DNA of 35,292 bases. It comes from a virus. The position numbers and the translations under genes are program-made. The notes beneath the pieces were generated by a model. That model did no database searches. It saw only the letters and a program-made list of their open reading frames with translations, and had not been told where the DNA came from. Below are positions 1 through 35,292 of the stretch, piece after piece. The stretch is from positions 1 through 35,292 of IMG/VR virus record IMGVR_UViG_3300028557_001663; one strand, 5' to 3'. Numbering within the stretch: position 1 is the stretch's first letter; every line of letters begins with the position of its first letter.

Positions 1-165
1 TTCTTGAACATCTTTCGAATAAAGTTCTAATTTATTAGCCCTTTCTTCAGCACCAATAGCCTTGCCTAAAGCAGGTTTTTCTTTCAAGATTTTTTTTAAT
101 TTACGAGCAGCGTTTTTGTAAGTTTGAGCTTTTAACTCTTCATTAAATTTCTTTAAGTACTTCAT
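1..165 (-). CDS. Hypothetical protein, 5' part only (runs off left edge)
   Basis: Fifty-five codons read leftward from an ATG at 163-165 and remain open to the window edge, so only the N-terminus is seen. The protein starts MKYLKKFNEELKAQTYKNAA and is lysine-rich and helical in character. Its first residues loosely resemble the short aromatic/acidic N-terminal peptide seen on other proteins in this window (21184, 22629, 32705), but the F-I/L-x-E core is not clean here. The start lies 15 bases from the palindromic TTTAATATATATTAAA element at 181-196, which it would share with the rightward gene at 197. Codon use matches its neighbours. No family is recognised. Confidence 0.6.
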   Translation of the reverse strand, partial: MKYLKKFNEELKAQTYKNAARKLKKILKEKPALGKAIGAEERANKLELYSKDVQE

Positions 166-180
166 TTTAAAAAATAAATT

Positions 181-196
181 TTTAATATATATTAAA
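181..196. promoter_or_regulatory. Late-type promoter element, palindromic, divergent
   Basis: TTTAATATATATTAAA is a perfect palindrome between the leftward gene starting at 165 and the rightward gene starting at 197. The TTTAATATATA core recurs before at least ten other genes in the window. Read rightward, the core ends 5 bases before the ATG. Assignment as a late promoter is inference from its recurrence and the kinds of genes it precedes. Confidence 0.5.
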
Positions 197-436
197 ATGA
201 GATACTTGAAATTTTTTGAATCATTCAAATACAAAAACTTTACTATACAAGATATAATTGATTGTATTCAAAGTAAAGGATTTATCTATACAACTATTGT
301 TAATAACTTACCTGATAATGATCCAGATATGGCAATTAATCCAATGAGTGTAGATGATGATGGTTTAATTACGGTTGAAATTGATGGTAGTGAATATGAG
401 GTTGATTTGAAAAATGTAGAAAAAATAGAATTCTAA
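197..436 (+). CDS. Small hypothetical protein, 79 aa
   Basis: Acidic protein starting MRYLKFFESFKYKN and ending in a beta-rich stretch, TVEIDGSEYEVDLKNVEKIE. The start is fixed by the ATG that directly abuts the palindromic promoter element at 181-196. The N-terminus is a weak match to the F-x-x-F peptide shared by other proteins here, so it may be a virion-associated protein, but this is uncertain. Its stop codon overlaps the stop of the convergent gene 433-894. The family is not recognised. Confidence 0.65.
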   Translation: MRYLKFFESFKYKNFTIQDIIDCIQSKGFIYTTIVNNLPDNDPDMAINPMSVDDDGLITVEIDGSEYEVDLKNVEKIEF

Positions 437-894
437 CCCAAAAGATTATCTATTTTTATATTTCTATGTAATTGAAGTAGAAACCTGCTTAAATCCTCTC
501 TTTCAACATAAACCTCAGATCCAGTACAGATATGATTAATCATATGTTGGTTATCCAAACTAAACTGAATAACTAAATGTTTGTTGTTGTTATGACAATA
601 ATTAAATAAATTCTCAATTGCCACTTCATCACCTTCTTTAAGAACATCACCATGATAGAATATGATACAATCTTGTTCTACTTTTGTAAAATCAAATGAT
701 GATATTGAGTTTATTCCTCTTTTTGGATTTGATGTTTTTTTAAATTCACTTGGAAGCTTACTTCTATAAAGTAGAAATGTGGAAATTCCGTTGCTAACGA
801 ACACATCGTTAACATCAGACATATCAGAGTTAAAAGTGGTAGTCCACTTATTATAACTCTTTACTTCCTTATCACATCTAATTAAGAGTATCAT
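433..894 (-). CDS. Hypothetical protein, 153 aa
   Basis: Leftward ORF with ATG at 892-894 and a TAG stop that overlaps the TAA of the convergent gene 197-436. The mix of alternating hydrophobic strands and helices (MILLIRCDKEV; CIIFYHGDVL; HLVIQFSLDN) suggests a small alpha/beta fold. There is no signal peptide, membrane segment or recognisable catalytic motif. No clear promoter is visible in the 68 bases upstream, which instead carry the late-type element of the rightward gene at 963. Real coding is supported by length, compositional fit and tight packing. Confidence 0.65.
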   Translation of the reverse strand: MILLIRCDKEVKSYNKWTTTFNSDMSDVNDVFVSNGISTFLLYRSKLPSEFKKTSNPKRGINSISSFDFTKVEQDCIIFYHGDVLKEGDEVAIENLFNYCHNNNKHLVIQFSLDNQHMINHICTGSEVYVEREDLSRFLLQLHRNIKIDNLLG

Positions 895-946
895 TTATTT
901 ATGTATAAGAAATATCATATCAAGTTTTTAAAAGGAAGGACAAATA

Positions 947-957
947 TTTAATATATA
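947..957 (+). promoter_or_regulatory. Late-type promoter element TTTAATATATA
   Basis: Exact TTTAATATATA, ending 5 bases before the ATG at 963. This is the same element and spacing as at 181, 21169 and 24809. Confidence 0.5.
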
Positions 958-962
958 GTATT

Positions 963-1100
963 ATGAGAAAGTGTAAATATAGAAATTGTTTAAATGAAAT
1001 ACAAGGAAGATCAAATAAAAAATTCTGCAAAATTCAATGCAAAAGAAATGAATTGAAATATAAACAGAGAGATAAAAAGAAATTAAAGGATGATTTGTGA
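963..1100 (+). CDS. 45-aa zinc-ribbon protein upstream of HNH endonuclease
   Basis: This short ORF starts at an ATG 5 bases after a late-type promoter element and ends in TGA, 11 bases inside the next gene. It has four cysteines in a C-x4-C-x12-C-x3-C arrangement (residues 4, 9, 22, 26) followed by a strongly basic helix, the layout of the small treble-clef or zinc-ribbon modules often fused to HNH endonucleases. The overlap with 1090 implies translational coupling. It may be a separate DNA-binding partner, or an N-terminal domain detached from the endonuclease by a frameshift. The zinc-binding call is from the cysteine spacing only. Confidence 0.6.
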   Translation: MRKCKYRNCLNEIQGRSNKKFCKIQCKRNELKYKQRDKKKLKDDL

Positions 1101-1917
1101 AATTTGCTCATTTGAAGTTAGAGATAGGAAACACCTATCAATTCATATATCACATTCTCATAAAAACATGACATCTAAAACCTATTATGATGAATTTTTA
1201 AAAGTTGATGGTGAAGATATTTGTGCAAATTGTGATAACATTGTTAAATTTGAAAATTTAAATTTAGGATATTTAAACAAGAAAAAAGAGAAAAAGTTTT
1301 GTTCGATATCTTGTGCTAAGTTATCAACTATTGTTAATCAAAAGCAAAAAGATACCTGTATGAAAAAGTATGGATCTTCTACTTTTAGAAATCCTGAAAA
1401 AAATAAAACAACCTGTTTAGAAAGATATGGTGTAGAGAATGTATTATGTAAAGGAACCTACTTTTCAAAAAAGAGGGATGATATAGTAAAAAACAAGTAT
1501 GGTGTATATAATGTTTTTCAATCAGTTGAAGTTAGAGATAAAATTAGAGAAAAGAGAAATAAAAGTGGAGATTGGATTGACTATACAAATGATAAATACT
1601 CAACATACAAAGAATTCTATAGAGTATCTTGGAACTATTATAAATCAATAAAATCAAAATTTTTGGAAACGTGGGATGGATATGATTTTTATGATGGAGA
1701 GTATATAAAAGATAATTTTCTACTTGATTCAAATGATGGTGATTATCCATCAATAGACCATAAGATATCAATAAGAGAGTGTTTTTATTTAGAAAAGAGT
1801 CCTATTGAAACTTCTGATTATGATAACCTTTGTGTAACAAAGAGAAGATTAAATTCTTCAAAAAAGAATATTGATATTTTACTGTTTCAAAATAAAATAA
1901 AAAATCCCAGTAATTAA
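1090..1917 (+). CDS. HNH homing endonuclease with zinc fingers and KYGV repeats
   Basis: A 275-residue free-standing endonuclease of the phage homing type. The N-terminus has a C2H2-like finger (CEIC...HISHSH), then a CANC...C-x3-C pair at about 46-75. Three helix-rich repeats of the form tc-x-KYG-x-x-N/T follow (about 95-155), as found in DNA-binding arms of phage homing endonucleases. The catalytic region has DHK at 223-225 (SIDHKISI) and a downstream N-L-C-V...N-S-S-K segment typical of HNH nucleases. The start overlaps the zinc-ribbon gene by 11 bases. The stop lies inside the bidirectional terminator at 1899-1929. A long ORF on the opposite strand here is a shadow. The target site is unknown. 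Confidence 0.88.
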   Translation: MICEICSFEVRDRKHLSIHISHSHKNMTSKTYYDEFLKVDGEDICANCDNIVKFENLNLGYLNKKKEKKFCSISCAKLSTIVNQKQKDTCMKKYGSSTFRNPEKNKTTCLERYGVENVLCKGTYFSKKRDDIVKNKYGVYNVFQSVEVRDKIREKRNKSGDWIDYTNDKYSTYKEFYRVSWNYYKSIKSKFLETWDGYDFYDGEYIKDNFLLDSNDGDYPSIDHKISIRECFYLEKSPIETSDYDNLCVTKRRLNSSKKNIDILLFQNKIKNPSN

Positions 1918-1929
1918 CTGGGATTTTTT
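1899..1929. terminator. Bidirectional intrinsic terminator
   Basis: A 13-bp perfect stem (AAAAATCCCAGT core, 1899-1911 with 1917-1929) and 5-base loop, with A-tract on one side and T-tract on the other, so it can work in both directions. It sits exactly between the convergent ends of the HNH gene (stop 1917) and the VWA gene (stop 1931) and overlaps the HNH stop codon. Confidence 0.85.
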
Positions 1930-1930
1930 A

Positions 1931-3412
1931 TTAATGTGTATTTTCTATACAAATTTGTTTGACCTTATTATTAGTTCTTGCAATAGGTACTTTTGTACCA
2001 ACTGATATAATCAGTATCTTTCCTCTAACTTTAGAAAGATCAAGATTGTCACAATAACCGTCCGTGAGCATGACATTGTTGAAATCATTAAAGTGTTCAA
2101 CTACATAATCAACGGCTGGTTGAAGTACAGTACCTCCAAGACCATGAATCTTCATAGTTTCAAGAGATTTTGCTTTCTTGAAGTTCTCTACCCACTTAAC
2201 CTCGGTATCACCTTGGATGAAGTTGATTTCGATATCATTTCGATAAACATAAGAAAGAACTCTTTCAAACGTGCCTTGACCACCCATACTACCGCTTGTG
2301 TCAAGAATAACGTTTACTTTACTCTTAATCTTACGATTACCTTTCAATCCTGCAATCTGACGACGATTTGGTTTAACAATAGTCTTTTGTTTAATGTGAC
2401 CAAAGATCATATTAGATACAGAACGCTTAATCTCTTTCAAGTAATCTTTACGTTGTTTACGAAGTTTGTTAATAGTTGACTCAACATTCCCCGCTGAAAG
2501 ACCACGAGATGCAAGTCGATCCATTACGTCACGAACCATCGCCTCACGCATTTCTTCCGGTACATCGTCACCAATATGTTTGTCAAGATACTCACCAGTA
2601 CCATTTTCTAAGTCTTGGAAGATTTGATCTGTACTCCAAGTATCGATAGCATCACCATCTTTACCAGATGGGTTTTTACCATAAGGACCATATGATGGTT
2701 TACCAGACGCATCTTTACCACCTTCATTACCAGTTCCATCACAATCTGGACAGGACTCACCTTGGCCTTCACCTTGGCCTCCCTCGCCTTTTCCTTCACC
2801 GTCTTTTTGACCTTTACCGTCTTTTTGACCTTTACCGGATTCACCTTTTTGCTTACCATCTTTCTTACCAGATCCTTCACAAGACTTACACTCAGAGTTT
2901 TTACTCTTACCTTCTTTTTGTTTCTTTTGAAACTTATCTTTTTCTTCTTTCAACCACTCATATAACTCTTCGAAGATAAGTTTACCTGTGTAGTCTTTAG
3001 GAACGAATAAAGCCATGTTCTTACCATCTTTATTCTTAGGAATTTCAACGAAAGAGTGTGAAATATCTTCCCAAATAACGTGATTGATAATCATGTCTTG
3101 AGCGATATTAGATAATTTATGATCGTATTGACCAGTAATAGTTCTACGTGGGTGATTAAACAATAAGTGAAAATCCTCATGAAGTGCAATGAAGTTGACT
3201 TCTTTTTGAGACATATCTTCAAGAAACTTCGGAGAGTAAAAGAAATTCATACCCTTTGAAGTCACGTTGACTGCACAAGTTCCAATTGAGTCTTGCTCAT
3301 GGAAACTAATATGTAGGTTAAACTCACCATAATATGGGAGATTGACCTTCGTATCGATAAGCATTGTCTGAATTGAATTCAGTAATTTTTCGTGTATGTT
3401 TTTAACAATCAT
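1931..3412 (-). CDS. VWA/metallopeptidase-like protein (DUF2201 type) with DnaJ-like zinc motifs
   Basis: A 493-residue protein in three parts. Residues 1-160 resemble the N-terminal metallopeptidase-like domain of the DUF2201 family, with HEDFH at 78-82 followed by LLFNH. Residues 160-250 form a low-complexity Gly/Lys/Glu linker bracketed by two C-x-x-C-x-G-x-G motifs (175-182 and 221-228), the signature of DnaJ zinc-finger repeats. Residues 290-493 are a VWA-like domain with DTSGSMG at 371-377 (MIDAS D-x-S-x-S), GLGGT and LTDGYCD. Cellular relatives usually work with a MoxR-type AAA ATPase; none is in this window. The gene has an exact host-type promoter at 3436-3466 and a terminator downstream. 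The role in infection is unknown; a co-chaperone or remodelling role is inference. Confidence 0.85.
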   Translation of the reverse strand: MIVKNIHEKLLNSIQTMLIDTKVNLPYYGEFNLHISFHEQDSIGTCAVNVTSKGMNFFYSPKFLEDMSQKEVNFIALHEDFHLLFNHPRRTITGQYDHKLSNIAQDMIINHVIWEDISHSFVEIPKNKDGKNMALFVPKDYTGKLIFEELYEWLKEEKDKFQKKQKEGKSKNSECKSCEGSGKKDGKQKGESGKGQKDGKGQKDGEGKGEGGQGEGQGESCPDCDGTGNEGGKDASGKPSYGPYGKNPSGKDGDAIDTWSTDQIFQDLENGTGEYLDKHIGDDVPEEMREAMVRDVMDRLASRGLSAGNVESTINKLRKQRKDYLKEIKRSVSNMIFGHIKQKTIVKPNRRQIAGLKGNRKIKSKVNVILDTSGSMGGQGTFERVLSYVYRNDIEINFIQGDTEVKWVENFKKAKSLETMKIHGLGGTVLQPAVDYVVEHFNDFNNVMLTDGYCDNLDLSKVRGKILIISVGTKVPIARTNNKVKQICIENTH

Positions 3413-3435
3413 CTTATGTCTTTTATTTTATTTTA

Positions 3436-3466
3436 CAAATATACGGATAAAAATCTAATTTCCAAA
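3436..3466 (-). promoter_or_regulatory. Bacteroidota-type vegetative promoter, TTTG-N19-TATATTTG
   Basis: Read leftward, TTTG (3463-3466) is followed by exactly 19 bases and then TATATTTG (3436-3443), an exact match to the known Bacteroidota -33/-7 consensus. It predicts a leader of about 15-20 bases before the ATG at 3412. Confidence 0.8.
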
Positions 3467-3496
3467 AATTATTTTATAATAGGGAGAGTTTGACTT

Positions 3497-3512
3497 TTTA
3501 ATATATATTAAA
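3497..3512 (+). promoter_or_regulatory. Late-type promoter element, palindromic TTTAATATATATTAAA
   Basis: Same 16-base palindrome as at 181-196. The rightward core ends 19 bases before the ATG at 3527. The only other gene nearby is the leftward VWA gene, which has its own host-type promoter. Confidence 0.5.
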
Positions 3513-3526
3513 ACAAATATAGTAAA

Positions 3527-5212
3527 ATGATTTTAGATAGAAAAGTAAAAATTAAAATAACTAGGAAAAATATTGAATATTATAAAGAATTTTATGAAAA
3601 TATCTCCTTACGAGATATAATTGAAGTTGAAACTGAAACACAATTACAGAATGGTAGTAATTTGAAAGTTAATGTTTGTTGTGATATTTGTTTTGTTGAG
3701 AGATATATAAAATATCAAGCATATAATAAAAATATAAACTCTTGTGTTAAATACCCTATATATACTTGTGACAAATGTTCTCATATAAAATTAAAGGAAT
3801 ATAATAAAGATAAATATGGAGTTGAATATTATTCACAACACCCTGACAGAAATGAGAAGGTTAAAAAAACATCAATTGCAAAATACGGCGTTGATCATTT
3901 CTCAAAATCTATAAACTTCAAAGAAAAAGTATATAAAACCAATTTGGATAAATTTGGATATGAAAATCCGTTTATGGATAGTGAAAGGATAAAATCTATT
4001 TTCAGAGATAAGTATGGAGTTGAACATCCTTCACAGGTTAGTGAGTTTTATGATAAAGTAAAACAAACAAATATTGAAAGAACTGGATATGAGTCTCAAC
4101 TTTCATCACCGGTTATAAGGGAGAAGATAAAAAAGACTAACAATGAATTATATGGATCAAATTCTCCGATGCAATCTGATTTAATAAGAGATTGTAAAAT
4201 AACAAACAATAGTAATTATGTAAAATATGTTGATAATAAAGTCTCTCTATTTAAATGTGATAATAATTTAGACCACTATTTTTATATAGATAGTTCAAGT
4301 TATCATAATAGATTAAGATCTAACTTAAAACTATGTACTGTTTGTAATCCTATTGGAGATAGTCGTTCTATAAAAGAAGATGAATTATATAGATTTATCT
4401 TGTCAATTTATAAAGGAGAGGTAGTTAAAAGTTATAGAGACAAATTAGAGATAGATATTTATCTACCAGAAATTAAATTAGGTTTTGAATTTAATGGTCT
4501 TTACTGGCACTCTGAAAAATTGAAAGATAAAAACTATCATAGTGATAAAACTAAGTATTTTTTGGAAAAAGATATAAGAATTATACACATATGGGAAGAT
4601 GATTGGTCTTTTAATTGTAATATAGTCAAGAGTCAAATTAAAAATTGGTTAGGAAAAACTGATAATAGAATATGGGCTAGAAAATGTGAAGTAGTTCAAT
4701 TAAAATCGGTTTCTAATTTTTTAGAAGATAATCATATACAAGGAGTTGATCAAAGTAGTTTAAAACTAGGTCTTATTTATAATAAAGAATTAGTTTCTGT
4801 AATGACTTTTAATAACTTTGAAGGTCGTAAAAGAATGGAAGATAGTGGTTGGAATCTATCCAGATTTTGTAACAAAATAGAAACAAATGTAGTTGGAGGA
4901 GCATCTAAACTACTAAAATATTTTATAAAAAATTACAATCCAATTAGAATAGTTAGTTATGCAGATAGAGATTGGAGCATTGGTAATTTATATTATAAAT
5001 TAGGATTTAATAATATTAATGAGAGTTTACCAGATTATAAATATGTAGTTAATAATAAGAGAGTTCATAAGTCGAATTTTAAGAAGTCTAAGTTAAAATA
5101 TTCTTGTACAGAAAAGGAGTATGTTGACTCTATAGTAGTTGACAAAATCTGGGATTGTGGTAAGATAAAATTCGAATTAAATATTTATGTAGATAATAAT
5201 TCATTTATTTGA
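3527..5212 (+). CDS. EDxHD-type (Vsr-fold) homing endonuclease with KYGV repeats
   Basis: A 561-residue modular nuclease. It begins with a cysteine-rich zinc module (CCDIC...CDKC, about 60-90), then six helical repeats with the core KYG-V/x-E-x-x-S-Q (about 90-230), the same DNA-binding repeat as the HNH gene at 1090. A second zinc pair follows near residue 270. The nuclease domain shows E near 284, EIDIYLPE at 308-315 and NGLYWHSE at 323-330, fitting the EDxHD homing endonucleases related to Vsr and the PD-(D/E)xK fold. The C-terminal 180 residues (ARKCEV...ADRDWSIGNLYYKLGF) form an extra domain, GNAT-like in appearance, seen in related phage nucleases. The 3' end overlaps the convergent gene 5185-5439 by 28 bases. 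It is a free-standing mobile gene. Confidence 0.85.
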   Translation: MILDRKVKIKITRKNIEYYKEFYENISLRDIIEVETETQLQNGSNLKVNVCCDICFVERYIKYQAYNKNINSCVKYPIYTCDKCSHIKLKEYNKDKYGVEYYSQHPDRNEKVKKTSIAKYGVDHFSKSINFKEKVYKTNLDKFGYENPFMDSERIKSIFRDKYGVEHPSQVSEFYDKVKQTNIERTGYESQLSSPVIREKIKKTNNELYGSNSPMQSDLIRDCKITNNSNYVKYVDNKVSLFKCDNNLDHYFYIDSSSYHNRLRSNLKLCTVCNPIGDSRSIKEDELYRFILSIYKGEVVKSYRDKLEIDIYLPEIKLGFEFNGLYWHSEKLKDKNYHSDKTKYFLEKDIRIIHIWEDDWSFNCNIVKSQIKNWLGKTDNRIWARKCEVVQLKSVSNFLEDNHIQGVDQSSLKLGLIYNKELVSVMTFNNFEGRKRMEDSGWNLSRFCNKIETNVVGGASKLLKYFIKNYNPIRIVSYADRDWSIGNLYYKLGFNNINESLPDYKYVVNNKRVHKSNFKKSKLKYSCTEKEYVDSIVVDKIWDCGKIKFELNIYVDNNSFI

Positions 5213-5439
5213 TTCTCTCGGTGTTCATCAAGTGTTATGAAATTTTCATAGTTTACTTCCATGTAAGAACCTATATGGTGGTTGAATATAACCATATAGG
5301 TTCTGTGATAGTTAGGATCTGAATACTCTTTAGACAACTCAAATATATCTCCCACTTTATAAGCCTGTGTTAAACCACTCTTTTTTGTCCAAGCAGAAAC
5401 ATCTACGATTGGTGCATCTTTTATAGCAATTACTCTCAT
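5185..5439 (-). CDS. Hypothetical protein, 84 aa
   Basis: Small leftward ORF whose ATG overlaps the stop of the upstream gene (TAATG at 5437-5441), so it is probably translated by coupling. The sequence is mainly beta (MRVIAIKDAPIVDVS; YKVGDIFEL; TYMVIFNHHIG), suggestive of a small SH3-like barrel. The 3' end overlaps the homing endonuclease 3527-5212 by 28 bases, which suggests the endonuclease gene was inserted right at the end of this gene. No family is recognised. Confidence 0.65.
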   Translation of the reverse strand: MRVIAIKDAPIVDVSAWTKKSGLTQAYKVGDIFELSKEYSDPNYHRTYMVIFNHHIGSYMEVNYENFITLDEHRENQINELLST

Positions 5440-5918
5440 TAAAATTCTTTCAATTCAATTTGCTTTAAAATAGATTGAAGTCTATTAGCAACTTTGGTTG
5501 TTTTTAGAGTCTGACGATTCTTCATTCTTTTCTGCATTTCCCTGTCAAACTTCTCAACAATTATTTTCACAAATTCCGATGGAAAAGGAATATCAACAAA
5601 TACTGGTGTTTGATTTACAGAATTTAATTCAACCAAGCTTATTGAATAACTCTGTTCTGTTATTTGATTTGATCTAATTATAACTAGATAATTATCATTT
5701 TCAATATGAAATGTATAATCTATTGAATTAGATCTTAACTCAGTCGTAGGCTCAGAAATTAATTTGTGACAAATATCATATAGTGGTTTTTGAATCTCAT
5801 TCAATTTTGGTCTTCTGGATTTATTCTCCAACATAGATTTAGACCTTGTTTTCAGTCTTACTAAGATTTTCTTATATTTATAAGATGCCCATTTTTTAAA
5901 ACTTCTTTTTGCTTTCAT
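5439..5918 (-). CDS. Hypothetical basic protein, 159 aa
   Basis: The N-terminal 45 residues are very basic (MKAKRSFKKWASYKYKKILV) and could bind nucleic acid. The middle is a beta-rich domain (IDYTFHIENDNYLVIIRSNQ) and the C-terminus is a Lys/Arg-rich helix. It is the first gene of a two-gene leftward unit with 5185-5439, joined by a one-base stop/start overlap. No promoter of either class is clear in the 50 bases upstream, so it may be read through from 7171. The family is not recognised. Confidence 0.65.
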   Translation of the reverse strand: MKAKRSFKKWASYKYKKILVRLKTRSKSMLENKSRRPKLNEIQKPLYDICHKLISEPTTELRSNSIDYTFHIENDNYLVIIRSNQITEQSYSISLVELNSVNQTPVFVDIPFPSEFVKIIVEKFDREMQKRMKNRQTLKTTKVANRLQSILKQIELKEF

Positions 5919-5968
5919 AAGTTAGTGGTTGGTTAAATTATTTAAAATTAAATTAATTGTTGTTTGTA

Positions 5969-7171
5969 TTACTCTGCGGTTTTGTCTTCTTGATTAGAAG
6001 ATTCTTCTTCTTTACTTTCATAAGAGTTAGAACCGCTTATCTTATCAAACTCTGGATTTTGCTCAAACCCCATACGGATCATCTTATCAACTAGTTGGTG
6101 CCAAGTCATATCACCGCGATACTCAAATTCAGTAGGTGATATCATATCAACTTTACCCATCACATCAATACTTACAATCTTTCTGTAGATTTCTCGTTCA
6201 ATTGTATTTTCTTCTTCACTTTGAACTTGTTTTTGAATTTTAATAGTGTAGTATCCTTTAGTTAACATATCGATAACTACAGGAGTATTCAGTTTCAACA
6301 CAGGAGCAATTTTTTCAACAACAGCAACTAAGTTTTCATCTGGTTCAATATCACTCTTATTTTCAGTGGATACAAAGAAATCATATCCAATTGGTTCATC
6401 TTTTGGTTGTAAAGATTCAAGACGACTATTCAATATCTTCAAACTATCAGAGGAGGATATGATTTTAGATTCTGTCTGTTTAACATCCATTTTAAATTTC
6501 AGAATTTCTCTCTCAGTCTTTTCAATACGGTCTTTAAGTTCAAGAACCTTTTCTTCATTCATTTTACGAAAAGATTCTTCCATATAACTCTCTGCCGCTT
6601 TTTTCAAAGGTTCATTTGGTACTGGAGGGTTCTCCACCGCATCTAAAATAGTTTGGACATCTTTTTCGGAAAGACTCAGTTCTTCATCTGTTTCTGAGCT
6701 GAAAAGAGCATCAAGGATAGACATACCTTTTTCTGAAATCTCTTTAGAAGATTCTTCGTCAAATAGTGAAAATAACATATCAATTGGTTTAGTGTTTTCT
6801 ACTTCAAGATAGCAAGGTTTAGCATCTTCATCTTGAAATTTAAGACTAGACACTACAAATTTTTGGGTATAACCAGTAACATCACGGGAATCAATATCAT
6901 CGATAAATCGTTGAATCATTTCTGGAGTTGATAAGTTAGTATCTAGTTCTTCAAAGTCAATTGTATCTTCATCACAAATAGTGATTTTGAAAATAGCACC
7001 TTCTAACATACCAGATAATTCCTCACCTTTAATAAAGGCAACATTATTCAAAAGTCGAACTCGACCTTTAAGCCCAGTAATAAAATTTATAAATTTACGT
7101 TTTGGTTTATATTTACCAATACGTGGTTCAGTGACTTCACTTACCTCAGCATTAATGTTTTCTGTATCCAT
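5969..7171 (-). CDS. Hypothetical acidic coiled-coil protein, 400 aa
   Basis: Acidic protein with an N-terminal basic/beta domain (about 15-130), an acidic linker, a central coiled coil at roughly 185-255 (heptad-like Glu/Lys/Leu, LKDRIEKTEREILKFKMDV), and a C-terminal mixed domain. The tail is Ser/Glu-rich and ends in QEDKTAE. Expression from an exact host-type promoter at 7192-7222 suggests early or middle timing. It could be a scaffold, a structural protein or a regulator; nothing in the sequence decides this. No family is recognised. Confidence 0.7.
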   Translation of the reverse strand: MDTENINAEVSEVTEPRIGKYKPKRKFINFITGLKGRVRLLNNVAFIKGEELSGMLEGAIFKITICDEDTIDFEELDTNLSTPEMIQRFIDDIDSRDVTGYTQKFVVSSLKFQDEDAKPCYLEVENTKPIDMLFSLFDEESSKEISEKGMSILDALFSSETDEELSLSEKDVQTILDAVENPPVPNEPLKKAAESYMEESFRKMNEEKVLELKDRIEKTEREILKFKMDVKQTESKIISSSDSLKILNSRLESLQPKDEPIGYDFFVSTENKSDIEPDENLVAVVEKIAPVLKLNTPVVIDMLTKGYYTIKIQKQVQSEEENTIEREIYRKIVSIDVMGKVDMISPTEFEYRGDMTWHQLVDKMIRMGFEQNPEFDKISGSNSYESKEEESSNQEDKTAE

Positions 7172-7191
7172 TCTTAGTTTATTTAAGATTA

Positions 7192-7222
7192 CAAATATAG
7201 GGATAAATTATTACTTATCAAA
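7192..7222 (-). promoter_or_regulatory. Bacteroidota-type vegetative promoter, TTTG-N19-TATATTTG
   Basis: Read leftward, TTTG at 7219-7222, 19 bases, then TATATTTG at 7192-7199: exact consensus. It overlaps the last codons of the gene 7211-7585 and gives a leader of about 15 bases to the ATG at 7171. Confidence 0.8.
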
Positions 7223-7585
7223 AATTTTATTTAGTTTTAATTCTCTGACTTCTAGTTTGGTAAAGACGTCCGGTAAATACTCACCTGATTCTGTAACCTT
7301 TTCAACGTTTAAAATAGGATCAGTTTGTTTTATTAACTCTTTCAAATCAGAATCAGTTGGTTCATATCCATTTTGAATTCCTAAGATATCTTTAATCTCA
7401 TTCATATATGGTGAGAAGTTCTGACAAACCGTTGAATCATCTTCATCATGAGCATCTACACAAGTATCCAATAATAGGTATAACTCTACTCTAGATAGAT
7501 TTTTCATACGATCTCTTTGATCATATACATTAAAGTATTGAAATATATCTACAAATAATTGAGATACTTTAAATTGATTTTTCAT
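7211..7585 (-). CDS. Hypothetical acidic protein, 124 aa
   Basis: Helical, acidic protein (MKNQFKVSQLFVDIFQYFNV at the start; DAHDEDDS in the middle). The start codon overlaps the stop of the upstream gene (ATGA at 7582-7585), so it is co-translated with it. The promoter of the next gene down lies inside its 3' end. No motif or family is recognised. Confidence 0.65.
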   Translation of the reverse strand: MKNQFKVSQLFVDIFQYFNVYDQRDRMKNLSRVELYLLLDTCVDAHDEDDSTVCQNFSPYMNEIKDILGIQNGYEPTDSDLKELIKQTDPILNVEKVTESGEYLPDVFTKLEVRELKLNKIFDK

Positions 7586-8004
7586 ATTCCTAATTTTGTT
7601 AATTGATATTGACGATATTCTTGTTTTCCAACAGAGCCAAGTTCATAGGCCCTTCGGAAAAATACTTCAAATAGATGTTCATGACCCATTTCTTTCGCGG
7701 CCATTGCTCTATTTATACTTTTCCATTCATCTGTGATACGGTTAGCTTGTGTTTGAGCTAAATAGATTTGTCTGTCTTTATCGTCGGATTTAGACATTAT
7801 ATCTTCAATTCTTTTGAAGTTTTTTTGAATTTCACTTTTTGTTTGTCCAGTATATTCCATTTCTGTTAAAAATATTTTTAAATATGAATCAAAGTTCTTT
7901 TGTGCTCTTTCATTCCTATGACCAGCTTTATTAGTACATCTTGATTTGAACCAAAACCAATCAAGTATTTCAAATTTTTCTTTTACTTTATCTCTATCTT
8001 TCAT
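7582..8004 (-). CDS. Hypothetical helical basic protein, 140 aa
   Basis: The open frame extends up to 8112, but I choose the ATG at 8002-8004 (MKDRDKVKEKFEILDWFWFK) because the longer version would overlap the preceding gene by 119 bases, while this start leaves an 11-base overlap typical of this genome. The protein is mostly alpha-helical with many charged residues (SEIQKNFKRIEDIMSKSDDK) and no recognisable catalytic motif. It belongs to the leftward unit 8395 to 7211. The function is unknown. Confidence 0.65.
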   Translation of the reverse strand: MKDRDKVKEKFEILDWFWFKSRCTNKAGHRNERAQKNFDSYLKIFLTEMEYTGQTKSEIQKNFKRIEDIMSKSDDKDRQIYLAQTQANRITDEWKSINRAMAAKEMGHEHLFEVFFRRAYELGSVGKQEYRQYQLTKLGI

Positions 8005-8395
8005 CAAAAATATTTGATATTTTTTTATCTCGATACTCTTGTATAGATAAAGTTTTAGATATGTTGTCAATCTGATCAATAACTTTTTGATCCGATGGCT
8101 TATGTTGGTCAAAATGAATTTTACATAGATATTCCTTAATCTGGGTAATCTGTTCAGGGAAGTTATGTGAATATAAAATAAAGTCCAAATCTTTAGATTT
8201 CATATTTATCCAACCTGGACTCATAGTCCATCCGGTATCAATTTCCAATCTCCAATTTACTAGAAATTCAAATTTAATATCTTCAATATCAATTTCCATT
8301 TTTGTATTACTGATAGGTATCCAAGATATTCTACCATTTATCGTTTGATCTGCTAGGTTTTCAAGCATCATCTGTAATGAATCTTTAAATGCCAT
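7994..8395 (-). CDS. Hypothetical protein, 133 aa
   Basis: First gene of a leftward three-gene unit. The protein has a beta-rich, Trp-containing middle (RISWIPISNTKMEIDIEDIK; WRLEIDTGWTMSPGW) and a helical C-terminus, and no known motif. A probable host-type promoter at 8459-8489 would give it a leader of about 55 bases. The 3' end overlaps the next gene by 11 bases. The family is not recognised. Confidence 0.65.
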   Translation of the reverse strand: MAFKDSLQMMLENLADQTINGRISWIPISNTKMEIDIEDIKFEFLVNWRLEIDTGWTMSPGWINMKSKDLDFILYSHNFPEQITQIKEYLCKIHFDQHKPSDQKVIDQIDNISKTLSIQEYRDKKISNIFDER

Positions 8396-8458
8396 CTATT
8401 ATTTTTCTTTAAATTTAACTTCATGAAACATCATGATATACATTCATATATTAAAATA

Positions 8459-8489
8459 CAAATATATAGAATATGGAGAGATTTATCAA
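8459..8489 (-). promoter_or_regulatory. Probable Bacteroidota-type promoter, TTG-N20-TATATTTG
   Basis: Leftward TATATTTG at 8459-8466 with TTG at 8487-8489, 20 bases upstream. The -7 box is exact and the -33 box is less complete than at 3436 or 7192. It overlaps the start of the rightward gene 8473. Confidence 0.45.
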
Positions 8490-9225
8490 GAAATTTTTTA
8501 ATTATTTAAAAGTGAAGGATTCCGAGGGATCTAGAATAGTATTTTTAACAACATCAAATCGTTGGTCTGGTGAAAAAGAATTACCAAAATCATCCGAACT
8601 AGCTTTAGAAATAAGAAATAAATTAAAAAATTGTGAAGTTATTGATGTCTCTAAATTAAAAATATTTCCTTGTGAAGGGAATGTATCAAGACATGGTGGA
8701 AATAACTGTGGTATCAAAGATGCCATTTTAAAAGATGATAAGAAAAATCCACATAAAATTGTTAGATGCTGGGCTTCTGTTAATAATCCATCAGATGAAA
8801 TGTATGTGGTTGCAAATAAGATATATGAATCAGATATTATAGTATTTTTTGGTTCTATTAGATGGGGTAAAATGAATGCCGTTTATACTCAACTTATTGA
8901 AAGATTAACTTGGTTAGAAAATAGACATGCTTCATTAGGTGAATCTAATATATTAAAAGACAAAGAAGTTGGAATAGTAGCAATGGGCCATAACTGGAAT
9001 GGTCAGGATGCTGTTGAACTTGAAAAAGAAGTTTTAAAATATTTTGGATTCCAAACACCAAAAGAATTATCATTTAATAGACAATGGACTACTGATCCTA
9101 CTGATGAAACTCTAAAAGGATATAAACAAGACTACAAAGACTTCTTAAAAGAAAAAACTCTCTTAGATAGCCTAAAAGAGTCTTATAGAGATTTCACTGA
9201 ATGGTTTAGTAATAAATTTAGTTAA
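8473..9225 (+). CDS. Flavodoxin-fold NAD(P)H-dependent FMN reductase-like protein
   Basis: A 250-residue protein whose core (about 20-210) fits the NADPH-dependent FMN reductase/flavodoxin fold. It has a first strand and phosphate-binding loop (RIVFLTTSNRWSG), a second strand (EVIDVSKL), the segment DIIVFFGSIRWGKMNAVYTQ that corresponds to the flavin-contact loop before the helix, and KEVGIVAMGHNW. Short aromatic-rich amphipathic segments cap both ends (MERFIKKFFNYLKV; SYRDFTEWFSNKF), unusual for the family and possibly membrane- or partner-binding. It would reduce flavin, or a flavin-bound substrate, in the cytosol; the substrate is unknown. It is a lone rightward gene among leftward ones, which suggests separate acquisition. 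Its end overlaps the convergent gene 9218-9433 by 8 bases. Confidence 0.7.
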   Translation: MERFIKKFFNYLKVKDSEGSRIVFLTTSNRWSGEKELPKSSELALEIRNKLKNCEVIDVSKLKIFPCEGNVSRHGGNNCGIKDAILKDDKKNPHKIVRCWASVNNPSDEMYVVANKIYESDIIVFFGSIRWGKMNAVYTQLIERLTWLENRHASLGESNILKDKEVGIVAMGHNWNGQDAVELEKEVLKYFGFQTPKELSFNRQWTTDPTDETLKGYKQDYKDFLKEKTLLDSLKESYRDFTEWFSNKFS

Positions 9226-9433
9226 CAGATATTAGTATTTTGTCACCAAGAACAATATCAACTATTTTAGTATCTTCAATATCCATCTTACGATAGTTTC
9301 TGAAAACATTAATGTAATCATTTTTTTCTGATTTTTCTTGTAAAATATTAGAAAGAGAATCACACATAGAGGTTAGTGTGTTGTCATACTTACTTAGAAT
9401 GTTCCAAATTGTATTCTTATCTCTGTTTGTCAT
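9218..9433 (-). CDS. Hypothetical small protein, 71 aa, near-leaderless
   Basis: Starts MTNRDKNTIWNILSKYDNTL, with a helical N-terminal two thirds and a beta C-terminal segment (IVDIVLGDKILISV). An exact host-type promoter lies at 9438-9468, and its -7 box ends only 4 bases before the ATG, so the transcript would start at or within a few bases of the start codon. The family is not recognised. Confidence 0.65.
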   Translation of the reverse strand: MTNRDKNTIWNILSKYDNTLTSMCDSLSNILQEKSEKNDYINVFRNYRKMDIEDTKIVDIVLGDKILISVN

Positions 9434-9437
9434 AAGA

Positions 9438-9468
9438 CAAATATACGGATTCTTTACATTATTTCAAA
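9438..9468 (-). promoter_or_regulatory. Bacteroidota-type vegetative promoter, TTTG-N19-TATATTTG
   Basis: Exact consensus read leftward: TTTG 9465-9468, 19 bases, TATATTTG 9438-9445. The -7 box is separated from the ATG at 9433 by only TCTT. Confidence 0.8.
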
Positions 9469-9752
9469 ATTTTATCAATCTGATTTCCTCTATAATTTTT
9501 TATAATTTTAGAAATTAATTCATTCTTATCTTTATATTGAACTCCAGTTAATCCAGATATAACAGCGACAAACATCAGTGATATATCATTCTCACATTCA
9601 ATTTTTTTCCACACACCATTAAGTCTGAAAAAAACATCACCATCATTAGTTATCTCCATTAATTTTTCATTATTCGCTGAATTTATTGATAATACATTCA
9701 GATTTGGAGTCACGAATGCTAAGCTACCTGTTAAATCAATACTCTGTGTCAT
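9459..9752 (-). CDS. Hypothetical protein, 97 aa
   Basis: Small protein with a beta-rich N-terminal half (SLAFVTPNLNVLSI; MEITNDGDVFFRLNGVWKK) and a helical C-terminus. The segment GDVFFRLNG-x-W-K-K-IE looks like a conserved surface of a phage family of unknown role. It is the last gene of the leftward run starting at 11624, four bases after the previous stop. The promoter of the next gene overlaps its end. Confidence 0.65.
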   Translation of the reverse strand: MTQSIDLTGSLAFVTPNLNVLSINSANNEKLMEITNDGDVFFRLNGVWKKIECENDISLMFVAVISGLTGVQYKDKNELISKIIKNYRGNQIDKILK

Positions 9753-9756
9753 ATTA

Positions 9757-10119
9757 TTATATTAGCTTTTTGTATTTGAAATTTATAGAATTTTCTATTT
9801 TTGAGCAACTTAAAAGCCTCTCTTTAAAGAGAAGAGTTTTGAAATTCAATATTCTGTTTTTATTTAGTTTTTTATTCTCTATCCTAAGAATATCCTGAAT
9901 CCTCTTATTAGAAAAGAATACATAATAAGCAGTATATCTTACTCTTGCATCAGAACAACTCTCTATTGATTTTAGATCACTTACATCAACATCAGAAATT
10001 CTGGAATTAAATCGGGTTGAGATATCATTGATATACTTACAAACCTCCTCGTAATCCATATTCTCTAATAGAGAAACGATATTTTTATCTATTTGATTTT
10101 TAATTGTCTCTGGTCTCAT
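9757..10119 (-). CDS. Hypothetical protein, 120 aa
   Basis: Helical basic protein (MRPETIKNQIDKNIVSLLEN) with the basic stretch KRIQDILRIENKKLNKNRIL. It overlaps the upstream gene by 20 bases, consistent with coupled translation in the rhomboid/HAD operon. No motif is recognised. Confidence 0.6.
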   Translation of the reverse strand: MRPETIKNQIDKNIVSLLENMDYEEVCKYINDISTRFNSRISDVDVSDLKSIESCSDARVRYTAYYVFFSNKRIQDILRIENKKLNKNRILNFKTLLFKERLLSCSKIENSINFKYKKLI

Positions 10120-10519
10120 TTAGTATAGTTTCTAATAAGTAGTTTCTTGCCCAAGATGGATCATCAAATATTAATCCGTGTATTTTACCTTTTACTTGAT
10201 AGTCACCTATCTTGTATAGGGAATGATCCATTTGCAAAGATATGAATTTTTTCTTAATTTTCCAAGATTGTGAAATAATTTGTAAAAATCTATCCTTTGG
10301 GTAGATAATATTGTAGGTTGGTAATTCAAAATGATGTCTCCTTTCATCCTTATCAATACTATATCGTGTCTTTAATTTAATCCTACCGATTACTCTAAGT
10401 GAATCATTATGTGATAAAAGTATAGGTATCCAACATTCAAGTTGAATTTTATAGTCAGATAAATTACTTACTCGAATTTGACCATCCTCGTTTTTCAATT
10501 CTTCTGTAATTTGGTTCAT
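10100..10519 (-). CDS. Hypothetical protein, 139 aa
   Basis: Mixed alpha/beta protein (LECWIPILLSHNDSLRVIGR; RHHFELPTYNIIYPKDR). The ATG at 10517-10519 gives a 56-base overlap with the HAD gene, longer than usual here. No better in-frame start is evident before the conserved-looking core, so the exact start is uncertain. The position suggests co-expression with the phosphatase. The family is not recognised. Confidence 0.6.
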   Translation of the reverse strand: MNQITEELKNEDGQIRVSNLSDYKIQLECWIPILLSHNDSLRVIGRIKLKTRYSIDKDERRHHFELPTYNIIYPKDRFLQIISQSWKIKKKFISLQMDHSLYKIGDYQVKGKIHGLIFDDPSWARNYLLETILNETRDN

Positions 10520-11027
10520 CTTTAATAGTTTGTAAGTATGAGATTAGTTTAAGTAACTCAGTATCATCAGTGTTATCTGTAAATGGTTTAATCAATATAA
10601 GATTACCATAGTTATTAACAGCAGTTTCTCTAATATCATCAACAATCAAAACACGATTCAGATCATATCCACCCTTCTTTAATTTATTAAGATTTTTTAC
10701 ACCATAATAATCAGAATAGTCGAGACTAAGTTTGATAGTACACTTATCTTTTGTATAGAAAAAGTTTAGTGATGATTCTAATATTCCGATATTTTTAATA
10801 ATTTCTTTTGCGTAATCTTCACCTGCGGCAGTCCAAATAGCAACATCAAAATTTTCAAAAGCATAATCTAAAAACTGTTCAAGATAAGGTCGTTTCTTTG
10901 TATAAAATGCTGATTCACCACGTCCATTAAACCTAAAATCATAGTCATATTGAGCAGCATATTCATCTGGTACATTTTCAGTATGAATTAGTGTTTCATC
11001 AAGATCTAAGATTAAAAGAGGTTTCAT
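10464..11027 (-). CDS. HAD-superfamily phosphatase, FCP1/NIF (SCP)-like
   Basis: A 187-residue protein with the catalytic D-x-D-x-T of HAD phosphatases at 8-12 (LDLDETLIHTE), a cap-less insert with KKRPYLEQFLDYAFENFDV, motif II in AIWTAAGEDYAKEI, and the acidic motif RVLIVDDIRETAVNNYGNL. The order and the text around each motif match the FCP1/NLI-interacting-factor branch, whose eukaryotic members act on the polymerase CTD. Bacteria lack that CTD, so the phage substrate is unknown: another phosphoprotein, or conceivably an RNA end as in T4 polynucleotide 3'-phosphatase, which is also a HAD enzyme. It follows the rhomboid gene by three bases and heads the overlapping genes to 9459. Confidence 0.8.
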   Translation of the reverse strand: MKPLLILDLDETLIHTENVPDEYAAQYDYDFRFNGRGESAFYTKKRPYLEQFLDYAFENFDVAIWTAAGEDYAKEIIKNIGILESSLNFFYTKDKCTIKLSLDYSDYYGVKNLNKLKKGGYDLNRVLIVDDIRETAVNNYGNLILIKPFTDNTDDTELLKLISYLQTIKDEPNYRRIEKRGWSNSSK

Positions 11028-11030
11028 CTA

Positions 11031-11624
11031 TTATATATTATTACTTAAATACCTTTTATTAAAAAGATATAGTGTTATACCAGTTAATGCACCACCTACG
11101 TGTGCCCAATGTCCTATACCATCCGATGTTGAGAATAGACCAAGTAATACTTCTATGGCAATCAATCCACCAACCATATATTTTGCTTTGATTCCAATTG
11201 GAATAAAAAACAAATATAGTTTTTCATTTGGATGAATGATTGAGAATAATACAAGTAATCCAAATAAAGCACCAGATGCACCAACCATTGGAACGGTAAC
11301 ATTATTACTTATTGACATATGTAATAGTGCAGAACCTACTCCACATAAGAGGTAAAATGGTAGAAACTTTTTCTTACCAAGAAACCTCTCAACGAATGGA
11401 CCTATACTCAATAAAGCCAACATATTAAATATAATATGAAAAAATCCAGCATGTAAAAATTGATATGTAATAAGTTGCCAAGGATAGAAGTTATCACCTT
11501 TGTATGACCACATTGCAAAACGTTCAAATACACTGAAATTAATACTCGCTAATATTAGCGTTAGTGAAAAAGCCAGTACATTGATCCAAAAAATCTTTTT
11601 AATTAGAGGTGTTCCTTCAAACAT
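11031..11624 (-). CDS. Rhomboid-family intramembrane serine protease
   Basis: A 197-residue membrane protein of six predicted segments. Catalytic features are present: HAGFFHIIFN at 58-67 (H-x4-H-x3-N), GASGALFG with Ser117, and GHWAHVGG with His175 in the last segment. It resembles compact rhomboids of Bacteroidota, implying capture from a host. It would cut a membrane protein in the inner membrane; candidates are a host receptor or defence protein, or a phage membrane protein. It heads a leftward operon with the HAD phosphatase and three unknown genes. A -7-like TATATTTG at 11643-11650 precedes it. Confidence 0.88.
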   Translation of the reverse strand: MFEGTPLIKKIFWINVLAFSLTLILASINFSVFERFAMWSYKGDNFYPWQLITYQFLHAGFFHIIFNMLALLSIGPFVERFLGKKKFLPFYLLCGVGSALLHMSISNNVTVPMVGASGALFGLLVLFSIIHPNEKLYLFFIPIGIKAKYMVGGLIAIEVLLGLFSTSDGIGHWAHVGGALTGITLYLFNKRYLSNNI

Positions 11625-11642
11625 AGTTTTTTATTTAGTACA

Positions 11643-11650
11643 CAAATATA
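11643..11650 (-). promoter_or_regulatory. Possible -7 box TATATTTG before rhomboid operon
   Basis: Exact TATATTTG read leftward, about 18 bases before the ATG at 11624. The -33 position reads GTTT rather than TTTG, so this is a weaker call than at 3436, 7192 and 9438. Confidence 0.45.
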
Positions 11651-11676
11651 AGAATAAAATCTAAGATAAAAACCTT

Positions 11677-11973
11677 TTATTTTATTTTATTGTAAAGTTC
11701 TTCATCAACTATAATATTGTTTATGTGTCTAGGATCCCCTGTTATTTCTTCTGTTAGATACTCGTGAGCTAATTGATTAACAGCTATATTATCTGTATCG
11801 ATATTACAATAGTGAATGTGTTCAAACGCTTTTTCTAATTCTAATTTGTCCTCTAAAGTAGGTACTATAATTTTATATTTAGTCCATTTCACTCTTTCAA
11901 GTTCTTCTTTTGTGAGGATATCAGTTTTGTTATCTTCATTCTTGAAGTCCTCGTATCGTTTCATTTTTTCCAT
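11677..11973 (-). CDS. Hypothetical acidic protein, 98 aa, with possible N-terminal packaging tag
   Basis: The frame opens at 11973, one base after the topoisomerase stop; a second ATG at 11962-11964 is an alternative start, giving MKRYEDFKNEDNKTDILTKE. From that start the sequence Y-E-D-F-K-N-E lines up with the Y-x-x-F-x-x-E peptide on other proteins in this window, although the I/L before x-E is replaced by K. The rest is acidic and mixed alpha/beta (YKIIVPTLEDKLELEKAFEH). It is co-transcribed with the medium topoisomerase subunit. No family is recognised. Confidence 0.65.
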   Translation of the reverse strand: MEKMKRYEDFKNEDNKTDILTKEELERVKWTKYKIIVPTLEDKLELEKAFEHIHYCNIDTDNIAVNQLAHEYLTEEITGDPRHINNIIVDEELYNKIK

Positions 11974-11974
11974 A

Positions 11975-13315
11975 TTATTTAAATTTCTTTTTTAGTTCAG
12001 ATAAATCCTCAATATACATATCTTTTGGATCAATCAATTTTAGTTTCTCAATTTCTTCTTTCTTAGAAGTGAAATCTTGTTTCAATTTATCAAACACCTC
12101 TTTAGTTAAAGAATAGATTGGCATTCTTAAAAGATAATCATATGAACCATCTATCATTTCAATAGCAATTGATTCAATTTGTGTTATTATTTCATCCTTG
12201 GCTTTATTATTCACAACTATTTTACCATCTAAAATGGCTTTGATAAATTTACCACGATTACCTAATACTTTAAGTTCTTGTTGCATTTTATCAAGTTGAT
12301 GGTCTTTTCTCAACTGATAGTATGATAATCTAAAATCAACAAAATATTTAATTATATCTTCAACTCTTTCAAATATTTTTAATTTACCATTTTCATCTAA
12401 TGTGTTGAAATTTTCAGTTTCAGATTCCTCTAGTTTTAGAAGTTTATATAATCTATCATCATCGATAGTCTCTAAACTATTTCTTGTGAATTTTAAAGTA
12501 TAATCAACATTGTCTTTACAATTATCTTCATAAGATACAATATCTTTATTCTCTACTAATCTATCAAGTATTTCTTCATACTTTTCATATGTCATTGAAG
12601 GTGGTAGTTCTGTGATTTTAACAGTTGTTGTGTTTGCTCTAGATAGAGTACCTCTTATATACCATTTCTTAGAATTCTCAATATCTTGTGTATATGTTCC
12701 TGTAAATCCTATTAGAGATGGTTTAACAGTAGTTATTTTCTTTCCATTCAAATATTTAACACATACATCTATAATCTCTTTAACATCTCTATTTAATATA
12801 TTAGAAGCAAATCCAACGGCAATACCAGATCCACCATTTATTAAAACGGTTGGAATAATAGGTAGAAAGAATTTAGGTTCAATTATTTCACCTTCTTCTT
12901 CTTTATAATTAAGTAATTCAAAATCTTTATACATCAGTCGAAAGTTAGGACTTAACTTAGTACCAATATAACGTGGAGCACCAGCTTGTGGTGATCTTAA
13001 AGATCCGAATTGACCATCTTCTTCTAAAAGTGGAGCATTATTTTTAAATTTCTGTGCTAAATTAATAATTGCATTTGATAAAGACATATCTCCGTGATGA
13101 TAAAATGCATCAGAAGCTACCTTACCAGATAGTTGGAATACTTTAAGATTCTTTTCAGAACCACTTTTCCAAACAATATTAGCAATGTGAATAATTTTCC
13201 TTTGAGTTGGTTTAAAACCATCTATCACAGATGGAATAGCTCTACCTTCAATAGAATAAAGAGCAAACTCTTTATATTCTTGAGAAAGGAATTCTGTTAT
13301 AGATTTTTGTTCCAT
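11975..13315 (-). CDS. 52: DNA topoisomerase II medium (cleavage) subunit, T4 gp52-like
   Basis: A 446-residue protein, close to the length of T4 gp52 and much shorter than cellular GyrA/ParC, so it lacks the beta-pinwheel C-terminal domain. It has RAIPSVIDGFKPTQRKI (24-41) of the winged-helix region, EDGQFGSLRSP (99-109), and APRYIGTKLS with the predicted catalytic Tyr116. It also has GGSGIAVGFASNI of the tower region and a C-terminal coiled coil ending in KKKFK. With the large subunit at 14732 it would form a phage type IIA topoisomerase that resolves supercoils at replication forks. In T4 the two subunit genes lie apart; here they are divergent, separated by a homing endonuclease. Confidence 0.93.
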   Translation of the reverse strand: MEQKSITEFLSQEYKEFALYSIEGRAIPSVIDGFKPTQRKIIHIANIVWKSGSEKNLKVFQLSGKVASDAFYHHGDMSLSNAIINLAQKFKNNAPLLEEDGQFGSLRSPQAGAPRYIGTKLSPNFRLMYKDFELLNYKEEEGEIIEPKFFLPIIPTVLINGGSGIAVGFASNILNRDVKEIIDVCVKYLNGKKITTVKPSLIGFTGTYTQDIENSKKWYIRGTLSRANTTTVKITELPPSMTYEKYEEILDRLVENKDIVSYEDNCKDNVDYTLKFTRNSLETIDDDRLYKLLKLEESETENFNTLDENGKLKIFERVEDIIKYFVDFRLSYYQLRKDHQLDKMQQELKVLGNRGKFIKAILDGKIVVNNKAKDEIITQIESIAIEMIDGSYDYLLRMPIYSLTKEVFDKLKQDFTSKKEEIEKLKLIDPKDMYIEDLSELKKKFK

Positions 13316-13458
13316 ATCTTTATATATCTAATTTATTTTGTTTAGTTTAAATTGGTAAATTAAACAATAGCAGGAAACCATCAGTGTCATTAAAGATATG
13401 GATAATACTTAAATTACAGAAATATAATTAACAAAAATACAAAGAGGTAGATACTTTT

Positions 13459-13469
13459 TTTAATAAATA
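13459..13469 (+). promoter_or_regulatory. Late-type promoter element variant TTTAATAAATA
   Basis: One mismatch from TTTAATATATA, ending 4 bases before the ATG at 13474. The variant is even closer to the T4 late promoter core TATAAATA. The rest of the 158-base divergent gap (13316-13473) shows only a weak imperfect inverted repeat around GTTTAAATT at 13350-13370. Confidence 0.4.
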
Positions 13470-13473
13470 GATA

Positions 13474-13659
13474 ATGAGATATACTAAAGAAAAACTTATA
13501 GAGAAGCTAAATATTATACATAATAATAAATACGATTATTCATTGGTTATTTTTAATACAGTCAAAGATAAAATAAAAATAATATGTCCAGATCATGGTA
13601 TATTTGAACAAGGTGTGATGAGACACTTAAATAAAAGTGGGTGTAGAGAATGTGGTTAG
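13474..13659 (+). CDS. N-terminal fragment of interrupted homing endonuclease, 61 aa
   Basis: Start ATG follows the late-type element at 13459. It codes for one complete repeat (IICPDHGIFEQ; C-x2-C at the end) before the TAG. If there is no readthrough, this is the only part made from the native start, a single zinc repeat without a nuclease. Confidence 0.5.
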   Translation: MRYTKEKLIEKLNIIHNNKYDYSLVIFNTVKDKIKIICPDHGIFEQGVMRHLNKSGCRECG

Positions 13660-13938
13660 AATAGTAATAAATTAACATTAAAATCCTTTATAGAGAGGTG
13701 TACTATAATACATAAAAATTATTATGACTATTCATTAGTTGAATATAAACATAGTAAGATAAAGGTTAAAATAATATGTCCTGATCATGGTATTTTTGAA
13801 CAACAACCAAATTCACATCTAAATGGACAAACTTGTAAAAAATGTGTTATTGATAAATTTTCATTAAAAATAGAAGATTTTATTAAAAGATCAAATATAA
13901 TACATTGTAATAAATATGACTATTCACTATCAGTTATA

Positions 13939-14745
13939 ATGAATGGTATTATTGATAATATAATTATTATATGTCCAGATCATGGGGAATTTCAACAAAA
14001 GATTTCAAATCATCTTAATGGTAATGGTTGTAATGAATGTTCAAAAATAAAATTAAGAAATAATAATTATATTGATAAATGTAATAGTAAATTTAACAAT
14101 AAATATGATTATTCTTTAGTTAAATATATTAATAATAAACAAAAATGTGAAATAATTTGTCCAGAACATGGGATATTTAAACAAACATTGAAAGATCACC
14201 TAAGATATGATGGTTGTCCATATTGTTCAGGTAAAAAAATGAATACTGAATTATTTATTAAAAAGTGTAATTTAAAACATAATAATTTCTATGATTATTC
14301 AAATGTAATATATAGAAGTGCATTTAGTAAAATCGAGATAATATGTCCAGAACATGGCAAATTTGAACAAATGACTTCAATTCATATATTTGGTTCAGGA
14401 TGTCCAATTTGTAAATCATCAAAAGGTGAAAGAGAAATAATAAAATTGTTAAAAGAATCAGGATTAGTATATATACATCAAAAAAAATTTGATGATTGTA
14501 TAAATATAACAAACTTAGTCTTTGACTTTTATATACCAGAAAGAAATTTATGTATAGAATATAATGGAATACAACATTATAAACCAATAAAATATTTTGG
14601 TGGAAATGATGGATTAAAAATTACAAAAAAGAGAGATAATATTAAAAATAAATATTGTGAAAATAATAAAATAACTTTCAAAGTAATAAAATATAATGAA
14701 AATATAAAAAATAAAATAGATGAAATTCTAAATGGGAAAAGTTAA
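13939..14745 (+). CDS. C-terminal part of interrupted homing endonuclease, 268 aa
   Basis: This is the first ATG-initiated frame after the TAG, but the ATG lies inside the third repeat, so it is probably not a natural start. It contains the rest of repeat three, repeats four and five, and the Vsr/PD-(D/E)xK-like nuclease domain (FDFYIPERN, IEYNGIQHYKP). If translated from an internal start, it would keep the catalytic domain with a shortened DNA-binding arm. It overlaps the next gene by 14 bases. Confidence 0.55.
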   Translation: MNGIIDNIIIICPDHGEFQQKISNHLNGNGCNECSKIKLRNNNYIDKCNSKFNNKYDYSLVKYINNKQKCEIICPEHGIFKQTLKDHLRYDGCPYCSGKKMNTELFIKKCNLKHNNFYDYSNVIYRSAFSKIEIICPEHGKFEQMTSIHIFGSGCPICKSSKGEREIIKLLKESGLVYIHQKKFDDCINITNLVFDFYIPERNLCIEYNGIQHYKPIKYFGGNDGLKITKKRDNIKNKYCENNKITFKVIKYNENIKNKIDEILNGKS

Positions 14746-16579
14746 AACAATAGAAGAAAAATATAAAGTATTGGACCAAATAAGTCATGTATTATTGAGA
14801 CCAGGTACATATGTAGGCTCTAATAAACCAAATACATCCTTAAAATGGATAATAGATAATAATAAAATGGTTAGGAAGGAAATTACTATCGTACCATCTT
14901 TTTTAAAAATAATAGATGAAATAGTTGTAAATAGTGTGGATGAATCGAAAAGAGAAGGTTCTAAATTAAATACTATTAAAATTAATATTAAAAATGATAT
15001 TATATCTGTATGGGATAATGGTGGTATTGAAGTTGTAATACACAAAGACCATAATTTATACCTACCTGAGGTTTTATTTGGGACTCTCCTTTCTGGTAGC
15101 AATTACGATGATTCAGAAGATAGAGTTGTAGCAGGCACCAATGGACTTGGTCAAAAATTAACTAACATATTCTCAAAAAAATTCACTATATCAACTTGTG
15201 ATGGTAAAAATCACTACTCTCAAACATTCTCAAATAATATGAGAGATAGAACTGTTGCGGAAATAAAAAAGTCTAAAAACTCACATACTGAAATTACTTT
15301 TAAACCTGATTTTGAAAAATTTGGATTAGAAGAAATTAATCAAGATCATTTTAAAATGATTGAAAAAAGAATTTATGACTTAGCTGCTTGTAACCCACAT
15401 ATAAAGATATATTTTAATAATGAATTAATAAATATAAAATCTTTCGAGGACTATGTTAAATTATATAAATCCAAGTATTTTTATGAAACAAATAAAGATA
15501 AATCTTGGTCTATAGCAGTTGCACCAACTTCAGAAGGATTTCAACAAATATCATTTGTTAATTCAACTGATACTTATGATGGTGGGTCTCACGTTGATTA
15601 TATCTTAAATCAGATCATATCTGAGATGAGAGAATTCTTTCAGAAAAAACATAAAGTAGATGTAAAACCATCTGAGTTTAAGAATCATATTTCAATTTTT
15701 ATTAACTCTACGGTTGTTAATCCAAGTTTTTCATCTCAAACAAAAGAAAAACTTATTACAGAGGTTAAAGATTTTGGATATACATATCAAGTACCTGAGA
15801 AATTAATTAAATCAATTTTAAAATCTGAAATAGTTGACTCTATACTTGACTGGGTTCAACAAAAGAAAAGCGCTGATGATAGTAAATTAGCTCGTGAATT
15901 GAATAAGAATCTATCTAAAATTAAAGTTGAAAAGCTAATTGATGCTAAAAATAAAGATAGATGGAAATGCTCAATGGGTATATTTGAAGGTGATTCAGCG
16001 ATATCTGCTTTTAGAAAGTATAGAGAGCCACAATTTATGGGAGCGTTTGCACTTAAAGGTAAATTCACAAATGTATCTGAATTAACGAATCAAAAGTTAG
16101 TTCAAAATAATGAAGTTGTTAATTTGATGGCATCTTTAGGTTTAAAACTAGGACAAAAACCAGATTTAAGAGATTTAAGATATGGTAAAATATTCTTTTA
16201 TGTTGATGCTGATGTTGATGGTAATTCTATTGCTGGACTTCTCTTAAACTTCTTTAATAAGTACTGGCCAGATTTGTTTGATAGAAATATGGTTTATAAA
16301 GTTGAAACACCTATTGTAGTTTCTATAAATAAGAAATCAAAGAAGAAGTTATTATTCTATACACAAACTGAATATAATGAGTGGTCTTTAAAAGAAGATT
16401 TAAAACTTTGGGAGATTAAATATAAGAAAGGTCTTGCGGCACTTGTTGATGATGAGTATCAAGAGATTATAAATAATCCAAAATTGACAAAGATTACTAA
16501 AGATGAATTATCTGATGAGTATTTAGATATCTGGTTTGGTAAAAATTCAGAACTTAGAAAAAATCAAATATTGAACTAA
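14732..16579 (+). CDS. 39: DNA topoisomerase II large (ATPase) subunit, T4 gp39/gp60-like, one piece
   Basis: A 615-residue type IIA topoisomerase B subunit. GHKL ATPase motifs: DEIVVNS with Glu63/Asn67, DNGG at 95-98, and GTNGLGQK at 135-142. The transducer region follows, then the Toprim domain with FEGDSA (Glu419) and DADVDG at 492-497. In T4 this subunit is split into gp39 and gp60; here it is continuous and spans the combined length. Its partner is the gp52-like subunit at 11975. The ATG lies 14 bases inside the 3' end of the interrupted homing endonuclease, and its stop overlaps the next start (TAATG), so it is embedded in a rightward operon. No own promoter is clear. Confidence 0.94.
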   Translation: MGKVKTIEEKYKVLDQISHVLLRPGTYVGSNKPNTSLKWIIDNNKMVRKEITIVPSFLKIIDEIVVNSVDESKREGSKLNTIKINIKNDIISVWDNGGIEVVIHKDHNLYLPEVLFGTLLSGSNYDDSEDRVVAGTNGLGQKLTNIFSKKFTISTCDGKNHYSQTFSNNMRDRTVAEIKKSKNSHTEITFKPDFEKFGLEEINQDHFKMIEKRIYDLAACNPHIKIYFNNELINIKSFEDYVKLYKSKYFYETNKDKSWSIAVAPTSEGFQQISFVNSTDTYDGGSHVDYILNQIISEMREFFQKKHKVDVKPSEFKNHISIFINSTVVNPSFSSQTKEKLITEVKDFGYTYQVPEKLIKSILKSEIVDSILDWVQQKKSADDSKLARELNKNLSKIKVEKLIDAKNKDRWKCSMGIFEGDSAISAFRKYREPQFMGAFALKGKFTNVSELTNQKLVQNNEVVNLMASLGLKLGQKPDLRDLRYGKIFFYVDADVDGNSIAGLLLNFFNKYWPDLFDRNMVYKVETPIVVSINKKSKKKLLFYTQTEYNEWSLKEDLKLWEIKYKKGLAALVDDEYQEIINNPKLTKITKDELSDEYLDIWFGKNSELRKNQILN

Positions 16580-17028
16580 TGCCACTACCACATTATCCAA
16601 GTTCAGTATCAGCGGCAATAGAACCGATTTATTCAAACCTTTTTGAGTTTGTATTAATTACAGAGAATTATCATATGAAAGAATTAACTTATGAACTATC
16701 ATATGTCAATACTATTGATGAAAATAAAATTCATATTAGTTTTCTAATTGATACAACACATTTTAAACATTTAAATTTTGATAATTTCCTCAAAGATATT
16801 AAATGTGTTATTCATATGTCACATGATAAACTAGGTAATATTCTTAATCAATTCCTAATTGGTGTTAAATTTATAAAATCAGAAATAAATTTCACACACG
16901 ATGATTCTAAAATATTAGAAGTTAAATTAGATCTAGATAATATTTCTAGTGAGGAAATCACTGTTACGGTTGATGATATTTACATAAAATCCATTCAAAG
17001 GGATTATAAGTTGAAAAGTTTAATATAA
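16579..17028 (+). CDS. Hypothetical protein, 149 aa, possibly virion structural
   Basis: Starts MPLPHYPSSVSAAIEPIYSN with its ATG overlapping the topoisomerase stop by one base. The predicted content is nearly all beta, with ISFLIDTTHF, GVKFIKSEINF and ITVTVDDIYI. The N-terminal pattern (proline-rich start, then IEP-I-Y-x-NLFEF) resembles phage tail-tube or baseplate proteins, but no diagnostic motif is visible and the similarity could be superficial. Translational coupling to a replication enzyme is unusual for a structural protein. Function unknown. Confidence 0.6.
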   Translation: MPLPHYPSSVSAAIEPIYSNLFEFVLITENYHMKELTYELSYVNTIDENKIHISFLIDTTHFKHLNFDNFLKDIKCVIHMSHDKLGNILNQFLIGVKFIKSEINFTHDDSKILEVKLDLDNISSEEITVTVDDIYIKSIQRDYKLKSLI

Positions 17029-17041
17029 TTTATTATATTTG
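17011..17041 (+). promoter_or_regulatory. Bacteroidota-type promoter, TTG-N20-TATATTTG
   Basis: TTG at 17011-17013, 20 bases, then TATATTTG at 17034-17041. The -7 box ends 6 bases before the ATG at 17048, predicting a leaderless or nearly leaderless transcript. It lies partly inside the end of the preceding gene. Confidence 0.65.
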
Positions 17042-17047
17042 TGGGTT

Positions 17048-17383
17048 ATGCGAACTCGCGCTTGGAGAAGATATAAGTTAGAGGTGATCGTCAAGAGAAG
17101 ACTTAAAAGGTTTAACTCTGAGAGTAGTTGGTGGCGCTATATTACACCAAATAACGATAAAATTAAAAATCCTATCTGGTCTGATGAAATTGGGTCAGAA
17201 GATTCTCATTTCTATAAAACTGGTGTGACAAGAAGACATGATAGTAGATATGAGAATAAATATTCACCTAATCGTAAATATTCATATTATAGAGATAAAA
17301 AAAAGAGAGGAGATTCTCTTGGAACTCGCGAGGCTGATAAAAGACAATTCTTAAAAATACTTAAAGAAAATGGACTTAGATAG
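17048..17383 (+). CDS. Hypothetical basic protein, 111 aa
   Basis: The frame extends 9 bases upstream through a TTG, but the ATG at 17048 is the natural start (MRTRAWRRYKLEVIVKRRLK). The protein is strongly basic and aromatic, with YYRDKKKRGDSLGTREADKR near the end; this tail looks conserved and could contact RNA or DNA. The start of the gene is noticeably richer in G+C (GCGAACTCGCGCTTGG) than its surroundings. A promoter at 17011-17041 ends 6 bases before the ATG. The TAG stop overlaps the next gene by 14 bases. No family is named with confidence. Confidence 0.7.
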   Translation: MRTRAWRRYKLEVIVKRRLKRFNSESSWWRYITPNNDKIKNPIWSDEIGSEDSHFYKTGVTRRHDSRYENKYSPNRKYSYYRDKKKRGDSLGTREADKRQFLKILKENGLR

Positions 17384-17900
17384 TATTATACCAAATAATA
17401 GTGACTGGAAAGTATCCAAAAACAGGATCTTTAAGAAAAATATTGCTTGGATTCCTATATTTGATATCGTTGATGATAATTTGATATACATATTTCTAGA
17501 TCTTAGAATGTCTAAGGATATTTTAAAAGTAGTTAAGAATTTACAAAAAACAGATATTGAGTTTTATTTTATATCACCACTTTTTGCTGATCCAGGATTT
17601 AATGGAGATTTCAATGTAATAAATATTACAAACTATCTTAAAGATTATTCTAAGTCACAATTTTATGATGGGTTTGAGAAAATAGAATTTGATTTTATTG
17701 GAAATTTGATAGAATATTGTAAAAAAGAAAATTGTATTGAGTTAGTAAAAGATATATACTTAGAAGTTAATAAAGAGGTTCAGAATAAATTTTGGGATCA
17801 CTATGCTAACAAACAATATTTTAAAACAAAAAGAGAAGATATAAGAGAAACATTTAATCAATTGTATAGAGATATACAACTACAACAGATACTAAGATGA
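17370..17900 (+). CDS. Hypothetical protein, 176 aa
   Basis: Alpha/beta protein starting MDLDSIIPNNSDWKVSKNRI, with a strand-rich middle (NLIYIFLDLRM; DIEFYFISPLF) and a helical C-terminal half ending in LYRDIQLQQILR. It overlaps both neighbours (14 bases upstream, 4 bases downstream), placing it firmly in the rightward operon between the topoisomerase and the FEN nuclease. No motif is recognised. Confidence 0.68.
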   Translation: MDLDSIIPNNSDWKVSKNRIFKKNIAWIPIFDIVDDNLIYIFLDLRMSKDILKVVKNLQKTDIEFYFISPLFADPGFNGDFNVINITNYLKDYSKSQFYDGFEKIEFDFIGNLIEYCKKENCIELVKDIYLEVNKEVQNKFWDHYANKQYFKTKREDIRETFNQLYRDIQLQQILR

Positions 17901-18154
17901 TGAATCACGAACAAAGAGAAATATTAGAAGATGGTGATTATTTTGAATGGTCGGACTACTATGAGTATGATTACTTTTTTGAATACGATTACTATAGTGA
18001 TGATGTATCATATGAAAGAAAGGAGAACGGATTAGTAGATTGGTCTGAAGAAATACCAGTTGCCGTTAAGAGACAGCATAAAATTGATGAAATTCTAGGA
18101 AATTTAGATGATAAATCGAATAGCTTAGATAAATTCTGGCCAAAAGACGAATGA
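17897..18154 (+). CDS. Hypothetical acidic Tyr-rich protein, 85 aa
   Basis: Very acidic and aromatic: the first 40 residues contain many Asp/Glu and Tyr (DYFEWSDYYEYDYFFEYD). The start overlaps the previous stop (ATGATGA), leaving two possible initiator Met codons. An acidic low-complexity N-terminus of this kind could mimic DNA or bind a basic partner, but that is speculation. A short hairpin (AGTTTT/AAAACT, 18155-18172) follows the stop. The family is unknown. Confidence 0.6.
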   Translation: MMNHEQREILEDGDYFEWSDYYEYDYFFEYDYYSDDVSYERKENGLVDWSEEIPVAVKRQHKIDEILGNLDDKSNSLDKFWPKDE

Positions 18155-18214
18155 AGTTTTTATTTGAAAACTAAAAGTATTTTGCTCACTATAAAGTAAA
18201 ATATAACAATTTCA

Positions 18215-19198
18215 ATGTTACTAAACTTAATAATAGACGGCAATTACATACTTTCAAGATTAGTTTTTACATTACATAAGAATAATCTTTTATATGGTGC
18301 TCTTAGTCAATCTTTAGAAAATACAATTGTAAGCTACAAAAAGCTTTATCCATTCACCAACATTTATCTAGTATCCGATTCAAAAGAAAAATCTTGGAGA
18401 AAGAATTTAAATAGTAATTATAAAGCTACTAGAAAAAAAGATACTGATATTGATTGGTCTTTTGTTTATAAGGTTTATGATGAATTTAAACAAAATATAA
18501 AAGGTGCTAGAATTTTAGAGTCACCAAGAATAGAAGGTGATGATTGGATTGCATTTCTAGTTCATAAAAATAATCAAAATAATCAATCAAATTTCATAGT
18601 ATCTAATGACTATGATATTAAGCAATTGATAAAATTTGATATTGAAAATGAGTGGATAAATTTCATGAGTAATGAAATGTATAATCAGGAGAAGATATTT
18701 TTGCCTAAAAACTATCAAATATTTATAAATAAAATCCAAGGTAAATCAAATGATGATATTTTCAATTTAAATGATAATACAGAATTTTTAAACCTAATGT
18801 TTAGATTTATAAATAAATATAATTTAAATGAAATTGACTCAATTGAGTCACTAATGATTAAAATTATATCTGGTGATACAAGTGATAATATTCAATCAGT
18901 ATATCAAACAAGTAAATCTGGTAAAGTTAGAGGAATTGGTGCCAAGGGAGCTCAATCTGTATATGATTCATATCTAGTAGAATTTGGCGAACCGTCTTTA
19001 CAAGATCCCGATTTGTTTGAAAACATAGCGGATATTATCTGTGAGAAAAAGAAAGTATCTAAGACTAATATACAACCAATAGTATCAAGAATTCAAGAAA
19101 ATATGAAACTTATTGATCTAAGAGTATATAACTTTCCACCGGAAATTGTAGATAGTATGAATAATGTTTATAACCAAAATATAGTATGGCAGAGTTAA
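18215..19198 (+). CDS. rnh: RNase H / 5'-3' exonuclease of FEN family, T4 rnh-like
   Basis: A 327-residue protein, near the 305 of T4 RNase H. Metal-ligand motifs of the FEN/5'-nuclease family are in order: NLIIDGN (Asp8), SDSKEKSWRKN followed by YKATRKK (arch basic residues), EGDDWIA (Glu107, Asp109, Asp110), SNDYD (132, 134), and SGDTSDN (221, 224). GIGAKGA at 240-246 is a helix-hairpin-helix that grips duplex DNA. It would remove RNA primers and flaps from Okazaki fragments at the fork. The start is the only ATG close to the first motif. It overlaps the next gene by 13 bases. Confidence 0.9.
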   Translation: MLLNLIIDGNYILSRLVFTLHKNNLLYGALSQSLENTIVSYKKLYPFTNIYLVSDSKEKSWRKNLNSNYKATRKKDTDIDWSFVYKVYDEFKQNIKGARILESPRIEGDDWIAFLVHKNNQNNQSNFIVSNDYDIKQLIKFDIENEWINFMSNEMYNQEKIFLPKNYQIFINKIQGKSNDDIFNLNDNTEFLNLMFRFINKYNLNEIDSIESLMIKIISGDTSDNIQSVYQTSKSGKVRGIGAKGAQSVYDSYLVEFGEPSLQDPDLFENIADIICEKKKVSKTNIQPIVSRIQENMKLIDLRVYNFPPEIVDSMNNVYNQNIVWQS

Positions 19199-19578
19199 TA
19201 GATGTTGCAAATGCGATGTTTAGAAATAAGAAAGATTGGAAAAATATAACCGATTTAGATAAAGAGAAATTCTTTTTTATCTTTAATCGGTATTTTTCTA
19301 AAAAATATACAACAAAATCACAATTATTAAATAATAAGAATGTGGATAAAAGTACATCACTAGATTTGTGGTATTACTTTATGTTGGATAAACCATACCC
19401 TAATTGGTTTTGGTCAAAAAGTCCTAAGTTTGAAAAAACTGATATACCTGATAGTGATTTCAAATTACTTTTCCTAAAACTAGGACTTAATAAAGAACAA
19501 GATCTAATATATTTATTGGATAACTATCCAGATTTGATACAAGAAGAATTAAAATTTTACAAAACAAAAATAAAATAA
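19186..19578 (+). CDS. Putative clamp-loader small subunit, T4 gp62-like
   Basis: A 130-residue helical protein. The segment NAMFRNKKDW, then FFFIFNRYFSKKY, then LWYYFMLDKPYPNWFWSK follows the pattern of phage clamp-loader A subunits (K-x-x-W, N-R-x-x-S, a short helix, then a W-K close to the end). T4 gp62 itself is longer (187) and very divergent, so this is a pattern-level assignment. Overlap with the FEN nuclease upstream supports a replisome role. If correct, a gp44-like ATPase and gp45-like clamp should lie elsewhere in the genome. It could instead be an unrelated small helical protein. Confidence 0.5.
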   Translation: MAELIDVANAMFRNKKDWKNITDLDKEKFFFIFNRYFSKKYTTKSQLLNNKNVDKSTSLDLWYYFMLDKPYPNWFWSKSPKFEKTDIPDSDFKLLFLKLGLNKEQDLIYLLDNYPDLIQEELKFYKTKIK

Positions 19579-19579
19579 T

Positions 19580-20119
19580 ATGGCAGAATCGATGAATTGG
19601 TACGCAATTAGAACTCAAAATAACAGAGAACGTAGTGTTTTTGAGAAATTAAATCTAGAGATTATTAGATCCGGATTAAATGATGTTATCGGAAGACACA
19701 TAATCCCAACTGAAAAGGTTTTTAGTGTTAAAAATGGTAAAAAAATAGCTAAAGAAAAGATTATCTATCCAGGATATTTATTTCTCGAAACCTCAGCCGT
19801 TGGTGAGATTAATAACTTTTTAAAAGGTATAAATGGTGCCGCTGGGTTTGTTAAAAGTAAATCAGGTGATATCACTCCATTAAAAGAGTTCGAGGTTACT
19901 AGAATGATTAAAGATCAAGATACTAATGATAATATAACTACATCTACAAGTTTGTTCTCAAAGGGTGAGGAAATTAAGGTTACCGAAGGAGCATTCTCAA
20001 CTTTTAAAGGCACGATAACATCAGTAGATTCTGAAAAACAAAAGATAAAAGTTGAAATTTTGATTTTCTCAAGACCAACTGAAGTTGAGTTAGATTTCCT
20101 TCAAGTAGAAAGGATGTAA
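19580..20119 (+). CDS. nusG: NusG-family transcription factor, full length with KOW domain
   Basis: A 179-residue protein, almost the length of bacterial NusG (181 in E. coli). The NGN domain covers about 5-105 (MNWYAIRTQNNRERSVFEKL; IIYPGYLFLE; GFVKS), and the KOW domain about 120-178 (FSKGEEIKVTEGAFSTFKGT, then a final ELDFLQVE). NusG binds the RNA polymerase clamp and increases processivity or couples to Rho. A phage copy could displace the host protein to bias termination or support antitermination of long phage operons. It starts one base after the previous stop. Confidence 0.9.
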   Translation: MAESMNWYAIRTQNNRERSVFEKLNLEIIRSGLNDVIGRHIIPTEKVFSVKNGKKIAKEKIIYPGYLFLETSAVGEINNFLKGINGAAGFVKSKSGDITPLKEFEVTRMIKDQDTNDNITTSTSLFSKGEEIKVTEGAFSTFKGTITSVDSEKQKIKVEILIFSRPTEVELDFLQVERM

Positions 20120-20124
20120 ATGGA

Positions 20125-20334
20125 ATGAGAGAATTTGATAAAGAACTTTTAGATAAAATAATTAAAGCGTCCAATATAATTTCTCTAAAGTCAAGAGGTG
20201 CTGGTGCTAGCTGGATGGTGGCGTCGGCAGCTGTTGCTGCATCAATTTTTTCAATAAATAATAGTGATAAAATTTCGAAAATTTCGAAAATATTGAAAAA
20301 TATAAAAGAAGATGATAGATGTAAAAATATTTGA
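20125..20334 (+). CDS. Small membrane-like protein, 69 aa
   Basis: A short protein with a charged helical N-terminus (MREFDKELLDKIIKASNIIS), one small-residue-rich hydrophobic stretch (GASWMVASAAVAASIFS, about 27-43) and a lysine-rich tail. The hydrophobic segment is short for a membrane helix but plausible. The DNA encoding it, GCTGGTGCTAGCTGG, is more GC-rich than its surroundings. It overlaps the next gene by 23 bases. Function unknown. Confidence 0.55.
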   Translation: MREFDKELLDKIIKASNIISLKSRGAGASWMVASAAVAASIFSINNSDKISKISKILKNIKEDDRCKNI

Positions 20335-20788
20335 TTCTAAAGAAGAAGTATCAGTTTATGTAAATGATGATATTGATTTCACTGCATTAAAAATATTATA
20401 TGATAATTGTCTAAGAGTAGGATCTTCCGATAACTTAAATATAACTGTAGCTACTGTTCATCCAAGCCTTTGGTTTGGTGAACTTTTTGAGTATATACAA
20501 AAATCAGTGAAATTAGTTCCAAAGATGCCAACATTTCAATTAATGAAAATTGAAAATAATCAATTATTCTCTTATAATAAATGTGTAGAAACATTGGAAT
20601 TTAATTCAGATGAAGATTTAAAAAAATTCTTTGAAGAAGATTGTAAATATAAATCACTTGCGATGTTCTCAATCTGTAAATATTTAGATATGAGAAATCT
20701 TTCAATATCTTGGAGAATTAGATGTGTTGATATTCTAACTAAAGAAGAAATGCGTGATAAAAAGTTAGATAGTATTATTAATATATAG
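20312..20788 (+). CDS. Hypothetical protein, 158 aa
   Basis: Acidic alpha/beta protein starting MIDVKIFDSKEEVSVYVNDD and ending in a helical basic stretch with TKEEMRDKKLDS. No catalytic motif, signal or membrane segment. Part of the rightward run after NusG. The stop is TAG, eight bases before the hairpin at 20796-20840. Confidence 0.65.
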   Translation: MIDVKIFDSKEEVSVYVNDDIDFTALKILYDNCLRVGSSDNLNITVATVHPSLWFGELFEYIQKSVKLVPKMPTFQLMKIENNQLFSYNKCVETLEFNSDEDLKKFFEEDCKYKSLAMFSICKYLDMRNLSISWRIRCVDILTKEEMRDKKLDSIINI

Positions 20789-20795
20789 TATATTA

Positions 20796-20840
20796 AGTTT
20801 TAATCAGGTGTTGAGTGATGTGTGTTAGGTGATTAAAACT
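20796..20840 (+). promoter_or_regulatory. Perfect 11-bp inverted repeat between genes (RNA hairpin)
   Basis: AGTTTTAATCA (20796-20806) and TGATTAAAACT (20830-20840) are perfect complements flanking a 23-base G/T-rich loop. No T-tract follows, so a simple intrinsic terminator is unlikely. An RNA processing site, a protein-binding site or a regulator of the next gene are alternatives. Confidence 0.45.
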
Positions 20841-20882
20841 CAAAATATAATATTTTTATGGCCTCGGAGAGTTATATATGTA

Positions 20883-21155
20883 ATGAAGAAGATAAACAGA
20901 CCGCGCCTAGCGACCGTATTTCTAATCATCGCGATGTACCTAAACCCACTAGGATTCGACGTGATTCAATTGATTTTAATCAAATTAACAGGTTCCTTAT
21001 TAAATGCGAACTTGGTATTATATTGCCTTGCAGCGTTATTTTTTGGATTATATTTTTACTTCTCAGGTAATAATCCTATTAAAGAAGTTAAAGATATTAT
21101 AAAAAGTATTTATTATGATAAAATAAAACATTTTAAATACAAAGGTTGGTGGTAA
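20883..21155 (+). CDS. Small membrane protein, 90 aa
   Basis: The frame is open from a GTG at 20829, but the ATG at 20883 is preferred because it is preceded by GGAGAG 13 bases upstream and the upstream part overlaps the hairpin at 20796-20840. The protein has two predicted membrane helices (LATVFLIIAMYLN region; ANLVLYCLAALFFGLYFYF) and a basic cytosolic tail ending in KGWW. The first half is coded by unusually GC-rich DNA (ACCGCGCCTAGCGACC), and a second overlapping frame (20858-21070) is also open there. I take this frame as the real one because its hydrophobic pattern is coherent. Function unknown. Confidence 0.6.
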   Translation: MKKINRPRLATVFLIIAMYLNPLGFDVIQLILIKLTGSLLNANLVLYCLAALFFGLYFYFSGNNPIKEVKDIIKSIYYDKIKHFKYKGWW

Positions 21156-21168
21156 ATCAATTGAACTA

Positions 21169-21179
21169 TTTAATATATA
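21169..21179 (+). promoter_or_regulatory. Late-type promoter element TTTAATATATA
   Basis: Exact element ending 4 bases before the ATG at 21184. Confidence 0.5.
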
Positions 21180-21183
21180 CTTT

Positions 21184-21747
21184 ATGAAAATTATTAAATT
21201 CAACCAATTCTTAAACGAAAATGTATATGATTCACCAGAAGAATACATTAAGATAAGACTATCTAAACTAAAATCAAAGATAGAGAAATATTTTGAATCT
21301 GTAGAATCACCAGATGATGAAGATGAGTTAATTAAAATGAGCGATGCTCTAAAAAGAGGTAAAGAACAAGAAAGTAAGAAATCAAAACTATCTTTAGCTG
21401 AGTTAGGACTTAAACTAGAATCATCAGAATTTAGTAAATATTCAGCAATAAATGATAGTATTAAATTTATATTCACAGATTCTGAAGCGAGATATGATTT
21501 ATATATAACAATTCCTTTAGATTTAGCAATTCCAAAAGACAAAACTAAAGACTTCACTGATAAAGATATTAAAAGTTGTTTTGTTAAATTTAAAAAGTAT
21601 GAATTAGAAAACTTTACATTAGTCGGTCATATTTCCAAAAATACAGAAATTGACTCTATTGATGAAGACTTCATAGTGGATTTGAAAATTGAACTTGATG
21701 ATGAGTTTAACACAGATATTGAAAAAATTGAGATCGAAACTGAATAA
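21184..21747 (+). CDS. Hypothetical acidic protein with T4-like capsid-targeting N-terminus, 187 aa
   Basis: Begins MKIIKFNQFLNENVYDSPEE. The F-N-Q-F-L-N-E core matches the T4 internal-protein targeting peptide (Y-Q-E-F-I-A-E) position by position, including the I/L-x-E where the T4 prohead protease cuts. The rest is an acidic, lysine-rich helix followed by a beta-rich domain (YDLYITIPLDLAI; VDLKIELDDEF). The late-type promoter directly before the start fits late expression. I infer a protein packaged inside the head; its activity is unknown. Confidence 0.7.
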   Translation: MKIIKFNQFLNENVYDSPEEYIKIRLSKLKSKIEKYFESVESPDDEDELIKMSDALKRGKEQESKKSKLSLAELGLKLESSEFSKYSAINDSIKFIFTDSEARYDLYITIPLDLAIPKDKTKDFTDKDIKSCFVKFKKYELENFTLVGHISKNTEIDSIDEDFIVDLKIELDDEFNTDIEKIEIETE

Positions 21748-21776
21748 AATTTATAAATAAAATAAAATTTAGTTTT

Positions 21777-22274
21777 ATGTATAACGTAGTAACTCGACCA
21801 TCAATAATTTTAGAATTAAAGAAATCTAAATATTACAAGCAAAGCTTGGGACTTGTGCCCACTGTGGAGAAAAATGGTGCTAGAGTATTCAATGATAAGG
21901 ATACATTTAGTCACTTCTATAATAATCAATATAATACAAACATACTTAGACAAGGCACTATTGGTGATATTACATTCTATATAGATTATTATATAAATGA
22001 AGATTTAGTTGCTATATATTTAAATACTGAGGAATTCATATTTAATTATGAACCCACGGTTGTGAAGCAAAAAGGAATCGATTTTTATCTTGGTTCTTTA
22101 TTTAAAAAACTAGAAATTGATAATGAGGAAAGAATTAAAGAAGCAGAGGGTAAAAAAATAGAAGTAAAAAAAGAAGCAAATCCAGATATTGTTTTATCAA
22201 ATCCTGGTAATGTTACTTATGATGATTTAAAAGCATACTTAGCTCAGAAAAGTCAAAATAGGATGTCATCCTAA
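21777..22274 (+). CDS. Hypothetical protein, 165 aa
   Basis: Protein starting MYNVVTRPSIILELKKSKYY, beta-rich in the middle (GTIGDITFYIDYYINEDLVA) with a charged helical tail rich in Lys/Glu and a C-terminal TYDDLKAYLAQKSQNR segment. It lies 29 bases after the tagged protein at 21184 and is probably co-transcribed. The end overlaps the convergent gene 22266-22514 by 9 bases. A virion role is possible from context only. Confidence 0.65.
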   Translation: MYNVVTRPSIILELKKSKYYKQSLGLVPTVEKNGARVFNDKDTFSHFYNNQYNTNILRQGTIGDITFYIDYYINEDLVAIYLNTEEFIFNYEPTVVKQKGIDFYLGSLFKKLEIDNEERIKEAEGKKIEVKKEANPDIVLSNPGNVTYDDLKAYLAQKSQNRMSS

Positions 22275-22514
22275 AAAATTTCTAATTAAATAATTACAAA
22301 TTTGAGACTGTGTTTCTACGTCAAAATCCTCTAGATCATAGGCAAAATCGAAGTCATTAACTATTCTGTGTAGAATAACCCTATTATCCTTTCTTCTCCA
22401 CTCTATTGTGTGAAAAAAAAGTTCATACGATATCATTATATCGATTACAACCTCATCAAGATCAATTGATAACCATTTAATAACTGGAATTATATCATCC
22501 TTTATATTTGACAT
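22266..22514 (-). CDS. Hypothetical acidic protein, 82 aa
   Basis: Small leftward ORF, acidic, alternating helix and strand (MSNIKDDIIPVIKWLSIDLD; YELFFHTIEWRRKDNRV). It is isolated between rightward genes. The region just upstream of its ATG is AT-rich (TATAATATATG) but not a clean copy of either promoter class. No family is recognised. Confidence 0.6.
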   Translation of the reverse strand: MSNIKDDIIPVIKWLSIDLDEVVIDIMISYELFFHTIEWRRKDNRVILHRIVNDFDFAYDLEDFDVETQSQICNYLIRNFLG

Positions 22515-22628
22515 ATATTATATATTTTTTCTGAAATACTAGTAAAAACAAAAGGTTTAATTTTATTAAATTTTATATATACATGTCTAATAAAATCATA
22601 TATTTGTAAAAAATTTGAATAAATGTAA

Positions 22629-23891
22629 ATGAAAATTCATAACTATACCCAGTTTATCAGAGAATCTAACGAACTATCATCTCACTATCTTCCAAATTAT
22701 GAAGATTGTGTGGAAATGTGTGCAAAAGAAGATGCTCCTTTTTATGAATCAAAATTTACTATTGATGGGTATAATATTTCTATATTCAACTATCGTCTCG
22801 CTCAATATAAAGATTTTGTAACTCCTTTAGAAAAAAGACCAGATGTTAAAGCTTATGAAATGAGAGGTTTAACTTTCATATTCAATGAAGATGGATCATT
22901 GTTTAGAAGATTCTTATTGCTTGAAAAGTTCTTTAATCTTAACCAAGTTCCAGAGTCTATGTACTCTATCGTTAAAAACTATAAGATTAAGTTTATTAAT
23001 AATAAAGAGGATGGATCTATTGCATCATTTATTAAACTACCAAATGGTAAAGTTTTAGGTAAATCTAAAATGGGATTTGATAATGAACAATCTAATGGTA
23101 TTAATAGAATTTATAGAACTAGAACAGATGTTAAAACATTTGTTGACTGGTGCTTAAATAACGATATAACTTCTATTTTTGAGTATGTGTCTCCTGCTAA
23201 CCGTATTGTACTAAGATATTTAGATGAAGATCTTATTCTTTTAAGAATGAGAGATAACACAACTGGTAAACATCTTGATATTAAGAACTATCTTGATAAG
23301 ATTGGTACTATTAGAATTGCACCATTTGAAGATGATAATAAAGATTTAGATTCTTTAATAGAAGTTATAGCTAAAGAAGTCGATAAAGAAGGTGTTATCG
23401 TTCAAGCTGAGGATAAGTGGGGTAAGGACTTTTTCTTTAAATTAAAAACTCCTTGGTATATGTCTCTTCATGGATTGCTAACAGAAGACATTTATAGAGA
23501 ACATATTATAATCGGATACATCTTAGAAGAAAAGATAGATGATGTATTAGGTCAGATACCAGTGGAACAACATGAGGCAAGAGAAAGAATTGAAAAAATA
23601 ATTAAAATTGTTAAAGAACAAATCGATATCAAGGTAAAGGATATAGAAAAGTCATATCAGAAATTCTTAGATATGGAATCTAACAGAAAAGATTATGCAA
23701 TTTTATATAATAAAAAGGATACAAACTTTGGGTATGTTATGGCTTTAGATAAAGGTAGAGATATATACGATCTAGCAAAGGAGTATATAAGAGAAAAAAC
23801 AAAAAGGCTTCTTATTGCTAGAGAGTGGCTTAAGAGAATCGATCCTACTTTGTTCTTTCAGGAACCTGATGAAGAGACTCAAGATCAATAA
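22629..23891 (+). CDS. rnlA: RNA ligase, T4 Rnl1-like, with added N-terminal packaging-like peptide
   Basis: A 420-residue homologue of T4 RNA ligase 1. Nucleotidyl-transferase motifs: KEDGS at 126-130 (Lys126 is the predicted adenylated lysine, T4 Lys99), FEYVSPANRIVL (motif IIIa), EGVIVQAED (motif IV) and FFKLKTPWYMSLH (motif V). A family-like C-terminal helical domain follows. Compared with T4, about 27 residues are added in front, beginning MKIHNYTQFIRESNELSSHY. Y-T-Q-F-I-R-E matches the T4 capsid-targeting core Y-Q-E-F-I-A-E. The enzyme would reseal tRNA cut by host anticodon nucleases. The 115-base gap upstream holds a lone TATATTTG without a -33 box. The 3' end overlaps a convergent homing endonuclease by 47 bases. 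Confidence 0.92.
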   Translation: MKIHNYTQFIRESNELSSHYLPNYEDCVEMCAKEDAPFYESKFTIDGYNISIFNYRLAQYKDFVTPLEKRPDVKAYEMRGLTFIFNEDGSLFRRFLLLEKFFNLNQVPESMYSIVKNYKIKFINNKEDGSIASFIKLPNGKVLGKSKMGFDNEQSNGINRIYRTRTDVKTFVDWCLNNDITSIFEYVSPANRIVLRYLDEDLILLRMRDNTTGKHLDIKNYLDKIGTIRIAPFEDDNKDLDSLIEVIAKEVDKEGVIVQAEDKWGKDFFFKLKTPWYMSLHGLLTEDIYREHIIIGYILEEKIDDVLGQIPVEQHEARERIEKIIKIVKEQIDIKVKDIEKSYQKFLDMESNRKDYAILYNKKDTNFGYVMALDKGRDIYDLAKEYIREKTKRLLIAREWLKRIDPTLFFQEPDEETQDQ

Positions 23892-24738
23892 ATTGCCAAC
23901 CTTGGCAATTTATTGACTTTATACTACCTTGTGTGGTATTTTTTATAAAAATAACTCCAGTATTCTTGTAATAACGTAATGTTCTAACGTCTAATTGTAA
24001 TTCATCACATTTATACTTAATAAATTCATCTGAATATATTAAATACTCTATTTTATCTGGAGATATTATCTTATATTTTGGATATCTTTCAATATCAACC
24101 TTGTTTATAATTTTTTTATTTATAACTTCCCAACCAACACAATTTATTGTTTCTGGTTTAGATTGTTTAATTGATGTTATTCTTATTGCTTTAATTTTAC
24201 CTTTATTTGAAGATTTTCTAATTTTTTGATAATCTAATTTGTGTTCAGTGCAGAATGAATTTAATTTAACATTTGTATATAATAAACCATCTGGTGATAT
24301 CATATCATATCTTTTTTCTGGATCTCTGTTTTTACCACCGATAGATATTTTCATTTTAGATTCATTGTTGTGGTGATAATTATCTTGTGGCTTCAATCCG
24401 CCATCATTTCTATTTGTAAGTGGACCTTTATTCAAATCAAATCTTCCAATTTTTTTAATTATCTCATTTTCCTTAATTAAAGAGTGATCTTCTGTTAAAT
24501 TATCAAACAGTTTTACTATGATTGGATCATTTTTACTTTTAATACAATTTTCAATTATATTAAACTTCTCATTAGGTTTGTACTTAGAGGAATTTTTAAC
24601 TTTATTTAAGTGGTGATACATTCTATCATCTTTTCCTTTACCAATATAAAAAGGCTCATATTCAAATGAGATGTCTTCATAGTCAAATTTACCAGGATTC
24701 AATGTATTTAAATATACATAAACATAATATTTATTCAT
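23845..24738 (-). CDS. GIY-YIG homing endonuclease
   Basis: A 297-residue free-standing endonuclease. The GIY-YIG domain has YVYVYL (5-10) and FYIGKG (30-35), with the catalytic-type Arg39 in DDRMYHH and a downstream Glu in KENEIIKK. The C-terminus has two copies of a modular DNA-binding repeat (SPDGLLYTNVKLNSFCTEHK and a second ending in GWQF), similar to intron-encoded endonuclease repeats in which a Gly-Trp closes each unit. The ATG is preceded by a late-type element with a 4-base gap. Its last 47 bases overlap the end of the RNA ligase gene and include a perfect 15-bp palindrome. Confidence 0.88.
   Translation of the reverse strand: MNKYYVYVYLNTLNPGKFDYEDISFEYEPFYIGKGKDDRMYHHLNKVKNSSKYKPNEKFNIIENCIKSKNDPIIVKLFDNLTEDHSLIKENEIIKKIGRFDLNKGPLTNRNDGGLKPQDNYHHNNESKMKISIGGKNRDPEKRYDMISPDGLLYTNVKLNSFCTEHKLDYQKIRKSSNKGKIKAIRITSIKQSKPETINCVGWEVINKKIINKVDIERYPKYKIISPDKIEYLIYSDEFIKYKCDELQLDVRTLRYYKNTGVIFIKNTTQGSIKSINCQGWQFIDLESLHQVPERTK
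23885..23916. repeat. Perfect 15-bp inverted repeat at overlap of RNA ligase and GIY-YIG genes
   Basis: TCAATAAATTGCCAA, a 2-base CC spacer, then its exact complement. It covers the RNA ligase stop codon (23889-23891) and the codons for the last Gly-Trp motif of the convergent endonuclease. No T-tract follows on either side, so it may be a transcript-end stabiliser, a terminator of unusual form, or a recognition site. Confidence 0.7.
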
Positions 24739-24742
24739 AATT

Positions 24743-24753
24743 TATATATTAAA
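24743..24753 (-). promoter_or_regulatory. Late-type promoter element TTTAATATATA
   Basis: Exact element read leftward, 4 bases before the ATG of the GIY-YIG gene (24738). Confidence 0.5.
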
Positions 24754-24808
24754 ATATAAAAGTGGTATTGCACATAACATGGTTTTTTTTATTAATACAA
24801 TTTTTACT

Positions 24809-24819
24809 CTTAATATATA
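24809..24819 (+). promoter_or_regulatory. Late-type promoter element CTTAATATATA
   Basis: One mismatch from the consensus; it ends 6 bases before the first ATG of the PKD protein (24826) or 18 bases before the preferred ATG (24838). Both distances fall in the two spacing classes seen elsewhere. Confidence 0.45.
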
Positions 24820-24825
24820 ATCCAA

Positions 24826-27480
24826 ATGTTAAGAAGGATGAATAGATTTAAGAAATTTATATTAATAATTTTGTCATTTTTTACGACATTGACTTCATAT
24901 GCTCAGTGTTATAATGCTGACTTTGAGTTAGGAAACTTCACAGGTTGGCAAGGAAGAAGAGGAGATTGTTGTCCTATAACATTACCAAATAATGGAATAG
25001 TAAATGGTCGTCAAACCATAATGTCACCGGGAATAGATCCTCATACTTGTGGTGGTCTTTCAACTGTTTATTCTGGTAACTTCACAGCAAGACTTGGTAA
25101 TGATAACGTTGGTAATCAGGCCGAAGGATTAACATTTACTTTCACAGTAACCCCACAAAGTACATTAGTACAATATGCTTATGCGGTTGTATTTGAAGAC
25201 CCAGGACATACTCCAGATGAGCAACCAAGATTTAATTCTAGAGTTAGACTACCTGATGGTAGTATAATTGCTTGTACTGATTATATGGTAACTGCCGCTT
25301 CTAATCTATCAGGATTTCAAAGTTGCCCAGGTGTTGATAACCAAGGAGATCCAGTTAATATAGCTTGGAGAGATTGGTCAACTGTGACCGTGGATTTAAC
25401 ATCTTATGTCGGTCAAACTGTAACACTTGAATTTGAAACTGGCGATTGCTCACTAGGCGGTCACTTTGGATATGCTTACATTGATGCTATCTATTGTACC
25501 GCAAATGAGATTGATGTTCAGTATTGTGTTAATCAAACAACGGCAATATTGAGTGCCCCTCCCGGATTCACATCTTATCTGTGGGAAACTGGTGAAACAA
25601 CTCAAACAATATCTGTAAATCCAACACTTTATAATACTTTAAGTTGTTTTCTAACAACTGCAACTGGGTGTGAATTAACTTTAACTGCGGATTTACAACC
25701 TACTATACCTACACCATCGTTTACATATGTAGGTCAATGTGAGGGTTTATTTACTTTTACAAATACTTCAACTATCTCTAATAATGGACAAGGAACTTAT
25801 TTGTGGAATTTTGGGGATAATACAACATCAACATCAACTAACCCAACACACTTTTATCAAACACCTGGGGAATACACTATTACACTAGTAGTAACAACTG
25901 ATAATGGATGTGATGCACAATATTCTCAACAAATACAAGTGTATCCAATGCCAACTAGTAGTTTTATTGTATCTGATAATTGTTTTGGTAATCCAACATC
26001 ATTTATAAATACAACCATTCCAGAATTGGGATATTCTATGGAATATCTTTGGTTATTTGGAAATAATATATCATCACAAGAACAATCTCCCGTATATACT
26101 TATCCAAATTACGGAACGTATAATGTAGAATTAATTGTTGGTATACAAGGAACAAATTGTAGAGATACTTTAACGGATGTTGTTAATATAAGACAAAACC
26201 CAATTGCTAGCTTCTTAACACAAAATAGTTGTCAAGGAATACAAAGTCAATTTCTAAATAGTTCACAAGTTCCATCTTGGTCTATATCAAATCAATATCT
26301 ATGGACATTTGGTGAATTTGGATCAACTTCATTGATACAAAATCCGACCTACACATATTCTTCGGATGGTACATATAACGTAACACTTTTAGTTTTATCA
26401 ACTGATGGTTCTTTATCTTGCTCATCAAGTATAACTAATCCAATAACAATATATCCAAATCCAGTATCAAATTTCACACAGCCTAATAATGGTTGTGTGA
26501 ATAGTGATGTTATATTTACTAATTTAAGTAGTATAAATCCACCATCTCAAATTATTAACTATGTTTGGAATTTTGGAGATAATACAATATCAAATGTTCC
26601 TAATCCAACACATAATTATACATCAACAAATACATTTAATATTACTCTAACAACAACGTCAGATTTTGGTTGTGTTGATATTTTTCAAAATTCAATACTG
26701 ATAAATCCATTATCATCAGTATCATTCTCACCAAATAGTGGAAGCGGTTGTCCTCCATTGACTTTAGATTTTACGGATCTATCATCTGGTATAATAAATT
26801 CTTGGAATTGGGATTTTGGTGATGGTCAGGTCTCTAGTTTAGAAAATCCAACACATACTTATTCATCATCAGGTAACTATCAAGTTACTTTACAAGTAAC
26901 TAATGTAAATGGTTGTGTATCAACTTCTAACACATCAACGGTGATAGTTATTCATCCAACACCAACTGCTGGTTTTAGTGTGTTCCCAACCGAAGTTGAT
27001 GAATATAATCCAATTGTTAATTTCACAAATTATTCATCCGGCTCTTCTAATTATGTTTGGAATTTCGGAGATGGTGTGTATAGTTTTTTATCAGATCCTT
27101 ATCATTCATATGATATACCTGGTAGATATATAATCAGTCTTCAAGTTCAAAATCAATTTGGTTGTTTAGATAGTACTTTTGGATATGTTATCGTGAATCC
27201 TATATTTACATTTTATATACCAAATGCTTTTACACCAACAAATAATAAGAATAATGAAATTTTTTTTGGAAAAGGAACCAACTATAAAAGTGTAACAATG
27301 CAAATATTTGATAGATGGGGTGAAAAAATATTTGATAAAACCTCCGCTGAACCACCTGTCTGGGATGGTACATTAAACAATGTTGATTGTCAGATAGATG
27401 TTTATGTATACCAGTTTTTTGTAACTGATATATTCGATGAAGTACACGTTTATAGAGGAAGAGTAACTTTAGTTAGATAA
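24826..27480 (+). CDS. Secreted PKD-repeat surface protein with T9SS type B C-terminal domain
   Basis: An 884-residue protein. A Sec signal peptide (MNRFKKFILIILSFFTTLTS, then YAQ) starts best at the second ATG, 24838. After it come a jelly-roll-like N-terminal domain (about 30-205), a linker with Cys, and six PKD domains (about 290-790) each with the W-x-FGD/N...P-x-H/Y-x-Y...G-x-Y/F core. The last 90 residues (FYIPNAFTPTNNKNNEIFFG; QIFDRWGEKIF; VYVYQFFV) are the gliding-motility-associated CHU_C domain, the signal for type IX secretion with anchoring to the cell surface. It would be exported by the infected host, perhaps to block superinfection, change adhesion or aid release, or it may be a host adhesin captured by the phage. 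Next to it are a zincin and homing endonucleases. Confidence 0.9.
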   Translation: MLRRMNRFKKFILIILSFFTTLTSYAQCYNADFELGNFTGWQGRRGDCCPITLPNNGIVNGRQTIMSPGIDPHTCGGLSTVYSGNFTARLGNDNVGNQAEGLTFTFTVTPQSTLVQYAYAVVFEDPGHTPDEQPRFNSRVRLPDGSIIACTDYMVTAASNLSGFQSCPGVDNQGDPVNIAWRDWSTVTVDLTSYVGQTVTLEFETGDCSLGGHFGYAYIDAIYCTANEIDVQYCVNQTTAILSAPPGFTSYLWETGETTQTISVNPTLYNTLSCFLTTATGCELTLTADLQPTIPTPSFTYVGQCEGLFTFTNTSTISNNGQGTYLWNFGDNTTSTSTNPTHFYQTPGEYTITLVVTTDNGCDAQYSQQIQVYPMPTSSFIVSDNCFGNPTSFINTTIPELGYSMEYLWLFGNNISSQEQSPVYTYPNYGTYNVELIVGIQGTNCRDTLTDVVNIRQNPIASFLTQNSCQGIQSQFLNSSQVPSWSISNQYLWTFGEFGSTSLIQNPTYTYSSDGTYNVTLLVLSTDGSLSCSSSITNPITIYPNPVSNFTQPNNGCVNSDVIFTNLSSINPPSQIINYVWNFGDNTISNVPNPTHNYTSTNTFNITLTTTSDFGCVDIFQNSILINPLSSVSFSPNSGSGCPPLTLDFTDLSSGIINSWNWDFGDGQVSSLENPTHTYSSSGNYQVTLQVTNVNGCVSTSNTSTVIVIHPTPTAGFSVFPTEVDEYNPIVNFTNYSSGSSNYVWNFGDGVYSFLSDPYHSYDIPGRYIISLQVQNQFGCLDSTFGYVIVNPIFTFYIPNAFTPTNNKNNEIFFGKGTNYKSVTMQIFDRWGEKIFDKTSAEPPVWDGTLNNVDCQIDVYVYQFFVTDIFDEVHVYRGRVTLVR

Positions 27481-27511
27481 TTATAAACTTTTTTAATTGG
27501 AATTGGAATGA

Positions 27512-28471
27512 TTAAAAATAATCCTTATAATTAATATTTAATAATTTAGAAATTTTTAAATCTCTATTATGTTGAGTATCATTTAAGTAATCAGAGTATT
27601 TTAATATTTTATCCTCATATATTTCGGTTCCATATTCATCATCTTCACTTTCAATAACCTCTTTTATTTTTTTATTTATTTTAAATTCATATTTATTTGA
27701 TATGTCTATGAAGTATCTTTTCCAGTTATTAAAGTATTTAATTAAATTTTCTTTATTTTGTATTGGTTTATATTTTATTTCTAAAACTTTATTAAATAGG
27801 TTAAAAGAATTTAATATAAAGTCCAAATCATAATTGTTTAGTAAGTCAAATAAATATTGTTCTGGATTAAATTCTGATATAGATCTATATCTACTCCATT
27901 CACTTGTCTTTTCTAACATGTTCCTTAAATATTTTTCATCTTTTGATTTTAATCCAATTAGTAAAATATGTAATGATGATAAATTACTCCTAATCTCATG
28001 TGATAATGACGAATAGAATATATCTCTGAAGTATCTTATTAGACCTTTACTATTTGATAGTATATCATAAGTATTTAAATTTTTCGACTTCATCCAACTT
28101 GTTTTATCAAAAATATCTTTTATTTGATACAATTCATATAAATGTGTTAGTTCATGCACTATTGATTTATAAACTCTTATTTTTTCAAAATTTTTAGGAA
28201 TAAAAATATTTATTTCACAATTCTTAAAATTACTTTCAATACATTTTTCAAATTTAATATTACCATTATAATCCTTATTAAAGTGAAAATAAATATTTAA
28301 GTCACATTTTAATGATAGTGTCTTCTCATCTAAATTTATATTTTTGTTTATATTTAAAGAAAAAACATCGTCAATACTATTTTCTATAATCTTGTTAATA
28401 GTTGTTGAGTTTTCATTTATTATATCTTTTATAATATCTGGTGTGCCTTTGGACTCATTTAAATCAATCAT
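27512..28471 (-). CDS. Zincin-like metalloprotease candidate, HELTH motif, 319 aa
   Basis: The motif HELTH at 106-110 (SIVHELTHLYELYQ) matches the zinc-binding H-E-x-x-H of zincin metalloproteases, with the usual hydrophobic residues before it. An acidic N-terminal half and a helical, lysine-rich C-terminal half follow; no signal peptide or membrane segment is seen, so it would act in the cytosol or virion. The third zinc ligand is not obvious; Glu or His residues in FYSSLSHEIRSNLSS are candidates. The late-type element GTAATATATA ends 4 bases before the ATG. It begins MIDLNES, a truncated echo of the L-x-E tag. A 31-base gap separates it from the convergent PKD gene, without a clear terminator. 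Confidence 0.65.
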   Translation of the reverse strand: MIDLNESKGTPDIIKDIINENSTTINKIIENSIDDVFSLNINKNINLDEKTLSLKCDLNIYFHFNKDYNGNIKFEKCIESNFKNCEINIFIPKNFEKIRVYKSIVHELTHLYELYQIKDIFDKTSWMKSKNLNTYDILSNSKGLIRYFRDIFYSSLSHEIRSNLSSLHILLIGLKSKDEKYLRNMLEKTSEWSRYRSISEFNPEQYLFDLLNNYDLDFILNSFNLFNKVLEIKYKPIQNKENLIKYFNNWKRYFIDISNKYEFKINKKIKEVIESEDDEYGTEIYEDKILKYSDYLNDTQHNRDLKISKLLNINYKDYF

Positions 28472-28475
28472 ATTT

Positions 28476-28485
28476 TATATATTAC
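28476..28485 (-). promoter_or_regulatory. Late-type promoter element GTAATATATA
   Basis: Read leftward, one or two changes from TTTAATATATA; ends 4 bases before the zincin ATG (28471). It overlaps the 3' end of the upstream GIY-YIG gene. Confidence 0.4.
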
Positions 28486-29315
28486 TTTTTATATTTCCAG
28501 ATATATCCGGCATAAGTATTCTTATCGCCTTTACAACATTTTGATATTTGACTTCTACTCAATGAACTATCATTCCTTTCAATCTCTCTTAGACTTTTCC
28601 ACTCATTTATTAAATTCATGTCTAAATCATATTGTAATATCTCACTTCTTTTTATTTTAATACCCCTTATAGAGTTTCTTATTTTTTCTTTCTGTTCCTC
28701 AGTTCTAGGTTTTCTATTCCCTACATTCTTGGGATTATTTAGTTTAGATTGTCTCAATTTCTCATTGTGATCATCATCCATTTTTAATCCATAAGCCCAG
28801 TGGTTTTCAGGTGTTGAGAAATATTCTTTAAGTGTGTTACTTATTTTTTCTTTAACTAATGTATCATTACTCTTATTAGGATTATTTAATTTCATTCTTT
28901 CCGAATAATATTCTCTCAACTCTAATGATTTTTCTAAACCTACAATTTCTTCAAGAGTTTTACCTTTTTTAGCAGACGACATTTTCTTTTTCGTCTCTAT
29001 TGAGAACTCAGTAACATCGGTGACATGTGAATTGGTCAACCTATATCCATCTTTTGTTAAGTTCTCAACATAAATTCTCTCTAATTTATTAGATTCCTCA
29101 AAAGAACTACAACTATCTATTATATTCATAATGGGTAGAAAATTATTATTAAGTATCTTTCTTATCCATCTTGCTTTATAGGTATTATATGAATCAGAAC
29201 TTTCATTTATAGATGATGAAATATGGTCATTGAATCTTCTTTTAGGTTCATTGGTTTGACCAACATATCTTATTTCCATTGTAGAAGGATCTGATAATGT
29301 ATAAATATATCTCAT
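28482..29315 (-). CDS. GIY-YIG homing endonuclease with NUMOD-type repeats
   Basis: A 277-residue protein with YIYTLSDP (3-10) and IRYVGQT (15-21) of a GIY-YIG domain, Arg26/27 nearby and a Glu in SNKLERIYVENL. A NUMOD3-like lysine-rich stretch follows (FSIETKKKMSSAKKGKT), then a repeated R-S-x/KLNNPK motif, and a C-terminal NUMOD1-like helix-turn-helix (ILQYDLDMNLINEWKSLREI) ending in GYIWKYKK. It is preceded by a late-type element 16 bases upstream. Architecture and position mark a free-standing mobile gene. Confidence 0.88.
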   Translation of the reverse strand: MRYIYTLSDPSTMEIRYVGQTNEPKRRFNDHISSSINESSDSYNTYKARWIRKILNNNFLPIMNIIDSCSSFEESNKLERIYVENLTKDGYRLTNSHVTDVTEFSIETKKKMSSAKKGKTLEEIVGLEKSLELREYYSERMKLNNPNKSNDTLVKEKISNTLKEYFSTPENHWAYGLKMDDDHNEKLRQSKLNNPKNVGNRKPRTEEQKEKIRNSIRGIKIKRSEILQYDLDMNLINEWKSLREIERNDSSLSRSQISKCCKGDKNTYAGYIWKYKK

Positions 29316-29331
29316 ATTTTTTCTTTTCTTT

Positions 29332-29342
29332 TATATATTAAA
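29332..29342 (-). promoter_or_regulatory. Late-type promoter element TTTAATATATA
   Basis: Exact element read leftward, 16 bases before the GIY-YIG ATG (29315). Confidence 0.5.
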
Positions 29343-29417
29343 TTTTACATTGTTCCTTAATCAATACCAAACTTTTTTAAAATAAAATATATAATAATAT
29401 ATTAGTTAATTTATGAA

Positions 29418-29468
29418 TTTATGACAATGTGTCATAAAATACTAAAGTTAATAACAAAATGTCATAAA
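29418..29468 (+). promoter_or_regulatory. Inverted-repeat operator before dnaK (TTTATGACA/TGTCATAAA plus third half-site)
   Basis: TTTATGACA (29418-29426), a 3-base ATG spacer, then its exact complement TGTCATAAA (29430-29438); a third TGTCATAAA half-site lies at 29460-29468, exactly 30 bases further. The arrangement is that of a dimeric repressor or activator site 60-100 bases before the dnaK start. It is unlike the CIRCE element of cellular heat-shock genes. The bound protein is unknown. Confidence 0.6.
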
Positions 29469-29525
29469 TTAAACTTTGGCACTAAGATTGATATAATAGT
29501 AATAAAAAAATAATAAAATTAAATT

Positions 29526-31406
29526 ATGAACAAAAGAGATGTAATAGTGGGAATTGATCTTGGGACCACAAATTCGGCAGTTGCTGTAGTAGAAGGTGGA
29601 GAGCCAATCATAATCTCAAATTCTGAAGGAAAAAGAACAACACCTTCAGTTGTAGGTTTCACAGATAAAGATCGTAAAGTAGGAGATCCTGCTAAAAGAC
29701 AATCATTAACAAATCCTACCAAAACAGTTTATTCAATTAAACGATTTATTGGAAAAGATTTTTCAAAATGTACTGACGAAATCAAAAGAGTACCTTATAA
29801 GGTAGTTAAAACTGGAAATAATGTTCCAGGTGTTGATATTGATGATCGTAAATACACACCTCAAGAAATATCAGCAATGATTCTTCAAAAAATGAAAAAA
29901 ACTGCTGAGGATTATCTTGGACATGAAGTTACTCGTGCAGTAATTACAGTTCCTGCTTATTTCGGTGATGCTGAAAGAACAGCAACTATTGAGGCTGGTG
30001 AAATTGCAGGACTAATAGTTGAAAGAATTATTAATGAACCAACTGCGGCAGCACTTGCTTATGGTCTTGATAAGAAAAATAAAGAATCTAAAATCCTAGT
30101 ATTTGACTGTGGAGGTGGTACTCATGATGTATCAGTTCTTGAAATTGGTGATGGTGTGTTTGAAGTAAAATCTACTGATGGTGATGTTCACTTAGGTGGT
30201 GATGATTTTGATAACGCAATCATTAATTGGATGGTTGATGAATTTAAAACTGAACATTCAATGGACTTATCAAAAGATCCAATGTCTCTTCAACGATTGA
30301 AAGATGCCGCTGAGAAAGCAAAGATTGAATTAAGTTCTGCATCTGAAAGTGATATTAATTTACCTTATATCACAGCTAAGGATTCAACACCTCTTCACTT
30401 TGTTAAAAAATTAACACGTTCTAAGTTTGACCAATTAACTTCTTCTCTTGTAGATAGAGCTATCGCTTGTGCGAAAACAGCTTTAACTAAAGCTGGTATT
30501 AAAGCATCAGATATTGATGAAATTATTTTAGTTGGTGGATCTACAAGAATCCCAGCTATCCAAGAAGCCATTGAAAAGAACTTCAATAAGAAACCAAATA
30601 AGTCTGTTAATCCAGATGAAGTTGTTGCTATTGGAGCAGCCATTCAAGGAGCCGTACTTACAGGAAACATTACTGATGTTTTATTATTGGATGTAACACC
30701 ACTTTCTTTAGGTATTGAAACAATGGGTGGAGTATTCACTAAACTAATTGAGTCAAATACTACTATCCCAACTCGTAAGTCTGAAAATTTCTCAACCGCA
30801 GCTGATAACCAATCATCTGTTGAGATTCATGTGATTCAAGGAGAAAGACCTATGGCTAGAGATAATAGATCACTAGGACGTTTCCATTTAGATGGAATAA
30901 TGCCAGCACCTCGTGGTATTCCTAAAATTGAATGTACAATAGATATTGATGCTAATGGTATACTATCTGTAACTGCTAAGGATCAAGCTTCAGGGAAAGA
31001 AAATAAAATCCGAATTGAAGGTGGATCTCAACTTTCTAAAGAAGAAATTGAACGTATGAAAGCAGATGCTGAGGCAAACGCAGAGTCTGATAGACTTGAA
31101 AAAGAAAAAGTTGATAAATTGAATCAAGCTGATAATATGATTTTCCAAACTGAAAAACAAATTAAAGAGTTTGATGAAAAATTAACTGAGGATGATAAAA
31201 CAGAATTGAATACTATTCTTGCAGATTTGAGTTCGGCTCATAAAGAACAAGATATAGATAAAATCGATTCAGAAATGAATAAATTGAATGAATCTTGGTC
31301 AAGAATTAGTACGAATTTATATTCACAGGCTAGTTCAGAACAGAGTACAGATACTCCAGATACTCAACCAGATGTTCAAGATGTTAACTTTGAAGAAGTT
31401 AAGTAA
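29526..31406 (+). CDS. dnaK: Molecular chaperone DnaK (Hsp70), full length
   Basis: A 626-residue Hsp70 with all signature parts: [11 protein letters not shown] (9-19), [30 protein letters not shown] (most Hsp70s have T-F-D; here T-H-D), [10 protein letters not shown], the linker [12 protein letters not shown], a beta substrate-binding domain and an alpha lid. The tail ends in NFEEVK, like Bacteroidota DnaK, implying capture from such a host. DnaK refolds proteins with DnaJ and GrpE; neither is seen here, though the VWA protein at 1931 has DnaJ-type zinc motifs. An operator-like inverted repeat lies upstream and a strong terminator at 31413-31442 follows. No exact -7/-33 pair is seen before it. 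Confidence 0.97.
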
Positions 31407-31412
31407 CAAAAT

Positions 31413-31442
31413 AAAAACCCACTCATTTGAGTGGGTTTTTTT
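31413..31442. terminator. Intrinsic terminator, dnaK end (bidirectional)
   Basis: AAAAACCCACTC (31413-31424), ATTT loop, GAGTGGGTTTTT plus TT. A 12-bp stem followed by a T-tract, with an A-tract before it, so it can serve both dnaK and the convergent gene ending at 31464. Confidence 0.9.
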
Positions 31443-31463
31443 ATTATATAATATCGTTACATA

Positions 31464-32705
31464 TTAATCATCATCATCATCAAGATAGTCATAACCACCA
31501 CCTGTATCGTTTAATAACCGATCAGCACTTACATCTTCCTTAGAGTTACTTAACTCACCTGTTCCGCTATTAAGATAACATAGAGTATCAAGATATGGAT
31601 AAGGCTCTTCCCAGTGTTTTAAATCTACTATGTAGTCTGTAATTTTTGATTCATTTCCTCTTTCAGCCGTAAAATTACTACTAGATGATTGATTTCTCTT
31701 ACACCACCAGTTATTTTTATTTGAAAATTTCTTAAATAAATCAACATCAGAGTCATTGTTTGTATAGATTCTATCCATTAAGATATCTCCGCTTCTTGTT
31801 GTCCAAAGTATTGCTCTTCCACAAATTTTATCTGAATTATATTTTCCACCAGAAATACTACCATTTTTAGACCATAAAACAACTAACTTACAAACCTCTG
31901 GATTATCTACATAAATATCAAATGTAGAATCTGGCATATCAGCCATACAAGATGAACCTAATGTGCCATCATCACTCTCATAGTAATCGTGATTATATAA
32001 TTTTGAAATTGTAGAACCTTGTACTACTTCAAATCGACTAAATGCATCGTTAATAATATCAATTGTGGCTTTATAATCATTCACAAATTTTTCAATTTCT
32101 GAATCGCTTATAGTTGTACTTCCAGATCTATATAATGCTCTAACTAATCTTCCGATTCTTATTGGATTTCTTGCTGTGCCCCATACTTTACTAAGAGTAT
32201 CATCATGATCGGATAAAGCTTCTTTATTTATGACAGTTTTCATTCCTATATCGGAACTATTAGGACTCTGAGTACATTCAAAATGACAATATATTTTAGA
32301 ATTTGTTCCTACTATTTCTGATAGTATCTTACCAATAGTTCCAACTGTTGGCTTGTATATATCACCTTCTGGTCTTTGGAATCCAAGTTTATTGAATGTG
32401 TTTATATTAGAATCTGTATTTCTTAGAGTTCTACCACCTTGACTAACCTTGTAAAGTATCTCTTTACCACCAATAATCTCCTGAGCCTTTCTATCTGTTG
32501 TGAACATAACAGAATCATTGTCAGTTCCTAAATCAATGAAGTTTTGTTGTAAATTTACATCTTTTGATCCTAAACTAATAAGATAACTAGATACTGGTGA
32601 TTGTATAGACTTTAAAACATTTAAAAACCCATTAGATAAAACCAATTTACTTTCTAGTAAAGCTTCTAATCTTTTTTCTGTTATAAATTCTGAATAATTA
32701 TACAT
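31464..32705 (-). CDS. Hypothetical 413-aa protein with capsid-targeting-like N-terminus
   Basis: Begins MYNYSEFITEKRLEALLESK: Y-S-E-F-I-T-E is the closest match in the window to the T4 capsid-targeting core Y-Q-E-F-I-A-E, with I-x-E at the predicted protease cut. The body has a conserved-looking C-terminal half (GSSCMADMPDSTFDIYVDNP; VCKLVVLWSKNG; CGRAILWTTRSGDILMDRIY) seen in uncharacterised phage proteins; it has many Ser, Asp and Trp and ends in an acidic YDYLDDDDD tail. A late-type promoter lies 19 bases upstream. I infer a late protein packaged in the head; the function is unknown. Confidence 0.7.
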   Translation of the reverse strand: MYNYSEFITEKRLEALLESKLVLSNGFLNVLKSIQSPVSSYLISLGSKDVNLQQNFIDLGTDNDSVMFTTDRKAQEIIGGKEILYKVSQGGRTLRNTDSNINTFNKLGFQRPEGDIYKPTVGTIGKILSEIVGTNSKIYCHFECTQSPNSSDIGMKTVINKEALSDHDDTLSKVWGTARNPIRIGRLVRALYRSGSTTISDSEIEKFVNDYKATIDIINDAFSRFEVVQGSTISKLYNHDYYESDDGTLGSSCMADMPDSTFDIYVDNPEVCKLVVLWSKNGSISGGKYNSDKICGRAILWTTRSGDILMDRIYTNNDSDVDLFKKFSNKNNWWCKRNQSSSSNFTAERGNESKITDYIVDLKHWEEPYPYLDTLCYLNSGTGELSNSKEDVSADRLLNDTGGGYDYLDDDDD

Positions 32706-32724
32706 TAAAGTTAATATTTTTAAT

Positions 32725-32735
32725 TATATATTAAA
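32725..32735 (-). promoter_or_regulatory. Late-type promoter element TTTAATATATA
   Basis: Exact element read leftward, 19 bases before the ATG at 32705; it overlaps the stop codon of the upstream gene 32731-32940. Confidence 0.5.
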
Positions 32736-32940
32736 ATCTCTTAATACTAAAATTTTTACCTACTTTATAAGAAGTACCATTTAACATTGATTTAATATCA
32801 CCTATTTTTATATTTTGCCAAGCTCTCTTCTTTTTTAAATAAACTCTCATCATAACATACCCTAGTTCTGTTAGATAGATTTGTTCGATAGTTCCACTAC
32901 CTTCAGGTGTTTCAATTTCATTTTGAATTAGATCCTTCAA
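32731..32940 (-). CDS. Small hypothetical protein, 69 aa, TTG start
   Basis: A beta-rich, basic protein (GSGTIEQIYLTELGYVMMRV; WQNIKIGDIKSM). There is no ATG before the conserved-looking part; the frame begins after a TAG at 32962-32964, so TTG at 32938-32940 is the most likely start, with internal ATGs at residues 30-31 as poor alternatives. It resembles short phage proteins of unknown role. The 79 bases upstream to the endonuclease hold only AT-rich sequence. Confidence 0.55.
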   Translation of the reverse strand: MKDLIQNEIETPEGSGTIEQIYLTELGYVMMRVYLKKKRAWQNIKIGDIKSMLNGTSYKVGKNFSIKRF

Positions 32941-33019
32941 TGTTAAATTTGATTTTTTATTCTATAAAAGATAACATATATATATTTTTTTGAAACAAAT
33001 TAATGATTTTTTAAAATTT

Positions 33020-34099
33020 TTATAAAATTATCAATTTATTTATTTCAAACTCTATTTTAATAGGATCTTCATCAAATCTGAACCTTATAAGTTTTATTTT
33101 ATTCTTATTGCAATATTCATTTTTTATTTGATCTTTTATTTTTTGTAATTCAAACGATTTATTACCACCAAAATATCTTATAGGCTTGAAGTGCTGTTCT
33201 CCATCAAATTCTATACATATATTTTTTTCTGGTATATAGAAATCAAACTTTAATTTATTTTTAAATTTACAATCTTCAAATGTTTTTTGTTTAGTGAAGT
33301 TAATATTTAAACCAGTTAATATATTTTCAATATTTTTCTCACCTTTACTTATGTTACAAATAATACATCCACATCCAGATAAATGGTCTGATAAAACCTG
33401 TTCAAATTCTTTACCACATAATAAATGTAATATTTTTATTTTAGATTTTGAGCCTTCAGGATTGGTTAATATCTTATATTCGAAATTATGAATTATATCT
33501 GACTTTTCTTGAACTGAGTTTATAGTGTGTTTAGAATTACCTGCACATTTTGAACATCCAATTCCTAACAAATGTGATGAAATTATTTGATAAAATTCAT
33601 ATCCACAAACTTTATGTCTTATTTTCGACTTCTCATTGTATTTAACATTGTCTGATAATATTTCATATTCACCTTTCCAAATAGAAGTTGACCTTTCGAT
33701 TATACACTCTCTAGTTAGTTTTTTATTTCCGTAACAATTAAAACATCTATCTCCTCTAAGATGTCTATTTCCAACTTGAGTATAAATTGAACTACATCTT
33801 TTATGTTTTATTTTTACAGGTGAATTTCCATTAGTAAAATCTAATATTTCATATTCATAGTTGTGAACTTCGTTTGACTTTTTTTGAAACATTTCTTTAT
33901 CTCTAAATTTACCATGACATTTTGGACATCTCTTCCTGTCTAATAGATGTGATAACCTCGTCTCAAATATCTCACCACAAGAATGTTTAAATTTTGACTT
34001 TTGAGAATTTGATTTATATTCCAATATGACAAATTCAAGATTCAAGTTGTCAATTTCAATTTGGGCATCATTTATAGTTTTCCTAATTCTAAATTTCAT
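33020..34099 (-). CDS. Zinc-repeat Vsr/PD-(D/E)xK homing endonuclease, intact
   Basis: The frame is open to 34129 through a TTG, but the ATG at 34097-34099 (MKFRIRKTINDAQIEIDNLN) is the better start. It has four repeats of about 65 residues with H-x-C-G-x-x-F/Y...S-H-L-L/S-G-x-x-C-x-x-C, each likely to bind one zinc. The nuclease domain has KGEKNIENIL, FDFYIPEKN and CIEFDGEQHFKP, then F-G-G-N and a basic C-terminal helix. The domain order and catalytic strings match the interrupted gene at 13474, so they are paralogues. A late-type element lies 35 bases upstream at 34135-34145. The target is unknown. Confidence 0.85.
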   Translation of the reverse strand: MKFRIRKTINDAQIEIDNLNLEFVILEYKSNSQKSKFKHSCGEIFETRLSHLLDRKRCPKCHGKFRDKEMFQKKSNEVHNYEYEILDFTNGNSPVKIKHKRCSSIYTQVGNRHLRGDRCFNCYGNKKLTRECIIERSTSIWKGEYEILSDNVKYNEKSKIRHKVCGYEFYQIISSHLLGIGCSKCAGNSKHTINSVQEKSDIIHNFEYKILTNPEGSKSKIKILHLLCGKEFEQVLSDHLSGCGCIICNISKGEKNIENILTGLNINFTKQKTFEDCKFKNKLKFDFYIPEKNICIEFDGEQHFKPIRYFGGNKSFELQKIKDQIKNEYCNKNKIKLIRFRFDEDPIKIEFEINKLIIL

Positions 34100-34134
34100 A
34101 AACTTATTTATATTTTTTATTATAACCAATAAAC

Positions 34135-34145
34135 TATATATTAAA
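34135..34145. promoter_or_regulatory. Late-type promoter element between divergent genes
   Basis: TATATATTAAA; read leftward it is exact TTTAATATATA, 35 bases before the endonuclease ATG (34099). Read rightward it ends one base before the ATG at 34147 as half of the palindrome seen at 181-196. Confidence 0.45.
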
Positions 34146-34146
34146 A

Positions 34147-34632
34147 ATGAGAATCATTTTATGCGCTGAAGACATAATAAAGAGATGTGTCTGGGACCAT
34201 TATGTTTATTATGTATTGGGATCCGATAAAGAAGGAGAGAAAATATTAAAAGAGAATAAAGAATTTGAAATAACCGAAAAAGATGCTTTGGTGATAGGAT
34301 TGCTAAAAACGATTGAAACTGAAAATCTAATACATAAATTTAACACTTATATAGTCGACCTATTGAGTAATAAATCTATTAATAACAATCAACAGACATT
34401 GCTTAGAAAAAGAACTCTAGAAACATCGGTTGATAAGTTCTTGGATAAGTTTCCAGACTATTGGACTCCTGATTTAGTTTTTAAAAAATCATTAATTGAT
34501 TTAGTAGATTATATTGATATCTTTAAGAAAAACATTGAAAAACTTGATATAATTAAAGTGACTGACCAAATGGGTACTTATGATTTTTTTGTTTCAAACA
34601 ATGTAAAAAAATTACTTTCTTTCAATTATTGA
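34147..34632 (+). CDS. Hypothetical protein, 161 aa
   Basis: Helical protein beginning MRIILCAEDIIKRCVWDHYV and containing KEGEKILKENKEFEITEKDA, with a lysine/leucine-rich second half. There is no signal peptide or membrane segment, and no motif that I recognise. It sits between two homing endonucleases and ends 40 bases before the next one. The start is the ATG just after the palindromic element at 34135. Confidence 0.68.
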   Translation: MRIILCAEDIIKRCVWDHYVYYVLGSDKEGEKILKENKEFEITEKDALVIGLLKTIETENLIHKFNTYIVDLLSNKSINNNQQTLLRKRTLETSVDKFLDKFPDYWTPDLVFKKSLIDLVDYIDIFKKNIEKLDIIKVTDQMGTYDFFVSNNVKKLLSFNY

Positions 34633-34643
34633 AAGGAGAAAAT

Positions 34644-34654
34644 TTTAATATATA
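34644..34654 (+). promoter_or_regulatory. Late-type promoter element TTTAATATATA
   Basis: Exact element ending 17 bases before the ATG at 34672; a second, shorter ATATTAAA run abuts the ATG. Confidence 0.5.
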
Positions 34655-34671
34655 AAATAAAATATATTAAA

Positions 34672-35292
34672 ATGGACTTAAAAAGAAAAGAGTACCTTAA
34701 AGAGTATTATAAAAAAAATAAAGACAGAATAAAAAAATATTATGATGATAATAGAGAACATAAAATAAAAAAAGTTAAAGAACGTGCTGATAATAATAAA
34801 GAAAAAATATCTGAATACCAAAAAAAATATACTGAGAAAAATAAAGAATGTAAAAAAATCTATAATGAAAATTACAGGAAAGAAAATAAAGAAAAAATAA
34901 AAGAATATAAGGAAGTATATTATGAGGAAAATATAGAAAAAATAAAAGAATATCAAAGAAGTTATAGGAGTAATAGACTATTAAGTGATAATTTATTTAA
35001 ATTAAGTAAAAATATAAGAACGTTAATAGTCAAATCATTTAAAGAAAATGGATATAAAAAGACATCAAAAACTTTCAATATTGTTGGATGTTCATTTGAA
35101 GAATTTAAACTATATTTAGAATCTAAATTTGAACCATGGATGAACTGGGATAATTATGGTCTATATAATGGTGAATTTAATAATGGATGGGATATAGATC
35201 ATATAATACCAACTATATCTGCAAATAGTGAAGAAGAAATATTTAAATTAAATCATTATGATAATTTACAACCATTGTGTAGTAAGGTAAAT
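34672..35292 (+). CDS. HNH endonuclease, 3' end beyond window
   Basis: From the ATG at 34672 the frame stays open for 207 codons to the window edge. The first 100 residues are a lysine/glutamate/tyrosine-rich coil of short repeats (EYLKEYYKKNKDRIKKYY; KEKISEYQKKYTEKNKE), a DNA-binding arm common in phage HNH proteins. The nuclease part has FEPWMNWDNYG, then WDIDHIIP (Asp176, His177) and NLQPLCSK, the standard G-W-x-I-D-H-I-x-P...N-L-Q-P-L HNH layout. It is the seventh homing endonuclease locus in the window. Confidence 0.85.
   Translation, partial: MDLKRKEYLKEYYKKNKDRIKKYYDDNREHKIKKVKERADNNKEKISEYQKKYTEKNKECKKIYNENYRKENKEKIKEYKEVYYEENIEKIKEYQRSYRSNRLLSDNLFKLSKNIRTLIVKSFKENGYKKTSKTFNIVGCSFEEFKLYLESKFEPWMNWDNYGLYNGEFNNGWDIDHIIPTISANSEEEIFKLNHYDNLQPLCSKVN

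Follow-up and report, generated by a model that had tools for sequence, protein, structure and literature searches.

An RNA ligase of an uncultured phage bears an N-terminal leader resembling the T4 capsid-targeting sequence

Anticodon nucleases of the host are active from an early stage of infection, and the phage repair enzymes that answer them are generally believed to require prior expression. 5'-OH ends cannot be sealed by a ligase on its own, and the RNA ligase of phage T4, gp63, has a second role in tail-fibre attachment. Phage RNA repair includes 2H enzymes, HAD phosphatases and RNA ligases (PMC9503650). In T4, internal proteins inhibit the host GmrSD nucleases (PMC12373910), and one of them, IPIII, is targeted by residues 4 and 7 and processed by residues 8 and 10 (PMC9026906). 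The propeptides of ejection proteins in phiKZ and SPN3US are mostly far longer than 20 residues (PMC5694885). Here, we analyse a viral DNA stretch of 35,292 nucleotides (IMG/VR record IMGVR_UViG_3300028557_001663; hereafter the window), in which an RNA ligase begins with a short peptide that is probably a T4-type capsid-targeting propeptide, loading the enzyme into the head for injection. An earlier note on this DNA knew of no described example, and the open-access journal papers that we searched likewise contained no report of a virion-packed RNA ligase.

The ligase is encoded by an ATG-initiated open reading frame at 22629-23891 (+) of 420 aa, with the N-terminus MKIHNYTQFIRESNELSSHYLPNYEDC. 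It was assigned to the Rnl1 type (PF09511, E 2e-19, above the cut-off), matches phrog_562 in PHROGs (E 6e-57) and has the T4 Rnl1 structures 9do4, 5tt6 and 2c5u as its nearest solved relatives (E about 1e-24 to 1e-23). With the ligase model as query, the top Foldseek match was again T4 Rnl1 (2c5u, E 1e-21), in agreement with an Rnl1 fold. As the earlier note had observed, the nucleophile lies at residue 126 and not 99: K126 (KEDG, 23004-23006) aligns with K99 of T4, and equivalents of T4 Rnl1 Y37, R54, K119, E159, E227, K240, K242 and Y246 are all present, every active-site residue checked being conserved. Because the ligase scored 136 bits against the NCBIfam equivalog TIGR02308 and did not reach the cut-off of 242, it is by sequence a divergent relative, and we do not call it the equivalent of T4 RnlA.

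Table 1. Coordinates of the ligase, its leader and other leader- or promoter-like features in the window
Feature	Position	Strand	Basis
Leader MKIHNYTQFIRES, residues 1-13; core YTQFIRE at 22644-22664	22629..22667	+	Sequence, alignment, motif model, AlphaFold2
Predicted prohead-protease cut after E12	22664/22665	+	Cleavage inferred
Variable unstructured linker between leader core and ligase domain, residues 13-20	22665..22688	+	Alignment, AlphaFold2 model
Rnl1-type RNA ligase domain, residues 21-420	22689..23891	+	Profile matches, active-site alignment, AlphaFold2 model
TTATATATAC before the ligase, match to promoter-like motif [AT]ATATATA[CGT]	22573..22582	+	Motif match
TAATATATAC, promoter-like motif immediately upstream of the 21184 gene	21171..21180	+	Motif match
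187-aa protein, same leader (MKIIKFNQFLNEN), kept in related-phage orthologues	21184..21747	+	Sequence, motif score
413-aa protein, same leader (MYNYSEFITEK, codons 32673-32705)	31464..32705	-	Sequence, motif score, paralogues
98-aa protein, possible degenerate leader (MEKMKRYEDFKNED)	11677..11973	-	Scores 16.8 in the motif model, with I/L missing before x-E
79-aa protein, second leader type (MRYLKFFESF, 'class B')	197..436	+	By inspection against class B pattern

The peptide in front of the ligase domain had been described as about 27 added residues. The shift of 27 in the position of the active lysine is real, but in the alignment the extension beyond the T4 Rnl1 start comprises only about 20 residues, and the other 7 form an insertion inside the domain. 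The confident AlphaFold2 model (mean pLDDT 86.8, from 46 sequences, replacing a poorer model from 9 sequences with a mean of 63) leaves residues 1-17 below 50 and free of secondary structure; pLDDT is 32-47 in this disordered extension and 95 from residue 21, residues 21-30 averaging 95. Because of this predicted disorder at residues 1-17 and order from 21, the extension is, in the model, outside the ligase fold, and the refuting result named in the earlier note, an extension that belongs to the folded domain, did not occur. Compared with T4 IPIII (MKTYQEFIAE), the leader keeps Y, F, I and E at equal spacing, two residues later. The proposed likeness to the T4 targeting peptide in spacing, aromatic positions and I-x-E site thus covers both targeting residues (Y6 and F9, matching Y4 and F7) and both processing residues (I10 and E12, matching I8 and E10).

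Around the ligase, the window holds six homing-endonuclease-like genes of HNH and GIY-YIG types in 35 kb (1090-1917, 3527-5212, 13939-14745, 23845-24738, 28482-29315 and 33020-34129), one convergent with and overlapping the ligase 3' end and another between two topoisomerase subunit genes. A DnaK-like chaperone gene (626 aa; phrog_22485; window 29526-31406, +) is near the ligase here and in LR745206. An 884-aa PKD-repeat protein (window 24826-27480, +) begins with what looks like a signal peptide and has a CHU_C type IX secretion domain at its C-terminus, pointing to Bacteroidota as the host.

For statistical analyses, the strict leader pattern was defined as [FYW]xxF[ILVM]xE within the first 26 residues. 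It occurs at the N-termini of 3 of 46 non-overlapping window ORFs and once elsewhere (expected 0.1, P ~1e-4), and residue shuffles gave a mean of 0.08 matches with a maximum of 1. Two large relatives are similarly enriched: LR756502 (642 kb) has the pattern on 28 of 942 proteins (expected 2.5, P 4e-20) and G011 (476 kb, outside training) on 22 of 615 (expected 2.1, P 1e-15). Jumbo phage CBB was taken up as an independent test because its virion proteome is published, but it showed no excess (1 vs expected 1.2) and does not use the leader, and thus served only as a negative control. A position-specific motif model reached a score of at least 12 at 33 of 942 LR756502 N-termini vs 0 of 2829 internal methionines; the model was trained partly on LR756502, and the independent tests are G011 and T4. 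In T4, which was not in the training set, only ipII, ipIII and 61.1 reached this score, the first two of which are known internal head proteins with capsid-targeting leaders. Because matches exceed expectation in the window, in LR756502 and in the independent 476-kb relative, the leader is, on these counts, not a product of chance. The comparisons also support the view that the ligase peptide belongs to a lineage-wide leader family resembling the T4 capsid-targeting sequence. T4 gene 61.1 itself (AF158101 18966-19130, -) encodes a hypothetical protein whose start, MKTFKEFIKED, is a good match to the capsid-targeting leader; it may be one more internal protein of T4.

A scan of viral contigs yielded 80 ligase loci. 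When Rnl1 homologues of related phages were aligned, as the earlier note had advised, the extension proved to be kept in 18 of 23 ligases of one clade (support 100/97) and missing from otherwise complete relatives; L151, outside that clade, is also leader-bearing, and L149 beside it has a divergent form; the root of the tree is unsure and the number of gains and losses approximate. Leaderless relatives begin with the [IL]PxY core or only a few residues away from it, and inside the clade the peptide was lost in L007 and L118 (MKYLKRYTLFLPSYNEC). About five of the clade's ligases have lost the leader or bear a degraded one, so that it is dispensable in those. Within the leader, Y, F, I/L and E are the residues kept, and the linker varies in length and sequence, while the leader of the nearest divergent pair differs by two synonymous and no nonsynonymous changes. 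Taken together, these patterns support a modular leader, an add-on to the ligase.

The same leader is found on other proteins. In LR756502, 22 proteins are related to T4 proteins and only the ligase among them has a leader; the other 21 (replication, recombination, metabolic and structural) are without. The PseT-like kinase of this phage has no leader. A 2H phosphoesterase (2'-5' RNA ligase/Acb1-like) carries the strict leader in LR756502, G004, G007, G008 and G011 and variant forms in G005 and G006, and CCA-adding or poly(A) polymerase proteins carry it in G007, with variant F-L-E-S forms in G005 and LR756502. The bacterial-type glutamyl-tRNA synthetase of LR756504 (L104:8081-9682) is extended at its N-terminus by 45 residues that include the leader (KKDYSDFLKES), and further carriers with known domains include PPK2, a DHH protein, a P-loop kinase, a methyltransferase and an exonuclease. 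Judged by these domains, such carriers are enzymes, often RNA-directed. For the 413-aa and 187-aa proteins of the window, no function was found in Pfam, PHROGs or NCBIfam, and a scan with the former returned near-copies only. The 413-aa family (about 330-650 aa) has no database match and five leader-bearing copies in LR756502 alone; its copies are window 31464-32705 (-), W02_136423, 251650, 321131, 496224 and 600919, with at least two leaderless paralogues, W02_566096 and G009_61325. At LR756502 491256-492961, the ligase and an adjacent, unrelated 145-aa gene have near-identical leaders (MKKLHRYNSFIKES and MKLHRYNSFINES), which look as if copied from one gene to the other.

A second leader type (MKYLKLFENF or MKHLKxYKIFES) was seen on dozens of proteins, in the 182-kb contig G005, in W02, in G011 and at window 197-436. 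These leaders often end in [ILV]-x-E and have the upstream promoter-like motif in common with the first type. [ILV]xE is enriched at N-terminal positions 3-14 in LR756502, G005 and G007, and at these positions no enrichment was found in T4 or CBB.

With regard to timing, the promoter-like motif [AT]ATATATA[CGT] precedes genes of LR756502 and G011 at different rates: 13/16 for virion genes, 24/56 for leader genes, 1/27 for replication genes and 137/1310 for all others. First noticed on LR756502 and refined on both genomes, the motif was tested on the same genes, and its P-values are optimistic; in G011 alone, they are 0.004 for virion vs replication genes, 2e-4 for leader genes vs the rest and a weak 0.055 for leader vs replication genes. 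Late expression, as prohead packing would need, fits this putative promoter, which does not prove it. Bacteroidota-type (TAnnTTTG) and T4 late (TATAAATA) promoters were also considered and were not enriched before leader genes.

The window contig is without head genes, and a gp21-like protease was seen only in relatives. A PF03420 search of the 35-kb window and the nine first relatives, most of them fragments, found none. In LR745206, LR756502, LR756504 and LR756501, genes for the portal, an S77-like protease and a gp23-like capsid protein stand together in that order. The protease ORF of these four huge relatives spans about 700-800 codons, and its N-terminal part resembles peptidase S77. Because PF03420 scored 20-25 bits against a curated cut-off of 27, we name it S77-like only; in an alignment it shares the motifs GExxHP and VSSR with T4 gp21, and both motifs and gene order agree with a prohead protease. 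A profile built from the four found the protease on 6 of 20 further contigs; the three that reach 385 kb are all among the six, and the protease-negative contigs are fragments in which absence means little. Protease-positive contigs with a leader-bearing ligase include G010, G011 and G016, and the leader-bearing ligase of G010 shares 71% identity with the window ligase. The earlier note had counted the extension in phages without a T4-type prohead protease as a refutation; this did not occur, as no contig of at least 385 kb had the leader but not the protease. Capsid proteins of the relatives have a conserved [IM]xE-N near the N-terminus, which is only consistent with a cleavage site. We gave up equating its position with that of the T4 site, as the alignment there is ambiguous.

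From these observations, we infer packaging, cleavage, injection and immediate tRNA repair by the ligase. The first 12-13 residues would act as the propeptide of a ligase made late and recruited via Y6 and F9 into the prohead scaffold core, where the phage's gp21-like protease would cut after I10-R11-E12. The intact enzyme would then stay inside the DNA-filled head, enter the next cell along with the DNA and, ahead of all phage gene expression, be able to seal breaks that host nucleases have made in RNA. The reading put forward in the earlier note is thus supported in part, namely by an add-on leader outside the ligase fold, a T4-like leader family and a gp21-like protease on long contigs of the lineage, adjoining portal and capsid genes where inspected; its residue count was too high by about 7. 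The 2H phosphoesterase, the CCA-adding enzyme and the P-loop kinase, RNA enzymes that also bear leaders, would probably act with the ligase. More tentatively, and with somewhat less than even confidence, we suggest that the megaphage lineage packs an RNA-repair kit via the T4-type leader, undoing host tRNA cleavage before phage transcription; the kit would comprise the RNA ligase, an RNA 2',3'-cyclic phosphodiesterase, a CCA-adding enzyme, a P-loop kinase and, in one phage, glutamyl-tRNA synthetase. In LR756502, a complete head-packed kit is at most putative, because its PseT-like kinase is without a leader. This kinase, the clade ligases with a lost or degraded leader and the lack of head genes on the window contig weigh against the packaging reading.

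If the packaging reading is true, a virion-carried repair ligase would be a ready-made first response to anticodon nucleases, and the T4 packing signal would extend to phages far from the T4 family and to enzymes as its cargo. The leader on the ligase suggests that these viruses deliver repair enzymes along with their DNA, and it offers a simple rule by which the likely head cargo of uncultured megaphages, not covered by any proteome, can be read from sequence. Should second-type leaders also be packed, the cargo would come near 100 proteins in one phage (LR756502), a high number that speaks against packing.

Another reading takes the leader as a different kind of address tag, uncleaved and directing proteins not to the capsid but to another phage-made place such as a replication compartment or an assembly site. 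Dozens of genes with the leader, plus the second type MKYLKLFENF, and a packaging step that is deduced from sequence leave room for this reading. We nevertheless regard it as unlikely, as replication proteins, which such a compartment would need, are without the leader, the promoter-like motif is common to leader and virion genes, and the residues match a mapped signal for capsid targeting and protease processing in a lineage where such a protease is present. A still smaller chance is given to a role in tail-fibre attachment like that of T4 gp63, which would account for late expression and a virion link, with the leader as an assembly docking peptide instead of a packing signal. The nearest PHROG is indeed named 'RNA ligase and tail fiber protein attachment catalyst' and a virion-gene promoter-like motif precedes the ligase, but T4 Rnl1 has its tail-fibre activity without any leader, the leader matches T4 internal-protein leaders at four mapped positions, and it is common to unrelated enzymes without an expected fibre role (CCA-adding enzyme, PPK2, 2H phosphoesterase, GluRS).

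That the peptide is a chance or structural N-terminus, owing to biased composition or to the context of the translation start, or simply a normal piece of the ligase domain, appears very improbable and is already largely refuted. These genomes are AT-rich, and N-termini rich in K, N, I and F are common in them, yet neither shuffles nor internal methionines yield the leader. Many relatives' ligases begin at the core, AlphaFold2 leaves the leader disordered, and only the two synonymous changes separate the leaders of the closest divergent pair.

Among known systems, the packaging reading has a clear precedent by analogy in the T4 internal proteins and Alt, and the leader carriers of these uncultured phages are known from their sequences, none outside T4 being known as packaged. 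As in T4 IPI, IPII and IPIII, a short N-terminal CTS leader of the form aromatic-x-x-F-[I/L]-x-E stands on otherwise unrelated proteins in a lineage with an S77-type protease; here, however, the cargo candidates are an RNA ligase and other enzymes, the core lies two residues later and the carriers number dozens. The T4 ADP-ribosyltransferase Alt is likewise a head-carried enzyme that is injected and acts at once, but it is a different enzyme and its start, MELITELFDE, is without the YxxF spacing. The ejection proteins of the giant phages phiKZ and SPN3US are similar in that many proteins are head-packed, cleaved by a prohead protease and injected, whereas they belong to another phage lineage and have longer propeptides. 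With T4 Rnl1/gp63, the ligase of the window shares the fold and the active-site residues, while the T4 enzyme, at about 30% identity, has neither the leader nor the 7-residue insertion.
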